Source: an archaeon
GTDB taxonomy: Archaea > Thermoproteota > Nitrososphaeria > Nitrososphaerales > Gagatemarchaeaceae
DNA: 64,000 bases
Direction of reading: 5' to 3'
Assembly: GCA_016432545.1 (NCBI GenBank)
Contig: CP066694.1
Location: forward strand, 372,001 to 436,000
Of this stretch, positions 1-64,000 are shown piece by piece; the first letter of the stretch is position 1; each line of letters opens with the position of its first letter. The notes beneath the pieces were generated by a model. It ran no database searches. It saw only the letters and a list, made by a program, of their open reading frames with translations, and was not told where the DNA came from. A program made the translations under genes and the position numbers.

Positions 1-1
1 C

Positions 2-112
2 AAGGACCTCTCAAGGGATTTTGGCTCGATAGACTTCGAGTGGATTCCCAGAGAGGACAATGCTGAGGCTGACTTGCTCACCAGGTCTGCCTACGAGAGA
101 TTCAGGAGGTAG
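2..112 (+). CDS. rnhA: Ribonuclease H-like protein, C-terminal fragment
   Basis: Only the last 36 codons lie in the window; the 5' part is beyond the left edge. The frame beginning at base 2 reads through to TAG at 110-112. The end contains WIPREDNAEADLLTRSAY, which matches the C-terminal helix of RNase HI proteins (consensus V-x-R-E-x-N-x-x-A-D-x-L-x-R-x-A), where the Asp is the last catalytic carboxylate. Such enzymes cut RNA in RNA/DNA hybrids. The family call rests on this short motif alone. Confidence 0.7.
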   Translation, partial: KDLSRDFGSIDFEWIPREDNAEADLLTRSAYERFRR

Positions 113-130
113 CGGTCGGGTGGCGAGAAG

Positions 131-223
131 TGGGCCGGGGCGGATTCGGACCGCCGACCTCTGCCGTGTGAGAGCCTGACGGGTTCGATACCTAGCGTCC
201 AAACCAGGCTAGACGACCGGCCC
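131..223 (-). tRNA. tRNA-Val(CAC) with an 18-nt non-canonical intron
   Basis: On the minus strand the acceptor stem GGGCCGG/CCGGCCC, discriminator A, the D arm GTCT...GGAC and the T stem GGCGG/CCGCC are all intact. The anticodon arm only folds if 18 nt (176-193) are removed between positions 28 and 29. The stem is then CTGCT/GGCAG with loop CTCACAC, giving anticodon CAC for valine. The intron therefore lies in the anticodon stem, not at the canonical 37/38 site. The T loop reads TCCGAAT, with C at position 55 where T (pseudouridine) is expected. CCA is not encoded. Confidence 0.85.
176..193 (-). other. Intron of tRNA-Val(CAC)
   Basis: This 18-nt insertion interrupts the anticodon stem between nucleotides 28 and 29. 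Its 3' end on the RNA strand reads ACCCGTCAG, also present near the 3' end of the first tRNA-Cys intron at 24696-24710. It would be cut by the archaeal splicing endonuclease at a bulge-helix-bulge; I did not verify that fold. Confidence 0.7.
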
Positions 224-255
224 TGAGAGAGCCGCGCAGGGTGCCGATATTTGCT

Positions 256-423
256 TTACTTCTTGAGCCCGACGGAGCGGTTCTTGAGCCTGAGGTCCGA
301 CGACTTGCACTTCCTGCACCTGTCGGCCTGAAGAGGATTGCGCGCACCACACCTAAGACACACTTGGAGGAAGAGCCTCCTCTTCTGGGCTATCTGCTTC
401 TTGGCCGCGTCCGCGATGGGCAT
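256..423 (-). CDS. rpl40e: Large-subunit ribosomal protein L40e
   Basis: This 55-residue basic protein starts with ATG (421-423). It has one zinc ribbon, VCLRCGARN ... RCRKCKS (two CxxC pairs), and a basic tail ending VGLKK. Length and motif spacing fit archaeal L40e, a structural protein of the 50S subunit. A TATA-like element lies about 35 bp upstream of the start. It is transcribed leftward between sucD and tRNA-Val. Confidence 0.93.
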   Translation of the reverse strand: MPIADAAKKQIAQKRRLFLQVCLRCGARNPLQADRCRKCKSSDLRLKNRSVGLKK

Positions 424-454
424 ATGTCTGACCTTTTGCCCGCCATCTGGCTGA

Positions 455-465
455 GGACTATAAGG
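455..465 (-). promoter_or_regulatory. TATA box for rpl40e
   Basis: The minus strand reads ACCTTATAGTC. Its centre is about 37 bp upstream of the ATG, so transcription should begin roughly 10 nt before the start codon. Confidence 0.5.
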
Positions 466-485
466 TTTCGGTGAAACGAGACTGT

Positions 486-1361
486 TCAGCCGCCGAGGGC
501 GCGCTTCACTAGCGATGGGACTTCCATGGGGCTCATGGCCACTCCCACCCCGGCCTTCCTTAGCGCTCCAATCTTTGATTCGGCAGTTCCGTAGTCCCCG
601 TAGATGATGGCGCCTGCATGTCCGAGCCTTTTCTCTTTGGGGGCGTGTCTACCTGCGATGTAGGCGACGACGGGCTTTGGGAACCCGCTCTTCGAGATGT
701 GGCGGGCGAGCCTCTCCTCCGCGTCCCCACCGATCTCGCCCACGACCACGACCGCCTTGGTCTCCTCCTTCGATTTGACGTAGTCGAGGCACTCGATCAT
801 GGTCGTACCGGTGACAGGGTCTCCCCCGATGCCCAGGGCGATGGACTGCCCAAGTCCCGCGCTCGAGAGCTGTCCCGCGACCTCGTACATCAGCGTCCCG
901 CTCCTCGAGAAGAGGGCGACGCTCCCCGCTCGGAACGAAGTGCCAGGCATGATCCCCATCTTCACTTTGGAGGACGGGACTATTGCTCCGGGGCAGTTGG
1001 GCCCGACTATGGTCGCTCCTGAGCGGCCGGCCACCTCAAGGAGCTTGAGCGTGTCCCTGACCGGGACGTGTTCTGTAATGACAATCAAGAGCCTGACGCC
1101 CGCTTCGACGGCTTCCTTGCCCGCGGCAAGGGTGAACTCTGCCGGGACGAAGAGCACGGAGGTCCTGGAGCCTGTCTTAGTGACTGCCTCGGCCATGGTG
1201 TTATAGACTGGGACCCCTTCGACTTCCTGCCTGCCCTTCCCCGGGGCGACCCCGGCGGCGATGTTCGTGCCGTATTCGAGCATCAACTTGGTGTGGAGGC
1301 GTCCGAATCGCCCTGTTATGTTCTGGACGAGGATGGGCTCCTCTTGGAGAGGTAGCATCAT
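486..1361 (-). CDS. sucD: Succinyl-CoA ligase, alpha subunit
   Basis: This 291-residue protein has the CoA-binding Rossmann domain (residues ~10-130) with NITGRFGRLHT near the N-terminus, then the ligase domain. The phosphorylated histidine lies in LGHAGAIIYGDYGTAESK near residue 250. With SucC it interconverts succinyl-CoA and succinate while making or using a nucleoside triphosphate, in the citric acid cycle. Its start overlaps the sucC stop (ATG at 1359-1361, TGA at 1358-1360), so the two are translationally coupled. Length is normal for the alpha subunit. Related acyl-CoA ligases share this architecture, so the exact acid is inferred. Confidence 0.92.
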   Translation of the reverse strand: MMLPLQEEPILVQNITGRFGRLHTKLMLEYGTNIAAGVAPGKGRQEVEGVPVYNTMAEAVTKTGSRTSVLFVPAEFTLAAGKEAVEAGVRLLIVITEHVPVRDTLKLLEVAGRSGATIVGPNCPGAIVPSSKVKMGIMPGTSFRAGSVALFSRSGTLMYEVAGQLSSAGLGQSIALGIGGDPVTGTTMIECLDYVKSKEETKAVVVVGEIGGDAEERLARHISKSGFPKPVVAYIAGRHAPKEKRLGHAGAIIYGDYGTAESKIGALRKAGVGVAMSPMEVPSLVKRALGG

Positions 1362-2452
1362 CCCTCGACCGCCGCCTCCACGGCTTCCGGGGCGCTGGAG
1401 AAGAGCCTCACGGGGGACCCCTCGAGAAGTCTCCTCGCTTCCTCCTCGTCGGCGCCGCTGATGCGAGCGAAGAGGGGCTTGACCGCACCCTCTGACAGGA
1501 CTGTCTTGATCCCAACCGCTACGTCAGTGGTTTTGGTGATCCCCCCATAGATGTTGACTAGAATCCTGGAGGCCCCTGGCAGTCTGTTCGCAAGCCTGAG
1601 GGCGGCCTCGATCCTGTCTTGTTGCGCTCCTCCTCCGAGGTCGAGGAAGCAGGCCGGCCTCCCCCCTGCGTCTCCCACGAGGTCAAGGGTGGACAGGACC
1701 AATCCGGCCCCGTTCCCGACGACCGCGATGTCGCCGTCAAGGCGCACGAAGGCGAAACCCTGTCTGGAGGCCTCTCCCTCGAACTCGTCTTCCGGGTGGA
1801 GCTTGGAGAACTCAGGATGCCTGAAGAGGGCGTTGTCGTCTATGATCACCTTGGCATCAAGGGCCATGAGGGTTCCGTCTCTCCCGGCCGCGAGAGGATT
1901 GATTTCTGCGAGCTCGCACTCCTTCTCCCTCGAGAGCCTCTCCAGGGAGAGGAGTATTGGGACGAATTCGTCAGCCTCGCGACCCTGGAGGTTGAGCAGG
2001 TTCGCCACCTCCTCTGCGAAGGGCCTGGCTATCCCTTCGAGGGGGACTCTTCTCACAATCTTTTCAGTCGTCGATTCTACCTCGATCCCCCCTGCCGCCG
2101 TGCCTATCGCGACGAAGGACCTCTCCCCACGGTCCAGCGTGATGCTCAGGTACATCTCCCGTTCGTGCTCGAAGGCCTCTTCCACCAGCAGCCCGGAAGG
2201 TTTCTCTCCGCCAATCGACAATTCCAGGATCCGCTTCGCCTCGGCGGCCGCTTGCCCGGGAGTCGCTACCACCGAGATGCCCCCGGCCTTCCCTCGGCCC
2301 CCTGCGAGGACCTGCGACTTCAGCGCGACCGGGCTTTTCGAATCTTCCAAGGCTGCGACGGCGCCCGAGGCTTCCTTGACAAATGTGGACTTTGGGACTG
2401 GGATGCCATAGTTTCGGAAGAGGTCTTTGGCCTGGTACTCGAAGAGACGCAC
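1358..2452 (-). CDS. sucC: Succinyl-CoA ligase, beta subunit (ATP-grasp)
   Basis: This 364-residue protein opens with MRLFEYQAKDLFRNYGIPVP, the standard SucC N-terminus. It carries the ATP-grasp region with VLAGGRGKAGG (residues ~45-60) and a C-terminal CoA-ligase domain with NIYGGITKTTDVA. It holds the nucleotide site of the heterodimer. The start codon is GTG at 2450-2452. It is the first gene of a two-gene operon with sucD (4-nt overlap) and diverges from alba. Somewhat shorter than bacterial SucC (about 388 residues). Confidence 0.92.
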   Translation of the reverse strand: MRLFEYQAKDLFRNYGIPVPKSTFVKEASGAVAALEDSKSPVALKSQVLAGGRGKAGGISVVATPGQAAAEAKRILELSIGGEKPSGLLVEEAFEHEREMYLSITLDRGERSFVAIGTAAGGIEVESTTEKIVRRVPLEGIARPFAEEVANLLNLQGREADEFVPILLSLERLSREKECELAEINPLAAGRDGTLMALDAKVIIDDNALFRHPEFSKLHPEDEFEGEASRQGFAFVRLDGDIAVVGNGAGLVLSTLDLVGDAGGRPACFLDLGGGAQQDRIEAALRLANRLPGASRILVNIYGGITKTTDVAVGIKTVLSEGAVKPLFARISGADEEEARRLLEGSPVRLFSSAPEAVEAAVEG

Positions 2453-2540
2453 TGGGAGGCCCTCGACTTTAGAGGGGGATTAAGGCTTCCGAGCTCGGGT
2501 CCGCCAGACCTTCTCCTGCTAGACAATTCGTCCACTACGC

Positions 2541-2549
2541 TAATATAAT
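2541..2549 (+). promoter_or_regulatory. TATA box for alba
   Basis: TAATATAAT is centred 26 bp upstream of the alba ATG at 2571, predicting a leaderless transcript. Confidence 0.6.
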
Positions 2550-2570
2550 GAGCTGCGGACTGAAGTTTTC

Positions 2571-2873
2571 ATGCAAACACAAGGAGAGGAACAGCCTCCA
2601 CGCGAACCAAACACCATTTTTGTGGGCAAGAAGCCGACCATGAACTACGTACTCGCCTGCCTGACCCAGATCAACAACGGCACTGACTCGGTGACCGTCA
2701 AGGCCAGGGGAAGGGCGATTTCGAGGGCAGTCGACGTGGCTCAGGTCCTGACAAAGCGCTTCGCGACCAACATCACTGTGAAGAGCATCTCCATCAACAC
2801 GGAGCAAGTCAAGAGCACAGTGAGCGGCGACATGAGCAATGTCTCGTCCATAGAAATCAAGCTCCAGAAATAG
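2571..2873 (+). CDS. alba: DNA/RNA-binding chromatin protein Alba
   Basis: This 100-residue protein contains IFVGKKPTMNYVLACL followed by VTVKARGRAISRAVDVAQVL, the core of the Alba fold including the Lys-Lys pair that contacts nucleic acid. A short polar N-terminal extension (about 14 residues) precedes the domain. Alba dimers coat DNA and RNA in archaea; a histone gene (43816-44043) shows that both chromatin systems coexist here. Spacing to the TATA box suggests a leaderless mRNA starting at the ATG. The ~140 bp downstream to aspS hold no recognisable feature. Confidence 0.95.
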   Translation: MQTQGEEQPPREPNTIFVGKKPTMNYVLACLTQINNGTDSVTVKARGRAISRAVDVAQVLTKRFATNITVKSISINTEQVKSTVSGDMSNVSSIEIKLQK

Positions 2874-3014
2874 AACCGCAGAAGGACGCTCGTTGGGCAT
2901 AGTCTGAATCTGGGGTTGCATCTCACCTAGGAGAGACGCAGACGCACCACTCAAAGACCTCCCTCCTCGACACCGGTCTGGTCTTCGTTTGTGAAAGCCG
3001 ACTGACTCCGGCCC

Positions 3015-4334
3015 CTAAGGCTGGAGTGTTTCAGGATCCCTGGGGAAGAGGGCCGCCTCCTTCACGTTCTGGATCCCCAGGAGATAGGCCACGAACCTCT
3101 CGATGCCGAAGGAGTAGCCTCCGTGGGGCGGTACGCCGTACCTGAACGGCTCCGTGAACCACTCCAGAGCTTCGGGGCTGAACCCCTTCTCCGAGATCTG
3201 TGAGACTATCCTCTCGTGGCGGTGCTCCCGCTGCCCGCCCGAGGAGAGCTCGAGCCCCTTGTAGACGAGGTCGACCGAACGGGCGTACTCAGGGTCCTCA
3301 TCGACCTTCATCACATAGAACGGCTTGACCCTAGAAGGGAACCTGTTGAGGAAGAAGTAGTCCGACCCAGTCTCCTCCTTAACACGTTCTGCGAGCGCGC
3401 GGAGGGAGGGGTCGTCGATGTCTTGTCCCTTCGGGAAGGGCCGTCCCAGGCTCTTCATTGTGTCGTAGACCTCGGGGAAGGCGACCACCGGGAAGGGCGT
3501 CTTGGGAAGAGCAGGGTCAACTTTCAGGAGGGCGTACTCATCTGGACAGGCCTGAGCAGCCTCATTGATCCCAGCGAGGACCATGGCCTCCTGTATTCGC
3601 ATCGTGTCCGATTCGTCAGTGATGAAAGCCATCTCGGGGGCGATCGTTCGGTGCTCGCTAAGGTGCCTAGGAGTGTGCGAAAGCTCGGCCCTCCAGTTGG
3701 TGCCGAGGTCGTAGACCCTGTCGAATCCCCCCACTATCGTGAGCTGTCTGTGGAGCTGGGGGTCCTGTCTGAGAAAGGCGTCCTTCCCGTAGAAATCGAT
3801 CTTGAAGACCTCAGAGCCGCCCTCCGAGACCCCTCCGATGATGCTCGGGGTGAAGGCACGGATGAAGCCTGCTCCTCTCAGGTACGACTCGAAGCCTGCA
3901 ACCACTGCGTTTTCGACCTTGAAAACGGCCGCTGCTTCAGGGCGCCTGAGTTCCAGGGAGCGCCACTTCAGGCGCGTAACAAGGGCGGCGGGAGTCACCC
4001 CGCGCGGGTCGAGAGGGAGGGGGACCTCAGACCTCGAGATCACTAGGACCTCGGCGGGCACCACTTCGATTCCGTTTCTCGCTTCCTTGTTCTCCTTGAC
4101 GGTCCCCGCGACTGACACCACGTCTTCTTGGTGCAGGGAGGCGACCAGCTCAAAGACCTCTGTGGGTACCGATTTCTTTGGCAGCACAACTTGGACTATC
4201 CCGCTCGAGTTCCTCAGCAGGAGGAAGCTGATCCCTCCGAGGACCCTGATGTCATGGACCCAGCCCTCGAGCGTGACAGCCTGGCCGATGTGTTGCTTTA
4301 GCTGCGCCGGGGAGAGATGATCGCGCACTGACAA
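3015..4334 (-). CDS. aspS: Aspartyl-tRNA synthetase, archaeal type
   Basis: This 439-residue class II synthetase has an N-terminal OB-fold anticodon-binding domain (residues ~18-105). The catalytic core includes motif 2 around FRAELSHTPRHLSEH and motif 3 GIERFVAYLLGI near the C-terminus. The length is typical of archaeal AspRS, without the bacterial insertion domain. At the position of the Trp that marks aspartate-specific archaeal enzymes (VWEV in Thermococcus) it has His (VHDI), as in non-discriminating enzymes that also charge tRNA-Asn. The annotated start is TTG; GTG six bases downstream is an alternative. Confidence 0.93.
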   Translation of the reverse strand: MSVRDHLSPAQLKQHIGQAVTLEGWVHDIRVLGGISFLLLRNSSGIVQVVLPKKSVPTEVFELVASLHQEDVVSVAGTVKENKEARNGIEVVPAEVLVISRSEVPLPLDPRGVTPAALVTRLKWRSLELRRPEAAAVFKVENAVVAGFESYLRGAGFIRAFTPSIIGGVSEGGSEVFKIDFYGKDAFLRQDPQLHRQLTIVGGFDRVYDLGTNWRAELSHTPRHLSEHRTIAPEMAFITDESDTMRIQEAMVLAGINEAAQACPDEYALLKVDPALPKTPFPVVAFPEVYDTMKSLGRPFPKGQDIDDPSLRALAERVKEETGSDYFFLNRFPSRVKPFYVMKVDEDPEYARSVDLVYKGLELSSGGQREHRHERIVSQISEKGFSPEALEWFTEPFRYGVPPHGGYSFGIERFVAYLLGIQNVKEAALFPRDPETLQP

Positions 4335-4360
4335 TAGGTCGCCCGGCCGCAGTTAAGAGC

Positions 4361-5566
4361 TTAAAGCGCCTTGAAGTTCTCTGACCACTGCGTGTAGGCC
4401 CGGACCATCTCTGGCGACACCGACGGCCTGCGGGAGCGCATCACTTCTTTGAAGTCTGCTACGTTGATGGGCCTGGTCATTGTCCCTTTGTCGAGGAAGT
4501 TCCCGGTCTCGAAGAGCTCCCTAACCACCCTGAGCTGTACCCCCTGGCAGATGTCCTTGATGTCGCTGCCCGAGTATCCTTCGCTGAGCTTCGCCAGAAG
4601 GGCGAGTCCCACGTCGTCGGAGAGGGTCAGGGGGGCAGTGTAGTTCCTGAACTGCGACATCCGCGCCTCGTTGTCTGGAAGAGGAACGAAGATCCTCTTC
4701 TGGAACCTCCTGAGGAAGGGTGGGTCGAGGGACCACGGCTTGTTGGTCGCGCCGATCACGTAGAGGTGGAGGTTCTTCCCCTTGTCGTTGATCCCGTCTG
4801 TCTCTCGAAGGAACTGGTCCCTCACCCTTACCTCCCCGCCCACCTCCTGTCCTCTCGTGCCGAGAAGCGAGTCGATTTCGTCGACGAAGACGATCACCGG
4901 CTTGTTGTCCGCCAGCATCTTCCTCGCGTTCGCGAAGAGCTTCGAGACGTTCTTCTCCCCCTCCCCGAGCCACTTGCTCATTATCGAGGCCGCGTCCACT
5001 GAGATGAAGTAGCCGTCGATTTCGGCAGCGGTCGCGGCCGCGATCATGGTCTTGCCACATCCAGGAGGGCCGTAGAGGAGGATGCCCCTCGGCCAGCCGA
5101 GCTTGAACAGGTCCGGCCTGAGGAACGGGAAGACTATCGACTCCCTGATGGCCTGTTTGCAGTCCTCGAGGCCGACCACGTCGTCCCACTTGACGTCTGG
5201 CTTCTCGGTGATGACGAGTTCGCTAAACGAGGCTTTCAGCTGTTGGACGACCTGAGGGCCCTTGCCTCCAGCAATGACCGATGTTGAGCCTCTCCCCGGA
5301 CCTTCCTGCTCCGACTGGTCCTGTGGGAGGAGGCCGTGGGCGGCTTGGATTGCCTTGACCCTTTCTTGGTAGGCCATAGCCCGCTCAGTGTACTGCTTGT
5401 TGAGCCTGTAGTCGGGGTACAGGTGGACTAGCTTGACTAGGGTCGAGATTGCCTTCTGGTACATCTGGATGGCCATGCCATGGGCGCCCTGGGAGTCGAG
5501 CCTGATCGCCTCAGAGGCGTACTTCTTTGCGTCGTCCTCGAGCTCCTTCGCAGCTACTACGCTCAT
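4361..5566 (-). CDS. cdvC: Cell-division AAA+ ATPase CdvC (Vps4-like)
   Basis: This 401-residue protein has an N-terminal MIT three-helix domain (residues ~5-75), a Ser/Gly-rich linker and one AAA+ module with Walker A GPPGCGKT (166-173), Walker B VIVFVDEID (224-232) and a C-terminal Vps4-type helix. The MIT domain binds motifs in CdvB polymers, and ATP hydrolysis remodels or removes them during constriction. Its ATG overlaps the cdvB stop by 4 nt, so the two are co-translated. This is the conserved cdvBC arrangement of TACK archaea. Confidence 0.95.
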   Translation of the reverse strand: MSVVAAKELEDDAKKYASEAIRLDSQGAHGMAIQMYQKAISTLVKLVHLYPDYRLNKQYTERAMAYQERVKAIQAAHGLLPQDQSEQEGPGRGSTSVIAGGKGPQVVQQLKASFSELVITEKPDVKWDDVVGLEDCKQAIRESIVFPFLRPDLFKLGWPRGILLYGPPGCGKTMIAAATAAEIDGYFISVDAASIMSKWLGEGEKNVSKLFANARKMLADNKPVIVFVDEIDSLLGTRGQEVGGEVRVRDQFLRETDGINDKGKNLHLYVIGATNKPWSLDPPFLRRFQKRIFVPLPDNEARMSQFRNYTAPLTLSDDVGLALLAKLSEGYSGSDIKDICQGVQLRVVRELFETGNFLDKGTMTRPINVADFKEVMRSRRPSVSPEMVRAYTQWSENFKAL

Positions 5567-6423
5567 TTCTCAGAGCCCCCGGACTCGTTGACCTTGACTT
5601 TGCCCTCGGACATCAGCTTCAACATCGCCTGCTCGAGGTCGTCGGTGGGCATCTTCAGCACAGTAGTGGCGTCGGCGATGTCCACGGCGCCGTTGTGGAT
5701 CGCGGCGTACTGGAGGACCTGCTCCTCCACCTCGCCCTGCGGATGGGACTTGTAGAGAGTACCAAGGATTGAAGCGTCGTCGTCATCATCTTCCCCAGTT
5801 GCGAGGAGTGGGACTCTCTCCTCGAGTTCCTCCTCGCTTCTCGGGACCCGGACGGGCGAGAGCATCGTCATCTTCATGGCCTCGGCTCTCTCCTCAGCCA
5901 GCTTGCGAGCCTGCTCGACGAGTTCCTCCCCGCTCTCGGTCTGAATGTTGAGAGATATCGAGGGAGAGACGTTGCCCATCTCCGCCATCGTTTCGGTCAG
6001 GGCATTGCTGATTTCGTCAGAGGCTTGGTCGAGTGAGGGGACCAGTCCCTGGACTGTCTTGTTGACCTTTCGGAGCACCTTGAAGGCCATGCTCATGTGC
6101 ATCATGACGTCTCCGACGTCGACGATGCTCTCGAGCCTGAGGACAACCTGGGTGAGCGCAAGCTCGCTGGCGTAGACCACCTTCCCCACCTTTCTCAGCT
6201 CGGCCCATTCGTTGGCGTAGACTGCCGCCTTCGACTTGTCCTTTGCGACCATCGCCTTGACGGTGGTCTCGAAGAGCGCCTTCCGCCTCTGTTCGAGCTT
6301 GGCCCTCAGGTTCTCCAGCTCCCTTCTGTGAAGCTCGATCTCCTTGATGGTCGAAGCGATCTTTGGCTTCACGTTTTCTTCTCTGCCCAGGCCGATGAAC
6401 CTTAGAGGAGCACGGGAGGACAA
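5563..6423 (-). CDS. cdvB: ESCRT-III-like division protein CdvB
   Basis: This 286-residue protein has a Snf7-type helical core (residues ~15-175) with basic coiled helices. A linker follows with VRVPRSEEELEERVP, fitting a MIM2-type motif recognised by the CdvC MIT domain, then an acidic stretch (DDDDD). A C-terminal winged-helix-like domain (~225-280) is the part that in Sulfolobus binds CdvA. It should polymerise at the division site. The start is TTG at 6421-6423, supported by a TATA box 28 bp upstream; the next in-frame candidate is GTG about 17 codons later. No cdvA is adjacent. Confidence 0.93.
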   Translation of the reverse strand: MSSRAPLRFIGLGREENVKPKIASTIKEIELHRRELENLRAKLEQRRKALFETTVKAMVAKDKSKAAVYANEWAELRKVGKVVYASELALTQVVLRLESIVDVGDVMMHMSMAFKVLRKVNKTVQGLVPSLDQASDEISNALTETMAEMGNVSPSISLNIQTESGEELVEQARKLAEERAEAMKMTMLSPVRVPRSEEELEERVPLLATGEDDDDDASILGTLYKSHPQGEVEEQVLQYAAIHNGAVDIADATTVLKMPTDDLEQAMLKLMSEGKVKVNESGGSEK

Positions 6424-6446
6424 GTACTCGGCTTAAAAGTTGCGTT

Positions 6447-6455
6447 TGTATAATC
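6447..6455 (-). promoter_or_regulatory. TATA box for the cdvB-cdvC operon
   Basis: The minus strand reads GATTATACA, centred about 28 bp before the TTG start of cdvB, which fits a leaderless or near-leaderless mRNA. Confidence 0.55.
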
Positions 6456-6570
6456 ACAGCCTTAGTCAAGATTTTCACTACCAACGAGTGAAAGTTTGTT
6501 CTTTGCACGACTTTCTGGCCGAGAGTCCGCTCTGGTGCCAGTCGCGGGCAAACGAGCCGACCGTTGGTCC

Positions 6571-6605
6571 AAAAGAAAAAGAGACCGGGAACTTCTAAGT
6601 TCCCG
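6571..6605 (-). terminator. Hairpin plus T-run after the second cdvB-like gene
   Basis: On the minus strand a perfect 9-bp stem CGGGAACTT/AAGTTCCCG (6586-6605, 2-nt loop) is followed by TTTTTCTTTT. It starts right after the stop codon of the gene ending at 6609 and looks like an intrinsic terminator separating it from cdvB. Confidence 0.75.
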
Positions 6606-6608
6606 ACT

Positions 6609-7259
6609 CTAATAGGCGCTGGTCTCTGTCCCGGATTCTGCAGAAGGCAGTGAGGTCGGTATCTCGGGGAACTTCTCCTTCATGCGCTGCTCCGCGACCG
6701 CGGATGCCTCGGCTAGGATCTTCTCCGCGTCCTCGTTTGCAGCCTCGAAGTTCAGCGAGTACCCACCGACTGTCCCTGCGTCTACCAGGATGCTACTCAG
6801 CAATCCAGAGATTTCACCGATCTCGCTCTCCGCCTCTGGCAGAACGCCCACCAAGCCTTGCTTGACGTTGCGTATGACTGCCATTGCCGGAGTCAGGGTG
6901 ACGACTATGTCACCGAGTTCCGTGATGGTGTTGAGTCTGAGCACTATCTGTTCGAGCGCGAGCTTGGCCTGTGTGACCATCTTGTTCATCTTTCTGATCT
7001 CGGCCAGCTCGTTTGCGAATACAGACGCGTGCTGAGTGTCGTGTTTCTGTAGAGAGCTTACGACCTTTCCAAAGATCGAATTGTCCCTCTCTCTGAGTTT
7101 GGTGGATGTTGAGTCGAGTTTGGCGACTTGGACTTGGATTTGTCGGACTGCTAGATCGAGCCTCGGCTTCAGAGGACCTGGATTCTTTACAGAATCCTTG
7201 ACCCTGTTACCGAGCCCCTGGTTGTTTTGCTTTTCCCACTTACCTGCGAACGCAGACAT
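6609..7259 (-). CDS. ESCRT-III-like protein, CdvB paralogue without winged helix
   Basis: This 216-residue protein resembles the helical core of CdvB (shared pattern ANELAEIRKMNKMVTQAKLALEQIVLRL against ANEWAELRKVGK in cdvB). It ends soon after the core and lacks the acidic linker and winged-helix domain, so it corresponds to the CdvB1/CdvB2 type. Such paralogues co-polymerise with CdvB and act late in constriction in Sulfolobus. ATG start. It is cut off from the cdvBC operon by its own terminator and probably has its own promoter upstream of 7259. Confidence 0.88.
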   Translation of the reverse strand: MSAFAGKWEKQNNQGLGNRVKDSVKNPGPLKPRLDLAVRQIQVQVAKLDSTSTKLRERDNSIFGKVVSSLQKHDTQHASVFANELAEIRKMNKMVTQAKLALEQIVLRLNTITELGDIVVTLTPAMAVIRNVKQGLVGVLPEAESEIGEISGLLSSILVDAGTVGGYSLNFEAANEDAEKILAEASAVAEQRMKEKFPEIPTSLPSAESGTETSAY

Positions 7260-7412
7260 GGATAGCTTCGAGTTTGATACGCTGTGAAATTCTCTATCTG
7301 GGGGGTAGTGAAATTAAGTTCACAAACCGCACTAAGAATTCTTTCGTAGGGAGAGCTGCAGAGCTCGAGCGTCCAGTCATCGTTAAAGGCATCCGGTCTT
7401 CCTTGGGGAGTC

Positions 7413-8102
7413 TTGGAAGAGCTTGCGTTCATCTCCGACGTGCACTCGAACGTGGAGGCGCTGGAGGCGGTTCTGGAAAAGGCAGGCGGGGCCGATGTCT
7501 ATTGCCTGGGGGACCTCGTCGGCTATGGGGCGAGCCCAAACGAGGTGGTGGACCTCCTGCGGTCTCGGCGTGCCCGGTGCCTCAGGGGCAATCACGACGA
7601 AGCAGCCCTGACCGGCAACGTCGGGGGGTTCAACTCGAGAGCCGCGATGGCAGCGCTCTGGACCAGGACAAAGCTGACCCCCGCCAGTCGTGAGTTCATT
7701 GCGGGACTTCCTTCCCAGGTCAGGTCGAACTTGGGAGGGATCGACTCGTATCTTGCTCACGGGAGCCCCGACGACCCCCTCTGGGAGTACGTCGACCCCT
7801 CGACCCACTCGCAGGTCTTCGAACACTACCTGCGAAAGCTCAGCGTGAAGATCATTGGCCTCGGACACAGCCACCTCCCCTACGCCTGGGAAGGGGGTGG
7901 GGGCTTGGTCTTCAACCCCGGCTCGGTGGGTCAGCCAAGAGACGGAGACCCCAGGGCGTCCTACTCGGTCCTGTCATTCGAAGGTGGTCACTACGAGGTC
8001 AGGAACTTTCGGGTCGAGTACGACGTGAATACCTCTGCAGAGAAGATAAGGAAGGCCGGGCTCGCCGACTCCCTCGCGGCGAGGCTCTACAAAGGGACGT
8101 GA
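7413..8102 (+). CDS. Calcineurin-like metallophosphoesterase (YfcE/MJ0936 type)
   Basis: This 229-residue protein carries the metal-binding motifs in order: FISDVHSNVEAL (D-x-H), YCLGDLVGYG (GD), LRGNHDEA (GNHD), and later GLGHSHLPY plus FNPGSVGQPRDGD. These define small archaeal and bacterial phosphodiesterases of two-metal chemistry; the substrate cannot be read from sequence. The start is TTG at 7413, about 25 bp after a TTAAAG TATA-like element at 7383-7388, suggesting a leaderless transcript. It stands alone upstream of ileS. Confidence 0.88.
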   Translation: MEELAFISDVHSNVEALEAVLEKAGGADVYCLGDLVGYGASPNEVVDLLRSRRARCLRGNHDEAALTGNVGGFNSRAAMAALWTRTKLTPASREFIAGLPSQVRSNLGGIDSYLAHGSPDDPLWEYVDPSTHSQVFEHYLRKLSVKIIGLGHSHLPYAWEGGGGLVFNPGSVGQPRDGDPRASYSVLSFEGGHYEVRNFRVEYDVNTSAEKIRKAGLADSLAARLYKGT

Positions 8103-8144
8103 TACGGTTAAATCGCTGTCAGGGCGCCGGTCGTGGCGCGTTGA

Positions 8145-11100
8145 GTGATTGCAAAATTATCCCGACGGCCTAAGAAGGCACCACTCACTCCCGAATACGA
8201 CTGGAAATCGATAGAAGAGAAGGTAAGGCGCTTCTACGCGGACCCGGCCGCAAAGGCAAAGATCTCCAGGAGGGTCTCCCGCAGCAGGCCGCTGGGCTAC
8301 GTCGAAGGCCCGCCGACCCTGAACAATCAGCCCCACGTAGGGCACGTTAGGGGGCGGATGATGAAGGACATCTGGTACAGGTGGTCGACCCTCCAAGGCA
8401 AGAACATCGTCTTCCGCGGAGGCTGGGACACGCAGGGTCTCCCTGTCGAGCTGCAGGCAGAGAAGGAGATGGGCCTCTCTGGGAACAAGTGGGAAGACCT
8501 GAAGAAGGTGGGGGTCGAGAAACTGGTCGAGGCTTGCAAGAAGCTGATTGAGAAGTACAAGGGCGACTGGGTAGAGGCGGACCGGCTCCTGGGACTGCTG
8601 ATAGACCACGACCGGGCTTACATGACCTACAGGGACGGGTACATCGAGAGGGAGTGGAGGTACCTCGAGAGGGCATGGAAAAGAGGACTCCTCGGGGAGG
8701 GCTTCAAAGTCGTCCCCTACTGCCCGAGCTGCCAGACGGCCCTGAGCCACGCCGAGGTCGTGGAGGGGGGCTACGAGAAGCTCAAGGACCCGAGCCTATA
8801 CTTCAAGGCCAGAACTGCGGACGGTTCGTATCTCGCGCTCTGGACGACGATGCCGTTCACTGTGGTCACTGACGAACTCGTCGGCGTCAGACCAGAGGCC
8901 CTTTACGAGTATGTCAAGGTGGGGCAGGAGACCTGGATCGTGGGCTCGGAGAGGAAGGCTGCGCTCGAACAGGAAGTGGGGATAAAGTTCGGGGAGAAAG
9001 TCCGAGAGGTCAAGGGCAAGGAGCTCGAGGGGTTGGGGTATGAGCACCCCCTCATGGGGAAGGTCCCTGGCTTCGCGAGCCCCGAGCTGAAGCCCAAGAT
9101 CCACAGAGTCGTCGCAGAGGAGTTCGTGGACACCACGACGGGGACGGGGCTCGTCCACATGGCCCCCGCCAACGGCGAGGACGACTTCGCAGTCGCGACC
9201 AAGCGCGGGTTGCCAATCTTCTCGCCCTTCGACGACCAGGTCAAATTCACAGCCGAGGCCGGAGAATACGCAGGGCTCTTCGCAAGGGACGCCGACGCGA
9301 AGGTCGTCAAGGACCTTGAGGCTGCTGGCGCGTTGATCTCCGCCGGGGAGCTGGTCCACGACTATCCGGTCTGCTGGAGGTCAGGGCACAGGCTCGTCTG
9401 GCTGGCCCGCCGCGAGTACTTCTATTGGGTCGACAGGCTCAGGGGAGACCTGAAGAAGGCAGCCTCGGCGGTCGAATACTACTTCGAGTCGCCGCGAAAT
9501 AGGTTCCTTTCGTTCATCGCCGAGTCGCCCCCCTGGTGCATCACACGCGAGAGGGTCTGGGGGACTCCGCTGCCTGTCTGGGTCTGCCGGACCTGCGGCG
9601 AGAAGACCGGTGCCTTCTCTAGGAAGAGGATAGTCGAGCTGGCTTCGAGCCTCCCCGACGGCCCCGACTTCGAGCTTCACAGGCCTTGGATTGACAGGGT
9701 CCTGCTGAAGTGCCCGAAGTGCGGAGGAGAAGCCGAGAGAGAACCCTTCGTCCTCGACACTTGGCACAACAGCGGGTCTGCGCCGTACTCTTCGATGACT
9801 GACGCCGAGTACAAGGGGCTCGTCCCGGTCCCCTTCCTCACAGAGGGCATAGACCAAACGCGGGGGTGGGCATACACCCTGCTCGTGCTCAACGTGATCT
9901 TCTCCGGGCGCCCCATCGCACCCTTCAAGGCTTTTCTCTTCCAAGGGCACGTCCTCGACGAAGAGGGGCAGAAGATGAGCAAGAGCCTCGGGAACGTCCT
10001 CCAGGGGCTAGAGGTGCTGAGGCAGGGCTCGGTGGACGTGACCCGATTCTATGTCGCGTCGAAGGCGTCCCCCGAAGACTCTGTGAGCCTTTCGATCGGC
10101 GAGATGGCTGGGAGGCCCTACCAGGTCATGAACACCCTCTATCACCTTCACCTGTACCTCGACCAGAACCGCAGGGTCGACTCTTACGACGGTGCCAGGC
10201 ATCACCTCGGGTGGGCGACCTCCAAGCGGCTGCTGACCCAGGTAGACCGGTGGGCGCTCGCCAAGCTCCGGAAGGTGGAGGTGGAGACCTCGGCAGCCTA
10301 TGCGGAGGGAAGGTTCAACGAAGCGGCCAAGGCGCTGGAAGAGTTCGTCATAGTGCGCCTGAGCCAGACGTACGTCCGGCTCGTGAGAGGGGAGCTCTGG
10401 GACGACGAACCAAAGAACCGGAGCCGGCGACTGTCGGTATACGCGGTCCTCGGGCGGCTGTTGGAGTCGGGCGACCGTCTCTTGCACCCGCTAGTTCCGT
10501 TCGCGACCGAGTACCTCTACCAGGAACTCTTCGCAGGTAGGTTGTGGGACGCTCCACTGTTGGCCTCCCCACCCATCCAGAGAGCTAGTGTAGGGAGAGG
10601 CGGGGCAGAGGCAGCGGTTGACTTTGCTCTCCTCGTGGAGAAGGCCTGCAACTCGGCCCGCACCAGGGCCCGGCTGAAGAGGAGGTGGCCGCTGCGCAGG
10701 ATCCAGCTGCTGGCACCCAGCAGGAGCAAGCGCGCCGTAGAAGGCTCGAAGGCGGCGGTGCTCACCCTCTGCAACGCGAAGTCGATGGCCCTGTGCCCTT
10801 CTGCAGCAGACTTCCCGGCCGACTTCGAGCTCAAGCCCAACACCTCGAGGATAGGGGCGCTCTTCAAGGAGAGGACGAGGGAGGTCCTGGGGTTAGTGAA
10901 GGTCCTCAAGGCAGACGAGGCGCTGAGGGCCCACTCCGGGTCCCGGCCGGTGACAATTGGAGCGGGCGGGAGCTCGATTAGGGTCCCACTGTCGGCGTAC
11001 GACCTCGTCGTCCGTGCCAGGGCGGGCTTCGAAGTGGGAGAAGAAGGTGGAGTCTTCGTGGCCGTTGCCAAGGACAGGGACGATGAGATGATCTCCGAGG

Positions 11101-11354
11101 GCCTGGTGAGGGATGTCGCGCGGAGGCTACAGGCCCTCAGAAAGGAGAGGGGGTTCCTACCGACCGATACGCTAGGGGAGGTGGCGGTGGCTGGGCTGGA
11201 GCCCGAGGAGGTCTCGGTCCTGAGGGCCAGGAGCGGACAGATCGCCTTCCTTGTGCGGGCGAAGAGGGTAGAGCTGATGGAAGAACGCTCCGTGGGGCGG
11301 AAGTGGCACGAGGAAGACCTCGACGGGCGCCCGATCTTCGTGGACGTCGGCTAG
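8145..11354 (+). CDS. ileS: Isoleucyl-tRNA synthetase
   Basis: This 1069-residue class Ia synthetase has HVGH (HIGH motif) in PPTLNNQPHVGHVRG near residue 60, the editing CP1 domain with TTGTGLVHMAPANGEDDF, and GQKMSKSLGN (KMSKS) near residue 610. An anticodon-binding helical region and an archaeal/eukaryal-type C-terminal extension follow. Cys pairs such as CPSC, CRTC and CPKC suggest zinc binding. It charges tRNA-Ile and edits valine. GTG start about 30 bp after a GTTAAATC element. Its stop overlaps that of the convergent flippase-like gene by 4 bp. Confidence 0.96.
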   Translation: MIAKLSRRPKKAPLTPEYDWKSIEEKVRRFYADPAAKAKISRRVSRSRPLGYVEGPPTLNNQPHVGHVRGRMMKDIWYRWSTLQGKNIVFRGGWDTQGLPVELQAEKEMGLSGNKWEDLKKVGVEKLVEACKKLIEKYKGDWVEADRLLGLLIDHDRAYMTYRDGYIEREWRYLERAWKRGLLGEGFKVVPYCPSCQTALSHAEVVEGGYEKLKDPSLYFKARTADGSYLALWTTMPFTVVTDELVGVRPEALYEYVKVGQETWIVGSERKAALEQEVGIKFGEKVREVKGKELEGLGYEHPLMGKVPGFASPELKPKIHRVVAEEFVDTTTGTGLVHMAPANGEDDFAVATKRGLPIFSPFDDQVKFTAEAGEYAGLFARDADAKVVKDLEAAGALISAGELVHDYPVCWRSGHRLVWLARREYFYWVDRLRGDLKKAASAVEYYFESPRNRFLSFIAESPPWCITRERVWGTPLPVWVCRTCGEKTGAFSRKRIVELASSLPDGPDFELHRPWIDRVLLKCPKCGGEAEREPFVLDTWHNSGSAPYSSMTDAEYKGLVPVPFLTEGIDQTRGWAYTLLVLNVIFSGRPIAPFKAFLFQGHVLDEEGQKMSKSLGNVLQGLEVLRQGSVDVTRFYVASKASPEDSVSLSIGEMAGRPYQVMNTLYHLHLYLDQNRRVDSYDGARHHLGWATSKRLLTQVDRWALAKLRKVEVETSAAYAEGRFNEAAKALEEFVIVRLSQTYVRLVRGELWDDEPKNRSRRLSVYAVLGRLLESGDRLLHPLVPFATEYLYQELFAGRLWDAPLLASPPIQRASVGRGGAEAAVDFALLVEKACNSARTRARLKRRWPLRRIQLLAPSRSKRAVEGSKAAVLTLCNAKSMALCPSAADFPADFELKPNTSRIGALFKERTREVLGLVKVLKADEALRAHSGSRPVTIGAGGSSIRVPLSAYDLVVRARAGFEVGEEGGVFVAVAKDRDDEMISEGLVRDVARRLQALRKERGFLPTDTLGEVAVAGLEPEEVSVLRARSGQIAFLVRAKRVELMEERSVGRKWHEEDLDGRPIFVDVG

Positions 11355-12889
11355 AGCAGCTTGCGAGCGAGGCGGGAGACGAACCTCATCGACCTGGGCA
11401 GGAGGGTATCGACGAAGTCCATGTCCGTCTGGTTGAATCCCTTCAACGCCTTCATAATCAGAAGATAGACGAGCAGCCCGGCCGGGAGCATCACCACCGC
11501 AGAGGCGACCGTCGCTCCCCTCGAGCTGAGCCCCTCCCTCTGCCCCACTGACAGGGCCAGGAAGACGAGGAGTGCCATCGCCGCCGATGCACCCAGGGAC
11601 TTCAGGTAAGCCAGCGAATCAAGGACGAGCATCCCGCTGCGATGGACGAAGAAGGCGACGGCCGCTGTCATGGACAAGAGCATCGCCCCCCTGGCTATCG
11701 CGATCCCGAGGAGGCCGACGACCGGGACAGTGGTCAGCGAAACGAGGACGAGGACCGCGAGGGCCGCCAGGGTGCTGAGCGTAAAGTGGTGGGCGCGGTC
11801 ATCGACAAGAAGACTGGCAGAGTAGACAGAGGCAATCGAAGAGAATGATATCGAAATGGCGACGACTGAGAGCAGGGGCCAGCCCGAAACATACGCTTCC
11901 CCGAAGATCCTGAGGAGGAAGGGCGAGACAGCGGCGAGCGCGAACCCAGTGGGTATCGCCGTGAGGCTGATGTACCGCGTGTACCTCCTGAGCATCTCCT
12001 TCTTCCTGTCCCGGTCAGAGTAGCTGCTGAGCGCAGGCACCAGGACGTTGGTCGCCGCGCTGGGCGCGAAGGACGCCACGGCAGCCCCGACTGTCGCCAC
12101 GTTGTAGACTGCCAGGTTCCCGAGGCCCTGTTGGAAGAATGCAAGCAGTTTGTCGGTCTGGGAGACGGCAAGGCCCATGACCGCAGCGAAGAAGACCGAG
12201 GCCATGTAGTTGCGGACCGGGCGCATGCTAGGCCCCGGTTTGACCAGGTGCTGCACGGCGCCGGCCGCAGAGGCGTTGGTCAAGACAGCGAGCAGCGAGT
12301 CTCCGATGGCGAAGCCGATGAAGACCCCGGAAGGGCCGGACCCCGAGAACAGGAACGCAGATGCGATGGCATATCTCGCGACGCTCGAAACTACGATCGC
12401 CTTGCCCGCTCCGGTAGCCTTGCCCGCCCCGAGCATCGCGTAGGCCCCTAGCTGCCCGAAGGAGAAGACAACCGCGTCCACTCCTGCGAAGAATGCCACG
12501 GGGCCGTCGGCAGGGCCCGCGAGGAAAGCAGGAACCGGCCAGTAGGCCAGCACGAGGAAGACCGTCATGGAGACAGCTCCGCAGATCGCCAGCGAGGCGA
12601 AGTAGACCCTCCTGGCGGAAGAGAGCCCGTCCCTGATGTACTCTGAAAGGAAGCGCGTCACGGCGGGGGGGGTCGCGGCTACTCCGGCGCCGGTCACAGG
12701 GAGAGCCAGGACAGAGAGGGTGGCCGCCCCGACCACGACTAGGTTGAGGAGGGAGACTAACCCGACCTCCGCAGTTGTGCGGAGGGCGTTCGTGAGGAGC
12801 ACGAGGAAGAGCGTGTTGAAGGCGAGGGTCGCGATGTTGGCTACGTAGAGGGCGGCCACGCCCACGGCGACCTTCTCCTCGGAGTGCAA
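11351..12889 (-). CDS. MOP-superfamily flippase-like membrane protein
   Basis: This 512-residue protein has about 14 hydrophobic segments and only short loops, the architecture of Wzx/MurJ-type polysaccharide or lipid-linked oligosaccharide flippases. Small soluble motifs such as YSDRDRKKEMLRRYTRY between TM segments resemble the cytosolic loops of this group. A plausible role is flipping lipid-linked glycan for S-layer or pilin glycosylation; the substrate is unknown. The start is TTG at 12887-12889. It ends convergently with ileS. The MBL-fold and glycosidase-like genes lie upstream on the same strand. Confidence 0.72.
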   Translation of the reverse strand: MHSEEKVAVGVAALYVANIATLAFNTLFLVLLTNALRTTAEVGLVSLLNLVVVGAATLSVLALPVTGAGVAATPPAVTRFLSEYIRDGLSSARRVYFASLAICGAVSMTVFLVLAYWPVPAFLAGPADGPVAFFAGVDAVVFSFGQLGAYAMLGAGKATGAGKAIVVSSVARYAIASAFLFSGSGPSGVFIGFAIGDSLLAVLTNASAAGAVQHLVKPGPSMRPVRNYMASVFFAAVMGLAVSQTDKLLAFFQQGLGNLAVYNVATVGAAVASFAPSAATNVLVPALSSYSDRDRKKEMLRRYTRYISLTAIPTGFALAAVSPFLLRIFGEAYVSGWPLLSVVAISISFSSIASVYSASLLVDDRAHHFTLSTLAALAVLVLVSLTTVPVVGLLGIAIARGAMLLSMTAAVAFFVHRSGMLVLDSLAYLKSLGASAAMALLVFLALSVGQREGLSSRGATVASAVVMLPAGLLVYLLIMKALKGFNQTDMDFVDTLLPRSMRFVSRLARKLL

Positions 12890-12928
12890 AAGGCGAGTGC
12901 CCGCACGCCCAAGGGAGTATTTAATGGG

Positions 12929-13930
12929 CTAAGCGACCTTCGGGTAGTTCGAGAGCCTCGACTGGTCCTCCGCCAGCGGCCTGGCAGCGAAGCCGATCCG
13001 CCTCAGGTCTGCTGCGAACTCGGAAGCGAACCCGTGCACAGTGTAGACGACCTCCGGGGAGACTGCCTGGACGAGCTCGAGGAGCTCCTGATAGTCACAG
13101 TGGTCGCTCAGAGGGAACGTGTAGTCCGAGCCCATCGAACGCCCGTACCCAGAATTGACCGCCCACCCGGTGAAGGAGACCAATATGGCGCCGTACTTCT
13201 TTTTCAGGTGGGCCATGAGGTTGCTTCTTCCTGATGACATCGGGCTGACCATGACCCAGGGGCCCCGCGGCAGTCTCTCGTGGTCCCGATCAGGGTCGAA
13301 GGTCCTTCCCGACTTCAGGTCCACCCCGTGCTTGACGTGGATCTTGTTCATCGCGGAGACGCGCTCGTGATAGTAGAGAGGCGCCCAGCTCGAGAAGTAG
13401 TAAGAGAGCAGTTGCGCCTTCCCGAGGGGGTAGCCCATCAGCACGACCGGCCTTCCCTTGTCGAAGGACTCCCCAATCAGCGTGTGGACGTCCTTGACAA
13501 GGCGGCTAAGGCTCGGGAAGACGTACTCGGGGAGCCCGTAGGTCGTTTCCATGACAAGGACCCTCGCCCGCCGGGCCTTGCACTTGCCTAGGAAGCCGCG
13601 CTCGCGGCCAGAAGCATCGCCCGTGTAGTAGAGCTCGTCGCCGATCCTGAGGGCACGGGACCCGAGTATGTGCCCCGAGTCGAGAAGCTCGACCCCCTCC
13701 ACCTCTTCGAGCACGTCCCCGAGGTCGAACCCCCTCGCCTTCGCGAGCTCTGCTGTGGCTCCGGACGCGATCACGCGCTCAGTCCTCGAGGGTGCGTGCA
13801 TGTGGTCGATGTGAGCGTGAGAGACGAAAGTGAAATCCGCCCTGGCGGGCCTGCTCGGGTCCAGCGAGAACGTCCTCTCTCCGATCTCTACACGTATGCC
13901 TCCGTTGGCAGTGACCGAGGCTCGCGACAA
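12929..13930 (-). CDS. MBL-fold nuclease, YSH1/CPSF-73-like
   Basis: This 333-residue metallo-beta-lactamase-fold protein has the metal motif HAHIDHMHA (HxHxDH), TYGLPEY, and PLSDHCDYQEL with a later VHGFASEF histidine, as in the beta-CASP-related exonuclease group (COG1236). Members process RNA ends or act with DNA ligases; its neighbours do not decide between these. TTG start at 13930, about 29 bp after a GTTAATAATC TATA-like element that lies inside the 3' end of the upstream gene. Confidence 0.75.
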   Translation of the reverse strand: MSRASVTANGGIRVEIGERTFSLDPSRPARADFTFVSHAHIDHMHAPSRTERVIASGATAELAKARGFDLGDVLEEVEGVELLDSGHILGSRALRIGDELYYTGDASGRERGFLGKCKARRARVLVMETTYGLPEYVFPSLSRLVKDVHTLIGESFDKGRPVVLMGYPLGKAQLLSYYFSSWAPLYYHERVSAMNKIHVKHGVDLKSGRTFDPDRDHERLPRGPWVMVSPMSSGRSNLMAHLKKKYGAILVSFTGWAVNSGYGRSMGSDYTFPLSDHCDYQELLELVQAVSPEVVYTVHGFASEFAADLRRIGFAARPLAEDQSRLSNYPKVA

Positions 13931-13958
13931 ACGCAGCGTTCGGGCCCCGGTTCGATTA

Positions 13959-16265
13959 TTAACTTGTCGAGAGTCGGAAGGCCTTCCATTCCCCGGGAGC
14001 GAGGGTCGCCTCGAAGCTCATGGCGGGCAGGACCCTGACAGAGCCCACCCTGGACCAGGAGCCTTTCGCTGAGTCGAAGGCTTCGAGGGAAGCCGACAAA
14101 TGCCTCGTCAGGTCTTGGGCCCTGGGAGAGAACCTGACTGTGACGCGCGCCTGCGTGGGCGAGGAGCTCCCGAGGCAGATGACCTGTCCTGGACCGTAGA
14201 AGGTCATGGCAGTCACTCCCCTGGCGGGGGATGGGAGCGGATCAGACTTCGCGAATCTTGTCCCTGACTTGCAAGTCGCCTTGGAGGCTGCCAGGAAGAC
14301 CGCAGGCTGGCCCTGGCCCCTCCCTACGAACAGGCTGACCGGCTCTCCCGCCCAGAGCCGACTGGCGAGCGCCCAGCTGATGCCCGAGGCGGGCGGGGGA
14401 GCGAAGAAGGCCCCGTCCGGCCCGAAGGAGAGGCCCACTTCGCCTTCGAGGAGGGCCTCAGCAAACCTGGACGCGGCGACGGGGTCGGAGCCGTCCCCGT
14501 GAGACTGGCCGGCCTCGACGTCCACCCAATAGGGGAACTCTCCGGGTGAGCCGCCCAGCCTGAGGTAGTCCTCTGTAACGAGCTTCGCAGTCCTCTGCAC
14601 GGCGAGGCTTCCGATTCCAGAGAGGCCAGTCCTGTAGCAGACGACCGCGTGGGCAAGGGCAGCGCGGGTCCAAAAGCCACCAAGCTGTCCGTGGCCGTAA
14701 GAAGCATCGAAGTAGACCTGGTTGGAGGTCGGCACCGTCCTGGGACCGAACGGGGTCTCGAAGTCCTTCTCCATGGCCCTGTGGGCTGCGGCCTGGGCTC
14801 CGAAGGCTGGAGCCCTGTAGGCAGCGACGGCCATGTCGATGCACTCGTCGGCTCTCAGCCGCCCCGACGGGTCGAGGCAGAGCGCGAGGAATCCCCTTTC
14901 GTCCACCAGCGTCTTCTTGACCTTGTCGGCAATCATCTCTGACCTCTCCCTGAACTTGCCGGCGTCGTCTGATCTGCCGAGGCTCCGCGCCGACTGCGAT
15001 GCGGCCAATAGGGCCCCTGACACTGCGAGAGTCACCTCAGGCACCTCACCTGTGGGATATCCTCTGCCGAGATGTCTTCGCCAGCCGTTCGCGACGCTGG
15101 GGTCGCACTTGACAGAATAGCCTTTGGAGACGGCCATGAGGAAGCCTGCGGCCTTCTTGATCGCCGGGTAGACGGGTCTCGAGGCCTTCCGGTCCTGAGC
15201 CTGGAGCACTTGAGCGCAGAGCGCCTGAAGCAGTAGGGAAGTCTCAAGGATGCCGCTCCGAGCCCTATCGTCGGAGTGAGGCACCGAGCCTTCCCTCCCA
15301 AGAGCTCTCTTGAAGGACCCGGAGAGAGTGGCCCCCGCTTCCCGGTCGACCACTCCGACCGCTCTCCCTACCTCGTATCTGTCCAGGTCGTAGTCGATGG
15401 CCTCGGGCGAGTCGAGCGCCGAGAGCGCCCACTGGAAGGCATCAGAGACCTGCTGGCTTGAGCACGCGAACTCCGCTCGGGCGGGGGGCCCGGAGGTCTC
15501 CCCCGCCTGGATGCTGCCGAAGTCCCTGAGCGCGTCCTCGAGCCTGGCGGGGTTGTACAGGAAGGCGAAGAGTATCTCCTTCGCCTCGCCGGGCTGGAGC
15601 TCGAGGTCGTGGAGAGAGAGGATCAGGACCTGTCCGGAAGCCCCTGCGGTCGAGTCCGGGAGCTCGCCTGCGGAGGCGGCGTCAAGCGCCCCCGTCTTGT
15701 CGGAAGTCATGTAGTACCTGGACGGTTGAGGGACGGCCCCTACCACTCGGGCTGCCGGGGGGTCCGCGAGCTCGTCCATGGCCACGTGACTTCCCCGGTT
15801 GAAGGCGTTGAGGCCGATCGCGCCCCATCCGTAGGCTCCTCCCCCAAGCTTGGCGCAGGTCGGGTCAGCCAAGTCCACGACCCTGAGCTTCAGGGCCGTC
15901 TGGGCGAGGCTCTTGAGCCTCAGCTTCCTCAGGTATCCGGACCCTGCCACGAAGAAGGTGACGGACTGGAGGACCTCGACAGAATCGAAGAGCCTGGCCG
16001 CGAATTGCGAACCGGCTGGAGAGACGCGCAGCGACCAGTCTAGTCTCTGGGGTTGGACGACCACGCCGGCCTGGAGCTTGAAGATTCGCAGACCCTCGTA
16101 GCCGAAGAGCGCCCTCCTCTCTCTCCTCGAGTCGAACGAGAGCATGGACCCGTCGGGGGCGAGCGTCGCCCTGCAGCCGCCGAAGCTCAACGAGACGGGA
16201 GAACGGAGGTACGACGAGCGCACGCTCCCCTGTTGACCCGGAAGGGCCTCGACCGCTGAGGTCAT
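13959..16265 (-). CDS. Six-hairpin glycosidase-like protein
   Basis: This 768-residue protein lacks a signal peptide. The N-terminal third (to ~270) looks like a beta-sandwich; residues ~280-650 have repeated amphipathic helices consistent with an (alpha/alpha)6 barrel. The segment YFDASYGHGQLGGFWTRAAL and the acidic stretches around YDLDRYEVGRAVG and GQSHGDGSD resemble amylo-alpha-glucosidase/GH15-type enzymes. A short beta domain ends the protein. It may trim an intracellular or surface polysaccharide, but substrate and even catalytic activity are inferred. ATG start with a CATATTATC TATA element at about 16288-16296. The flippase-like gene downstream makes a glycan role attractive. Confidence 0.5.
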   Translation of the reverse strand: MTSAVEALPGQQGSVRSSYLRSPVSLSFGGCRATLAPDGSMLSFDSRRERRALFGYEGLRIFKLQAGVVVQPQRLDWSLRVSPAGSQFAARLFDSVEVLQSVTFFVAGSGYLRKLRLKSLAQTALKLRVVDLADPTCAKLGGGAYGWGAIGLNAFNRGSHVAMDELADPPAARVVGAVPQPSRYYMTSDKTGALDAASAGELPDSTAGASGQVLILSLHDLELQPGEAKEILFAFLYNPARLEDALRDFGSIQAGETSGPPARAEFACSSQQVSDAFQWALSALDSPEAIDYDLDRYEVGRAVGVVDREAGATLSGSFKRALGREGSVPHSDDRARSGILETSLLLQALCAQVLQAQDRKASRPVYPAIKKAAGFLMAVSKGYSVKCDPSVANGWRRHLGRGYPTGEVPEVTLAVSGALLAASQSARSLGRSDDAGKFRERSEMIADKVKKTLVDERGFLALCLDPSGRLRADECIDMAVAAYRAPAFGAQAAAHRAMEKDFETPFGPRTVPTSNQVYFDASYGHGQLGGFWTRAALAHAVVCYRTGLSGIGSLAVQRTAKLVTEDYLRLGGSPGEFPYWVDVEAGQSHGDGSDPVAASRFAEALLEGEVGLSFGPDGAFFAPPPASGISWALASRLWAGEPVSLFVGRGQGQPAVFLAASKATCKSGTRFAKSDPLPSPARGVTAMTFYGPGQVICLGSSSPTQARVTVRFSPRAQDLTRHLSASLEAFDSAKGSWSRVGSVRVLPAMSFEATLAPGEWKAFRLSTS

Positions 16266-16334
16266 GCTGCTCCATGCGCGGGGGAAGATAATATGGACAG
16301 GATTTACCGAAGTTGAGCGATTTGCTACTTGCGG

Positions 16335-17738
16335 TTAACCACTTGATGGCTTCTTCCATCGGGTTCCCTTGGGGGTGTCCTCCACGACCACTCCCAGCGA
16401 GAGCAGCTCCTTGCGCAGCCTGTCCGACTCCGCAAAGTCGCGCCTCTTCCGAGCCTCCTCTCTCGCGGCTAGAAGGGCGGCTTCCTTCGAGGTCAGCTCT
16501 TGGGGGGAGAAGTCGAGGACGCCGAGGACCGAGTCGACCCTCCGGAGGGCGCCAAGGACCTCTCCGGCTGACTGTTCAGAAAGCTTCCCGCCATCTATCA
16601 GAAGGTTCGTCTTCTTCGCGACCACGAAGATGGCAGCCAAGGCCTCGGGTACGTTGAGGTCGCGGTCCATTGCCTCCTCGAAACCTCCCGCCATCTCCGA
16701 TCCCAGCCCTCCGCCGTCGCTCCCTGATGTTCCCTTCACGGATTCGAGGCGCCTAGAGAACTCTTGGAGCCTCTCCCGCAGGGCCTTCGCCTGGGCGAGA
16801 CCCGCGTTTGTCAAGTCCATGCGGTCGCGGTAATGTGAGGAGATCAAGAACGTCCGAACGACTCTCGGAGACCAGCCCTCCTTGACCAGGTCCCTCAGGT
16901 AGACCACGTTCCCTACCGACTTGTGCATCTCCGCACCCTCTACACTGAGAAAGTCCGAGTGGAGCCAGTACTTCACGAACTTCTTTCCGGTCGCTGACTC
17001 GGACTGCGCTATCTCGTTCTCATGGTGTGGGAACTTGTTGTCCAGCCCACCCGTGTGGATGTCGAAGGACTCGCCGAGGTACTTCATCGACATGGCAGAG
17101 CACTCGATGTGCCAGCCCGGACGGCCCTTTCCGAGCTCCGTCTCCCAAAAGACGTCACCGTCATCGCGGTCCCAGGACTTCCAGAGCGCAAAGTCCGCGG
17201 CCTCTGTCTTCTCTTCGTAGTGATCTGTCGAGACCCTTCCGGCTGACTTGAGCGAGTCGAGCCTTACTCCTGACAGTGCGCCGTAGGACGGGAACTTGGA
17301 GACGCTGAAGTAGACCGAGCCGTCGGGCGCGGTGTACGCAAATCCCTTCTGCAGCAGGACCTTGATCAGGGCGACCATCTCTTGGACATGTTCAGTCGCC
17401 CTCGGGTATTTCTCGGCGCGTTCAACGAAGAGGGCGGCGAGGTCCTCCATGAACGCAGCTTCGTAGAATCTGGTGTGTTCTGCGAGCGGCTTGCCGGTCT
17501 CCTTGATCCCCTTGATTATCCGGTCTTCGACGTCGGTGATGTTCATCACCTGAAAGACCTTATACCCTTTGAACTTCAGATATCTCCTAAGGACGTCCTC
17601 GAAGACGAAGGTCCTCAGGTTTCCAATGTGCGCGTAATTCCAGACAGTCGGGCCGCAAGTGTACATCCTGACCTCACCATCTGTGCACGGGACGAACTCT
17701 TCGAGCGAACGGCCGAGGCTGTTAAAGAGCTTCAGCAA
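16335..17738 (-). CDS. cysS: Cysteinyl-tRNA synthetase
   Basis: This 467-residue class I synthetase has YTCGPTVWNYAHIGNLRTF (zinc Cys and HIGH motif), ECSAMSMKYLG and the HHENEIAQSES zinc motif. The KMSKS loop is unusual: it reads AEMHKSVGN, so the first Lys is Glu and the first Ser is His, while the second Lys is kept. The C-terminal helical anticodon domain is complete. It charges tRNA-Cys, whose two-intron gene lies at 24660-24778. The start is TTG at 17738, with a T/A-rich promoter element about 35 bp upstream. Confidence 0.92.
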   Translation of the reverse strand: MLKLFNSLGRSLEEFVPCTDGEVRMYTCGPTVWNYAHIGNLRTFVFEDVLRRYLKFKGYKVFQVMNITDVEDRIIKGIKETGKPLAEHTRFYEAAFMEDLAALFVERAEKYPRATEHVQEMVALIKVLLQKGFAYTAPDGSVYFSVSKFPSYGALSGVRLDSLKSAGRVSTDHYEEKTEAADFALWKSWDRDDGDVFWETELGKGRPGWHIECSAMSMKYLGESFDIHTGGLDNKFPHHENEIAQSESATGKKFVKYWLHSDFLSVEGAEMHKSVGNVVYLRDLVKEGWSPRVVRTFLISSHYRDRMDLTNAGLAQAKALRERLQEFSRRLESVKGTSGSDGGGLGSEMAGGFEEAMDRDLNVPEALAAIFVVAKKTNLLIDGGKLSEQSAGEVLGALRRVDSVLGVLDFSPQELTSKEAALLAAREEARKRRDFAESDRLRKELLSLGVVVEDTPKGTRWKKPSSG

Positions 17739-17765
17739 TTTGGCGACCAGTGTAGGTCAATACTC

Positions 17766-17779
17766 AGAAAATAAAAAGG
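17766..17779 (-). terminator. T-rich terminator, also usable as the cysS promoter element
   Basis: The minus strand reads CCTTTTTATTTTC just after the stop codon of the zinc-ribbon gene (17796). Poly-T tracts terminate archaeal RNA polymerase. The same bases lie about 35 bp upstream of the cysS TTG and could serve as its TATA region. Confidence 0.45.
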
Positions 17780-17795
17780 AACGGGAGAGTAGAAT

Positions 17796-17945
17796 CTACT
17801 TCAGCTTTCCAATTCTGAAGATTTGCTTGCCACAGGAGGCGCACGTTCCCTTGATGGCAGGCCGGCCATTCTTCAGTTTGATTTGCTTGGGATTCTTGAT
17901 CTCCCGGTTCTTCTTCTTCTCGTACACGCAGTATCCAGTGACCAT
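17796..17945 (-). CDS. Small zinc-ribbon-like protein (DUF5679 type)
   Basis: This 49-residue protein reads MVTGYCVYEKKK, then a KNPKQIKLKNGRPA core, and ends with GTCASCGKQIFRIGK. The KNGRPA core and the terminal CxxCG-x-x-x-FRIGK match the DUF5679 family as I remember it; family members usually have CxxC in the first knuckle, whereas here it is CVYE. Function is unknown. ATG start, about 40 bp after a very strong TATA box, with a T-tract after the stop, so it is a monocistronic unit. Confidence 0.75.
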   Translation of the reverse strand: MVTGYCVYEKKKNREIKNPKQIKLKNGRPAIKGTCASCGKQIFRIGKLK

Positions 17946-17979
17946 CTGCGAGTTTCCTCGGCCCCAATTCGCTCGAAAT

Positions 17980-17990
17980 GATATATAAAC
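17980..17990 (-). promoter_or_regulatory. Strong TATA box, possibly bidirectional
   Basis: The core ATATAT is palindromic (minus strand GTTTATATAT). Leftward it fits the zinc-ribbon gene; rightward it would start an RNA near 18011, at the edge of the structured non-coding stretch. Confidence 0.6.
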
Positions 17991-18010
17991 ATCACCTAAA
18001 CGGCTCGAAA

Positions 18011-18280
18011 TGGGGTTTTTCAGGCCTAGGCGCCGGTTTGTCGGCGATTGGGATACCAAGAAGCCCTGCGCCTAGGTAGGAGAAGGGAAGGAGATTTCAG
18101 AAAGGTCGGGGATTGCCCCGCCTTACCGTCTTGGCTGGCCCCGTTTGTCAATCGAGGAGAGGCCCCGAGGATGGGACGTCTGCCGTCTTTGAAGGGAATG
18201 GGGCCCTTTTGCCCCTGCGAGCGCTGAAGTGGTTCCTCCTTCCCCAATAGGCATGATTCTGGTAGATTTCGCCAATAGGG
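18011..18280. ncRNA. Structured non-coding stretch, candidate RNA of unknown class
   Basis: No coding frame is convincing here, but the DNA is full of potential stems. A 9-bp inverted repeat CCTAGGCGC/GCGCCTAGG (18025-18033 with 18068-18076) encloses TTGGGATACCAA. CGGGG-ATTG-CCCCG lies at 18107-18120, GACG/CGTC at about 18175-18186 and GGGG/CCCC at 18200-18215. It is bounded by TATA boxes at 17980 and 18291. I compared it with SRP RNA (GGAA/AGCAG loop), RNase P RNA and 5S rRNA and found no clear match. Strand is undecided. Confidence 0.35.
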
Positions 18281-18290
18281 GGCGGCGGAA

Positions 18291-18301
18291 CGCAATTATA
18301 C
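18291..18301 (+). promoter_or_regulatory. TATA box for the MFS gene
   Basis: CGCAATTATAC lies about 33 bp before the TTG at 18329. The element is roughly symmetrical and might also drive leftward transcription. Confidence 0.45.
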
Positions 18302-18328
18302 GCGCCTCCGCCGGGAGAGCTTTGGGTT

Positions 18329-19489
18329 TTGTTCGGAAGCAGAGGGTCAAAGACCGCGATAGGGGCCCTGGTGGCAGCGCGGATAGTCTACGCGGTCAAC
18401 TGGCTGAACATCGGGGCGGTCTACACGCTGATGGGACCGGACCTGAGCGGAGGCGTCGGCGGGCTGGGGATCCTGACCTCGGCCTTCTATCTGGGGCTCG
18501 GCATCTTCCAGGTCCCTGGAGGGCTCCTAGCCGCAAAGTGGGGCCCCAAGAAGATAGTCACTCTGGGGGTCCTTCTCTCTTCGACCGCCGCGATCGGGAC
18601 CTCAGCCTCTGGGAGTCTGGTCGAGGTGGCCACGTTCAGGCTGGTCGTCGGGGCAGGGATGGCCTTCGTCTTCGCGCCGGCCGTCGTGCTGGTTGCCACT
18701 CTGATGTCCGGGAGGAAGTCCGGGATGGCGGCAGGACTCTTCAACTCTGCCTTCGATGTCGGCGGGATCTTCGGCCTCTTCGCATGGATTGTGATCGCTA
18801 CCGTGACCGGGTGGAGGTCGAGCCTCTTCCTGAGCGGGGGGCTGGGAGTGGCGACCGGGGCTCTGGTCTACTTCCTAGTCCCGGGTGGCGACGCAAGGGC
18901 AATCCCCGGGGAAATCTATTCGAAACTGGGATCGGTCCTGCGCGACAGGCGTCTCGTCCTGGTCGGCCTTGGGATCCTGGGGACCGACATAGGGGTCACG
19001 CTCTTCTCAAGCTTCGCCGTCTATTACCTGGTGAACACCGTACGAGTAGACCCGGCCGTCGCGGGGTTGGTGGGAGGATCGGTGTACGGAGTTGCAATCT
19101 TTTCTACCCTCTGGGGCGGCCGGGTCTATGACAGGGTCGGCAAGCCCGGACTCCTCATGCTGGTCTCGAACCTCGGGGTCGTAGCTGCAGTCGCGCTGAG
19201 CTCCATAGAGACTCTTGCCGTAGTCGCAGCGGCCGCAGTGCTCCTAGGCGTCGCTTCGAGCGTGGCTTTCACAGTAGGTTTCGCCGCAGCGAGGGACTTC
19301 AACACCGCTGGCGAGAAGTACGATTCGCTCGCAATCGCCTGGGTCAATTGCATCGGCCTCTTCGGGTCTTTCTGGCCGCCCCTTGTCTTCTCGTTTCTCG
19401 TAGAGAGGGTGGGGTACTGGGCGGCGTGGGGAGGAGGAGCCGCCCTCTCACTTGCGCTGACCTTGCCGCTTCTTTTGCTTAGGGAATAG
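18329..19489 (+). CDS. Major facilitator superfamily transporter
   Basis: This 386-residue protein has 12 predicted membrane segments. The loop after TM2 reads GLLAAKWGPKKI, a version of the MFS motif A (G-x-x-x-D/A-R-x-G-x-K). The second half repeats it as GGRVYDRVGKPG between TM8 and TM9. This is the pattern of drug, sugar-acid or metabolite exporters; the substrate cannot be assigned. The start is TTG at 18329, supported by the TATA box; GTG at 18371 is an alternative. It abuts the convergent ferritin-like gene with no gap. Confidence 0.85.
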   Translation: MFGSRGSKTAIGALVAARIVYAVNWLNIGAVYTLMGPDLSGGVGGLGILTSAFYLGLGIFQVPGGLLAAKWGPKKIVTLGVLLSSTAAIGTSASGSLVEVATFRLVVGAGMAFVFAPAVVLVATLMSGRKSGMAAGLFNSAFDVGGIFGLFAWIVIATVTGWRSSLFLSGGLGVATGALVYFLVPGGDARAIPGEIYSKLGSVLRDRRLVLVGLGILGTDIGVTLFSSFAVYYLVNTVRVDPAVAGLVGGSVYGVAIFSTLWGGRVYDRVGKPGLLMLVSNLGVVAAVALSSIETLAVVAAAAVLLGVASSVAFTVGFAAARDFNTAGEKYDSLAIAWVNCIGLFGSFWPPLVFSFLVERVGYWAAWGGGAALSLALTLPLLLLRE

Positions 19490-20488
19490 CTAGAGGGGCG
19501 TTGCGATGATTTCGTCGCCCTTGTTCACGGTGACTTCGAGCCCTTCGACGCCTATCTCCTTGATCTCGGGGACCTGAATCCCGAGTTCCTCGATCTTGGA
19601 CCTGTGCCGGGTTATCGCCTTCATCCATGCCTCTGAGCGGTCCTCCACCTTCGGGACGCCGAGGCCAGACTTTGCTGCGAGCGCCTCCAGCTTCTGGTCG
19701 TACTCGAAGAAATCGCCAGGCAGCTTCCAAAAGTCCTCCATCGGCCGGAAGAGGAGGGGAGAGAGATAGATGAATCCGTGCTTGAGCTGACGAGAAATCA
19801 TCGATTTTTGCTCGTCGCCCATCTTCTCCGCGAGCCTCTCCAGCATAGCAAGGGTCCCGGTGAGATGCCTGGACTCGTCCTTCGTTATGTTCCTGAATGC
19901 CGAGGAGTAGACTTTGTTGGTCGAACGCTCGCCGACCTCCTTGAAGATCAGCTGCGCCCCTATCTCCGCGAAGAAGAAGCTGGAGAAGATGAGTTCTAGC
20001 GGATACTTCCCCCATGCCTGGTTGAAGGCGCTCCAGTAGCGGCGTCCGTTCTCGTAGAGGGCGGTGATGTTGCCTAACGCCTTCTCCTCGAGCGTGGTCT
20101 TGGGCTTGAACTTGTAGGGGAAGTTGGGGCAGACGCGAGCGCACGCCCTGCGGCAGACTTCGTCATGTCGGCACTCGTCGAAGGCGACCGCAGAGAGGAA
20201 CTTCTTTGTGGGATCCTCGAAGTCGTGCGTCGCGGCCTGGACCGCGGCTGCTCCGAAGGCTCCAATGCCGGACTTTTCGAAGAGGGCGAGCTTGGAGAGC
20301 CAGTAGGCCTGCGCCACGGCCTCGTCGGAAGAGAAGTTCTTGGCGTCGCACTCTTCCCACGGCAGGTCGACCGGGCTCCAGTTCTGCGGGAACCAGAGTT
20401 CGTAGGTCCTGAGCAGCGTCTCGGAGACCACGTCCCAGTTGCCCGGAAAGACGTTTCCGTCGTCTTTTTCCGCCAAGTTAGAGTTCAC
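19490..20488 (-). CDS. Ferritin-like di-iron protein
   Basis: This 332-residue helical protein has two iron-binding motifs of the ferritin-like/R2-like type: FDECRHDEVCRR near residue 125 and KDESRHLTG near residue 215 (E-x-x-H each), with further Glu in FFFAEIGAQL. Spacing fits a four-helix bundle oxygenase or oxidase such as AurF-like N-oxygenases or R2-like oxidases. No ribonucleotide reductase large subunit is nearby, so it is probably an oxygen-using enzyme of unknown substrate. GTG start, with TTAATTA promoter-like bases about 20 bp upstream. Confidence 0.6.
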   Translation of the reverse strand: MNSNLAEKDDGNVFPGNWDVVSETLLRTYELWFPQNWSPVDLPWEECDAKNFSSDEAVAQAYWLSKLALFEKSGIGAFGAAAVQAATHDFEDPTKKFLSAVAFDECRHDEVCRRACARVCPNFPYKFKPKTTLEEKALGNITALYENGRRYWSAFNQAWGKYPLELIFSSFFFAEIGAQLIFKEVGERSTNKVYSSAFRNITKDESRHLTGTLAMLERLAEKMGDEQKSMISRQLKHGFIYLSPLLFRPMEDFWKLPGDFFEYDQKLEALAAKSGLGVPKVEDRSEAWMKAITRHRSKIEELGIQVPEIKEIGVEGLEVTVNKGDEIIATPL

Positions 20489-20520
20489 AGAGCAATACGG
20501 CCGTAATTAAGCAAAGGGGC

Positions 20521-21240
20521 TCAGGGCGCCTTGACGACGACGCTTCCAGTCATGTAGGAGTGGTAGATGCACTTGAAAGAGTAGCTCCCGACTCCGAAGG
20601 TGTGGCTCCATGTGCCCCCTGGGAGGATGTCACCTGAATCGAAGCTCCCGTCGCTCGCGGTGACAGTGTGCTTGACTGTGTCCTGGTTGCTGAATATCAC
20701 GGTGTTGTTGACCCCTGAGACCAGGTTCAGTGCCTTCGGGCTGAATCCCAGGTTGGTGTTCGACCCTGTCCCCGTCGGGATGGTCCCAAGCGCCACTCCG
20801 CTCGTCGAGGGGTCCTTCACAACGACCTTCGCCTGCATCCACTGATGGTAGAGGCAGAAGTAGGTGAAGTTCCCTGCGGCCGTGAATTTGTGGACCCACT
20901 TCGCACCGGGTGCGATGTCGCCGGAGTCGAAGCTGTGGTCGGTCGCAGTTACCGTGTGCTTGGCGCTGTCCGCGTTGACGAAGGTCACCGTGTCGTTGAC
21001 CCCGAGGAAGACCGTCACCACCCTTGGAGCGAAGTTGAGCTGGAGACTAGACCCGACGCCCACCGGCATCAGAACGGAGCCCCCGACAGGAGGGGGGTTG
21101 CTCCCGCCAAGGCCCGGCTGGAGCGGGACCGCGAGCTCGGCGCCGATGAGCGCGCCTACAAGTATCATCACGACCCCCACTGTGAGGAGGAATCCGCGCC
21201 CGGGCTTCGACGGTTCTTCTTGTGTCTCCATTCCAATCAC
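20521..21240 (-). CDS. Membrane-anchored double cupredoxin
   Basis: This 239-residue protein begins with a cytoplasmic stub and one membrane anchor (residues ~15-38), then carries two plastocyanin-like domains. Each has a type 1 copper site: a His in KHTVTATDHSFDSG with CLYHQWM, and a His in KHTVTASDGSFDSG with CIYHSYM. It should face the outside. Being last in the cox operon, it is a good candidate for the soluble-side electron donor to the oxidase. The GTG start overlaps the stop of the preceding gene (GTGA); ATG three codons in is possible. Confidence 0.88.
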   Translation of the reverse strand: MIGMETQEEPSKPGRGFLLTVGVVMILVGALIGAELAVPLQPGLGGSNPPPVGGSVLMPVGVGSSLQLNFAPRVVTVFLGVNDTVTFVNADSAKHTVTATDHSFDSGDIAPGAKWVHKFTAAGNFTYFCLYHQWMQAKVVVKDPSTSGVALGTIPTGTGSNTNLGFSPKALNLVSGVNNTVIFSNQDTVKHTVTASDGSFDSGDILPGGTWSHTFGVGSYSFKCIYHSYMTGSVVVKAP

Positions 21241-21497
21241 CCTAGAGATGCCAGCATGGCTATCAGGAGCGCGGACAGGAACATGATCGGGATGAGCGCG
21301 AAAAGGCGAAGGGAGCCCGGCTCGTCCTTGAGCTGCATGTAGAACAGGACTATCGCAATCGCCTGACTGGTGGCGAGGACTGTCACCACCGTGGCTACAG
21401 TTGCGAATCCCAAGTGACTGTAGAAAGAGGCAGACTCAGCGATGACGGCGAGCACCATGTACGCCCAGACGCCGAGAGCCACGATGGTCTTCATCAT
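21237..21497 (-). CDS. Cytochrome oxidase subunit IV-like protein
   Basis: This 86-residue protein has three predicted membrane helices and no other domain. Size, topology (with FYMQLKDEPGSLR between TM2 and TM3) and position just after coxA-coxC match the small subunit IV of prokaryotic heme-copper oxidases, which stabilises the complex. ATG start; only 6 bp separate it from the upstream stop. Confidence 0.75.
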   Translation of the reverse strand: MMKTIVALGVWAYMVLAVIAESASFYSHLGFATVATVVTVLATSQAIAIVLFYMQLKDEPGSLRLFALIPIMFLSALLIAMLASLG

Positions 21498-21503
21498 TCC
21501 ACC

Positions 21504-23879
21504 CTATAGCAGATAGAACAGGGGGAAGACAAAACACCACACGATGTCGACGAAGGCCCAGTAGAGCCCGAAGTTCTCGATCGCTTCGTGGGAGTCCTTT
21601 GAGTAGGTCCCCATGGCCGTCTTTTTCATGAGGTAGGCCATGACGAGCAGTCCGGCAGTCACGTGGGCGCCGTGGAGCCCGACGATGATGTAGTACGCGC
21701 TGGCAGCCAGCGAAGTTGTCGGGTCGGTCAAGACGAAGCCCGAGGCCCCAAGGTTGACCCACTCAGACACCTTGACCCCCATGAAGACCGCGCCAAGGAC
21801 GAAGGTGAGTCCCATCCATCCGAGGGACCGCCTCACATCGCCGCCGCGAATTGATTGCAAAGCCAGGAACATCGTCAAGCCGCTCGTGACTAGGACGAGG
21901 GTGTTGAAGGTCCCAAGGGGGACTTCGTGGATGGTTCCAGCGGCCGGCCAGGCTGGAGCGGCGGCGCGAATGAAGATGTACGCTCCAAGGAAGCTCCCGA
22001 AGAGGACCACCTCGGATGACAGGAAGACCCACATCCCGAGCTTCATCTTGGGGATCGCTGCGAAGGGCCACCTGTCACCGACCGGCTCGGCGGGGATCAC
22101 GAACTTGCCACGGAGGTCATCCCTCCCCCAGCCCCAGAAAGAGTACACGACTATGGCCGCCCCGACGAGCAGCAGTGGCAGCCCGGCAAGACCCGGGTAG
22201 AAGGCGGCTCCGATCAGGAAGACCAGCGCCCCTAGGGAGAGCTGGATGGGCCTGGAGCTCAAGTGGCCGTAGTGCCCCTCTCCCGCGACGAGAGAGTGAG
22301 AGGCTGCCGGCGAGGAGGCTGAGAGCTGCCCAATCCATCCCGCCGATGGGGCGGCGCCCTCGGCCGCAGGGGTCAGTCCCTCAACGTGCGAGGTCCATTC
22401 GAGGTCAGGCGAACCCCACGGGTTGGCCGGAGCGACTGGACCCCTGAACCAGGTGTAGAGCAGGTTGGCAGCCAGCAGTATCTGAGCTCCGGCAAAGACG
22501 AACGCCCCAACCGACGCTATCGCGTTGAGGATGGACAAGTCGCCGACGTTCTGGTAGGTGAAGTATCGCCTCGGCATGTCGTAGAGGAAGTTCATTGGGA
22601 AGTAGAGGACATTGAAACCTACGAACGAGATTACAAAGTGCCACTTGCCGAGTTTCTCGTTGTACATCCGTCCGGTCATCCGCGGAAGCCAATAGTAGAT
22701 CCCTCCGATAATCCCAAAGATCGCCGCACCTACCATCACGTAATGGAAGTGGGACACCACGAAGTATGAGCCCCTGAAGACTCTGTCCAAAACTGGGGAA
22801 GAGAGGAAGACTCCCGTAATCCCTCCAATGATGAAGAGTATCACTCCCCCAAGGGCGAAAAGCATCGGAGTCGCGAACTTGACCCTCCCCCTGATCAAAG
22901 ACTCGACGAACGATAGGGTAATCACGTCAAACGGAATCGATATCGCTATAGTTGCGATACTGAACGCTCCTTGAAGCGACACTGGAATTCCAGTGAGGAA
23001 CATGTGGTGCATCCAGACTCCGAAGCTTAGGGGGATGACGACAAGGCCCGTCGCAACCAGAATCGCGTTTCTGGCGGCGAGGGGGCGCCCTGTGAAACTC
23101 GGCAGAATGTTCGCAATGATCCCGAAGCCGGGGAGCAGGACGATGTACACCTCTGGGTGACCGAAGAACCAGAAGAGGTTGTCCCAAAGCAGGGAGGGTT
23201 GGATGCCTGTAGAAGTGAAGAAGACTGTACCAAAGATTCTATCCGCCGAGGCTAGGACGAAAGCCGCGATCAGGGTAGGGAAGGCGAAGAGCATCGCAAT
23301 GATTGTGAACAGCATGAACCAGGTGAACATCGGCAGCCTGGAGAGTGTCATGCTTGGGGCCCTAAGCCAGATAATCGAGACCATGAAATTCACGCTGCCC
23401 AGTGTCACCGAGACCGCGAGGAGGACCATCCCCAAGTATGCAAGGGTCGGCCCCGTACCCTGTGAAAGGACAGCGAGCGGCTGATAGGTCGTCCACCCGG
23501 CATCAGCCGTCCCCCCGGGGACGAAGAAGCTCAGAACCGCGAGGACCCCCCCTGCCAAGTAAAGCCAATAGCTCATTGCGTTGAGTCGCGGGAATGCAAG
23601 GTCAGCCGCGCCAATCTGGAGAGGGACGAAGTAGTTGGCCAGCCCCAGCGCGACCGGGGAGAGGAACCAGAAGATCATGATTAGCCCGTGCATGGTGAAG
23701 GCCTGGTTGTAGTAGGCCGACGAGAGGAAGGTGTTGTCAGGGACCGAGAGTTGAACCCTCATGAGCATAGCGAGGATGGCTCCTATGAACCCGAAGTAGA
23801 GGGAGGTGAAAAAGTAGAGAATCCCCACATCTTTGTGGTTGGTCGTGTACAGCCAGCGGCTAATCCACCACTGGACCAT
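21504..23879 (-). CDS. coxAC: Cytochrome c oxidase subunits I and III, fused
   Basis: This 791-residue fusion starts at the ATG reading MVQWWISRWLYTTNHKDVG; the longer open frame upstream overlaps coxB and is not coding. Residues ~1-540 are subunit I: heme and copper ligands in FTMHGLIMIFW, FGHPEVYIVLLPG (CuB His, Tyr, and the Glu typical of A1-type oxidases), WMHHMFLTG, and FVVSHFHYVMVG. After a linker, residues ~570-791 are subunit III with its seven helices, ending VWCFVFPLFYLL. It is the proton-pumping oxygen reductase core. Fused I/III subunits are known from Thermus caa3 and Sulfolobus SoxM. Confidence 0.96.
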   Translation of the reverse strand: MVQWWISRWLYTTNHKDVGILYFFTSLYFGFIGAILAMLMRVQLSVPDNTFLSSAYYNQAFTMHGLIMIFWFLSPVALGLANYFVPLQIGAADLAFPRLNAMSYWLYLAGGVLAVLSFFVPGGTADAGWTTYQPLAVLSQGTGPTLAYLGMVLLAVSVTLGSVNFMVSIIWLRAPSMTLSRLPMFTWFMLFTIIAMLFAFPTLIAAFVLASADRIFGTVFFTSTGIQPSLLWDNLFWFFGHPEVYIVLLPGFGIIANILPSFTGRPLAARNAILVATGLVVIPLSFGVWMHHMFLTGIPVSLQGAFSIATIAISIPFDVITLSFVESLIRGRVKFATPMLFALGGVILFIIGGITGVFLSSPVLDRVFRGSYFVVSHFHYVMVGAAIFGIIGGIYYWLPRMTGRMYNEKLGKWHFVISFVGFNVLYFPMNFLYDMPRRYFTYQNVGDLSILNAIASVGAFVFAGAQILLAANLLYTWFRGPVAPANPWGSPDLEWTSHVEGLTPAAEGAAPSAGWIGQLSASSPAASHSLVAGEGHYGHLSSRPIQLSLGALVFLIGAAFYPGLAGLPLLLVGAAIVVYSFWGWGRDDLRGKFVIPAEPVGDRWPFAAIPKMKLGMWVFLSSEVVLFGSFLGAYIFIRAAAPAWPAAGTIHEVPLGTFNTLVLVTSGLTMFLALQSIRGGDVRRSLGWMGLTFVLGAVFMGVKVSEWVNLGASGFVLTDPTTSLAASAYYIIVGLHGAHVTAGLLVMAYLMKKTAMGTYSKDSHEAIENFGLYWAFVDIVWCFVFPLFYLL

Positions 23880-23881
23880 CT

Positions 23882-24526
23882 TTAGTGCCCCTGCCAGGCG
23901 TCCCAGGCACCTTGGCTGACGACGGTGAGGTTGGCGAACATCTTGGCGTGCCCGAAGCCGCAGAACTCGAAGCACCGGATGGCGTTCTTGTAGAAGCCGG
24001 GGTCGGGCACCATGAACCAGAGCTGGTTGGTCTTCCCTCCTATGGCGTCCTCCTTCACAGCAAGAACGTTGATACCGAAAGTGTGGAAGACATCCTTCGT
24101 AGTGACGTTGAGCAGGATTATCTTGCCTGCCGGGACCGTAAGGTTGTTCGACACAGACCTGCCGTTGGGGTAGGTGAAGCTCCATCCCCACTGATAGGCG
24201 CTGACCTGGATCTGTACGCACTGATTGGGCGTCTGCGTGCAGGCAGCGGGGATCTCAATGTTGCCAAAGGCCGCGAATGTTTGATATTCGGCGGCGCTGA
24301 GCACGGAGATGCTGATCAGCACAGTGACGAGGACAATCTTCCAGCCCTCGGTCTTGTGCTCGAGCGGAGGTTCCTGATCTCCCCTCGACCTGTACCTGAT
24401 CATGAAGAAGGCCAGCATCGCAATCACTACGACTGCGGCCCCCGTCCCGAAGAACACATACCAGTTTAGCAGGAAGTCGAAGGTGGCGGTGGTTGGAGGG
24501 GTGGTCGAAAGCAGACCCTGAAGCAT
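23882..24526 (-). CDS. coxB: Cytochrome c oxidase subunit II with CuA site
   Basis: This 214-residue protein has two N-terminal membrane helices (~20-45 and ~62-80) and an external cupredoxin domain. The CuA ligands are complete: His in DVFHTFGINV and the C-terminal CFEFCGFGHAKM (C-x-E-x-C-x3-H-x2-M). It accepts electrons and passes them to subunit I. It is the first gene of the operon, 2 bp before coxAC, with a TATA box about 35 bp upstream of its ATG. Confidence 0.95.
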   Translation of the reverse strand: MLQGLLSTTPPTTATFDFLLNWYVFFGTGAAVVVIAMLAFFMIRYRSRGDQEPPLEHKTEGWKIVLVTVLISISVLSAAEYQTFAAFGNIEIPAACTQTPNQCVQIQVSAYQWGWSFTYPNGRSVSNNLTVPAGKIILLNVTTKDVFHTFGINVLAVKEDAIGGKTNQLWFMVPDPGFYKNAIRCFEFCGFGHAKMFANLTVVSQGAWDAWQGH

Positions 24527-24555
24527 CGCTTACAGCGCCGCTTCGACCGAGTTGC

Positions 24556-24566
24556 GGTTATAAGCT
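24556..24566 (-). promoter_or_regulatory. TATA box for the cox operon
   Basis: The minus strand reads AAGCTTATAACC, centred about 35 bp before the coxB ATG. Confidence 0.55.
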
Positions 24567-24625
24567 TTGGTAGCATCAACCCGACTTGGAGGATTTCGTC
24601 GGGTCTGGGGGCTCGCCCGTCGAAG

Positions 24626-24635
24626 GCATAATTAG
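24626..24635 (+). promoter_or_regulatory. TATA box for tRNA-Cys
   Basis: GCATAATTAG is centred about 29 bp before the first base of tRNA-Cys, the usual distance for an archaeal tRNA promoter. Confidence 0.55.
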
Positions 24636-24695
24636 CTCGAGTAGTCGAGGCACTTTTGCGGTGGGTTGGCGGAGCGGTTACGCGCGCGCCTGCAG

Positions 24696-24710
24696 TGATA
24701 CCCGTCAGTG
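24696..24710 (+). other. First intron of tRNA-Cys (canonical 37/38)
   Basis: These 15 nt, TGATACCCGTCAGTG, lie directly after the purine following the anticodon. They contain the 9-mer ACCCGTCAG also found in the tRNA-Val intron. Confidence 0.75.
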
Positions 24711-24732
24711 AGCGCGTTCACGTGGGTCCGAG

Positions 24733-24764
24733 AGCGCAAGGGAGGGATTCCCTTTCGCTGGGAG
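24733..24764 (+). other. Second intron of tRNA-Cys, in the T loop
   Basis: This 32-nt insertion can form AGCG/CGCT and AAGGGA/TCCCTT stems around a GGGA loop. The exact junction can slide by up to three bases because GAG occurs at both borders. T-loop introns require splicing endonucleases with broad specificity. Confidence 0.7.
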
Positions 24765-24792
24765 TCCCACACCCACCTTCTCTTCTGGGCGC

Positions 24793-26922
24793 CTAGACGA
24801 ACAGGGCGGTGAGGACTATCGACGAGACGAAGACTATCGATATCGTGTTGACCACCTTGATTAGAGAGTTGATCGCCGGGCCGGCCGTGTCCTTGAATGG
24901 GTCTCCCACTGTGTCGCCCATCACCGCAGCTTTGTGCGCGTCCGACCCCTTCCCTCCGAACTGGCCCGTCTCGATATACTTCTTGGCGTTGTCCCATGCT
25001 GCCCCGCCGTTGGTCATCAGGAAAGCTAGGAAGACGCCGGACACTACGCTACCTATGAGGAGCCCTCCGAGCGCCAGGGGGCCCAGCACGAAGCCGACCA
25101 CCAGGGGGGTTCCGACGGCGAGCGCCCCCGGCTTGGCGAGCTCCCGGATCGCTGCTGAAGTGCTGATGTCTACGCACTTCGCGTAGTCGGGCTTGGCGGT
25201 GCCCTCCATGATCCCGGGGATCTCCTTGAATTGGCGCCTCACCTCGTTGACGATGGTGAATGCAGCTCTCCCGACCGCCTTGATCAGGAAGCTCGAAAAG
25301 TAGAACGGGAGGAGGCCCCCGATCAGGAGCCCGACGATTACGTAAGGGTCCGAGAGGGAGAAGACGAGCTGTCCGTTCACGAAGTGCGCCGAGTACCTGC
25401 TTACCACCGCTGCCCCTCCAGCCTTTATCACATTGCTGACTTCGTTTTGGAACGCCTCGAAGATGGCCACGGCAGCGAGGGCCGCCGAAGTGACGGCGAA
25501 GGCCTTCGTGGTCGCCTTGGTCGTGTTGCCGATCGCGTCCAGCTCGTCTGTGACTGCCCGGACCGAGGCGTCCAGCCCTGCCATCTCCACTATCCCGTTT
25601 GCGTTGTCGGTGATAGGGCCGAATGAGTCGATCGACATGATGACGCCGGTGAGAGAGAGCATCGACATGGTAGCGACGGCCGTGCTGTAGATGCCGGTAA
25701 GCTGGTCGCCGCCGGAGGCTTCGAAACCGATGAAGTACGAGACAAGTATCGCGACTACGAGGACCAGGGCTGAGGGGGCGGTGCTCGTGAGGCCCGTGGA
25801 GAATCCTGACAGGAAGTTGGTGGCGGCGCCGGTCTTGCTCGACTCGGCGATCTCCCTGACCGGCGAGTACGCGTAGGAGGTGTAGTAGTTTGCCACATTC
25901 TCGATGGCGACGACCACTATGACTCCCACTCCTGCACTGGCGAACAGATAGGTACCGAGCGTGGAGTTCTGGAAGAGGGCCTGACCCAGGAAGTAGTCAA
26001 GCAGTATCGCGACGGCCGCCGCTATCAGAAGAGTGACGTTGAGGGCCCGGAGAGGGTTTGACTTGATAGACTTTCTGACGTAGAAGCTCGCCACGATGGC
26101 GCCTATGATGCCCGAAGAACCTAGGACGAGGGGGTAGAGGAGGAGAGAAGCGGAGCCACCCTTTGACAAGAGCAAGGCGCCCAGGATCATGACGGCTATG
26201 GCAGTAACGACGTAGGATTCGTAGACATCCGCGCCCATGCCCGCGCAATCGCCGACGTTGTCCCCCACGTTGTCCGCGATGACGGCCGGGTTTCGAGGGT
26301 CGTCCTCAGGGATCCCGGCCTCGACCTTGCCTACGAGGTCTGCTCCGACGTCTGCCGCCTTGGTGTAGATTCCGCCCGAGACTCTCATGAACATAGCGAT
26401 GAGCGACGCTCCGAAGCCAAGACCTGCGAGGGTTGCAGGCTGCGTAACGATCGTGGAAGAGAAGAGGACATAGTATGCCGAGAGTCCTAGGAGGTCAAGG
26501 CCCACGACCGTCATCCCCATCACTCCTCCGCCCTTGAAAGACAGGGCCAGTGCGCTTCCGAGGCCCTGCTTTGCCGCTTCGGCGGTCCTTGAGCTGGTCC
26601 TTACTGTGACCGCCATCCCGACGTATCCAGCGATTGCTGAGAGGACGGCGCCCAGGGCGAACCCGGCGGCGGTCGCTCCGCCAGTGCGGGCGGGGAGGTC
26701 GATCAGACCGAAGATCAGTACGACTATGACCACAGCTATGGGCGCGATCACTTTGTACTCCCTTCCGAGGAAGGCGGCGGCACCCTGCCTGACCGCCTCT
26801 GCGATCTCGGTCATCTTGGCTGAACCCTTTGGTTGCCTTCTCAGGTACGCCCAGAGGATTCCGGCATAGAGTAGCGCGATGAATGAGACGCCTAAGGCGA
26901 TGATTGCGTAGTCCAGCGCCAA
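24793..26922 (-). CDS. hppA: Membrane H+-translocating pyrophosphatase, K+-independent
   Basis: This 709-residue membrane protein has about 16 helices. Hallmarks are the substrate motif DVGADLVGKVE, then DDPRNPAVIADNVGDNVGDCAGMGAD, and C-terminal DNAKKYIE. The segment AIGNTTKATTKAFA has Lys at the position where K+-dependent enzymes have Ala, so it should be the K+-independent, proton-pumping type. It couples PPi hydrolysis to proton export. I chose TTG at 26920-26922: homology begins there (ALDYAIIALGVSF) and a TATA box sits 28-30 bp upstream. The longer open frame to 27327 runs over the dys gene and is not coding. Confidence 0.95.
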   Translation of the reverse strand: MALDYAIIALGVSFIALLYAGILWAYLRRQPKGSAKMTEIAEAVRQGAAAFLGREYKVIAPIAVVIVVLIFGLIDLPARTGGATAAGFALGAVLSAIAGYVGMAVTVRTSSRTAEAAKQGLGSALALSFKGGGVMGMTVVGLDLLGLSAYYVLFSSTIVTQPATLAGLGFGASLIAMFMRVSGGIYTKAADVGADLVGKVEAGIPEDDPRNPAVIADNVGDNVGDCAGMGADVYESYVVTAIAVMILGALLLSKGGSASLLLYPLVLGSSGIIGAIVASFYVRKSIKSNPLRALNVTLLIAAAVAILLDYFLGQALFQNSTLGTYLFASAGVGVIVVVAIENVANYYTSYAYSPVREIAESSKTGAATNFLSGFSTGLTSTAPSALVLVVAILVSYFIGFEASGGDQLTGIYSTAVATMSMLSLTGVIMSIDSFGPITDNANGIVEMAGLDASVRAVTDELDAIGNTTKATTKAFAVTSAALAAVAIFEAFQNEVSNVIKAGGAAVVSRYSAHFVNGQLVFSLSDPYVIVGLLIGGLLPFYFSSFLIKAVGRAAFTIVNEVRRQFKEIPGIMEGTAKPDYAKCVDISTSAAIRELAKPGALAVGTPLVVGFVLGPLALGGLLIGSVVSGVFLAFLMTNGGAAWDNAKKYIETGQFGGKGSDAHKAAVMGDTVGDPFKDTAGPAINSLIKVVNTISIVFVSSIVLTALFV

Positions 26923-26947
26923 ACTCTGAAGGCGCCTCGGATTTCGG

Positions 26948-26956
26948 CTTATAAGC
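26948..26956 (-). promoter_or_regulatory. TATA box for hppA
   Basis: GCTTATAAG on the minus strand is centred about 30 bp before the TTG start. It overlaps the last codons of dys, showing that hppA has its own promoter. Confidence 0.6.
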
Positions 26957-27971
26957 GATTCTGGGAGCTGGCCGGCTTTCTCTTGGCCGACCTTGTCTGG
27001 AGGTATGAGACGATCAAGGGCAGCACAAGGGTGGCTTCTGCGTACAGCGTCGCCTGGGCGGCCTTCACTTTCACCTTGCCCCACGAGACGGCCTCTCGGA
27101 CCTGGGCTCCGCTCAGGGACCCGTCGTACTCCATCGCCGTGGTGACATAACAGGCATAGTCCAGGCCCCCTCTGAAGAGGTTCCACCAGATCAGGTGGTG
27201 CTTGGATATCCCCCCACCAATCACCAAGGCGCCCGTCTTCTTCGCTTCTGAGGTGATGTCTGACAGGCGGCGCTCGTCGCCCATGAGGTCCACCGCGAAG
27301 TCGCGGTGTCTCTCCGCGAAGAGCCACAGCTGGGAGCCGACTGCCCCGTCCGTGATGCCTGGCACGAATACAGGGACCTCTCTTTTCTGAGCCCAGTAGA
27401 GAAGAGAGTGCGCAGAGCCGAGCTCATGGCCGATTTCTTTGCACAAGGACTCTGTAGTAGTGGAGTGCGTCCCGTCCTTGTAGAGGCGGGAGAGGACGGG
27501 TCGCAGGAACTTCTCTATCGCGGGGCCGTAGGAGTCTAGAGGGATGAGGACATTGCCGAGCCTGTGGAACCCCTCCCTGCGGAGGCGTGCGTCGTCCAAG
27601 TCGAAGCTCCCATGATAGTAGGACCCAAGGGTCCGAGCGATGTCATGGTCTAGGGTACCGCACGTCGTAATTATCGCGTCGACGAACCCCCCTTTGACAA
27701 GGTCGATCAACAACCCCCGAGCCCCCGTGGCCACTATGTCAGCGGGAAAGGAGAGGAACCTTGTGCAACCGGTCGTCTGCATCGAATCCAGAGTCGACGC
27801 TATCTTCTCGAGATTAGGGGCCATGAAGCCGCCCATCTTGCCCATCGCTCGGACGAGGGACAACACTTCATCGGACGGGCGAGCGTGCAGGTCTTGGACC
27901 TTGGCGAGGCCCGACGTGTTCAATCGAGGGCGCAACGACCGTACTTCTGATATAACTCTTGGGAACTTCAC
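26949..27971 (-). CDS. dys: Deoxyhypusine synthase
   Basis: This protein (340 residues from the GTG at 27971) has the NAD-binding core and the catalytic-lysine segment GGGISKHHLIWWN near residue 250. It transfers the aminobutyl group of spermidine to a lysine of aIF5A, the first step of hypusine formation. The start is uncertain: a TATA-like GTTATATCA at about 27948-27957 lies inside the first codons, and TTG at 27921-27923 (LNTSGLAKVQ) would be a leaderless start about 30 bp after it, giving 324 residues. Confidence 0.9.
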   Translation of the reverse strand: MKFPRVISEVRSLRPRLNTSGLAKVQDLHARPSDEVLSLVRAMGKMGGFMAPNLEKIASTLDSMQTTGCTRFLSFPADIVATGARGLLIDLVKGGFVDAIITTCGTLDHDIARTLGSYYHGSFDLDDARLRREGFHRLGNVLIPLDSYGPAIEKFLRPVLSRLYKDGTHSTTTESLCKEIGHELGSAHSLLYWAQKREVPVFVPGITDGAVGSQLWLFAERHRDFAVDLMGDERRLSDITSEAKKTGALVIGGGISKHHLIWWNLFRGGLDYACYVTTAMEYDGSLSGAQVREAVSWGKVKVKAAQATLYAEATLVLPLIVSYLQTRSAKRKPASSQNRL

Positions 27972-28090
27972 GTTCCGAGACGGGACTCCCTCCCCACTAC
28001 ATGGCAGTCACGTCGGTCCGCCGTTGATAGCGGTCCCGGGTATTCGCGTGTCGCTGCTTGCAGATAATCACGAGTACCCCCTTGGCCCGC

Positions 28091-29065
28091 ATGCAGGATT
28101 TCGACTTCGACTCCAAGTGCGTGGACTGTTCGAGGACCTTGGTGGACGCAGGAGACGAGCTTGTCTGTCCGGAGTGCGGAATAGTAACAGAGAAGGCCGT
28201 CATTGAAGTGAAGGCGACTCGACCAACGATGGGGTCGGCCCTCGCAAAGCAGGCGCTTGGGAGCTACTTGGGGCCTCTCGAGCCGCGCAGACGGGACCTT
28301 CGTTCAAAGGGAGTCTCCGGCGAGAGTTCGAAGGTCACCTATCTCAAGACGATCTCCGACCATCTCGACAGGGAAGACTCGGCTGTCTACTTCTGCGCCA
28401 AACTGGCCGAGAGGGTAAGCGAAAAGTTGTCACTGCCGGAGGTCGTGTTGGCTCAGTCGGTCTCTGTGATGAGAAAAGTCATCAATGCTAGGCAGTCGTC
28501 GACTGGGGCGCCCCTGGCTGCGGTCTCCGCGTACGCGCTGATTGCGGCTTGCAGGATCGAGGGGGTCACGTCGGTGAGCGTGAGGGAGATCGTGGATGTC
28601 TATCGGAGCTTGGGGCGCAAGGTAAAGGCATCATCGATAATCAAGCTCTCGATTGATTCGCCCGTAAGGCTGGCCCCGCGCAGACCCGAGCACTACCTTT
28701 CGAGAGTGATAGCAAAGCTCTCTCTGGACCCGAAGCTCTGCAGAGCGCTCGATGCCAAGGGCGTCAGCATAACAGGGTATCAGAATCAGCTCCGGAGCGA
28801 AGCGCTCGCCATCATCACTTCGGTGGACGAAGCCCTCATCGCCGGGCACAACCCGTGCGCGCTAGCTGCGACAGCGGTCTACGCGGCCGAAGTGGCGCTA
28901 GCGCAGAAGCAAGGGCGACAGAGGATGCTCACCCAGAGAGACTTGGCTGCAGTCGGCGATACGGCGGAGTACACGGTGCGCGAGCAGTATCGAGAGATCT
29001 TCAGCCAGGGACCGTTGAAGTCGAAGAGACCAGAACCGTACCCCGCTCCGAGGCTTCGAAGCTGA
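28091..29065 (+). CDS. tfb: Divergent transcription factor B (TFIIB family)
   Basis: This 324-residue protein has an N-terminal zinc ribbon (CVDC and CPEC), a linker with GSYLGPLEPRRRD in place of the well-conserved B-finger, and two cyclin-like repeats (~90-180 and ~190-290), the second with VAALATAVYAAEV-like helices. TFB recruits RNA polymerase to TATA-TBP. The divergent linker and repeats suggest a paralogue, not the housekeeping TFB. I prefer ATG 28091 because AGATAATCA at 28062-28070 is spaced about 25 bp upstream; TTG at 28058 would add 11 residues. It overlaps the convergent pilin-like gene by 65 bp. Confidence 0.85.
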   Translation: MQDFDFDSKCVDCSRTLVDAGDELVCPECGIVTEKAVIEVKATRPTMGSALAKQALGSYLGPLEPRRRDLRSKGVSGESSKVTYLKTISDHLDREDSAVYFCAKLAERVSEKLSLPEVVLAQSVSVMRKVINARQSSTGAPLAAVSAYALIAACRIEGVTSVSVREIVDVYRSLGRKVKASSIIKLSIDSPVRLAPRRPEHYLSRVIAKLSLDPKLCRALDAKGVSITGYQNQLRSEALAIITSVDEALIAGHNPCALAATAVYAAEVALAQKQGRQRMLTQRDLAAVGDTAEYTVREQYREIFSQGPLKSKRPEPYPAPRLRS

Positions 29066-29813
29066 AAGGACCCGTCGGGCCCGGAACCGATTGTTGAGAG
29101 ACGGAGGTCAGGTAGGAAACTAAACAGGGTTGCTGCGATAGCATCCTGAAGTGGAACGAGTACTCGAAGCCGATGGCCAAAGCCTGACTCCGGAGCACGT
29201 CAGTCTCTGGGGCCGAGGCTCGGCCAACCTCTTTGAGAGTGCAGTCAGTGACTTCGACGCCTGAGAGAAAGAGACGCATTGAGCTCACTGCTGAGAGGCA
29301 GAAGCGAATCAAGCTGGAGACCCTGACAGGAATCGAGGCGAAGTGTCGCTCCTCGTTCAGGAGATGGACTCCGACGGAGGGATAACTCCCCATGGACTTT
29401 GTGACGATTTCGATGCCGAGGTCCCCTGCGCGAGAACCATTGAACGGGCTGAGAATCCTGTCTTGGTCCTGATGAGCCCCCTCCGGGGCGACCGTGAAGT
29501 TCTCGGACACTGCAACGGCCCCCAGGGATCCCGTCGAATTCAAGCCCTTCACGGCTGCGCCTATCTGGTCCGGGGCCTCCGTACAGTCGAAACTTGAGCC
29601 TGAAAGCTTCGCTTCTAGCTCACCGAGGGCACCGAGAGCGACTCCACCCTCGAGGATCCGATTATCGTCGTGGAGCTTGCTGGCCGCGTCAGCCGCAAAC
29701 GTTAGGCGTTCTCGCTCCTGCGCGGCTGCCAACATGGCGACATTCGCAACTGCGAGGGAAGAGAAGACGAACAGAGCGGTCAGCGTCGCCGCTAGGCCTT
29801 GTCTGGATCCCAT
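29001..29813 (-). CDS. Single-TM pseudopilin-like secreted protein
   Basis: From ATG 29811-29813 this is a 270-residue protein with a short basic N-terminus (MGSRQG), one hydrophobic helix (residues ~7-33), then a polar Ser/Thr-rich exterior domain with four Cys but no domain I recognise. The N-terminus resembles minor pilins or TadE/TadG-like proteins. It is the last gene of a leftward cluster of similar proteins. Its 5' end overlaps the preceding gene by 22 bp and its 3' end overlaps tfb by 65 bp. Confidence 0.6.
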   Translation of the reverse strand: MGSRQGLAATLTALFVFSSLAVANVAMLAAAQERERLTFAADAASKLHDDNRILEGGVALGALGELEAKLSGSSFDCTEAPDQIGAAVKGLNSTGSLGAVAVSENFTVAPEGAHQDQDRILSPFNGSRAGDLGIEIVTKSMGSYPSVGVHLLNEERHFASIPVRVSSLIRFCLSAVSSMRLFLSGVEVTDCTLKEVGRASAPETDVLRSQALAIGFEYSFHFRMLSQQPCLVSYLTSVSQQSVPGPTGPFSFEASERGTVLVSSTSTVPG

Positions 29814-30154
29814 CCCCTGACCTCGAGTAACTCGTGTCCGAGCTGCAACTCGACCTCCGCGAACGGCGTCCCCGGGCGTGGCGAGGGTCCGCACGTGGAT
29901 GTGGCGGAGCTGACCGTCACTGCAAGCGAAGGGCTTGATAGCGCTGCCTGGACTGAGCAGAGGCCGACGAGGGCGTCTTCACTCAGCTGGAAGAGCCCTG
30001 CATCGGATATCCTGGCTGTGAGGGCGTCTCTAGCTTTCGATACCTGGAGCTCATGGGAAGAGGACCTGTCCCAAGGCGTGGGGCTCGTGGCAAGGATGAA
30101 GAGGAACGATGAAGTGGCGATCACCGCAGCTACGCCAAGGTCGAGGAATTTCAC
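29792..30154 (-). CDS. Small single-TM pseudopilin-like protein
   Basis: This 120-residue protein (GTG start) has an N-terminal hydrophobic helix (MKFLDLGVAAVIATSSFLFI) and an external domain with two Cys (LCSVQ, TCGPS) that could form a disulphide. No family recognised. The start codon overlaps the stop of a tiny upstream frame (GTGA), which points to translational coupling within the pseudopilin operon. Confidence 0.55.
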   Translation of the reverse strand: MKFLDLGVAAVIATSSFLFILATSPTPWDRSSSHELQVSKARDALTARISDAGLFQLSEDALVGLCSVQAALSSPSLAVTVSSATSTCGPSPRPGTPFAEVELQLGHELLEVRGWDPDKA

Positions 30155-30222
30155 GGGGGGACCGCACCCGAAAGAACGACCGCTGAGGCCAGTAGACCCA
30201 ACGGAAGGACCATCCCTATCAT
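30151..30222 (-). CDS. Possible membrane micro-ORF in the pseudopilin operon
   Basis: ATG at 30220-30222 opens a 23-residue frame, MIGMVLPLGLLASAVVLSG followed by AVPP, almost entirely a membrane helix. Its TGA overlaps the GTG start of the next gene. The frame is open another 12 codons upstream to a CTG, which would prepend EFESFLDIG-like residues. It fills the only gap in an otherwise tightly packed operon, which is why I list it; coding status is unproven. Confidence 0.35.
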   Translation of the reverse strand: MIGMVLPLGLLASAVVLSGAVPP

Positions 30223-30250
30223 AAGACCGATGTCCAGGAAGCTCTCGAAT

Positions 30251-30625
30251 TCAACCAGGCGCGATCACCACGTACCCGGCAACCAACTGCGCAACGTATG
30301 GGACCCCTGGATAGATCACAGCGTCCCTTGCAGGGACTCCCAGTTGTTCTGAAGGGCCTTGGTGCGTCGCCTCATAGAAGATCGTAGAGCCAGAGATGAC
30401 GATGGCCCCAGGATCTCCGGGGGAACCATACCAAAGGTGTGCGACTACGCCTGGCGTCAGAGAACGAAGGAGGGCGCTGACGCCTTCCAGGTGTCTGACT
30501 TCGACCCCGAAGTCGCTTCCCCTCCGAACGCCATCCAGAACTGGCGTCATGACGAACAAGAGGGCCATCGCGGCCATGAAGTATGCCCCCCAGGAGGTGA
30601 TAGAGGAGACCGATGTTGCGGGCAA
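30251..30625 (-). CDS. Single-TM pseudopilin-like protein
   Basis: TTG at 30623-30625, one base after the previous stop codon, starts a 124-residue protein. A hydrophobic helix (GAYFMAAMALLFVMTPVLDG, residues ~13-32) is followed by an external domain without Cys or a known motif. The longer open frame to 30841 overlaps the upstream gene and is not coding. Arrangement and topology match the other members of this cluster. Confidence 0.5.
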   Translation of the reverse strand: MPATSVSSITSWGAYFMAAMALLFVMTPVLDGVRRGSDFGVEVRHLEGVSALLRSLTPGVVAHLWYGSPGDPGAIVISGSTIFYEATHQGPSEQLGVPARDAVIYPGVPYVAQLVAGYVVIAPG

Positions 30626-30626
30626 T

Positions 30627-30986
30627 CTACCCCACCCCGAGTTCCAGGGAAGGCGGGTTCGACACGAATCGATACGTCTTGGTCCCACCTCCCAACAGTA
30701 GGGAGAAGTTGCAGTCAGCCGGCACAGCAGACGAGAAGCTCCCAGACGCCGAGGAAAATGAGAGGTTTCCTTCCAGGCACTGTAGAGTCCCTGTAGGAAA
30801 GTAGAGGGAGGAGGTAGTAGAACCGTTGACCAGCGCCTCATCGGCGCTCGTCACCAGCGCCGCGAAAGATGCCCTGGCCTGGAGGGAAACTAGGTACTCT
30901 TGGTAGGTAGAGTACACCACAGCCGACCCCCCGACTAGGAGCATCGACGCCGTAATTACCAACGCGTACTCGACGATCTCGGCCAT
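30627..30986 (-). CDS. Pseudopilin-like protein, first gene of the leftward cluster
   Basis: This 119-residue protein begins MAEIVEYALVITASMLLVGG, very like the Flp/TadE pilin N-terminus (A-x-I-E-Y-A-L), then has an external domain with two Cys (LQCLEG, ADCNF) that may pair. I chose ATG 30984-30986 over the ATG six bases upstream because the palindromic TATA box at 31006-31015 is then at leaderless spacing. It leads the operon of four or five small membrane proteins opposite the pilus ATPase genes. Confidence 0.6.
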   Translation of the reverse strand: MAEIVEYALVITASMLLVGGSAVVYSTYQEYLVSLQARASFAALVTSADEALVNGSTTSSLYFPTGTLQCLEGNLSFSSASGSFSSAVPADCNFSLLLGGGTKTYRFVSNPPSLELGVG

Positions 30987-31005
30987 CTGCATCCGAGGCG
31001 CTTTC

Positions 31006-31015
31006 GAAATTTAAC
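31006..31015. promoter_or_regulatory. Shared palindromic TATA box between divergent pilus operons
   Basis: GAAATTTAAC contains the palindrome AAATTT. Its centre is about 27 bp from the GTG at 31038 (rightward) and about 24 bp from the ATG at 30986 (leftward). One element could therefore fire leaderless transcripts both ways. Confidence 0.5.
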
Positions 31016-31037
31016 GCCCAAGGTTGGCAGTTTTATT

Positions 31038-32510
31038 GTGGTCAGTCCTCAACAAGCGATTCTGGTGCTAGGCAGGTTCGAAAGGCTCCTCCTGGCGATG
31101 GCGGCCAAGCCAAGGCGGTCTGCCGAGCCCCCACCGCTTCTCATAGAGCTTCTTGAACCGAGGGGGGCAGATGGCCCCGCCTACGAGGCCTATCCCTTTG
31201 CATACTTCGTGCAGTCCTCGAGGGGCCGACCAATGTACAGCATCGCCCACTCGATAAGCGACCAAGAAGTGGCGGCTCTGCGCGGGGTGGTCTCAAGGAC
31301 ATCAGAAGGACTGGACCCCGCTGACGTGATACCACTGACCTTCGTGCGGCTGATAGGAGTGCTCAGCCAGGCGGCGGCTACGAGTCTTGGCGGGTTCATG
31401 TCTGGTGGACACACGAAGGCGCTAGCCGAGCTGTGCGCGTACGAAGCGGTGGGCCTCTCGAGGATTCTTGCGTTGGCCAAGGACGAACACGTGACAGAGT
31501 TCTACACGGACTCGGACGCATCCCCGTTGTATCTGGACCACTCCGTCTCAGGACGACTGGAGACCTCCATCTCCCTGACGGAGAGGGAGAGGGCGGCGCT
31601 TCAGACGCATTCAGACACGTTCAGCGGCTACTCGCTCGACTTCCGGAATCCGTCAATAAAGAACGACTTCGACGTGAGCGGGGCAAAGCTCAGGGTCTCG
31701 ATCGACCTCGAGCCCATCTCTGTCAACAGGTTCGCCCTTGACGTGAGAAGATTGAACCTGACTTCGATGTCCCTCGATCGCCTCGTGGAAATGGGCGCTA
31801 TAGGCGCCGACTCTGCGGCAATTCTAGTCGCCTGGCTCGAAGCGGGAGGCAACGTCACAATCATCGGGGAGACCGGCACAGGGAAGACGACGCTCCTCAA
31901 CGCCCTGGATGAGATGGTGAACCCCCGGCTCAGGAGGGTGTACATCGAAGACGCAGTAGAGACTCGGGACCTCCTGGCGCTCGGGTACCACCAGCTGAAG
32001 CTCAAGGTCGACCCTTTCGACAGATCGGGCGCGAGGGAGAGGACGAAGGAGCTAGAAATCGTGAAAGTGCTACACCGGTCCCCGGACATAGTCGTCCTGA
32101 GCGAGATACAGTCGGAGGAACATAGCAGGGCCTTCTTTCACTCCTTATCCGCGGGAGCGAGAGGGATGCAGACTTTTCATGCCACGACGGTCGAACAGGC
32201 CCTCAGGCGCTGGACAACCGCTCATCATGTCTCGCAGGAGAGCCTGTTGGACCTTGGGCTCCTGGTCCAGATGTCTAGGCCCGACAGATTGGGGTCGCGG
32301 AGAATGGTCCACCGCATCTGTCAGTTGGTCCAACAACAAGGGACGTTGAGGGTCAGGGACGCTTTCGTCCGGGACCGGGAGGGCTCCCTTAGAAAGATCT
32401 CCGAAGTGTCGGTTCCGGACCTCGGAATCGAATCTGCATGGAGCCGGTTTCAGGACCGGGCGCGGGAGGTAGAGCGGTCCCTCGTCCCAGCCAGGCCACT
32501 CGCCCAATGA
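31038..32510 (+). CDS. Type II/IV secretion ATPase (GspE/TadA/ArlI family)
   Basis: This 490-residue protein has an N-terminal domain (~1-220) and a RecA-like ATPase core. Walker A is GETGTGKTT (~residue 277), the Asp-box is VYIEDAVETRDL, Walker B is DIVVLSEIQSEEH, and the His box is GARGMQTFHATTVEQAL. These mark the pilus/archaellum assembly motors. It should power pilin insertion by the platform encoded next. It is first in the rightward operon, with a leaderless GTG start. Its stop overlaps the next ATG (ATGA). Confidence 0.9.
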   Translation: MVSPQQAILVLGRFERLLLAMAAKPRRSAEPPPLLIELLEPRGADGPAYEAYPFAYFVQSSRGRPMYSIAHSISDQEVAALRGVVSRTSEGLDPADVIPLTFVRLIGVLSQAAATSLGGFMSGGHTKALAELCAYEAVGLSRILALAKDEHVTEFYTDSDASPLYLDHSVSGRLETSISLTERERAALQTHSDTFSGYSLDFRNPSIKNDFDVSGAKLRVSIDLEPISVNRFALDVRRLNLTSMSLDRLVEMGAIGADSAAILVAWLEAGGNVTIIGETGTGKTTLLNALDEMVNPRLRRVYIEDAVETRDLLALGYHQLKLKVDPFDRSGARERTKELEIVKVLHRSPDIVVLSEIQSEEHSRAFFHSLSAGARGMQTFHATTVEQALRRWTTAHHVSQESLLDLGLLVQMSRPDRLGSRRMVHRICQLVQQQGTLRVRDAFVRDREGSLRKISEVSVPDLGIESAWSRFQDRAREVERSLVPARPLAQ

Positions 32511-33205
32511 CCCAGTCAGCACTCGAACAATTCGGGTTGGACCGTGTAAGACTTGGAGTGATCGCGTCAGCGGCCTCCGCATCGGCCTCGATAGGGTTCT
32601 GGGCTCTTTCACGCCTTCCGCTTGGGGAGACGGCCTACGGCGCAGCCCTTGCCGTGGGGGCGACCGTCTTCTACATCGTGGTGACGACGCCAAGGCGCCT
32701 CCTCGAGGTCCAGGCTCTATCGCAAGCGAGGGAGGCGGTGCTTCTTACAGCATCGACAGCCTCCCTTCTCCAAGCGACTGGGTCACGCTCCAGGACGATT
32801 CTCACCGTTCACCCCCGCGACCAAGGGGTGCAATCTGCAGTCCGACATGCAGGAAGAGACATACTCCTGGGGAGGAGCCCGGTCGAGTCTGTGCGCGGCC
32901 CGGCTGCGATGTTAGCCTCCTACTCCGCGGCGAACGCACTGAGGTCCGTAGCAGAGCACTCCCTGGTCGGCACCCCTGAGGGAGGTGAAGAGGTTCAAGG
33001 ATTAGAGAACATGGGCGCCCTGTCGCAGGAGACGAAGTTCCCAATACTCATGGCTGCCTGCTTCTTTACGCCGATCCTTCTGTTGCTTTTCGCACTCTTC
33101 TCTGGGGAGTGGAGCCCGCTGATTGTCAGCGCCCTAGTGGCAACAGAGGTCGTGACATTGGACCTTGCGTTGCATCTGTGCTCCACAGGGTTGCGGCGAG
33201 CCTGA
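32507..33205 (+). CDS. Pilus platform protein, first half (TadC/ArlJ-like)
   Basis: This 232-residue protein starts at the ATG overlapping the ATPase stop. It has two hydrophobic helices near the N-terminus (~20-60), a cytoplasmic helical region (~65-180) and two further membrane helices at the C-terminus. This equals one half of a TadC/ArlJ-type platform, which normally is a single ~500-residue protein in archaea. The stop and the next ATG overlap as TGATG. No signature motif is strong; the call leans on topology and position after the ATPase. Confidence 0.6.
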   Translation: MTQSALEQFGLDRVRLGVIASAASASASIGFWALSRLPLGETAYGAALAVGATVFYIVVTTPRRLLEVQALSQAREAVLLTASTASLLQATGSRSRTILTVHPRDQGVQSAVRHAGRDILLGRSPVESVRGPAAMLASYSAANALRSVAEHSLVGTPEGGEEVQGLENMGALSQETKFPILMAACFFTPILLLLFALFSGEWSPLIVSALVATEVVTLDLALHLCSTGLRRA

Positions 33206-33837
33206 TGGACCCGGACCTTGAGCTGGTCAGGTCGCTCAGGAAGGTCCTGGAGATGGCCGCTTCAGGGAGGGGGATAGGGGCGTCGGTCGTAGCAGAGCTC
33301 GGCCGATCACGGAGAGGGGAGGCTGCGGCGAGGGAAGTCCTGTTGGGGCACCCATACCAGGGCGCTCTTTGGGGCGTCCTTGGGGGCGGGCATGAGGTCT
33401 CGACGATGTTGTCGCTGATCTCTACTGCCGAGGTGTCGAGCGTGCCGCTTGTAGCAGAGAGCGCGAAGGGGCTCGCCGCAACGGTGGAGAGGTGGCTCAA
33501 GGCCAAGGAGAACGCAAGACTCGAGTCCAGGGTGATGGTGTTCAGGAGCGCCATCGCGTCGGGGGTCATCGGGGCAGTGACTGCCATGATCGCCAGCCTT
33601 GGACCGGTTGTGAGCTCGCTTGACCTTCACGGACAGGCGTCTCGGCCCGACCCCGCATCGATACTCTTGGGTGCGTTCGCGCTGGCGACCATCGGTTCCG
33701 CGTTCCTCGGGGCGTTTGTTTCAGGTAAGAAGTTCATCGTCAGCGTGTGCATTACGACGGTCACGTTCGCTTCTGTAGCCCTCCTCGCGGCGCCGATTTC
33801 GACTGTGGCTCCAACAATTCCTTGGGCAGTTAAATAG
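33205..33837 (+). CDS. Pilus platform protein, second half (TadC/ArlJ-like)
   Basis: This 210-residue protein begins with a cytoplasmic helical domain (DPDLELVRSLRKVLEMAASG..., residues 1-110), typical of the GspF/T2SSF fold, followed by three membrane helices (~115-205). Together with the preceding gene it adds up to one full ArlJ/TadC-like platform, split at a TGATG junction. It could be a true two-subunit platform, as in bacterial TadB/TadC. Confidence 0.6.
   Translation: MDPDLELVRSLRKVLEMAASGRGIGASVVAELGRSRRGEAAAREVLLGHPYQGALWGVLGGGHEVSTMLSLISTAEVSSVPLVAESAKGLAATVERWLKAKENARLESRVMVFRSAIASGVIGAVTAMIASLGPVVSSLDLHGQASRPDPASILLGAFALATIGSAFLGAFVSGKKFIVSVCITTVTFASVALLAAPISTVAPTIPWAVK
33829..33837 (+). 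promoter_or_regulatory. TATA box for the major pilin gene
   Basis: GTTAAATAG lies across the end of the platform gene, centred 25 bp before the pilin ATG at 33858. The pilin therefore likely has its own strong leaderless transcript. Confidence 0.55.
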
Positions 33838-33857
33838 GAATCAAGGCTCTTCCGTCA

Positions 33858-34067
33858 ATGACCGGCCTACGGGGCCTCCAAAAGAGGCGCAGAGGGGCAC
33901 AGCTGATCGAAGAGGCGCTCCTGCTCTCGGTGGCACTGGTGGCCCTCTCTCTCCTGGTTGGAGGGATCGAGTCGATTCTCAAGCAAGCTTCTGACTTCAC
34001 AGCCAGCGTCTGGAACACCATCTCTAGTTCGCTGGGCAGCATCTTCGGTTCGGCGTTCCACTGGTGA
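33858..34067 (+). CDS. Flp-like pilin with class III signal peptide
   Basis: This 69-residue protein begins MTGLRGLQKRRRGAQLIEEA, then a continuous hydrophobic helix (LLLSVALVALSLLVGGIES) and a short polar tail ending in aromatic FHW. The basic leader, the Gly before the cut site (RRRG/AQ) and the Glu a few residues later fit prepilin-peptidase processing. The tiny mature size (~55 residues) resembles Flp pilins. It has its own promoter, and its stop overlaps the start of the HerA-like gene (GTGA). Confidence 0.8.
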   Translation: MTGLRGLQKRRRGAQLIEEALLLSVALVALSLLVGGIESILKQASDFTASVWNTISSSLGSIFGSAFHW

Positions 34068-35815
34068 GGCCTCTGCTTGGAAGAAGGCATGTCGCGTCGG
34101 AGCTGGCATGGGCAATAAGGCCAAGCGACAGCATAAGGATCGACGGAATCAACATCCTGGGCGGTGCGTTCGTTGCAGTGGGCCAAGGGTCGAGAATCCG
34201 GCTTAGTGCCTTCGTGAGGGTGAGGGTCCCAGAGCCTGCGGAGGACCCGAAGCTCGACTACAATTCGGCCATCAGGTCCACGGTGCAACAACAGAGAATG
34301 AGGGGCCTCTTCGAAGGCCTACATCGTGCTGGCGTCCCGTTCGTCTACAACCTGATGATGACGAAGGGGGAACAGGGGCGTGATGGCGCGCCGGTCTTAG
34401 AGTTCGACCTAGTGGTAGGGACTTGGCTTGATGGAAAGTCGAACGACTCCAAGCAGCTTCTGAGCTCGATCGAACAGAGCTCAAACATTCTGTGTGCGAC
34501 GCTTGCGGTCGCCATGCCTAACTCCCAGATCGAGCGTCTGCAGAGGGCTGAGTTGGTCGGTTATGTGAGGCGTCTTCTTCTCCCCGGCACCAGGGACTTG
34601 CCGCAGTTGGGCAACACCGGGACAGGGAGCGAACTCTGCTCATTTGAAGCGCCGGGCCCCTCCATTGGCACCACCGACGCCTCGCCTTCCTTCTACGTTC
34701 CCAACCTTACCGAGTCCGGAAGGGACGGGCTCCTGTTGGGGTCGGTCAGATCGGGCGGAGCCAGGCTCCACGAGTTCAGACTCCAACTCGATGACCTAAA
34801 ACGCCACACGTCGATACTCGGGATGACTGGCAGCGGGAAGTCGACCACTGCAAGCACGATCGTCAGGCAGGCAGCCCAGGCGGGCCTCCCCGTGATGGTC
34901 CTAGACTGGCACAGCGAGTACTCCCAGTCGGTTGCCGGCGTGCGCGGTAGGGTCGTCTCTCCGGGGACTGACTCGTTCTCATTGAACCCTCTGGAGCCCG
35001 GACCCCACACCGATCCGGTGGAGCACATGGCCATGGTCTCCGACATCTTTTCGGACATCTACCACTTCACCCACCCACAGGCGTACATGTTCCGCAACGC
35101 GCTCCAGAGAAGGCTGAGCGAGAGAGATGGTGAGGAGGTGCCGACGCTCTCTTCCCTCGTGCGGACGATAGAAGCCTATCCGCTGAGGTCAGCGTACGAC
35201 AATGAGACCAAGGTGGCGCTCCTCCGGAGGCTCGCTCCCCTGACCCAGGGGCAGGCGGGGAGGGCCCTGGGCGGCCCTGGGATGGTGACCATAGGAGAAC
35301 TAATGAGAGAGCCGGTCGTGATCGAACTGGCCCAGCTACGGGACATTCAGACGCGTGCAGTTTTCTGCGACATCGTACTCAAGATGATCTATGAGGAGCG
35401 AGTCAAAGGAAGGGACTCGCAGCAGCATCTCACTGTGGTCGAGGAGGCGAGGAACGTCGCGCCTGCAAGGAGGGCCGAGGATCCACCCAGCGTGGGCGAG
35501 AGAATGATTTCGGAGCTGAGAAAGTTCGGCGAGGACATGCTGTTTGTAGCGCAGTTCCCAACGCAGGTCGCGTCCGAGCTCATCAAGAACTCGGGCACCA
35601 AGATAGTCCACCGGGTAGACTGGCCCGACGACATATCACTGGTCGGAGACTCGATGGGCCTGGACAAGCACCAGAGGGCGCATCTTGCGAAGCTTGAGGT
35701 CGGCGAGGCTGTCGTGAGCGTTTCGAGGATCCCAAGTTCGATGCTGGTCCAGGTAAGACTTGAGCCGACATCTGGTCAGCTGAGAAGGGAGCGCAATTTC
35801 CTTGAAGAGGCGTAG
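34064..35815 (+). CDS. HerA/VirB4-like ATPase (DUF87), CedB-type candidate
   Basis: This 583-residue protein has an N-terminal ~200-residue domain reminiscent of the VirB4/TraC front part, then a HerA-type ATPase: Walker A ILGMTGSGKSTT (~residue 250), MVLDWHSEYS, and Walker B-like HLTVVEEARNVAPAR (~residue 455), followed by the FVAQFPTQV segment. HerA-family pumps move DNA; CedB of the crenarchaeal DNA-import system is of this type. The GTG start overlaps the pilin stop, so the two are coupled. Its 3' end overlaps a convergent kinase gene by 40 bp. Confidence 0.82.
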   Translation: MRPLLGRRHVASELAWAIRPSDSIRIDGINILGGAFVAVGQGSRIRLSAFVRVRVPEPAEDPKLDYNSAIRSTVQQQRMRGLFEGLHRAGVPFVYNLMMTKGEQGRDGAPVLEFDLVVGTWLDGKSNDSKQLLSSIEQSSNILCATLAVAMPNSQIERLQRAELVGYVRRLLLPGTRDLPQLGNTGTGSELCSFEAPGPSIGTTDASPSFYVPNLTESGRDGLLLGSVRSGGARLHEFRLQLDDLKRHTSILGMTGSGKSTTASTIVRQAAQAGLPVMVLDWHSEYSQSVAGVRGRVVSPGTDSFSLNPLEPGPHTDPVEHMAMVSDIFSDIYHFTHPQAYMFRNALQRRLSERDGEEVPTLSSLVRTIEAYPLRSAYDNETKVALLRRLAPLTQGQAGRALGGPGMVTIGELMREPVVIELAQLRDIQTRAVFCDIVLKMIYEERVKGRDSQQHLTVVEEARNVAPARRAEDPPSVGERMISELRKFGEDMLFVAQFPTQVASELIKNSGTKIVHRVDWPDDISLVGDSMGLDKHQRAHLAKLEVGEAVVSVSRIPSSMLVQVRLEPTSGQLRRERNFLEEA

Positions 35816-36327
35816 GAAAGCGTCCAGTCAATGAGAGGGCCCGGCCTTGCGCGGTGAGGCTCTTCGAAGTAACGCAGAAGGGACGAAGGCTCTGACTCGG
35901 TGGTGTCCAGCTCAAGGGTCGTAGCCTTTCCAAATGCCCGCAACGAGTCGGCTGAGATGAGCCCGATCAGCTCCGCTTCGACGTTAGCTCTGACCTTCGC
36001 GGCAGGGTAGCCGCGGGCACTCAGCCTCTCTTTCAGAACTGTGGGATCGCACCTCAGGACCACCACGCTCTTGGCCACTGCCTTTGGCAAGACCTGCGGG
36101 AGCAGGTGCCCGTAAAGAACTGATGGCTCGGTCCAGGTAGCCAGCTTGACTCTGAGGGCCTTGGTGTCCACGCGCGAGTCTCGGTCAATGAGACCATGCT
36201 TCCTGGCGACCTCTTCAATCGAAACGCATCGCACTCCCAGCCTCCTCGAGACCAGAGCCGACATCGTCTTCTTCCCAGTGCCTGGCGTACCAGTGATCCC
36301 TGTTACTACGCCTTGGCGGGGCGGCAC
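35776..36327 (-). CDS. Archaeal adenylate kinase-like NMP kinase (Fap7/hCINAP family)
   Basis: This 183-residue P-loop protein has GITGTPGTGKKTMSALVSRR at the N-terminus (Walker A with an extra Lys), VVLRCDPTVLKERLSARGY in the LID/CORE region, and the overall size of the Fap7 family. Relatives act as adenylate kinases and in 18S/16S rRNA maturation. GTG start at 36327. It leads msrA by 6 bp in the reverse order of transcription (msrA is upstream), so they may form a unit. Confidence 0.78.
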   Translation of the reverse strand: MPPRQGVVTGITGTPGTGKKTMSALVSRRLGVRCVSIEEVARKHGLIDRDSRVDTKALRVKLATWTEPSVLYGHLLPQVLPKAVAKSVVVLRCDPTVLKERLSARGYPAAKVRANVEAELIGLISADSLRAFGKATTLELDTTESEPSSLLRYFEEPHRARPGPLIDWTLSYASSRKLRSLLS

Positions 36328-36333
36328 CTGTGA

Positions 36334-36894
36334 TCAGAGCTTTGTGGCTGGTGCCTGCTTCTTCAATTTCGTCTGGAAGTGGGCCCTGAACTTGGCTAGC
36401 TTGGGCGCTATGACCACCTGGCAATAGGGCTTGCTCGAGTTCCTGCGGAAGTAGTCCTTGTGATAGTCCTCTGCGGGATAGAACGCCTCGAGCTGGACGA
36501 CCTGGGTGACGATCGGGCTCCTGTAGACCTTCTCGTCCTTGAGCTCCTTGATTATCGCCTCGGCTTCCGCCTTCTGCCCCGGGCTCGAATAGAAGATGAC
36601 CGACCGGTACTGGGCCCCCTCGTCCGCCCCCTGTCTGTTGAGGGTTGTGGGGTCGTGAGTGGAGAAGAAGACCTCCAGCAGCTCCCTGTAGCTGACTGCT
36701 GACGGGTCGAAGGTCACCTGGGCGACCTCAGCGTGTCCGGTAGTTTCCGTGCAAACCTGCTCATAGGTCGGGTTGGGGACCGAGCCGCCGGAGTAGCCGG
36801 GCTCGACCTTTGACACTCCTTCGAGCTCCGAGAAGACGGCTTCCGAGCACCAGAAGCAGCCGCTTCCGAAGGTCGCGACCTCAGATCCTGACAC
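36334..36894 (-). CDS. msrA: Peptide methionine-S-sulfoxide reductase A
   Basis: This 186-residue protein has the MsrA active site FGSGCFWCSEAVF near the N-terminus and the conserved EPGYSGG, GHAEVAQVTFDP, FFSTHDPT and NRQGADEGAQYRS blocks. It repairs S-methionine sulfoxide using thioredoxin-type reductants. The GTG start at 36894 lies about 25 bp after TTTTAATTC, consistent with a leaderless mRNA. The length is standard. Confidence 0.95.
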   Translation of the reverse strand: MSGSEVATFGSGCFWCSEAVFSELEGVSKVEPGYSGGSVPNPTYEQVCTETTGHAEVAQVTFDPSAVSYRELLEVFFSTHDPTTLNRQGADEGAQYRSVIFYSSPGQKAEAEAIIKELKDEKVYRSPIVTQVVQLEAFYPAEDYHKDYFRRNSSKPYCQVVIAPKLAKFRAHFQTKLKKQAPATKL

Positions 36895-36918
36895 AGTTCG
36901 GCGCCGAAGGCGCCGGAA

Positions 36919-37872
36919 TTAAAACTTGCAGGTGGCTCTTCCGGCTACGCGCAGAGCCTTGCCGTTCAAGTCAATGACAGACGCTCTCATGCCCGGCCAG
37001 GCAGGGGCCCTGAAGGGGAGTTCGGCCATGATCCCCTGATCAGCGGCAGCGACCCTTGCGGAGATCATCTTCCCGGGCAGTTGAACGTGCAGTTCTCGCC
37101 CTTCCACTTGCTGCCTGTAGAACGGCGCCGGCTCGAAGAAGAATGAGGGCGACGAACTGAGGGGTGTGGAGGAGTCGTCCAGCCAGTGGGCCCTCTCCAG
37201 CTCCTTGGGCTCCATTCCTTTCAGCGAGAGCCCGACCCGCACGCCCCTTCCGGCAGAGTCGAAGTCCTGGTCGCTGACCTGGATGCTCCTTACGTCGAGC
37301 TTCGCCCCTTCCGGCCCGGGGATCGGTCTGAGCTGGTCGTGGACTTTGACCTTGCCTGAGAGTACGAATCCTAGGGCGACAGTGCCGACGCCCTTCACCG
37401 CGAAGGCCCTGTCGATGAAGACAAGCGTGCCTCGGCTGCTTGTCTCCCTTGCGCCCACGCTTGAAAGGTCGATCGCTCCTGAGGCGGAGTCGTGCTCTAG
37501 GATCGGGTAGCTTCCCACAGCGGTTCCCCTCAGGCTGGACTTTGCAACCTCGGGGTCAGAGGAATGGTCGAGGACGACTAGAGACCCCGGCAGCCCGAAA
37601 GCCCCGAGGAGCACGGCCAACTCCCCGTCCGGGGGTGTCAGCTTGTCTCTCGGATAGAGGTAGAGCGCGTAGTCCACGATGGAAGCAATGCTGGCATATC
37701 CCTGGAGCTTTTCGGGGAAGTCGGACGAGTCCAGGAAGGAGATCTTCCGTCCAGCCTCCGACCTGACGAAGACTGAAAGGCCCTCGGCCTCGCTCTTCTT
37801 TGCTACTCCCGCGAGGAACCTCCCCTTCGCCTCTGAATCCGCGCAGAAGACGCCGACGGTGATGTCGTCCAT
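36919..37872 (-). CDS. Degenerate EF-Tu/SelB-like protein without GTPase motifs
   Basis: In this 317-residue protein, residues ~130-230 resemble domain II of translational GTPases: TLVFIDRAFAVKGVGTVALG, VKVHDQL and IQVSDQDFDSAGRGVRVGLSL follow the SelB/EF-Tu pattern (F-x-V-x-G-x-G-T-V). A domain III-like barrel follows. The N-terminal ~125 residues should be the G domain, but there is no P-loop (GxxxxGKS/T), no DxxG and no NKxD. It therefore probably cannot bind GTP. It lies 6 bp after the S9 peptidase gene in one operon. Role unknown. Confidence 0.68.
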   Translation of the reverse strand: MDDITVGVFCADSEAKGRFLAGVAKKSEAEGLSVFVRSEAGRKISFLDSSDFPEKLQGYASIASIVDYALYLYPRDKLTPPDGELAVLLGAFGLPGSLVVLDHSSDPEVAKSSLRGTAVGSYPILEHDSASGAIDLSSVGARETSSRGTLVFIDRAFAVKGVGTVALGFVLSGKVKVHDQLRPIPGPEGAKLDVRSIQVSDQDFDSAGRGVRVGLSLKGMEPKELERAHWLDDSSTPLSSSPSFFFEPAPFYRQQVEGRELHVQLPGKMISARVAAADQGIMAELPFRAPAWPGMRASVIDLNGKALRVAGRATCKF

Positions 37873-37878
37873 CGGGAC

Positions 37879-39801
37879 CTACTTTCTCTTGAGGTAGGTG
37901 TCGAACCATCGGATGTAGTGCCGCAGCCGCGAGACCCTGTGCTTGGGCTTCCCCACTCTGGAGAGGTCGTGGCTCTCGCCAGGGAATAGGACTAGCTCAG
38001 CTGTCTTTCCGTGTCTCTTGAGGGCCGTGAAGAATTCAAGCCCTTCGACCATCCAGCATCGGTAGTCCTCCATCGAGTGGACGAGGAGCACGGGGGTCTC
38101 CACGTTCGGGACGTAGCGAAGCGGTGAGTCATTGAGGAGCTTCTCCTCGGCGCTCCACGGGTCTCCTCCGACCTGGTCCTGTGTGAAGTAGGGCCCTATG
38201 TCGGAGGTCCCCCAGAAGCTGAACCAGTTTGCTATGCTCCTGTCTGCGACCGCGGCCTTGAACCGCTTCGTGTGCCCCACGGCCCAGTTCGCCATGAACC
38301 CTCCGTACGAGCCTCCTGCAATCGCCACCCTCCGGCCGTCTATCTTAGGATACTTCTTCAACACGTAGTCAAGGCCCTCCATGAGATCGTCGAAGTCGCG
38401 GGTCCCATACCTGCCCCTGATGTCCGCGAATTCCTCAGAGTACCCGTCGCTGCCCCTGGGGTTGAGGTAGACCACTGCATAACCAGCGCCTGCAAAGGCC
38501 TGGAACTCGTGCATGTACGAGTAGCCGAAGGCGGTCTTTGGCCCACCATGGACGTAAAGGACAGCGCCCATGGTCTTCTTGGACTTTGGCAGGAGCACCC
38601 AGCCCTCGATCTCGACTCCGTCGCTAGCTTTGAAGGAGACCTTGCTGGCGTGCCTGACCTCGACCTCCTTGTAGACCGCCGAGTTCAGGGACGTCAGAGC
38701 CTTCTCTTTGGCACCGAGTAAGTAGAGCTCTTCCAAGTGCTCGGCGTCCATAGAGACGAATGCGACCTTGTCGCCGGAAACGTCGAAACCCTCCACGCTC
38801 CGTTCTCCTCCTATGACCAGCTCGGGCTCTCCTCCAGGTTTGACCCTGTAGAGATGGGCTGAGCCTCCGTCCGCCTGGACATAGTAGATCCCTGTTTTCG
38901 TCCATACGAGGTTCGCAGGCCCATGCGACTTGGCCCGGGCGTCGGAGTTGAGGCCGTTCCCCTTGTTTCGGTCCGTGTCCTCGGCCTTGGACGTCTTCCT
39001 CGTGCGGGGGTCGGTCACCCAGACCCTGCTGTGGGACGCGAAGCCGGAAGGGAGGTCGCTCCCTGAAAACGCTATGCGGTCGCCCTCCGGGCTCCACTCC
39101 AGAGAGTCGATTGCCATCGTGCCCTTTGTCAGCTTCTTCCTCCGCTTTGTCTTGAGGTCCAGGACGAAGATGTCGGCGATGTAGGGCTTGACGTCATCCG
39201 AGGAGACGGCGAGGGCTGCCCGGCCGCCGGCGGAGGAGAGAGCGAAGGCGCTGATGTCGTAGGAACCCGAGGTGAGCTGCTCCGGGTCCCCGCCTTGCGA
39301 CTTCACTCGGAACAGGTGCTTTCTGCGGTTGTAGGTGAAGCCGAGTCCGTTGAACCAGAAGGTGAGGCGGTTGATGACCTTGACGTCGTCTTTGGGCTTC
39401 TTGGTCACGAAGGAAAGGAAGTAGACCCACTTCGAGTCGTGAGACCATGTAGGGGCATCGATGCCCTCTTCGGACCTCCGCAGGAGTCGGGCCTCCCCCC
39501 CGGTCGATGAGATGACGTAGAGGGCGTTTCCCTTGTCATCCTTCTTCAGACCTCGCCTGGATGTGAAGAGGATTGACCTTCCGTCAGGGGACCACTTAGG
39601 GTCGGAGTCCTTTTTCCCGGTCGTGAAGGGCTGGGCGCCGCCCTTCTTCGTGTCCGCGATGTAGACGTCGGAGTCATAGGCGTCATCTTCCAGGTTGGCC
39701 CTGCGGGCCGAGAAAGCGACCTTCTTCCCGTCCGGCGAGATGCTCGGCTCGGAGAGCAGGGAGTAGAGCTTGAAGTCCGAGGGCTCGACGGCTCGCGGCA
39801 C
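37879..39801 (-). CDS. S9-family serine peptidase (acylaminoacyl-peptidase-like)
   Basis: This 640-residue cytoplasmic protein has an N-terminal beta-propeller (~15-370) of WSPDG-type blades (WSPDGRSILF, WSPEGDRIAFSG) and a C-terminal alpha/beta-hydrolase. The nucleophile is in AGGSYGGFMANWAVGH, the acid is in VHSMEDYRCW, and the His is in PGESHDLSRVGKP. It releases acylated or short peptides from substrates admitted through the propeller. The GTG start is at 39801. It is first gene of an operon with the degenerate SelB-like gene. Confidence 0.93.
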   Translation of the reverse strand: MPRAVEPSDFKLYSLLSEPSISPDGKKVAFSARRANLEDDAYDSDVYIADTKKGGAQPFTTGKKDSDPKWSPDGRSILFTSRRGLKKDDKGNALYVISSTGGEARLLRRSEEGIDAPTWSHDSKWVYFLSFVTKKPKDDVKVINRLTFWFNGLGFTYNRRKHLFRVKSQGGDPEQLTSGSYDISAFALSSAGGRAALAVSSDDVKPYIADIFVLDLKTKRRKKLTKGTMAIDSLEWSPEGDRIAFSGSDLPSGFASHSRVWVTDPRTRKTSKAEDTDRNKGNGLNSDARAKSHGPANLVWTKTGIYYVQADGGSAHLYRVKPGGEPELVIGGERSVEGFDVSGDKVAFVSMDAEHLEELYLLGAKEKALTSLNSAVYKEVEVRHASKVSFKASDGVEIEGWVLLPKSKKTMGAVLYVHGGPKTAFGYSYMHEFQAFAGAGYAVVYLNPRGSDGYSEEFADIRGRYGTRDFDDLMEGLDYVLKKYPKIDGRRVAIAGGSYGGFMANWAVGHTKRFKAAVADRSIANWFSFWGTSDIGPYFTQDQVGGDPWSAEEKLLNDSPLRYVPNVETPVLLVHSMEDYRCWMVEGLEFFTALKRHGKTAELVLFPGESHDLSRVGKPKHRVSRLRHYIRWFDTYLKRK

Positions 39802-39880
39802 GCGGCGGCGCCGAGGACGCCAATCTTATGTCTTCCGCGCCTGCAACGGATAAATCCGGAGTCAGGCCGGGCGGCCTGAT

Positions 39881-40561
39881 TTGGCAGACGGGGTTGTTGT
39901 CGTAGCCTCTTTCCTTCTCGCCTTCAAGGCCATCCTGATCGAAGGCACCGAGGTCGCCATCCTCGCGGTTGCGACCGTCAAGCAGCTGGGACGGGAGAAC
40001 GTGCTCCTCGGGGTGCTCATGGGGGCGGGAGGGTCCGTCCTCGTCTTCCTGGGAGTCAGGGAGCTGTTCGTCCTATTGGGAGGAGCCCTGCCTTCTGGAG
40101 AGGCCTTGGTGAGCGTTGCGGCCGGCGCGGTGATACTGTACTTCTCATACAGGTTCCTCCGCGGGTTCAAGAAATACTACTTCGGGAAGAAGTCGTTCCA
40201 AGACAAGATGGCCAAGGTCGAGGAGGAGGTCGTGGAGAAAGACTTCGTGCGGTATGGGGCGGACAGACCCTCTGTGCTGCCATTCTCGTTCACAAATTCA
40301 CTGCCTGTCTTCGCGATCACCCTTACTGAAGGATTCGAGGCGAGCCTGGTCCTGGGGGCAGCGGGGACCTTCGACTTCCTGTGGACAATAATCGGAGCGG
40401 CGGTGAGCATCGTGCTGATCGTGCTGCTGTCATTGGCGTTCTATCAGTCGCTGCTTCGATTTCCGAGGTCGGTGCTCGACCTCGTTGCTGGGAGCGTACT
40501 CTTGACCTTCGGTTCATACTTCGTTGTTTCAGGCGTCCTAGAACTGATCCTGAGCCCCTAG
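39881..40561 (+). CDS. FTR1-like membrane permease (COG4280 type)
   Basis: This 226-residue protein has about six or seven membrane helices. Two related motifs, LIEGTEVAIL near residue 20 and LTEGFEASLVLG near residue 150, lie in helices and resemble the R-E-G-x-E iron-binding motifs of FTR1 ferrous/ferric permeases, although the Arg is missing. It may move iron or another cation. TTG start at 39881, about 28 bp after GGATAAATCC. No partner oxidase is adjacent. Confidence 0.62.
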   Translation: MADGVVVVASFLLAFKAILIEGTEVAILAVATVKQLGRENVLLGVLMGAGGSVLVFLGVRELFVLLGGALPSGEALVSVAAGAVILYFSYRFLRGFKKYYFGKKSFQDKMAKVEEEVVEKDFVRYGADRPSVLPFSFTNSLPVFAITLTEGFEASLVLGAAGTFDFLWTIIGAAVSIVLIVLLSLAFYQSLLRFPRSVLDLVAGSVLLTFGSYFVVSGVLELILSP

Positions 40562-40594
40562 GTCGCTCGACGCTCTGGATTTGCCTGGGAACGG

Positions 40595-40603
40595 CTTTTA
40601 AGC
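40595..40603 (+). promoter_or_regulatory. TATA box for the surface protein
   Basis: CTTTTAAGC is centred about 29 bp before the TTG start at 40628. Confidence 0.55.
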
Positions 40604-40627
40604 GAAGAGAACCCCGCGAGACGAGGT

Positions 40628-43600
40628 TTGAGGCGGTCCGCGCCGTCGCGCCGCAAGTGGCTCTCGCCGAGCGTGGGTGCGCTCCTGGGGCTGCTCGGAC
40701 TGCTTGTTTTCGGCGGTCTCCCCGCGTCGCACGCCTCCGTCACTCTGCCTCAGCAGACGACCCTCTTTGTCGGTGCCCCGCAGTCGGCCGTAGCCTACGA
40801 CTCGACTCTTGGGAGCATTGACGTGGCATCATACTCATCGCCGTCGTCGGCAGGTACCCTGTCTTTCGTAAACGACACCGCGGGCACAGTCGCGGCTACA
40901 GCCTCAGTGGGAAAGGCCCCCTCCGCAGTTGCCGCCGACCCTTCGAACGGCCTGGTCTACGTCGCCAACTCCGGGTCCAACTCGGTTACTGTCCTGAACG
41001 GAACAACCCACTCCTGGTTGCGCACCGTGTTGGTGGGGACCGGGCCGGCTGCCCTGGCGGTCGACACCTCGAATGGATACGTCTTCGTCGCGAATTTTGG
41101 AGCCAACAGCGTCACGGTACTCAACGACACTTCAAACATGGTCAAGCACGTCACGAACGTAGGGACGAGGCCGGCGGGCGCAGACTTTGACCCTCTCAAG
41201 GGAGTCGTCTACGTAGCAAACTCAGGGTCCAACACCGTTTCCGTGATAAGCGACGTCACATTCTTGGTAGTGACGACAGTCGCAGTGGGGTCCCAGCCGG
41301 TCGCAGTGCTGGCCGACAACTCCAACGGTCTCGTCTATGTAGCCAACTCCGCCTCCAATACGGTCTCCGTGATCAACGATTCCACCAATTCTGTCGTGAA
41401 GACCATACCAGTCGGAACAGGACCCAGCGCCTTAGCCCTCGACCAAGGGAACGGGCTTGTCTACGTAACAGGCGGAACTGACAACTCAGTCACCCTGATT
41501 GACGACTCCAGCAATACGGTCGTCTCGAGCTCCGCCGCGGGCCCGAACCCATCAGGGGTTGCCTTTGACTCGTCGACAAACACGGCCTTCGTGGCGGACA
41601 GAGGCTCGACGAGCATGAAGCTCTTATTCGGCACGCGAGCCCCATCGGTCTCCGTACTCCCTGCCGTGATAGACTCGGGCCAGAACTCCACACTTTCGAT
41701 TTCAGGTTCTCCCGCCGGGGGGACTCCCGCGTACTCATGTCAGTGGCTGGACTCGACCGATGGTCTGCACTTCTTCCAGTTCACTTCTTCTGACTGCTCG
41801 AGCTCGACGGACACGGGGGCCCTTTCTACCACCACCTACTTTGTCCTTCAGATCAATGACAGCGCCAGCTCTGAGCAGACGGTCTACTCCACTATAGTCC
41901 ATGTGACGGTGAATCCGACCTTATCTGGGGCTGTTTCTCCAGGCTCACCTTCAATCGACTCGGGCCAGGCTCTGACTCTCTCCGCGCTCCCGTCGCACGG
42001 GACCTCTCCCTACTCCTTCCAGTGGTATTCGGGGACAGGCTGTAGCAATGGAAACGCTCTGGGCGGCCAGACCTCGTCTACCCATCCGACGGGAGCGCTG
42101 ACCTCGCCCACGTCCTACTCTGTGAGAATAAACGACAGCACCACAGGGACGCCTGTCGGCAGCGTCTGCGCCTCCGACTCGGTGGCCGTAAACCCAGCCC
42201 TCAACGGGTCCGTCTCTGCCAGCGCGAGTCCCGGAGTAATCGACTCGGGGCAGGGAGCCTGGCTGAACTCGACCTCATCCGCGTCCGGCGGGACCACCCC
42301 CTACTCGTGCCAGTGGATGGCGAAGCAGCCGGGCGACATATCGTTCGCACCATTCGGGGCGCCGTACACTTCAGGTTGCGGAAGTGGTTCACTGGTCAGT
42401 TCCGCGTCCGGTCCCCTCTTCACAGTCGGGGCATGGCACTTCAAGCTCAGGCTGTCAGACGCGTCCTTCGTGGTCTCTTTCCTCGAGTCAAGTCAACTGG
42501 ACGTCGCAGTCAACCCTGCCCTCAACGGCGCGGCAGTCATGGCTGACTCTGCCCACTCGAGCGCACCTAACCCTGCACACCTGTCCCGCTCCTCTCCGAT
42601 CTCCGGTGGTACGGGCCCGTACTCGTGTCAGTGGCTCCAGAGGCAGCCGGGGGCCGGTTCATTCAGCAGCATGGGGGGCCCGTTTACACTGGGCTGTAAC
42701 ACTTCGTCGGCCCCCACGACCACTACAGGGAACCTCACCATGGTGGGCATGTGGCAATTTGCGATGTCTGTATCCGACTCCACAGGGGCCTCCGCGACAT
42801 CATCGCCTGCAAGCGTTTCGGTGGACAGCCTTGTTGTGACCTGCTCCCCCTCCAACGTTGTGGTCGGGTCTAAGACGGCGTGCAAGGCCACGCTAGCCGG
42901 GATCGCGCCCAAGGGAGTAGTAACTTGGTCCAGCGACGGTCCAGGCTCCTTTTCGAGCACGACGTGCAAGGTCGGCGCGAGTGGCTGCGCGGTGAAGTAC
43001 AAGTCAACGGGCGGGGGGTCTCCGGTCGCCATCACGGCGAGCTACTCCGGCGACGCGGCGAATGCTGCGGTCAGCGCATCTTTCTCGCAGCTAGTCACTC
43101 CTCATCCGACGAAGACTTCGGTAGCGTGTGCGCCCTCAGGAGCAGAGGCAGCCTCCTCTACGGTCATTACATGCACTGCTAAGGTGAAAGGATACTCCCC
43201 CGTTGGCACTGTCAACTGGTCGCAGACGGGTCTCGGTTCGGTCGACTTCGCGGACTCGTCCTGTTCCCTCTCTGGACAGCAGTGTTCCGTGACCATGACG
43301 GGCGGGAATGCGAGCAAGGTGCGCGTGGCTGCGGGCTATGCTGGGGACTCCAACAACGCTGTAAGTTCTGGAGCCTCCAAGGTCACGATAAAGCGCGCCG
43401 CTACGGGAGTAGTGGTCACATGCGCACAGCCTTCAATTGCGTCGGGAGCCTCGACACTCTGCACCGCGAGCATCTCAGGGAACTACCTATGGAAGACGGG
43501 GATGGTGAAGTGGTCCCTGGGGCCCAGCACGGGGAAGCTGGTCTTCCTGACGAAGTCGTGCACGCTCGTTTCGGGCGCTTGCTCAATCAACGTGACCGGG

Positions 43601-43693
43601 TCGGCCGTGGGCACCGCGACGATTAAGGCGCTCTACGTTGGCGACCTGAACGACCTCCCCAGTTTCGGGACTGTCAAGATAGACGTTTCTTGA
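40628..43693 (+). CDS. Large secreted beta-propeller and Ig-repeat surface protein
   Basis: This 1021-residue protein has a basic N-terminus and hydrophobic signal helix (residues ~14-32) ending near ASHAS. Residues ~40-335 contain about seven YVTN-type blades (GLVYVANSGSNSVTVLN and variants), a propeller. Residues ~340-715 carry Ig-like repeats with IDSGQ and TPYSCQW signatures and paired Cys. Residues ~720-1021 hold three further Ig-like repeats (VTCSPS... ASYSGDA). There is no C-terminal membrane anchor or sorting tail. Such proteins usually act in adhesion or as a cell-surface coat. TTG start with a TATA box at leaderless spacing. Confidence 0.85.
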   Translation: MRRSAPSRRKWLSPSVGALLGLLGLLVFGGLPASHASVTLPQQTTLFVGAPQSAVAYDSTLGSIDVASYSSPSSAGTLSFVNDTAGTVAATASVGKAPSAVAADPSNGLVYVANSGSNSVTVLNGTTHSWLRTVLVGTGPAALAVDTSNGYVFVANFGANSVTVLNDTSNMVKHVTNVGTRPAGADFDPLKGVVYVANSGSNTVSVISDVTFLVVTTVAVGSQPVAVLADNSNGLVYVANSASNTVSVINDSTNSVVKTIPVGTGPSALALDQGNGLVYVTGGTDNSVTLIDDSSNTVVSSSAAGPNPSGVAFDSSTNTAFVADRGSTSMKLLFGTRAPSVSVLPAVIDSGQNSTLSISGSPAGGTPAYSCQWLDSTDGLHFFQFTSSDCSSSTDTGALSTTTYFVLQINDSASSEQTVYSTIVHVTVNPTLSGAVSPGSPSIDSGQALTLSALPSHGTSPYSFQWYSGTGCSNGNALGGQTSSTHPTGALTSPTSYSVRINDSTTGTPVGSVCASDSVAVNPALNGSVSASASPGVIDSGQGAWLNSTSSASGGTTPYSCQWMAKQPGDISFAPFGAPYTSGCGSGSLVSSASGPLFTVGAWHFKLRLSDASFVVSFLESSQLDVAVNPALNGAAVMADSAHSSAPNPAHLSRSSPISGGTGPYSCQWLQRQPGAGSFSSMGGPFTLGCNTSSAPTTTTGNLTMVGMWQFAMSVSDSTGASATSSPASVSVDSLVVTCSPSNVVVGSKTACKATLAGIAPKGVVTWSSDGPGSFSSTTCKVGASGCAVKYKSTGGGSPVAITASYSGDAANAAVSASFSQLVTPHPTKTSVACAPSGAEAASSTVITCTAKVKGYSPVGTVNWSQTGLGSVDFADSSCSLSGQQCSVTMTGGNASKVRVAAGYAGDSNNAVSSGASKVTIKRAATGVVVTCAQPSIASGASTLCTASISGNYLWKTGMVKWSLGPSTGKLVFLTKSCTLVSGACSINVTGSAVGTATIKALYVGDLNDLPSFGTVKIDVS

Positions 43694-43694
43694 G

Positions 43695-43769
43695 TGCCCC
43701 GGGCGAGATTTGAACTCGCGTCGCTACCTCGAGAGGGTAACATGCTTGACCGGGCTACACCACCGGGGC
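43695..43769 (-). tRNA. tRNA-Glu(CTC)
   Basis: The acceptor GCCCCGG pairs with the 3' strand (one mismatch tolerated by G-T), the D arm is GTGTAGCCCGGTCAAGC, and the anticodon stem TTACC/GGTAG encloses CTCTCGA, anticodon CTC. T arm GCGAG-TTCAAAT-CTCGC. It has no intron and no encoded CCA. It ends one base after the stop codon of the convergent surface-protein gene. Confidence 0.92.
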
Positions 43770-43815
43770 TACACCGAGCCGCCAAGTGCTTGCGGAAATA
43801 AGCTTTGGTCGAAAA

Positions 43816-44043
43816 TCAGGAACTCTGCTTTAGCACCGACTTTGCGGCCAGCTTGATGTCTGATGGCTTTACCGTCTTCCTGCCTGCATGTGCTGCCAGC
43901 TCGACCGCCGCCTTTGAGATCTGCAGTCCCAGGGCCTCCAACTCAGTCCTAAGCTCCATGGCTGCGTCGTCCCCCACCCTGTCTGCGCCAGCCTTCTTTA
44001 TCACCCTGTAGACGGCCGCTAGGCCGAACTCGGAGCCTGACAT
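43816..44043 (-). CDS. Archaeal histone
   Basis: This 75-residue protein is a complete histone fold, with [21 protein letters not shown] (helix 1 and loop) and [21 protein letters not shown] (loop 2 and helix 3). It has a slightly long N-terminus and no C-terminal tail. It forms dimers that wrap DNA and coexists with Alba (2571-2873). ATG start with a strong TATA box and almost no leader. Confidence 0.96.
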
Positions 44044-44068
44044 GTGTCTTTATCGGAAAGCAGGGGTG

Positions 44069-44078
44069 TTTTAAAAAC
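44069..44078 (-). promoter_or_regulatory. TATA box for the histone gene
   Basis: The minus strand reads GTTTTTAAAAC, centred about 30 bp before the histone ATG. The rest of the 200-bp gap up to the TatD start at 44246 shows nothing I can assign. Confidence 0.6.
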
Positions 44079-44245
44079 CTTTGGCCAGTTAAGCGAGGTT
44101 TGCTCGCCCTTTTTCGACTGGAAGCGCTCAGACCTGCCCCTTATCGGGAAACAAGAGCCATTCACCTATCGGGCACCCCCTGCGTTCATCTTTGGGTCGG
44201 AAGCACGAAGAGTGGCCTGAAATACCACCTGAACGAAGGCTCAGC

Positions 44246-44983
44246 GTGCGATTCATCGATTCGCACGTCCACCTTTCCGACTATCCTTCCCCCGAGAGCG
44301 TGGTCGCCGCCTCCAGGAGAGCCGGGGTATCCCTCACTGCCTGCGGTATCAATGAGCCTACCTCCGCCCGGACCCTTGAGCTAGCAGCCTCGACCCCTGA
44401 CTTGGTCAAGGCCTTTGTCGGGGTACATCCATCCGACGCTCCTTCCGCCGGAGGCCTGGACTGGTATGAGGGCCTCCTTCGGAGGGCGACCGGGGCAGGA
44501 GAGATAGGCCTGGACCCGAAGTATTCCCCGGTGGGAGCCGGGAGCGCCCAGCTGGCGGCGTTCGAGCGCCAGCTAGCCATCGCCGAGGACCTGGGGAAGC
44601 CGGTTCAGGTCCACTCGCGCGGGGCCGAAGCTGAGTGTCTTGGAGTCCTGTCTAAGTACGGGCTCAAGAGGGTCCTCATGCACTGGTTCGAGCGAGAGGA
44701 CTTGGTGAGTACCCTGGTTGAAAGGAGGTACTTCGTGTCGATCGGGCCTGCCATCCTGTACTCGAAGAAGCTTCGAAGAGTTGCGGGGGCCCTTGAGAGA
44801 GAGCTTGTCCTGACCGAGTCTGACGGCCCGGTTGCGTTCAGGGCCCTGGAAGGGCCCGGGGGCCCCCAAATGATTCCGAGCGTGGTCTTTGCCCTCTCGG
44901 AGGTCTGGGGGTCGGGCTTCGAGGAGGCAGCCCGACAGGTGGAGTCTAACACCAACAATTTCCTGTTTCCCAAGAAAGCTTAA
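44246..44983 (+). CDS. TatD-like metal-dependent hydrolase
   Basis: From GTG 44246 this is a 245-residue protein. It starts VRFIDSHVHLSDYPS with the DxHxH metal motif at the very N-terminus, then has GVHPSDA, GEIGLD (Glu ligand), QVHSRGAE (His) and LTESDGPV (final Asp), all in TatD order. The longer frame upstream adds 18 residues that are not family-like, hence the GTG choice. TatD enzymes are 3'-5' exonucleases or deacylases acting on DNA or D-aminoacyl-tRNA. Confidence 0.85.
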   Translation: MRFIDSHVHLSDYPSPESVVAASRRAGVSLTACGINEPTSARTLELAASTPDLVKAFVGVHPSDAPSAGGLDWYEGLLRRATGAGEIGLDPKYSPVGAGSAQLAAFERQLAIAEDLGKPVQVHSRGAEAECLGVLSKYGLKRVLMHWFEREDLVSTLVERRYFVSIGPAILYSKKLRRVAGALERELVLTESDGPVAFRALEGPGGPQMIPSVVFALSEVWGSGFEEAARQVESNTNNFLFPKKA

Positions 44984-45011
44984 CCGCAAGAGGGATTGGG
45001 GAGGGCTAAGT

Positions 45012-45224
45012 TTGGACAGGACCAGGAAGTATGCTGAGCAGATCATGCTGAGGCACCCTGAGGCCTTTGGGCCAGACTACGACAAGAACAAGAAGTCCCT
45101 TGAGGACCTTGCCCTGATCCCCTCGAAGCAACTTAGGAACCACATTGCGGGATACATCGCGAAGTCCCTGAAGGTAGAGCCGGACGAAGAAGAAGGAGAC
45201 GAGGGCGAAGAGACGGCAGGGTAG
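45012..45224 (+). CDS. rps17e: Small-subunit ribosomal protein S17e
   Basis: This 70-residue protein begins MDRTRKYAEQIMLRHPEAFG and contains DKNKKSLEDL and IPSKQLRNHIAGYIAK, the S17e core (I-P-S-K-x-L-R-N-x-I-A-G-Y-I). An acidic C-terminal tail (EPDEEEGDEGEE) is a lineage extension. TTG start at 45012, about 27 bp after AGCTTAACC, which overlaps the TatD stop. It leads a compact cluster with the ParB-like, MoaD-like and cgi121 genes. Confidence 0.92.
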   Translation: MDRTRKYAEQIMLRHPEAFGPDYDKNKKSLEDLALIPSKQLRNHIAGYIAKSLKVEPDEEEGDEGEETAG

Positions 45225-45227
45225 CCC

Positions 45228-46040
45228 ATGCCCCTGAAGGTCGGGGGGTTCAGGCTCGAGCTCCTTCCGCTAGAGTCGCTGCATCCTCACGAAGAGATCA
45301 TCCAGAGACATGCCGACGCACTTGCGGTAGAGATGCGGAAGGAAGGGGTCCAGAGAGACCCGATGCTGATAGACACTAAGAGCAAGGTAGTCCTCGACGG
45401 TATGCACCGCCTTGCGGCACTGCCCATGATCGGGGCGAAGATGGCCGTCTGCTGCCTAGTCGACTACAGCTCGGAGTCAGTCAACCTCAGCAGGTGGGCC
45501 AGGGTGTACGGGGCCTCGGACGACGCTTCCCTCACCGAAGCTGCAGGGGTCCTGGGGGCGACCCGGGAGTGCAGCGCGAGCGAGGCCTTCGAGGCCGTCG
45601 AGTCCAAGACTGCGGCCCTCGCGGTGGTCCTGGGTTCCCGCGGGATCGTCTCTGGGAGACGGACGAATCTTCAGGACTCTTTCTCGAAGGTGAGGGCCCT
45701 TGACCAAGTGGCAGAGTCGCGAGGATGGGGCAGGGGGTTCGTCCCCGAGGAGGAGGCGATGGGCGACGAAGAGGGAGGAGCGATGTTCGTCCTCCTCCAG
45801 AGACTCGACAAGAAGAACGTCCTGGACGCAGGCAGAGCCGGAGCGCTCTTCCCATGCAAGACCTCTCTTCACTCCGTAGACCCCAGGCCGGTGGCGATCA
45901 GATTCCCGATCTCTCGCCTTGGACAAGGCAAGGCCAAGCTCGACGCAAAGGCACTGGGGAAGGGCAGGGTGGTCGGAGGCGGGACGGAGTACATGGGCCG
46001 AAGGTATAAGGAACGGCTTCTGTTCCTCGACGGCTCTTGA
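45228..46040 (+). CDS. ParB/Srx-fold protein, SerK-like
   Basis: This 270-residue protein has an N-terminal ParB/sulfiredoxin domain (residues ~10-100) with LESLHPHEEIIQRHADALAVEM and the nucleotide-binding VVLDGMHRLAAL. This arrangement resembles archaeal SerK, an ADP-dependent kinase acting on free L-serine, more than partition proteins, and no parA is nearby. Residues ~110-270 form a helical C-terminal domain. ATG start, 3 bp after the rps17e stop. The serine kinase role is inferred from fold and motif only. Confidence 0.6.
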   Translation: MPLKVGGFRLELLPLESLHPHEEIIQRHADALAVEMRKEGVQRDPMLIDTKSKVVLDGMHRLAALPMIGAKMAVCCLVDYSSESVNLSRWARVYGASDDASLTEAAGVLGATRECSASEAFEAVESKTAALAVVLGSRGIVSGRRTNLQDSFSKVRALDQVAESRGWGRGFVPEEEAMGDEEGGAMFVLLQRLDKKNVLDAGRAGALFPCKTSLHSVDPRPVAIRFPISRLGQGKAKLDAKALGKGRVVGGGTEYMGRRYKERLLFLDGS

Positions 46041-46294
46041 TAAGGGTCAGGTGCCTCGGACACATCGCGACCAGCGTGGGAAGAAGAGAGGTCGTGATTT
46101 CGGAGGACAACCTGGGCGCGGAGGATCTGGTTGAGCGGGTCCGGGGCCTGTCGAAGGAGGAAGAGCCGGGGTTCACGAAGTACAACACACTGGTCATGGT
46201 CTCCGACGGAGAGGCGTTCGTGCCCGCGTCCTCCACCGTGGTAGTGGTCTCGGGAGCGGAGGTCGTCATGATCCCAGTCTCCCATGGCGGTTAG
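46037..46294 (+). CDS. Ubiquitin-fold sulfur carrier/SAMP-like protein (MoaD/ThiS family)
   Basis: This 85-residue beta-grasp-like protein ends in HGG, the C-terminal di-glycine used for thiocarboxylate formation or isopeptide linkage. TTG start overlapping the previous stop (TTGA), and its own end overlaps the cgi121 start by 11 bp. It could serve molybdopterin or thiouridine synthesis, or act as a protein modifier; no E1-like gene lies in the window. Confidence 0.72.
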   Translation: MIRVRCLGHIATSVGRREVVISEDNLGAEDLVERVRGLSKEEEPGFTKYNTLVMVSDGEAFVPASSTVVVVSGAEVVMIPVSHGG

Positions 46295-46724
46295 ATTGCG
46301 GACCCCTCGGGTCAGCGCTTTCAGGATTGATGCCCCCACCACCCCGGAAAAGGCGAAGGAGCACTTCCCCTCTGGGGACTCTGCGGTCATTCTACAGGCT
46401 TTGAGCCTGGCGAGCGCGCAGAACCTTGGATTCGTCAGGATGATCGCGGCCCAGACTGTCAAGGCTCGGGCGCGGGGCATACTCCTTGCCAGGAAGCCCG
46501 AGGTCGACCTTCTCCTGAGGTTCGCGGGCACCACTCAGATCAAAGAGGCAATCCGGGTGGCAGGTGCCGCGACGGGGAAGCCGTTCCTTCTTGTCGTGAT
46601 TGGTCAGGCGGGGGCCCTGAAGGGAGCCGGCAGCATAGGAAAGGAGCTTCCGAATCGGCCCTTGACGAAGGAGGAGCTTCTGCGAGTGGAACGCGCTGCG
46701 CTGCTCAACGCCCAGAGGAGCTAG
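46284..46724 (+). CDS. cgi121: KEOPS complex subunit Cgi121
   Basis: This 146-residue protein has LLARKPEVDLLLRFAGTTQI, the signature of Cgi121/TPRKB, and a compact alpha/beta fold. Cgi121 binds the tRNA 3' CCA end and Bud32 within KEOPS, which makes t6A37 in ANN-decoding tRNAs. TsaC, the first enzyme of the same pathway, is encoded on the opposite strand 500 bp away. ATG start; the 3' end overlaps the convergent THUMP gene by 4 bp. Confidence 0.88.
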   Translation: MAVRLRTPRVSAFRIDAPTTPEKAKEHFPSGDSAVILQALSLASAQNLGFVRMIAAQTVKARARGILLARKPEVDLLLRFAGTTQIKEAIRVAGAATGKPFLLVVIGQAGALKGAGSIGKELPNRPLTKEELLRVERAALLNAQRS

Positions 46725-47233
46725 GCAGCCCTCTTCAGTCTCTGGATGCTGACGATTTCTGCGGGCGAGAGTACGGAGATCCCTGCGTACTCGCCGAAGA
46801 CCTGGAGGAAGACCACCTTATCGGGTGAGTCCAGGCTGACCTTCCTGTCCACAGTGTCGGCGATGGCGTCGATGAGCTCCCTGTCAGAGTACGGGGAGTC
46901 CCGCGCTTCGATTGTAATCCTGAACGAGTCCGAAGGCCCAATCTGATGGGCGAGGTCCTTGACCGCGGAGACTATCTCCTCTAGCCTCGTGTCCACCACT
47001 CGGTCCACCGGGATCACCCGCGTGATGAACCTTACCTTGAAGGGCTCCTGCCTGACGAAGTCGATGATGAAGGAAAGGAGGGCCTTCGGATTCTCTACCC
47101 CGACTTCGATGACCCCGTCGTAGGCAGAGCGCTCAATCGTTAGCTTCCGCGCTCCGGAGAGGAGCGCCACCTCCTTGAACTCGGCTGAGGCCTTCGCTTC
47201 GAGCCCTTTCGCGGAGGTCACGACCAGGTTCAC
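46721..47233 (-). CDS. THUMP-domain tRNA-binding protein (Tan1-like)
   Basis: This 170-residue protein starts at GTG 47231-47233 and reads MNLVVTSAKGLEAKASAEF. A THUMP domain covers residues ~70-165 (PFKVRFITRVIPVDRVV, ... ITIEARDSPYSDRELIDAIA ... VFLQVFGEYAGISVL). Yeast Tan1 and archaeal relatives assist N4-acetylation of C12 in tRNA-Ser/Leu. The start overlaps the tsaC stop (GTGA), linking it to tRNA modification. The longer open frame to 47896 is an artefact over tsaC. Confidence 0.82.
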   Translation of the reverse strand: MNLVVTSAKGLEAKASAEFKEVALLSGARKLTIERSAYDGVIEVGVENPKALLSFIIDFVRQEPFKVRFITRVIPVDRVVDTRLEEIVSAVKDLAHQIGPSDSFRITIEARDSPYSDRELIDAIADTVDRKVSLDSPDKVVFLQVFGEYAGISVLSPAEIVSIQRLKRAA

Positions 47234-47850
47234 GGCTGCTTCAACTCGTCCGAGACCCCGACCCGCCCCTGCCTTAAAACCACTATTTCGTCGCCCGACG
47301 CCTTGACCACTGTAGATTCCAACCCGAGCAGCCGCCCTCCGTCCAGGACCAAGTCGATGCTGTCCCCGAGCTGAGCGAGGACGTCTTCCGCACTCCGCGC
47401 GGAAGGCTGGCCCGAGAGATTGGCGCTCGTCCCAGTCAGGTAGCCCCCGCAAGCGGTGAGGAGCCCTCCTAGGGTCTCGCCTTTCGGGACCCTGACTCCG
47501 AGCCACCCCGTTCCTTGATGGAGGAGAGGGGGCAGTGGCGCCCTGACTGGAGCGATTATGGTGAGTTCCCCCGGCCAGTGCTTGGAAGCGAGCTTGGCTC
47601 CGGCGCCCCTCAGCGATACAAGCTTCAAGGCCTCGGCCAAACCTGCGCAGAGGACCGGGATCGGCTTTTCGTCCCTTTGCTTGGCCTCGAAGAGGGAGCC
47701 AACTGCAGCCCTGTCGAATGGGTCGCAGCCCAGGCCATAGACAGTGTCGGTCGGAAAGGCGAACAGGCCGCCTCGCTTGAAGACACCTACCGCAGTGGGA
47801 AAGCAAGACACCTCGAAAGGAAGGACCTGGGTGTTCAAGGATGCCTCCAC
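47230..47850 (-). CDS. tsaC: Threonylcarbamoyl-AMP synthase (TsaC/Sua5-YrdC domain)
   Basis: This 206-residue protein is a single YrdC domain: GGLFAFPTDTVYGLGCDP, EAKQRDEKPIPVL, KHWPGELTIIAPV, GVRVPKGE and TGTSANLSGQP are all present. It lacks the Sua5 C-terminal domain. It makes threonylcarbamoyl-AMP from Thr, bicarbonate and ATP for KEOPS to place on A37 (t6A). GTG start at 47850, about 24 bp after CAATTAT. Confidence 0.93.
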   Translation of the reverse strand: MEASLNTQVLPFEVSCFPTAVGVFKRGGLFAFPTDTVYGLGCDPFDRAAVGSLFEAKQRDEKPIPVLCAGLAEALKLVSLRGAGAKLASKHWPGELTIIAPVRAPLPPLLHQGTGWLGVRVPKGETLGGLLTACGGYLTGTSANLSGQPSARSAEDVLAQLGDSIDLVLDGGRLLGLESTVVKASGDEIVVLRQGRVGVSDELKQP

Positions 47851-47860
47851 TCACCGAGAC

Positions 47861-47869
47861 GTTTAATAG
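47861..47869 (+). promoter_or_regulatory. TATA box for the acidic microprotein
   Basis: GTTTAATAG is centred about 33 bp before the ATG at 47898. The neighbouring ATAATTG (47871-47877) would serve tsaC on the other strand. Confidence 0.45.
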
Positions 47870-47897
47870 GATAATTGAAATCGCGCTGGCCGTCAAA

Positions 47898-47990
47898 ATG
47901 TCCGAAGAGGACCAGGAACTCGACGAGGACTCGGACGACGACTCGGACGAGGACGGCTGGGAAGAGGACTCGGACGACGACGGGTTCTAG
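47898..47990 (+). CDS. Highly acidic 30-residue microprotein
   Basis: ATG at 47898-47900 opens a 30-codon frame ending TAG at 47990. Nineteen of the 30 residues are Asp or Glu, arranged in SDDD and SDED clusters with one Trp and a C-terminal GF. A TATA box sits upstream and tpiA has its own promoter downstream, so it looks like an independent gene. No family recognised. Its charge suggests a binder of basic proteins such as histone or ribosomal proteins, which is conjecture. Confidence 0.6.
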   Translation: MSEEDQELDEDSDDDSDEDGWEEDSDDDGF

Positions 47991-48061
47991 GAAGTCGGAA
48001 ACCAAATCCTCCACGTCCTCAGACCAGACTTTAAGAAACTCCCACTAGCCACTACGCCCGA

Positions 48062-48736
48062 ATGCGCAGGACTCTGATCCTTAACTTCAAGAACTATGCC
48101 GAGATACAAGGCGAAGGGTCTGTCCGCCTGGCTGCCGCGGCCCTCAGGGTGGCGCGAAAAGTGGAAGTTGAAGTGATCGTGGCTCCTCCCATACCCCTGC
48201 TCGGTCTGGTCGTGGGCCGTGTGAGGGGCGCGACCGTCTACAGCCAGTCAGCGGACGGCATCTCTGGGGACAAGACGACCGGCTCGATACTCCCAGAGTC
48301 GATCAGGGCCGCCGGCGCGAAGGGGGCGATACTCAATCACAGCGAGTCCAGGATGTCCTATCGAGCCCTCCAAGGACTGGTGCCTAGGATGAAAGCCTCA
48401 GGAATAGGCTCCTGCGTATGCTCAAAGACCCCTGCTGAGGCTCAAAGGGTTTCGTACCTCGGCCCAAAGTTCGTGGCGGTGGAGCCGCCTGAGCTCATAG
48501 GGACGGGAGTCTCAGTCTCCAGGGCGAGGCCGGGGTTGATCAAAGAAACGGTGGAAAGGCTCAGGAGCTCCGGGTACAGGGGGAGGATTCTCTGCGGGGC
48601 GGGGATAGTGAGCGGCGAAGACGTGGCCAGGGCTGTCAACCTCGGAACGGACGGGATCCTTGTCGCGAGCAGCGTGGTCAAGGCGAAGGACTGGGCTTCG
48701 AAACTCGAGGAATTGTCGGAGCCACTTTCGCGCTGA
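48062..48736 (+). CDS. tpiA: Triosephosphate isomerase, archaeal type
   Basis: This 224-residue TIM barrel is of the short archaeal length. Catalytic residues are visible: Lys in LILNFKNYAE, His in AILNHSESRMSY, Glu in VAVEPPELIGTG, then GAGIVSGEDV for phosphate binding. It interconverts DHAP and glyceraldehyde-3-phosphate. ATG start about 28 bp after ACTTTAAGA, leaderless. Aldolase and FBPase genes lie 2-3 kb away, forming a loose gluconeogenic cluster. Confidence 0.96.
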   Translation: MRRTLILNFKNYAEIQGEGSVRLAAAALRVARKVEVEVIVAPPIPLLGLVVGRVRGATVYSQSADGISGDKTTGSILPESIRAAGAKGAILNHSESRMSYRALQGLVPRMKASGIGSCVCSKTPAEAQRVSYLGPKFVAVEPPELIGTGVSVSRARPGLIKETVERLRSSGYRGRILCGAGIVSGEDVARAVNLGTDGILVASSVVKAKDWASKLEELSEPLSR

Positions 48737-48745
48737 ACTCGAAAC

Positions 48746-48755
48746 GTGTAAATAG
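48746..48755 (+). promoter_or_regulatory. TATA box for glutamate dehydrogenase
   Basis: GTGTAAATAG is centred 27 bp before the ATG at 48778, predicting a leaderless transcript. Confidence 0.6.
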
Positions 48756-48777
48756 AGTCCAAAAAAGCGCGAAATCT

Positions 48778-50031
48778 ATGAGCGAGGCGAGGCCGAACCC
48801 GTTCTCAAACGCCCTCGAACAGCTAAGGATCGCTGCCGAGTACCTGAAGCTTGACGAAGGAATTCACGAGATGCTGATGCACCCAAAGCGCGAGCTAACC
48901 GTCTCGATTCCCACAAGGATGGACAACGGGAAGACCCACGTCTTCACCGGCTACAGGGTCCAATACAGCGACGCCAGAGGGCCGTCGAAGGGAGGCATAC
49001 GGTACCACCCGAACGTTTCGCTCGACGAAGTTAAGGCCCTTGCGTGCTGGATGACATGGAAGTGCAGCATCGCCGACATACCATTCGGGGGAGCAAAAGG
49101 CGGGGTCATCTGCGACCCGAAGAAGATGTCACTGCAAGAACTCGAGAGAATGACGAGGAGATACACATTCGCCATCGCTGACTTCATCGGACCCTACAGG
49201 GACGTCCCTGCACCCGACGTCTACACGAACGCCCAGGTGATGGCGTGGATAGTCGACACTTACAGCACTTTGAAGGGCTACATGGTCCCTGAGGTAGTGA
49301 CGGGGAAGCCGATCGCTCTCGGCGGGTCGCTAGGCAGAGACACCGCCACCGGCAGAGGAGCGGTCTTCTGCACGGTCGAGGCCGCGAGAGTGAAGGGGAT
49401 GGACCTCAAGAAGTCGACCTTCGCCGTGGAAGGCTTTGGGAACGCGGGCGCGAACTACGCAGAGATACTGCAAGGATACGGCTCGAAGATGGTCGCGGCG
49501 AGCGACTCCAAGGGCGGAGTCATGAGCAAGGGAGGGATCGATGCTACCAAGCTTGTCGCCCACAAGGCAATTACCGGGTCGGTCATCGGGATGCCAGGGA
49601 CTCAACCCGTCACAGACGACGAGCTCCTTCAGCTGGAGGTGGACATCGTGTGCCCGGCAGCACTGGAGAATGCAATCACCGTCGATATCGCGAAGGGGAT
49701 GAAGGCCAAGTTAGTAGTCGAGTGCGCGAACGGGCCGACGACCCCAGCAGCGGACAAGGTCGTCGACTCAAACAAGGTCTTCCTCGTGCCCGATATCCTT
49801 GCAAACTCTGGCGGGGTGATTGTCAGCTACCTTGAATGGGTGCAGAACCTTGACAGGATCAGCTGGCCAGAGTCTGAGGTAAACTCAAAGCTCGAGTCGA
49901 AGATCACAGGGGCATTCAGGGAGGTCTATCAGACCTCGCTGAAGCACTCGACTTCTATGAGGACCGCCGCCCTCATGGTGGGGGTTGGACGGGTCGCAGA
50001 CGCCATCAAGACCCTCGGCATCTTCCCCTAG
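48778..50031 (+). CDS. gdhA: Glutamate dehydrogenase
   Basis: This 417-residue protein has the Glu/Leu/Phe/Val dehydrogenase domain with GPSKGGIRYHPNVS, the catalytic lysine region PFGGAKGGVICDP, and the Rossmann part with VEGFGNAGANYAE. It links 2-oxoglutarate and ammonia to glutamate. The coenzyme is not clear: the Rossmann motif GFGNAG fits either NAD or NADP. An ammonium transporter lies 2 kb downstream. ATG start; its stop is 4 bp from that of the convergent fbp gene. Confidence 0.96.
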   Translation: MSEARPNPFSNALEQLRIAAEYLKLDEGIHEMLMHPKRELTVSIPTRMDNGKTHVFTGYRVQYSDARGPSKGGIRYHPNVSLDEVKALACWMTWKCSIADIPFGGAKGGVICDPKKMSLQELERMTRRYTFAIADFIGPYRDVPAPDVYTNAQVMAWIVDTYSTLKGYMVPEVVTGKPIALGGSLGRDTATGRGAVFCTVEAARVKGMDLKKSTFAVEGFGNAGANYAEILQGYGSKMVAASDSKGGVMSKGGIDATKLVAHKAITGSVIGMPGTQPVTDDELLQLEVDIVCPAALENAITVDIAKGMKAKLVVECANGPTTPAADKVVDSNKVFLVPDILANSGGVIVSYLEWVQNLDRISWPESEVNSKLESKITGAFREVYQTSLKHSTSMRTAALMVGVGRVADAIKTLGIFP

Positions 50032-50035
50032 CCAC

Positions 50036-50929
50036 CTACTCAGCGGCGACCGCCCGCTCCAGCTCGCGGACGAGGTCCGAGTTCCCAATGTAGAAGGGCG
50101 AAGTCTCTTCAAGCTCTCTAGGCTCGATGTCCAGGATGTCCCCTCTGCCGTCGCTTGCGTAGCCGCCAGCCTGCTTGTTGATGAACGCCATCGGGGCCGT
50201 CTCGTAGTGAAGCCTGAGCTTGCCCATGGGCTTCGTTGCGAGTTGGGGATACGAAAAGATGCCACCGCGCGCCAGCACCTGGTTGTAGTCGCCTACGAAG
50301 GTCCCGCAGTACCTGTTCCTCATGCCCCGAGAGGGAAGCGAGTCGACGAAGATCTTCACGGGGGCTATCCAATCGCTCCGGAGCCCTCCGAACCCGTAGA
50401 CCTCCGGCTTATGAGGCAGCTTCAGGTCGAGCGCGTGCAGCTGAAAGGTGAACTTGGGCCCATCGCGGACGGCCACGAACCTGTGAACCCCTTTGCCGAA
50501 GCTCAGAGTGATAGTGAGCATACCGCCATAGGTAACGTAAAGCGCCCCCACGAGGCTCCGCCCAGACGAAGGGAGGCGCCTGTCATAGAAGCCGAAAATG
50601 CTCCCGAGGGGGTTGTTCGTCTCGACGTTGGAGCTGCCGTCGAGCGGGTCCATAGCTACGCTGACCTTGCCCTTCCCGCTCATGGGCTGGGCCATCTCTT
50701 CCGACGCGACCTCCGCAGCCTGCCCTGTGGTAAGGAGCGCGTCCGTGAACAGGTCGTTCGAGAAGACGTCTATCGCCTTCTGGGTGTCCCCGGACGGGTT
50801 GACCCCAGCCAGGAGGCCTGACTTGAACGGGATGTTCCCCCATACATCGACGCACGTCGTCGATATCGAGGTGGTCAGCGAGGCCAGGTCCTCGGGCGCG
50901 TTGAGCCTCAGGAACTCTTCGAGGTTCAT
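50036..50929 (-). CDS. fbp: Fructose-1,6-bisphosphatase, class I
   Basis: This 297-residue protein has the FBPase metal site AMDPLDGSSNVETNNPLGSIFG and the sugar-phosphate loop YGGMLTITLSFG and GGIFSYPQL. The later HYETAPMAFINKQAGGYASDG block is also class I. It removes the 1-phosphate from fructose-1,6-bisphosphate in gluconeogenesis. Many archaea use a bifunctional aldolase/phosphatase (class V) instead; here a class I-type FBPase diverges from a class I aldolase. ATG start at 50929. Confidence 0.93.
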   Translation of the reverse strand: MNLEEFLRLNAPEDLASLTTSISTTCVDVWGNIPFKSGLLAGVNPSGDTQKAIDVFSNDLFTDALLTTGQAAEVASEEMAQPMSGKGKVSVAMDPLDGSSNVETNNPLGSIFGFYDRRLPSSGRSLVGALYVTYGGMLTITLSFGKGVHRFVAVRDGPKFTFQLHALDLKLPHKPEVYGFGGLRSDWIAPVKIFVDSLPSRGMRNRYCGTFVGDYNQVLARGGIFSYPQLATKPMGKLRLHYETAPMAFINKQAGGYASDGRGDILDIEPRELEETSPFYIGNSDLVRELERAVAAE

Positions 50930-51019
50930 CTCATCTCGCCAGGGGGAGGAGGGAATTTAGGGGTGCTGGTGGAGATGTCCTCGCAAAGGCTGTTAAGCTC
51001 CGAACGAGGGGGTAAAAGT

Positions 51020-51772
51020 ATGAAGCAAGACAGGATGAAGCCCTTCCTCGAGGGGGGGCACAGCATGTTGCTGGCATACGACCAGGGGCTCGAGCACGGT
51101 CCAACTGCGGACTTTGACGACCGGAACGTCGACCCGGCAATAATCATGGAGACGGCCGCGAAGGGGGGTTTCAATGGTGTCGTCTTCCAGAAGGGGGTGG
51201 CAGAGAGGTTCTACGATGGCAGGGTCCCGCTGATCGTGAAGCTCAACGGGAAAACCAGCCTGCCCGGCGGGGAGCCGATCTCACGGCAGGTCTGCTCGGT
51301 CGAGTACGCCGCTTCGCTCGGGGCCAAGGGGGTAGGTTACACGATCTATCTCGGAAGCGCCCACGAGCCGGAAATGTTCGCTGAGTTCGGGAGGATCCAG
51401 GAGGACGCGCACCGCAGGGGCATCGCCGCGATCGCGTGGGTTTATCCGAGGGGGGCAGCTGTGAAGAACGACACTTCCAAAGGGATCGTGGCATATGCGG
51501 CCCGGGCGGGGCTCGAGCTTGGGGCAGACGCTGTCAAGATCAAGTACACAGGAGACCCCGAGACATTCTCATGGGCTGTCAAGTCCGCCGGAGGGACCAA
51601 GGTCTTCATGAGCGGGGGGCCCAAGGCGCCTACCGAAGAAGAATTCCTCTCTCAGGTCCGGGGGATAATGAAGGCTGGAGCGACTGGCCTCGCAGTCGGG
51701 AGGAACGTCTGGCAGAGCAACGAACCGCTAGAGACAGCCCGGAAGATAAGAGAAATCATCTTCTCCGCCTAA
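51020..51772 (+). CDS. fba: Fructose-bisphosphate aldolase, class I (DhnA type)
   Basis: This 250-residue TIM barrel has LLAYDQGLEHGP at the N-terminus, VKLNGKTSL, YPRG and the Schiff-base segment DAVKIKYTGD, then MSGGPKAPTEEEFL for phosphate binding. This is the archaeal class IA aldolase. I chose ATG 51020 because the family N-terminus starts there, a GTTAAGCT element is about 28 bp upstream and GAGGGGG at 51006-51012 could act as a ribosome-binding site. It is divergent from fbp. Confidence 0.94.
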   Translation: MKQDRMKPFLEGGHSMLLAYDQGLEHGPTADFDDRNVDPAIIMETAAKGGFNGVVFQKGVAERFYDGRVPLIVKLNGKTSLPGGEPISRQVCSVEYAASLGAKGVGYTIYLGSAHEPEMFAEFGRIQEDAHRRGIAAIAWVYPRGAAVKNDTSKGIVAYAARAGLELGADAVKIKYTGDPETFSWAVKSAGGTKVFMSGGPKAPTEEEFLSQVRGIMKAGATGLAVGRNVWQSNEPLETARKIREIIFSA

Positions 51773-51796
51773 GCAGGCAGGAACCTTCAGGGGCGG

Positions 51797-52144
51797 CTAG
51801 GTCCGGGCCTGGACGAGCATCACGTCGAAGAAGGAGCCTACAGACTCTGGCGTCACCAGTTTCATTCCGTACTCCTGGGCCAAAGTCGCTGCTAACGGGG
51901 TATTCTTGCCGCTGGACACTATGTTCGTCTCCAGACCCGTGTCATACTTCTTGACGTAAGTACTCAAGACATCGACGTCGCGAGCACCCTCGTAGAAGTC
52001 AAACGCGAAGCTGTGGACCCCGTCTGAAACCACGACGGCGAACCTGTGGTCAACGCCGGAGCGACCTTGTACTATTGCTCCCTTCACCACGGCAAGGCCA
52101 GCCTTTGTCGCGGCTACCTCGAGAGCGACCTTCTCGAGTTCCAT
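51797..52144 (-). CDS. Small protein, possibly of restriction-endonuclease-like fold
   Basis: This 115-residue protein reads MELEKVALEVAATKAG, then GRSGVDHRFAVVVSDG, and has an alpha/beta pattern reminiscent of Mrr/HJR-type nuclease-like domains, but no clear PD-(D/E)xK triad can be traced. I do not assign a function. I chose the internal ATG 52144 because a GCATATTTAC element lies about 28 bp upstream; the longer frame to 52216 covers that promoter. Confidence 0.6.
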   Translation of the reverse strand: MELEKVALEVAATKAGLAVVKGAIVQGRSGVDHRFAVVVSDGVHSFAFDFYEGARDVDVLSTYVKKYDTGLETNIVSSGKNTPLAATLAQEYGMKLVTPESVGSFFDVMLVQART

Positions 52145-52252
52145 ACGGGTTGAATGGGCTTCCCGGGGTAAATATGCATTGCTACCAAAAGAGTTCACCT
52201 CCTGCTGTAGTATCATGTATCGGGGAGGCCTCGGGCGGGGAAATGATACGAG

Positions 52253-53485
52253 TCAGAATGAGTAGGCGTCCTCGCCATGTTCAGCCTGGTCTAGACCGGC
52301 TTCCTCTTCTCTCTCACTCACCCTGAGGGGGGTGAAGAGTCCTATCACCCTCAAGAGGAGAAAGGAGCCTATGAATGCGAATCCAGAGACCACAAGGATA
52401 GCGAATGCTTCCAGTCCCAGCTGGGCGAGGTTGCCGAAGAGCGCGCCGTTGGGACCTGAGGGATTGACCACGCTGGAGGCGAATATTCCCGTGGCCAGCA
52501 CTCCCCACATGCTCCCAGCGCCATGGCAGGCGAAGACGTCCAGGGAGTCGTCGAAGATCATCCTGCTGGCCCTCCAATTTGCGACGAGGTTGGAGAGCAA
52601 CCCTACAACTAGTCCGATTAGGATGGCAGGGGACGAGCCGACATAACCCGCGGCCGGCGTTATCGCCACCAGGCCAGCTACAGCTCCGACCGAGATACCG
52701 ACGGCAGAGGGCTTCCCCTTCCTGTACCAGTCGAGGAGCATCCAACTCACCGCCCCCGCGGCGGCGGCTAGGTTGGTGTTGACGACAGCCTGGACCGCGA
52801 CCTCGTTCGCAGCGAGGGCACTCCCCCCGTTAAAGCCGAACCATCCGAACCAGAGTATCGCGGCACCGAGTATGACGTATGGGATGTTGCCCGGGCGTAC
52901 CTCGTCTGACTTCGTGACACCCTTCCTCCTCCCCACCACGATAGCCGCTGCGAGCGCGGAGACGCCGGCCGAGATGTGGACCACCAGCCCTCCCGCGAAG
53001 TCAACGACTCCCATGGTCCTGAGCCACCCTCCGTCGCCCCAGACCCAGTGAGCGACCGGGGCGTAGATGAGAGTCGCCCAAAGAACGGTGAAGAGCAGCA
53101 AGGCCTTGAACCTGATGCGCTCCACGAAAGCGCCTATGATCAGCGCAGGTGTTATAGCCGCGAACTTGAGCTGGAAGGCAAAGTAGAGGAGTTCGGGGAT
53201 CGAGTTCGAGTAGGACGGATTGGGGGCCGCTCCGACGTTGCCGAGGCCGACCTTCGAGAGGTCGCCTATCAAGCCGCCGACAGATGGCGCGAAGGCGAGG
53301 CTGTACCCCCAGAGGGCCCACACGAGGCTGACCACGGCGAAGATCATCATCGTCTGGACGATGGTCGATACGAGGTTCTTCCGGCGCACGAGACCCCCGT
53401 AGAAGAACCCGAGGGCAGGGGTCATTATCATGACCAGCGCAGTCGCCGTCAGAACCCAGGCTATGTCGGCAGCTTCGAGCGCCAG
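52253..53485 (-). CDS. amt: Ammonium transporter Amt
   Basis: This 11-helix protein has the Amt signature DFAGGLVVHISAGVSAL, the CHGAGSMWGVLATGIFA block with the second pore His, and PALGFFYGGLVRRKN in helix 1. The first in-frame ATG (53429-53431) would cut helix 1: the conserved ADIAWVLTATALVMIM lies upstream of it. In that extension the only usable start is CTG at 53483-53485, since no ATG, GTG or TTG occurs before a TAA. A CTAAATATC TATA element is about 37 bp upstream. From CTG the protein has 410 residues. It imports ammonium for assimilation. Confidence 0.9.
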   Translation of the reverse strand: MALEAADIAWVLTATALVMIMTPALGFFYGGLVRRKNLVSTIVQTMMIFAVVSLVWALWGYSLAFAPSVGGLIGDLSKVGLGNVGAAPNPSYSNSIPELLYFAFQLKFAAITPALIIGAFVERIRFKALLLFTVLWATLIYAPVAHWVWGDGGWLRTMGVVDFAGGLVVHISAGVSALAAAIVVGRRKGVTKSDEVRPGNIPYVILGAAILWFGWFGFNGGSALAANEVAVQAVVNTNLAAAAGAVSWMLLDWYRKGKPSAVGISVGAVAGLVAITPAAGYVGSSPAILIGLVVGLLSNLVANWRASRMIFDDSLDVFACHGAGSMWGVLATGIFASSVVNPSGPNGALFGNLAQLGLEAFAILVVSGFAFIGSFLLLRVIGLFTPLRVSEREEEAGLDQAEHGEDAYSF

Positions 53486-53567
53486 AGGTGTGTCAGTTCG
53501 GGCCGCCGGCGGGGGAGATATTTAGAGTGATAGCCACGTCTCCTGGCAGGCTCGACGGTTCAGCTTT

Positions 53568-53582
53568 GATAGCCCGGTTACG
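53568..53582 (+). repeat. Direct repeat, left copy, resembling the tRNA-Gln end
   Basis: GATAGCCCGGTTACG differs by one base from the copy at 54659-54673. Both contain a near or exact copy of the 11-mer TAGCCCGGCTA found at the 3' end of tRNA-Gln (55568 onward). Confidence 0.5.
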
Positions 53583-53673
53583 ATACTGAGCCCCTGGTTC
53601 GATTGTCGCGCTGAAGCCACCCGGGGTCTGTTGCCTTCGAGCAAGACTAGCCAATTACGGCCGTACCCCTGTA

Positions 53674-53795
53674 GGTTCCGATGTTTTTCGTCCCCGCTGA
53701 ACGAGGCGAGTATCTTGACTCCCCCAGACACGGTCCCCGTCACCGTCACGGAGCAGCTCCCTGGTGACACAGTGCGAGCTCGCGCTGAAAGTTAG
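53674..53795 (-). pseudogene. Frameshifted Ig-like repeat remnant
   Basis: The minus strand encodes LTFSASS in one frame and then TVSPGSCSVTVTGTVSGG followed by ILASFSGDE in another, as if 2 nt of a Cys codon had been lost. The pattern equals the C-terminal Ig-like repeats of the large surface protein (GACSINVTG ... ALYVGD). In-frame stops lie on both sides. It is a fragment of a gene of that family. The bases from 53486 to 53862 otherwise hold only the amt promoter and the direct repeat. Confidence 0.55.
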
Positions 53796-53862
53796 AGTTC
53801 AAGAACCACAGGGTCACTCTGTAGGATTCGTTCCATCACCACCCACATCCAATAGTCATGGA

Positions 53863-54453
53863 CTACCGGAACCTCTCCTTCATCATTTGCGTGAAAGCCC
53901 GCTTGTCGTAACGGTACTCTCTGTCGGAGTCCAGCTCACGGTAGAGCTCTCCGGCTGTGGCCCTCCTGAAGAGCACCTTCGAGATCCAAAGGGATTCATC
54001 CTTAGTCTTCTTAAGTGGCGTCTTCATGAGATAGAAGGGGTAATCGGACGCTTCGGGCAGCACCCCGACGAATGGGAGGAAGAGAGTGACGATCCTGCAA
54101 CCGGCCCTCACCTTTCTCTCAAGATTCGCGATGTCCTCTTCAATCTCGCCGAGCCCGGAGTACACGATTGTTGCGTCATTCAGGTCGGACTCCATGAAGT
54201 CTTCATTCCTGATTTCGATCCGATCGGCAAGGCCGAGTTCCTGGACTCGCTTCGCAGCTTTCGCAGCCCGACCCCTGTGCATCTCTATTCCCACTGCCCT
54301 CTTCACACCGAACTCGGCGACGGCAAGATCGCAGAGCTGGCCCTTCCCGCATCCCAGGTCATAGAAGACGTCTTTGGAGGATGCGCGTGCGAGTTGAAGT
54401 ATCTTCCGGATGTGCCTGTTGCTCTGGTAGTCTTCTGGACCCAGGCGGTTCAA
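53863..54453 (-). CDS. Class I SAM-dependent methyltransferase
   Basis: This 196-residue protein has motif I FYDLGCGKGQLCDLA, an acidic end of strand 2 (VGIEMHRGRA) and IRNEDFMESDL before the catalytic strand, all in class I methyltransferase order. The C-terminal ~60 residues are unlike common subfamilies. The substrate is unknown. TTG start at 54453. It is bracketed by the 15-bp direct repeats and sits in a stretch of lower GC than its surroundings, suggesting acquisition. Confidence 0.75.
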   Translation of the reverse strand: MNRLGPEDYQSNRHIRKILQLARASSKDVFYDLGCGKGQLCDLAVAEFGVKRAVGIEMHRGRAAKAAKRVQELGLADRIEIRNEDFMESDLNDATIVYSGLGEIEEDIANLERKVRAGCRIVTLFLPFVGVLPEASDYPFYLMKTPLKKTKDESLWISKVLFRRATAGELYRELDSDREYRYDKRAFTQMMKERFR

Positions 54454-54658
54454 TTTCTCCCCGATAGCGGAGCCAAGGGGGCCATCAGATAAACGAAGGC
54501 GTTGTCAGTCCTATATTGATGACGAAGGTTTGCTGTAATACCCCCGATACCTCATTGCGGTAAGGCCCCGATAGGACTGGATCCGTCAAAACGCTTGATC
54601 AAAGTACCGTGACTACGGCTCAGGCGAACTGACGGGAACTCGATCATAGTTTGCTTCA

Positions 54659-54673
54659 GATAGCCCGGCTACG
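54659..54673 (+). repeat. Direct repeat, right copy, resembling the tRNA-Gln end
   Basis: GATAGCCCGGCTACG contains TAGCCCGGCTA, identical to 11 bp at the 3' end of tRNA-Gln. The 330 bp between the methyltransferase and the antitoxin gene (54454-54784) contain this repeat and a promoter and no gene. Confidence 0.5.
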
Positions 54674-54751
54674 CTTTCACATGTTAATGCTAATCTGTCG
54701 CAGCCCCGGTGATCGGAGCCATACCCCAAACGCCCGTTCCAGAAGCGATGG

Positions 54752-54761
54752 TGTTTAATTA
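54752..54761 (+). promoter_or_regulatory. TATA box for the toxin-antitoxin operon
   Basis: TGTTTAATTA is centred 28 bp before the antitoxin ATG at 54785, giving a leaderless transcript. Confidence 0.55.
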
Positions 54762-54784
54762 CGTCAAACGAGTAATGGCAGTCG

Positions 54785-54955
54785 ATGGCCCAGACGCAGG
54801 TCGAAAGGGAACTAAAGTTGATTCGGCAGAGGCTGGAGTCGATTGAGGAGGCTCTGGCAGAGGATATGACCGAAGATGACAAGCGGGCATTGGTAGACGC
54901 CCTGAAGGAACACAAGTCAGGGAAGACGGTGCCTTTCAGCGGCAAGAAGCGTTGA
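54785..54955 (+). CDS. RelB-like antitoxin
   Basis: This 56-residue protein reads MAQTQVERELKLIRQRLESI, continues as a charged helix and ends SGKTVPFSGKKR. Small size, a long helix and direct overlap with a RelE-like toxin (TTGA) identify it as the antitoxin. Archaeal partners of RelE share such a helical body with a C-terminal toxin-wrapping tail. A short leaderless start at ATG is supported by the TATA box. Confidence 0.75.
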   Translation: MAQTQVERELKLIRQRLESIEEALAEDMTEDDKRALVDALKEHKSGKTVPFSGKKR

Positions 54956-55200
54956 AGGTCTTCCTGTCACACCGGGTCCAGAAGTTCCTCGATAGTGCGT
55001 CCGCGGACCTTAAGGAGAGGCTGCAGTCTAAGATTGCAGAGCTGTTGACGAGTCCTTATCCGACTGGGTGCAAAAGGCTGAAGGGAGCCCCCAATGCCTA
55101 CAGGCTAAGGGTAGGCGATTATCGGATTCTCTATTCAATTGTAGAACATGACGAGATAATTGTCTTCAAGATCGGCGCGAGAGAATCGGTCTACGAATAG
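54952..55200 (+). CDS. RelE/ParE-type toxin
   Basis: This 82-residue protein reads MKVFLSHRVQKFLDSASADL, then RLKGAPNAYRLRVGDYRILY and IVFKIGARESVYE. This matches the RelE fold (R-L-x-G-x-x-x-x-x-R-V-G-D-Y-R-I-x-Y). RelE proteins cleave mRNA in the ribosome. The catalytic basic and Tyr residues look kept. TTG start, 4-nt overlap with the antitoxin. Confidence 0.88.
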   Translation: MKVFLSHRVQKFLDSASADLKERLQSKIAELLTSPYPTGCKRLKGAPNAYRLRVGDYRILYSIVEHDEIIVFKIGARESVYE

Positions 55201-55206
55201 GACCTC

Positions 55207-55497
55207 GTGCTTGAACTAATTAGTCACCAAGTGAGGCGGCAGGCCCCAAGCCAGTCGACGCGAACTAGCATATACGAAAGCATGTATAGATATCACAGCC
55301 TCCAATTTTGGGCAATGAATTGGCTTGGGATTGGCCTCTTCTCCGGATTGTCAATTGTTCTTACGAATGTATTCGTTCTTGCCCTCGCAGGACTACTTTC
55401 GGGCTTCTACTCTTCATCCTACCTCTTTCTCCTTTGTTCCGTGTACGTCGTTGTTCTGGGGTTGTTAGTGGCTCTTGGGTTTCGGTATAGCCCCTGA
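55207..55497 (+). CDS. Small two- to three-TM membrane protein
   Basis: This 96-residue protein (GTG 55207) has a polar N-terminus of ~32 residues, then hydrophobic segments (MNWLGIGLFSGLSIVLTNVF; LALAGLLSGFY; YLFLLCSVYVVVLGLLVAL). It follows the toxin by 6 bp. An internal ATG (MYRYHSLQFW) could be the true start. No family recognised. Its base composition is more AT-rich than neighbouring operons. Confidence 0.5.
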   Translation: MLELISHQVRRQAPSQSTRTSIYESMYRYHSLQFWAMNWLGIGLFSGLSIVLTNVFVLALAGLLSGFYSSSYLFLLCSVYVVVLGLLVALGFRYSP

Positions 55498-55568
55498 CAT
55501 CGAAGAATTAACAGCCTGAATCGTGCTCTCTTTGTCAATCAGGGTCTGATTCGAGGACATTTCAAGAG

Positions 55569-55641
55569 TAGCCCGGCTAGGATTCGAACCTAGGTCGAAG
55601 GCTCCAGAGGCCCCCATCCTTGACCACTAGACGACCGGGCT
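55569..55641 (-). tRNA. tRNA-Gln(CTG)
   Basis: The acceptor AGCCCGG/CCGGGCT with discriminator A starts with an A-U pair as in other archaeal tRNA-Gln. The anticodon loop CTCTGGA gives CTG, and the T arm is CTAGG-TTCGAAT-CCTAG. It has no intron and no encoded CCA. The 3' end shares TAGCCCGGCTA with the repeat at 54659-54673. Confidence 0.92.
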
Positions 55642-55686
55642 TCAGATGAACGACTCTCTGCTTGCCGATTAAAAGTATTCGAAGGC

Positions 55687-56835
55687 CTAGGTCCGCTCTG
55701 CCATCTGGACTGGCTCTGCCGAGGCAAGCCCGGACACCGTCGCGTCAAGCGACGCTAGGGCCGCCTCCAAGACATCAGGTTGCAAGTTCCCAAAGTGACC
55801 TATCCGGATCATCTTGTCTTTCGCTTCGTAGATTCCTCGGGCGAGGACAACCCCGTGGTCAGACTCCATCGTTTTCTGAATGGGCCCGGCCATGCCGTCC
55901 TTGACCCAGATCGAAGTTACCGTGTCGGACCTGTAGCCCTCGTCGGCGACGAATCCGAAGCCGTGCGCTGAAACGAACTCTCTCGCAAGTTCTCCCAGCT
56001 TCCGATGCCTGGCCCACCTAGCGTCCAGTCCCTCGCTCATCACCTCGGAGAGAGCCTGGCGCAGGCCCTGGAGGACCTGTGTGGCGGGAGTAGCCAGGTA
56101 CATCCTCGGGTCTTCCATCACTGGCTTCCACCTCAGCAGGCTCATGTAGTACGACTCGATCGGGCTCTCTCGCCTCTCCATCGCCTGGATGGCCCGGTCA
56201 GAGGCAGCGAGAAGTACGGCCCCTGGGGCCGCTGCAAGTGCCTTCTGTGAGGCTGTGAAGACGATGTCCGCTCCCAGCTTGTCAAACTCGAGAGGTAGTC
56301 CGCCGATGCTGCAGACGCAGTCGACGACCGAGAGAACCCCAGCTGCGTTGCACTCTGCGACCAGCTCTTTGATCGGATTGGCCACCGAAGTCGAAGTGTC
56401 CACATGGGTCATGAAGACAGCAGAGTAGTTCGAGCCCTTCAGCTTCTTCCTGAGGTCGTCCGGGTCCGCGTGGCCGCCCTCGGGATAGTCTATGGACTCC
56501 GCCACGGCGCCATGGATCTGGTTGAGCATCAGCATCCGCTTCCCGAAGTATCCTGAGCTGAGGGTGAGGGTCCTGTCGCCCCTCGAAACCAGGCTCGTGA
56601 CGGAAGACTCCATCCCGATGGTGCCGGAGCCTGTAAACACGAACTGGACTCCCTTTTCATTTCTGAAAACCTGCCTTGAGAGACCAATTATTTCCTTGAA
56701 AGTGGCATAAAACTCCGCGCCTACGTGAGGAAGCTGCGGGCCTGACATTGCCTTTCTTACTACCTCCGATACGTTGGTTGGTCCCGGAATCAGAAGGAGC
56801 TTCTCAGGCAATGAGACCGTGTGCCGGACCACCAT
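55687..56835 (-). CDS. Class V aminotransferase (alanine/serine-glyoxylate type)
   Basis: This 382-residue PLP enzyme has LLLIPGPTNVSEVVRKAM at the N-terminus, FTGSGTIGMESSV, and the PLP lysine in FTASQKALAAAPGA. It belongs to the AGXT/serine-pyruvate transaminase group. The phosphoserine-phosphatase-like gene just upstream in transcription suggests a role in serine or glycine metabolism. The ATG at 56835 is very close to a TTTTTATCC element (56844-56852); TTG at 56811 would be a leaderless alternative. Confidence 0.88.
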   Translation of the reverse strand: MVVRHTVSLPEKLLLIPGPTNVSEVVRKAMSGPQLPHVGAEFYATFKEIIGLSRQVFRNEKGVQFVFTGSGTIGMESSVTSLVSRGDRTLTLSSGYFGKRMLMLNQIHGAVAESIDYPEGGHADPDDLRKKLKGSNYSAVFMTHVDTSTSVANPIKELVAECNAAGVLSVVDCVCSIGGLPLEFDKLGADIVFTASQKALAAAPGAVLLAASDRAIQAMERRESPIESYYMSLLRWKPVMEDPRMYLATPATQVLQGLRQALSEVMSEGLDARWARHRKLGELAREFVSAHGFGFVADEGYRSDTVTSIWVKDGMAGPIQKTMESDHGVVLARGIYEAKDKMIRIGHFGNLQPDVLEAALASLDATVSGLASAEPVQMAERT

Positions 56836-56856
56836 TCCGATGGATAAAAACGCTAC

Positions 56857-57489
56857 TTACAGGTGGTCAAAGATGTCCGAGAGGCTCTCGATGTGGATTA
56901 TCTTCGGGTCGTCCACCCTCGTGGAATGAGCGAGCATGAACCCGATCCTCGCAGAGCGGAGGAATGCCAGGTCGTAGACCGTATCTCCGACAGCGATCGT
57001 GTCGCTTGCCCGGATCCCGACCCGGTCCAGCATCCGCTTGTAGGCGACGTCCTTTCGTGTCGGATCGACTCGGCCGACCCCCTCCGGCAGGATCTTCCCT
57101 TGGGAATCGAACCTCAAGCCGTTGGCAATGACGTGGTCGATCTTCAGGTCGGAAGCCACCTTCTCCGCGAGTATGTCGATGCCAGAGGTCACCAGTGCCG
57201 TCTCGATTCCGCGCTTCCTGAGCCTACTGATTGTGGAGGGGGCGTCCTTTCTGACCTCGTACCCGTTGAGGATCGTCTCGATCTCGCTCCTCGTGACGCC
57301 CTTGGGCCAAGAAGAGATGTCCCTGCGCATGAACTCCTGGTAGTCGATCTTCCCCTCGGTGTACAGCTTTAGGGAAGCCGCCCCTTTGCTCTCTGTCCCG
57401 AACTTCCTGTGAATCGCGACCCAGCTGCTCTCATGCTCCAGGAGGGTCCCGTCCATGTCAAATGAGGCCAGCCGTATGCCCGCCGTCAT
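56857..57489 (-). CDS. HAD-family phosphoserine-phosphatase-like enzyme
   Basis: This 210-residue protein has the HAD motifs LASFDMDGTLLE (nucleophile Asp), ALVTSGIDI (motif II), a Lys in RKDVAYKR and VGDTVYDLAFL (motif IV). Length and cap position fit SerB-type phosphatases. The adjacent aminotransferase supports a serine-forming role, though other phosphatases share these motifs. The ATG at 57487-57489 overlaps the argS stop, so it is translated with argS. Confidence 0.8.
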   Translation of the reverse strand: MTAGIRLASFDMDGTLLEHESSWVAIHRKFGTESKGAASLKLYTEGKIDYQEFMRRDISSWPKGVTRSEIETILNGYEVRKDAPSTISRLRKRGIETALVTSGIDILAEKVASDLKIDHVIANGLRFDSQGKILPEGVGRVDPTRKDVAYKRMLDRVGIRASDTIAVGDTVYDLAFLRSARIGFMLAHSTRVDDPKIIHIESLSDIFDHL

Positions 57490-59381
57490 ATCTTCTGCCT
57501 GATTGGCAGGCCCATCAGGTCCATGGACTTTGCCAGCACCTTGCTCGCCGAGTCGACGAGGGCGAGGCGCGCGTTCCTCAGCACCGCATCCTCTTCCTTG
57601 TTGACCTGGACGCTCTCGTAGAATTCGTTGAAGGCGACCGCGAGCTCGTGGCCGTACTTCGCGACCTCCCTCGGAGAACGATACTCTCCGGCGGAGGCGA
57701 CTGCCCTGTCGAGCATGGAGAGTTTCTTCGCCAGGGCCTTCTCCTGGGGGAGGACGAGCTTGGCAGCGGATGCTTGGTCGATTCCTGGTGACCCTGCGGT
57801 CTTGCCTAGGATCCGCCTCGCCCTGGCGTAAGTGTAGAGAAGGTAGGGCCCCGTGTCGCCCTGGAACCTCAGCGACTCCTCGAGGTCGAAGACTATCATC
57901 TTGTCAGGGTCCTGTTTCAAGAGCTCGTACCTCAGGGCCGAGACAGCGACGGCCTCCGCGACGTCGTCGACCCACTCCTTCGTCTCCGAGAGGTTCCTCC
58001 TCCTCGTCTCGGCTTGAGCCTTCTCTTTGAGAGCTGACAGCACGGCATCCGCGTTTACGAAGAGCCCCTTCCTGCCCGACATGTGGGCGAACTCGCCCAC
58101 GACCTCGAACCCGAGCCGAAGGGCGGTCCGCTTCGAGATGGCGACCACCTCGTAGGACCTGTGCAGGTACCTCTTTGACGCCCCCTTGCTGAGCGACTCG
58201 AGGACCTTGGAGACAATCCGCTGGAGGTAGCTCTGGCGGGTGTCGATCACTGATATCGCAAGGTCCGCCCCGCCAAACTTCTTCTTGGCGGTGCCCTTGT
58301 CAAGTGTGGTCGTGTAGAGGTTCGGGCCCTCGGGCTGGGGCGTCGGGTACTCTCCGTATCCGAACGGATCCCCAATCAGTCCGATCTTCCATGCGGCGTA
58401 GGGGATGTCCTTCGCCACGTACACCACAGTTCCGTCGGAACGCACGACTACTTTCTGTTCCCCCGACTCGGGGTCGGGAATGACCCAGCACCCCTTGTTA
58501 TCGCCCTCGGTTTCCAGCCTCACGAGGCCTGACTCTTTCATCTTGGAGAAGATGTCATCCCACATCCCTGAGTGGACTATGTGTGACTCCCAGTTGAGCA
58601 GGTCGTAGCGGGCGCCCATCCTCCAACAAGTCTGGAGCTGGGCGGCGAGGATCCTTGCCACGATCGACCTTGCGTACTCTGCGATCGGGCCGGTTCCCTT
58701 CTCGACCTCCTTGAGGACGAGCGACTGCTTCTCCTTGAGGGAGGGGTCCTTCGCGTACTCTTGGTTTACCTTGACGTAAACCTCGTCGCCGCAATAGCTG
58801 TCGTACTTCGAGCCCTCAGGAGGTTCGTCCGAGTATCCCAGGAACTTGAAGCCGACGACCACATCCGCCACCTGGGCCCCGGAGTCGTCGATGTAGTTCA
58901 AGGCCTGGACGTCGTTTCCGAGGTACCTCAGGACCCTGACCAGAGAGTCTCCGAGCACGAGGTTCCGCGCGTGCCCGATGTGGAGGGCCTTGTTTGGGTT
59001 CACGTTGGTGTGCTCGACTGCAATCGTCTGGCCGACGCCGGCCCTCTCCCCCATCTCTCCGGAGGTGATCGCTTTGATCGAGTCCGCTATGAAAGGCCCA
59101 TAGTTTATGCTAAAATTGACGTAGCCTCCTCGGTGAGGGGTGACCGAACCGATGTATTTCGTTCCTGAGAGCCTGTTCATGACCTTCGATGCCAGCTCGA
59201 TGGCCACTTCGCCCGGTTTCCTCGAGGCGCCCCTAGCGATCCTGATGGGCAGCGCGCAGGCGAGGTCGCCGTACTCTGGAGACGGGGGGACGACCAGGTC
59301 TATCTGGTCTTGGTGCCCGTAGGATTCCGAGGCCTCGGAAAGGACCCTCCTGACTTCATCCTCGAATTCAAGGAACTTCAA
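57486..59381 (-). CDS. argS: Arginyl-tRNA synthetase
   Basis: This 631-residue class I synthetase has an N-terminal Add1 domain, NVNPNKALHIGHARNLVLGD (HIGH motif), the YIDDSGAQVAD block and FAHMSGRKGLFVNADAV in place of KMSKS, as is usual for ArgRS, then a C-terminal DALR anticodon domain. It charges tRNA-Arg; a tRNA-Arg(CCG) gene lies 80 bp away on the other strand. TTG start about 30 bp after CCTTTTATC. Confidence 0.95.
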   Translation of the reverse strand: MKFLEFEDEVRRVLSEASESYGHQDQIDLVVPPSPEYGDLACALPIRIARGASRKPGEVAIELASKVMNRLSGTKYIGSVTPHRGGYVNFSINYGPFIADSIKAITSGEMGERAGVGQTIAVEHTNVNPNKALHIGHARNLVLGDSLVRVLRYLGNDVQALNYIDDSGAQVADVVVGFKFLGYSDEPPEGSKYDSYCGDEVYVKVNQEYAKDPSLKEKQSLVLKEVEKGTGPIAEYARSIVARILAAQLQTCWRMGARYDLLNWESHIVHSGMWDDIFSKMKESGLVRLETEGDNKGCWVIPDPESGEQKVVVRSDGTVVYVAKDIPYAAWKIGLIGDPFGYGEYPTPQPEGPNLYTTTLDKGTAKKKFGGADLAISVIDTRQSYLQRIVSKVLESLSKGASKRYLHRSYEVVAISKRTALRLGFEVVGEFAHMSGRKGLFVNADAVLSALKEKAQAETRRRNLSETKEWVDDVAEAVAVSALRYELLKQDPDKMIVFDLEESLRFQGDTGPYLLYTYARARRILGKTAGSPGIDQASAAKLVLPQEKALAKKLSMLDRAVASAGEYRSPREVAKYGHELAVAFNEFYESVQVNKEEDAVLRNARLALVDSASKVLAKSMDLMGLPIRQKI

Positions 59382-59461
59382 GCTGTCCGAGTCTCACGAG
59401 CGACCCGATAAAAGGTATCGCGGCCCCAACGCTTCTTAACGACTTAATCTTGGGCACCTCT

Positions 59462-59540
59462 GGGCCCGTAGCCTAGCACGGATCAGGGCGTCAGCCTCCG
59501 AAGCTGAAGACCGAGGGTTCGAATCCCTCCGGGCCCGCCA
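59462..59540 (+). tRNA. tRNA-Arg(CCG) with encoded CCA
   Basis: The acceptor GGGCCCG/CGGGCCC, discriminator G and a genomically encoded CCA (59538-59540) are present. The anticodon stem TCAGC/GCTGA encloses CTCCGAA, giving CCG. T arm GAGGG-TTCGAAT-CCCTC. No intron. A CTTAATCTT element at about 59444-59452 lies at promoter distance. Confidence 0.93.
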
Positions 59541-59624
59541 TCAGACTCGCATCGCGACGCCGCACGGAAATTCTTGATTGCGTCATGGATATTAACGTCG
59601 AGCAATTTTCAATTTCAACCAACG

Positions 59625-60896
59625 ATGAAATTCCTCTTTGTCACCAACGAGAGTCTCTCCGCCGACCTCGCCTGGCAGCTCAAGAAAGAGGGACACGAGG
59701 TAAAGATGTACTGCCACAGCCAGGGAGAGAAGGACGTAGGGGTCGGATTCTTCGAGAAGATCGACGATTGGGAACCGTTCAAGGACTGGGCGGACGTGAT
59801 CGTCTTCGACGACGTCGGTTTCGGACCCAAGGCGGAGGCGCTGAGAAGTGAAGGAAAGTTGGTCTTCGGTGGCTCAGTCTACACAGACAAGCTGGAGTTC
59901 GACAGGGAGTTCGGACAGTCCGAGCTCAACGCGGCGGGGGTCGACGTCCTCCCGAGCTGGAACTTCACCTCTTTCGATGAGGCGATAATCTTCGTGAAGG
60001 CGAACCCGGACAGGTATGTGCTCAAGCCGAGCGGGAAGGCCCAGAGCGAGAAAGAGTTGCTCTTCATAGGCCAGGACGTAGACGGGAAGGACGTCCTGCA
60101 GATCCTCGAACACTACAAGGCGAACTGGTCAAAGAAGATCAAGGAGTTCCAGATTCAGAAGTTCGCTGAGGGCGTGGAAGTCGCTGTGGGGGCTTTCTTC
60201 AACGGCAAGGACTTCATAATGCCGATTTGTGTAAACTTCGAGCACAAGAGACTCTTCCCCCACGAGCTGGGCCCAAGTACTGGCGAGATGGGGACGACGG
60301 TCTTCTACACGAAGGACAGCCCCGTTTTCGAAAGAACCCTGCTCAAGATGAAGGAGAAGCTGGCCGAGAGCCACTATGTGGGGTACATCGACATCAACTG
60401 CATCGCCAACGCCAAGGGGACCTGGCCTCTGGAGTGGACGTCGAGGTTCGGGTACCCGACGATTAGCATCCAGATGGAGGGGATCACAAGCGACTGGGGC
60501 ACCCTCGTCCACGACCTCGCTGAAGGGAAGGAGGCCGTCTTGAAGGCGAAGAAAGGGTATCAGGTCGGAGTGGTCGTCACCATTCCTCCCTGGCCCTTCG
60601 AAGACGAAAAGGCGTTCAAGAAGTATTCCGAGGGGGCGACCATACTCTTCAGGCGCCAGAGCCTCGACGGCATCCACATCGGAGAGGTTAAGCTTGAGGA
60701 GGGAGACTGGCACATCGCAGGGCAGTCGGGCTACGCGCTCGTAGTGACCGGGTCGGGGGCTACGATGGCTGATGCGATAGAGAAGGCCTACGCGAACGTG
60801 AAGAACGTGATGATTCCCAACATGTTCTACAGGACTGACATCGGCCACAAGTGGACCCACGACAGCGACATGCTGTTGAGCTGGGGCTATCTCTAG
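59625..60896 (+). CDS. PurD-like ATP-grasp protein
   Basis: This 423-residue protein begins MKFLFVTNESLSADLAWQL with a pre-ATP-grasp fold, then an ATP-grasp core with RYVLKPSGKAQSEK, FQIQKFAEGVEVAVGAFFNG, GPSTGEMGTTVFY and EWTSRFGYPTISI, the order seen in phosphoribosylamine-glycine ligase. The PurD N-terminal glycine-rich loop (GSGGREHAL) is absent and the C-terminal domain diverges, so it may not be a real PurD. It probably joins an amine and a carboxylate. The ATG at 59625 is the family-like start. Confidence 0.62.
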   Translation: MKFLFVTNESLSADLAWQLKKEGHEVKMYCHSQGEKDVGVGFFEKIDDWEPFKDWADVIVFDDVGFGPKAEALRSEGKLVFGGSVYTDKLEFDREFGQSELNAAGVDVLPSWNFTSFDEAIIFVKANPDRYVLKPSGKAQSEKELLFIGQDVDGKDVLQILEHYKANWSKKIKEFQIQKFAEGVEVAVGAFFNGKDFIMPICVNFEHKRLFPHELGPSTGEMGTTVFYTKDSPVFERTLLKMKEKLAESHYVGYIDINCIANAKGTWPLEWTSRFGYPTISIQMEGITSDWGTLVHDLAEGKEAVLKAKKGYQVGVVVTIPPWPFEDEKAFKKYSEGATILFRRQSLDGIHIGEVKLEEGDWHIAGQSGYALVVTGSGATMADAIEKAYANVKNVMIPNMFYRTDIGHKWTHDSDMLLSWGYL

Positions 60897-60992
60897 CCCG
60901 GGCTCAAGTCAGTCCCCGCGGCCTCTCACGTCTTTCGGAGGCCATGCGAGGAAGGTGGAAGGTTTTTCTGGCGACCTCTGGGCGTCGGCGAC

Positions 60993-63395
60993 ATGGAAGG
61001 GGCGTACAAGTCGTTCCGCCTGCCCGAGTCGACCCTACACTACCCGGCTTCAAGGGAGTTCAGGACAGAGCACGTCAAGATTGAACTAGACGTGGACTTC
61101 AAGGGAAAGAAGATCTCCGGCTCCTGCTCTTTGACAGTCTCGCCGATCGCGGAAGAGCTGCGGACAGTCAAGCTCGACGCCCGCTCGATGACGATAACCG
61201 GGGTGACCCTCGGAGACAGCGACCTGAAATTCGAGCACAACGGCGAGGTCCTCGCGGTCCACCTTCCAAGTCCAGTGACAAGTCGTACGACCATCAAGGT
61301 GGACTACTGGGCCATTCCTTCCGAGGGAGTCTACTTCACTGGGCCAGACGTGGAACACCCGGAGAAGGAAGTCCAGGCTTGGACGCACAACGAGTCCGAA
61401 TTTGCGAGGTACTGGTTCCCCTGCTTCGACCATCCTAACGAAAGGTCGAGCAGCGAGATCGTAGTGAGGGTCCCGAGAGGATTCAGGGTCGTCTCCAACG
61501 GGCGCCTCGTCTCGATGACTGAGGACGGGGAGAGTTCGACTTTCCACTGGTTGGAGGAGACGCCTCACCCGACCTACCTCACCTCTTTCGTGGCCGGGAG
61601 GCTCGGGGAGATTACGGACGAGGTGGATGGGATAAAGCTCGGGTACTACTTCCCAGAGTCGAAAAGGGCCGACGCCCTCAGGTACTTCGGCGAGACGCCT
61701 GCGATGATGGAGGCCTTCAAGGCCTTGACCGGCATGAAGTACCCGTACCCCAAGTACTCCCAGACCGTCGTTGAGGACTTCATCTACGGAGGGATGGAGA
61801 ACTTCAACGCCACCACGCTCGCGATGAACTACTTCCCCGAAGCCGACTCGGAGGAAGACTTCTCGACCTCCTATGGGGCGCCCCAGACAAACGCGGTCAA
61901 CCTGGTGGCGCACGAGCTCGCCCACCAGTGGTTCGGGGACTACGTAACTTGCGTCGACTGGTCGCACGCATGGCTCAACGAGGGCTTCGCGACATACTTC
62001 CAGGGCCTCTATCTTGAGAAGACAAGAGGGGTGGATGCCTTCAGATGGGACCTCTGGGCGAGGGCCGAGGAGTACTTCGAAGAGGACGAGAAAAGATACA
62101 GGAGGCCCATAGTTGACAGAGAGTATGTCTATCATGACGACGTCTTCGACCACACCACCTACCAGAAAGGCGAGTGGATGCTGCACGAGCTCAGGTACCT
62201 GATAGGCGACAGGGCTTTCTTCGCAGGCATTACCGAGCATCTGAGAAGTAACGCACTGGGCAACGTCGACACGCACGACTTGAGGAAGGCCATGGAGAAG
62301 ACCAGCGGGGTATCCCTCGAGGAATTCTTTGAGCAGGCCTTCTTCAGCCCGGGCTTTCCCGAGCTGGAGGTAGCCTACGACTGGGACGAAGGCTCAAAGG
62401 TTGCGACCGTTACTATGAAGCAGGTCCAGAAGTTGGAGATGGGGACCCCCCGCTTCAAGCTTCCACTCGAGGTAGTCTTCTACGTCGGCGGGAAGAGGGC
62501 GAGCACCAGGGTCTGGCTCAGAACCGAGGAACAGTCATTCTCTTTCGGCTTGGCTTCGCGGCCGAACATCGTCGAGGTGGACCCGCAACGATGGATACTG
62601 AAGAAGGTCGCATTCAAGAAGGGCATCGACCTGTTGGTTGCTCAGCTCAGAGGGAGCGAGGACGCCTCGAGCAGGGAGGACGCGGCGGGGTCTATAGGAG
62701 CGGTGAAGGCTGACTCAGCGATTCCCGCCCTTATCGAGGCTGCCACGAAGGAACAGTTCTGGGCTGTAAGGAGCGCCTCGATTAGAGCCCTCGGCGTGAT
62801 CGGCTCCGAGTCGGCCCTGGTGGCCCTTCTCGGTCTTGGCCTTCCGCAGCACCGCAGGGTCAGGCGGGCGGTAGCGGAGGCCCTCGGCCACTTCACGGCA
62901 GACAAGGCCAAGGAGACCTTGTCAGGACTTCTGAAGGGCGACCCGAGCCCGTACGTGAGGTGCGAAGCTGCTCTCTCGCTATCCAAGGTATGGAAGGATG
63001 GTGCCCTGCCGATCCTCAAGGAGGCGATGAAGGTTCACACGACCAACCTAGTCCTCTCCGAGGCGTGCCTGCACGCAATCGGAGGGGTCGAAGGAAGAGA
63101 AGCTTCAGAGACGATCTTGGAGAACCTGAGGTACGGGAAGCCGACGAGGGCAAGAATCGGGGCACTGAAGGGGATCAAGAGTAGAGGTGTGGCTCTCCAG
63201 GAGGAGGTCAAAGTGCTGAAGGAGGTACTTCTCCGCGACAAGGAGTTCCGGGTCAGGCAGTATCTGTCGAGCGAAGTGATGCCCGCGCTGGCGGACCGAA
63301 GGTTCCTAGGGGCGCTGAAAGAGTCTTCCGAAGGAGACAAAGACCCGAGGATCCGCAGGACCTCGCTTGAGGCCTACTATCAGATCTTGAACTAG
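60993..63395 (+). CDS. M1-family zinc aminopeptidase with C-terminal HEAT repeats
   Basis: This 800-residue protein has the exopeptidase motif YGGMENFNATTL and the zinc site AHELAHQWFGDYV-18-NEGFATYF (HExxH-E). Residues ~1-440 form the catalytic part with an N-terminal beta-saddle. After ~550, instead of the usual ERAP1-type helical domain, five or so HEAT/PBS-like repeats run to the end (AVRSASIRALGVIGSESALVAL and similar). It resembles the tricorn-interacting factor F2/F3 type that finishes peptide breakdown after the proteasome. ATG start at 60993. Confidence 0.92.
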   Translation: MEGAYKSFRLPESTLHYPASREFRTEHVKIELDVDFKGKKISGSCSLTVSPIAEELRTVKLDARSMTITGVTLGDSDLKFEHNGEVLAVHLPSPVTSRTTIKVDYWAIPSEGVYFTGPDVEHPEKEVQAWTHNESEFARYWFPCFDHPNERSSSEIVVRVPRGFRVVSNGRLVSMTEDGESSTFHWLEETPHPTYLTSFVAGRLGEITDEVDGIKLGYYFPESKRADALRYFGETPAMMEAFKALTGMKYPYPKYSQTVVEDFIYGGMENFNATTLAMNYFPEADSEEDFSTSYGAPQTNAVNLVAHELAHQWFGDYVTCVDWSHAWLNEGFATYFQGLYLEKTRGVDAFRWDLWARAEEYFEEDEKRYRRPIVDREYVYHDDVFDHTTYQKGEWMLHELRYLIGDRAFFAGITEHLRSNALGNVDTHDLRKAMEKTSGVSLEEFFEQAFFSPGFPELEVAYDWDEGSKVATVTMKQVQKLEMGTPRFKLPLEVVFYVGGKRASTRVWLRTEEQSFSFGLASRPNIVEVDPQRWILKKVAFKKGIDLLVAQLRGSEDASSREDAAGSIGAVKADSAIPALIEAATKEQFWAVRSASIRALGVIGSESALVALLGLGLPQHRRVRRAVAEALGHFTADKAKETLSGLLKGDPSPYVRCEAALSLSKVWKDGALPILKEAMKVHTTNLVLSEACLHAIGGVEGREASETILENLRYGKPTRARIGALKGIKSRGVALQEEVKVLKEVLLRDKEFRVRQYLSSEVMPALADRRFLGALKESSEGDKDPRIRRTSLEAYYQILN

Positions 63396-63411
63396 GCCTG
63401 GCCAGACGGGC

Positions 63412-63771
63412 CTACTCTTCGAGCTTCTTCCTCAGCGACTCGCCGTGGGTCGCGGTCACCCTCGACTGCTTGGACGATAGTAGCCTCTTCATCTTGGGGC
63501 CCATCGAATCGAACACAGCCGCGAGGTTGTAGCCGGTCTCCGAGAAGGCACGCCTGTCTCGAGGCGTGAAGACCTCGACTGAGACCTCGTATCGCGCGTG
63601 GGTCTTGGAGGCCTTCTTCGTCTTCACTACGGCCCGGACTTCCTCGATGAATGGGAAGACCTTGTAGAGCTCGGAGGAGAGCCGCTCGAATTTGACCTTC
63701 GCCTCTGCGGCCTCTATCGGCTCTTCTGGAAGGCCCACGATATAGAAGGGCGGCGTCGAAGAGCGTGGCAT
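63412..63771 (-). CDS. Possible HPF/S30AE-like ribosome-associated protein
   Basis: This 119-residue protein has the alternating pattern ARYEVSVEVFTPRDRRAFSETGYNLAAVFD, then MGPKMKRLLSSKQSR. This resembles the second strand-helix part of S30AE (hibernation-factor) domains, but conservation is too low to be sure. A basic C-terminus fits RNA binding. ATG start with a CATAAAGCC element about 37 bp upstream. Confidence 0.4.
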   Translation of the reverse strand: MPRSSTPPFYIVGLPEEPIEAAEAKVKFERLSSELYKVFPFIEEVRAVVKTKKASKTHARYEVSVEVFTPRDRRAFSETGYNLAAVFDSMGPKMKRLLSSKQSRVTATHGESLRKKLEE

Positions 63772-63831
63772 ATGAAAACAACCCGGGTGTGAAGGGTCCC
63801 GGCTTTATGGATTCTGCCGGATGCTGGGCGG

Positions 63832-64000
63832 TCAGACCTCCAGGACCCCAAGAATCTCAGGGAGGCTGGAGACGACCATGGGAGCCCCTGCTGACCTCAG
63901 GGCAACCTCGGTGTACGACCCGGTCGCGACAGAGACGATGCGCAGGCCTGCTTCTCGAGCCGCGGTGACGTCCTGCACGCTGTCTCCGACATAACACGCG
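63832..64000 (-). CDS. HAD-superfamily phosphatase, C-terminal fragment
   Basis: The last ~56 codons of a gene entering from the right edge. They encode YVGDSVQDVTAAREAGLRIV, the HAD motif IV (GD-x3-D) with the following helix, then VATGSYTEVAL and a short end. This is the pattern of phosphoglycolate-phosphatase-like enzymes. The substrate cannot be told from the fragment. Confidence 0.8.
   Translation of the reverse strand, partial: ACYVGDSVQDVTAAREAGLRIVSVATGSYTEVALRSAGAPMVVSSLPEILGVLEV

Follow-up and report, generated by a model that had tools for sequence, protein, structure and literature searches.

A tRNA-Cys(GCA) gene with introns at 37/38 and in the T loop, and the variable presence of the T-loop intron within a genus of Gagatemarchaeaceae

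The stretch of DNA analyzed here (the window; 64,000 nucleotides of contig CP066694.1 from a member of the Gagatemarchaeaceae) very probably carries a working tRNA-Cys(GCA) gene of archaeal type, apparently present in a single copy, that is interrupted by two bulge-helix-bulge (BHB) introns and is predicted to be spliced by an (alpha beta)2 endonuclease. The gene occupies exactly positions 24660 to 24778 of the plus strand, from G1 at 24660 to the discriminator base U73 at 24778. Its acceptor stem (GGTGGGT/ACCCACC), 3-bp D stem, anticodon stem (CGCGC/GCGCG), and T stem (GTGGG/CCCAC) form a cloverleaf that is broken twice, by 15 nt past position 37 and by 32 nt inside the T loop, as the original prediction had described. 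On the plus strand, exon 1 (24660 to 24695) comprises the acceptor 5' strand, the D arm, and the anticodon 5' half to G37; intron 1 (TGATACCCGTCAGTG; 24696 to 24710) lies at 37/38; exon 2 (24711 to 24732) runs from A38 through the anticodon 3' strand, the variable loop, and the T stem 5' strand to T-loop positions 54 to 59; intron 2 (24733 to 24764), with the hairpin AGCGCAAGGGAGGGATTCCCTTTCGCTGGGAG, lies at 59/60; and exon 3 (24765 to 24778) supplies U60, the 3' strands of the T and acceptor stems, and U73. The expectation that both introns must be removed to give a foldable tRNA also held: their removal leaves a 72-nt tRNA with 0/72 mismatches to the gene of congener G042, which has no T-loop intron. 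Since all three exon blocks equal those of this independent genome, the structure is not a product of chance. A multi-intron tRNA outside the Thermoproteales had been anticipated as well, and the host lineage is indeed the Nitrososphaerales (Thaumarchaeota).

Neither ARAGORN at default settings nor the Rfam tRNA model detects the gene, and a simple anticodon pattern search returned only chance-level matches. A covariance model of the mature tRNA-Cys that we built for this analysis, with the spliced sequence of the window gene itself in the training set, matched the gene with 75.6 bits (E value, 8.7e-15), 30 bits above any other site in the genome; the runner-up, at 45.8 bits, is a tRNA-Arg(GCG). 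The genome consists of one contig and is rated 100% complete. Neither BLAST nor the covariance model nor the unassigned Rfam matches revealed a second tRNA-Cys, which the original prediction had named as the observation that would make this gene a pseudogene. The readable weaker matches of the covariance model and the unassigned Rfam matches have other anticodons or no recognizable GCA; the model might still overlook a tRNA-Cys whose introns differ from these, although it did find the window gene.

The surroundings of the gene are also conserved. A TATA-like box, GCATAATTA (24626 to 24634, plus strand), occurs once in the window, about 26 to 34 bases upstream of the tRNA, and the same or a near-identical box is found at equal distance in most of 21 congeners, suggesting that it serves as the promoter. 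Downstream, on the opposite strand, lies a gene for an H+-pumping pyrophosphatase (24793 to 26898, minus strand; Pfam H_PPase, 833 bits, with the C-terminal 701 amino acids searched). Because 20 of the 21 congeners have this gene no more than about 1.2 kb away from tRNA-Cys, we regard the tRNA-Cys genes as orthologous by position. A contig scan with the pyrophosphatase as query returned mostly bacteria, along with one congener contig (L030, identical to the contig in G024) and a single archaeal metagenome-assembled genome, in which tRNA-Cys was undetectable.

A BLAST search of the genus, covering 31 genomes, recovered one tRNA-Cys each in 21. An intron of 15 to 17 nt is present at 37/38 in every one of them. 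The T-loop intron is found in 13 species, with lengths of 20 to 33 nt and mostly diverged sequences, and is absent in the other eight, which have an ordinary 7-nt T loop. Splicing yields a 72-nt tRNA in all 21 cases (in G018, the 15-nt anticodon intron was placed by hand), and a second pair of species, G002 with the T-loop intron and G043 without it, likewise shares one spliced tRNA-Cys. Three relatives from other families of the order (G035, G037, and G039) have no T-loop intron in tRNA-Cys. In the gene of one of them (G037, L130), the D loop holds a 20-nt insert and 37/38 is uninterrupted.

The same comparison places the T-loop junction. Within the window alone, this junction can slide by 3 bases without changing the spliced product, so that 56/57, 57/58, and 58/59 would serve as well as 59/60, and 56/57 is likewise a known archaeal intron position. 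(For intron 1, a one-base shift leaves the product unchanged.) In other species, the choice does matter. A junction at 58/59 would give the T loop TCCGAGT in G002 and TCCGACT in G003, G009, G021, and G023, loops at odds with those of relatives that lack the intron; 59/60 gives TCCGAAT or TCCGAGT, with TCCGAAT in G002. The 3-nt bulges and 4-bp helix, too, come into register at 59/60. We therefore consider the three alternative positions very unlikely and place the junction at 59/60 on the strength of the species pairs G000 (the window genome)/G042 and G002/G043, because only there does G002 yield the T loop seen in G043, its relative without the intron.

With the junction at 59/60, the predicted splice motif of the T-loop intron is a near-textbook BHB: a 4-bp central helix, UCCG/UGGG, flanked by two 3-nt bulges (AG^A and AG^U). 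Two of the four central pairs in the window are G-U pairs. Across the 13 species, all four pairs form in seven and three of the four in six, and the introns of several relatives fold directly to the textbook motif. Over 12 distinct introns, the helix between exon positions 54 to 57 and the intron has 43 of 48 possible pairs (shuffle mean, 22.3; maximum, 36), and the intron-side helix has 51 pairs (shuffle mean, 8.4; maximum, 27); the shuffles (20,000 trials) ignore kinship, although most of these introns have strongly divergent sequences. The 37/38 intron presents a different picture. It follows the anticodon after a single base and pairs with bases of the anticodon loop: CUG at positions 32 to 34 pairs with C[AG]G of the intron (CUG/CAG in the window) in all 21 congeners, two of which rely on a G-U wobble. 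Only these three pairs are conserved, with no conserved inner helix, which falls short of a strict 4-bp BHB motif with an intron-side helix. RNAfold favors a different fold for the 37/38 loop taken in isolation, and the three-pair motif there rests on comparison. We thus read 37/38 as a relaxed site resembling a bulge-helix-loop. The original prediction had supposed that T-loop introns need relaxed BHB recognition; the motifs point the other way around.

Two further readings must be weighed against that of a functional, spliced gene. The first is that the T-loop hairpin is never excised and forms part of a working tRNA-Cys whose T loop is enlarged. The insertion does fold as a stable hairpin, and yet eight congeners have an ordinary 7-nt T loop in an identical or near-identical tRNA, the insert varies in length among the other species, and conservation falls on the exon-intron splice helix rather than on the hairpin sequence, so we give this reading scarcely any credence. 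The second, a decayed pseudogene with a random T-loop insertion while another gene supplies tRNA-Cys, could draw on the failure of the tRNA finders and on the fact that a 32-nt T-loop insertion would ruin an ordinary bacterial tRNA, but it is extremely improbable because the exons are identical to an intact gene in a separate species, the T-loop intron recurs in 13 species with its helix conserved, the TATA-like box is kept, no other tRNA-Cys was found in the genome, and a splicing endonuclease is encoded.

Determining the type of that endonuclease had been suggested as a check, and the genome points to a heteromeric enzyme: it encodes two PF01974 proteins, of 185 and 201 amino acids. The 185-amino-acid subunit resembles crenarchaeal catalytic subunits (Aeropyrum 3p1z; E value, 6e-42) and carries Y122, H130, and K161, the Tyr-His-Lys triad. 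Its loop K40-P41-K42, of the Crenarchaea type and invariant in 19 congeners, aligns with K44-P45-R46 of the Aeropyrum protein. The 201-amino-acid subunit is degenerate and has no catalytic His. The enzyme is thus predicted to be of the (alpha beta)2 type, which has been linked to noncanonical introns (PMC4090602, PMC6379350), and a Lys-(Pro/Val)-(Lys/Arg) loop motif has been tied to broad specificity (PMC12397907). Once transcribed, the precursor would most likely be cut by this endonuclease at two sites, a relaxed bulge-helix-loop at 37/38 and a near-strict BHB at 59/60, and the exons would then be joined by an archaeal tRNA ligase to give the 72-nt tRNA. The 59/60 intron would, on this model, be a dispensable insertion that appears and vanishes from one species to another, leaving the sequence of the mature tRNA intact.

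On a species tree of the 21 species built from three proteins, the distribution of the 59/60 intron demands at least six changes, and the well-supported branches alone force three. In one case, G004 (C33, L126), the intron is missing while the close relatives G008, G022, and G024 have similar ones, and its absence would most simply be a loss. The tRNA body of G004 is identical to that of the distant G001, with an upstream region like that of its own sisters. The intron-minus gene of G018 (C167, L127) follows the same pattern, with the tRNA body of the distant G041 and an upstream region resembling that of its sisters. The latter pattern hints at short-tract exchange, which we treat as a lead, given that the tRNA is short and the G018 assembly is fragmented. 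It is conceivable, if rather doubtful, that the 59/60 intron of tRNA-Cys has been repeatedly gained and lost with the mature tRNA unchanged, partly by short-tract exchange between species, with UCCG as the landing site. If so, the conserved T-loop UCCG would be a ready-made target, where any insert ending in a CGGA-like sequence forms a BHB motif.

A second T-loop intron occurs in the same genome. The tRNA-Thr(GGU) gene (L026; G000:C1:1078965-1079054) has its own 16-nt intron at 59/60, with the helix UCCG/CGGA; G042 has a different one there, and G002, G014, G041, G006, and G043 have none. Compared by eye, the Cys and Thr introns gave no sign of being linked by transposition. The mature T stem of this tRNA-Thr retains an A-C mismatch (GTGAG/CCCAC), as do those of G002, G014, and G041.

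Several elements of this case are already described for archaea, namely, position 59/60, multiple introns per tRNA, and the (alpha beta)2 enzyme type. Position 59/60 is among the catalogued noncanonical intron sites (Marck and Grosjean; Sugahara and colleagues; reviewed in PMC4090602), and the catalogued examples match ours in position, BHB motif, short length, co-occurring 37/38 intron, and alpha2-beta2 endonuclease hosts; the particular tRNA and lineage, with intron-minus genes in sister species, set our case apart. The same phylum contributed the 107 noncanonical Thaumarchaeota tRNA introns modeled in tRNAscan-SE 2.0 (PMC8450103). In Caldiarchaeum, the tRNA-Thr(GGU) gene occurs with and without an extra noncanonical intron in close relatives (PMC3293823), and is thus, like tRNA-Cys here, one and the same tRNA polymorphic for an intron. 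However, the Caldiarchaeum introns are at 24/25 and 45/46 and are accompanied by a mobile element, whereas ours is at 59/60 in several species, and the window locus shows no sign of a mobile element. The Thermoproteales, in which multi-intron tRNAs are accompanied by intron transposition (Fujishima 2010, cited in PMC4090602), are similar in having several introns per tRNA and rapid turnover but differ in that, in our case, the 59/60 introns of tRNA-Cys and tRNA-Thr share no similar sequence. What is new is the record of presence and absence, with its minimum of six changes among 21 species, together with the second 59/60 intron in tRNA-Thr(GGU).

Other features of the genome agree with its placement. 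A GC content of 60% and a fusion of cytochrome oxidase subunits I and III (coxA-coxC, with COX1 and COX3 domains; 21504 to 24221, minus strand) match reports for the Gagatemarchaeaceae (PMC10640624); a COX2 gene (23882 to 24526) adjoins the fusion. Because archaeal amoA occurs within the order (in 4 of 16 relatives outside the genus) but in none of the genus genomes searched, we take the host, a soil-type archaeon, to be a non-ammonia-oxidizing member of the Nitrososphaerales. With respect to other tRNAs, the Rfam model recovered 27 genes, 25 of them over the cutoff, and many tRNAs of this genome are probably intron bearing and missed. Within the window, a tRNA resembling Val(CAC) (L023; 131 to 223, minus strand) has an intron on the 5' side of its anticodon. 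Another tRNA gene, L022, resembles Val(TAC) and seemingly has two introns; CCCGTCAG is common to the introns of both and to the 37/38 intron of tRNA-Cys. Further tRNA genes (L229, L231, L232, and L233) have apparent D-arm introns plus an anticodon intron. An ARAGORN call of tRNA-Ser(ACT) at 15269 to 15359 (minus strand), unsupported by the Rfam model, is probably spurious.

The case shows why standard tRNA finders overlook essential genes in such genomes. The natural species pairs, in which the same mature tRNA-Cys is encoded with and without the T-loop intron, can serve as exact controls when splicing and modification are tested. Together with the second 59/60 intron, in tRNA-Thr, they make the gain and loss of archaeal tRNA introns measurable in this genus.
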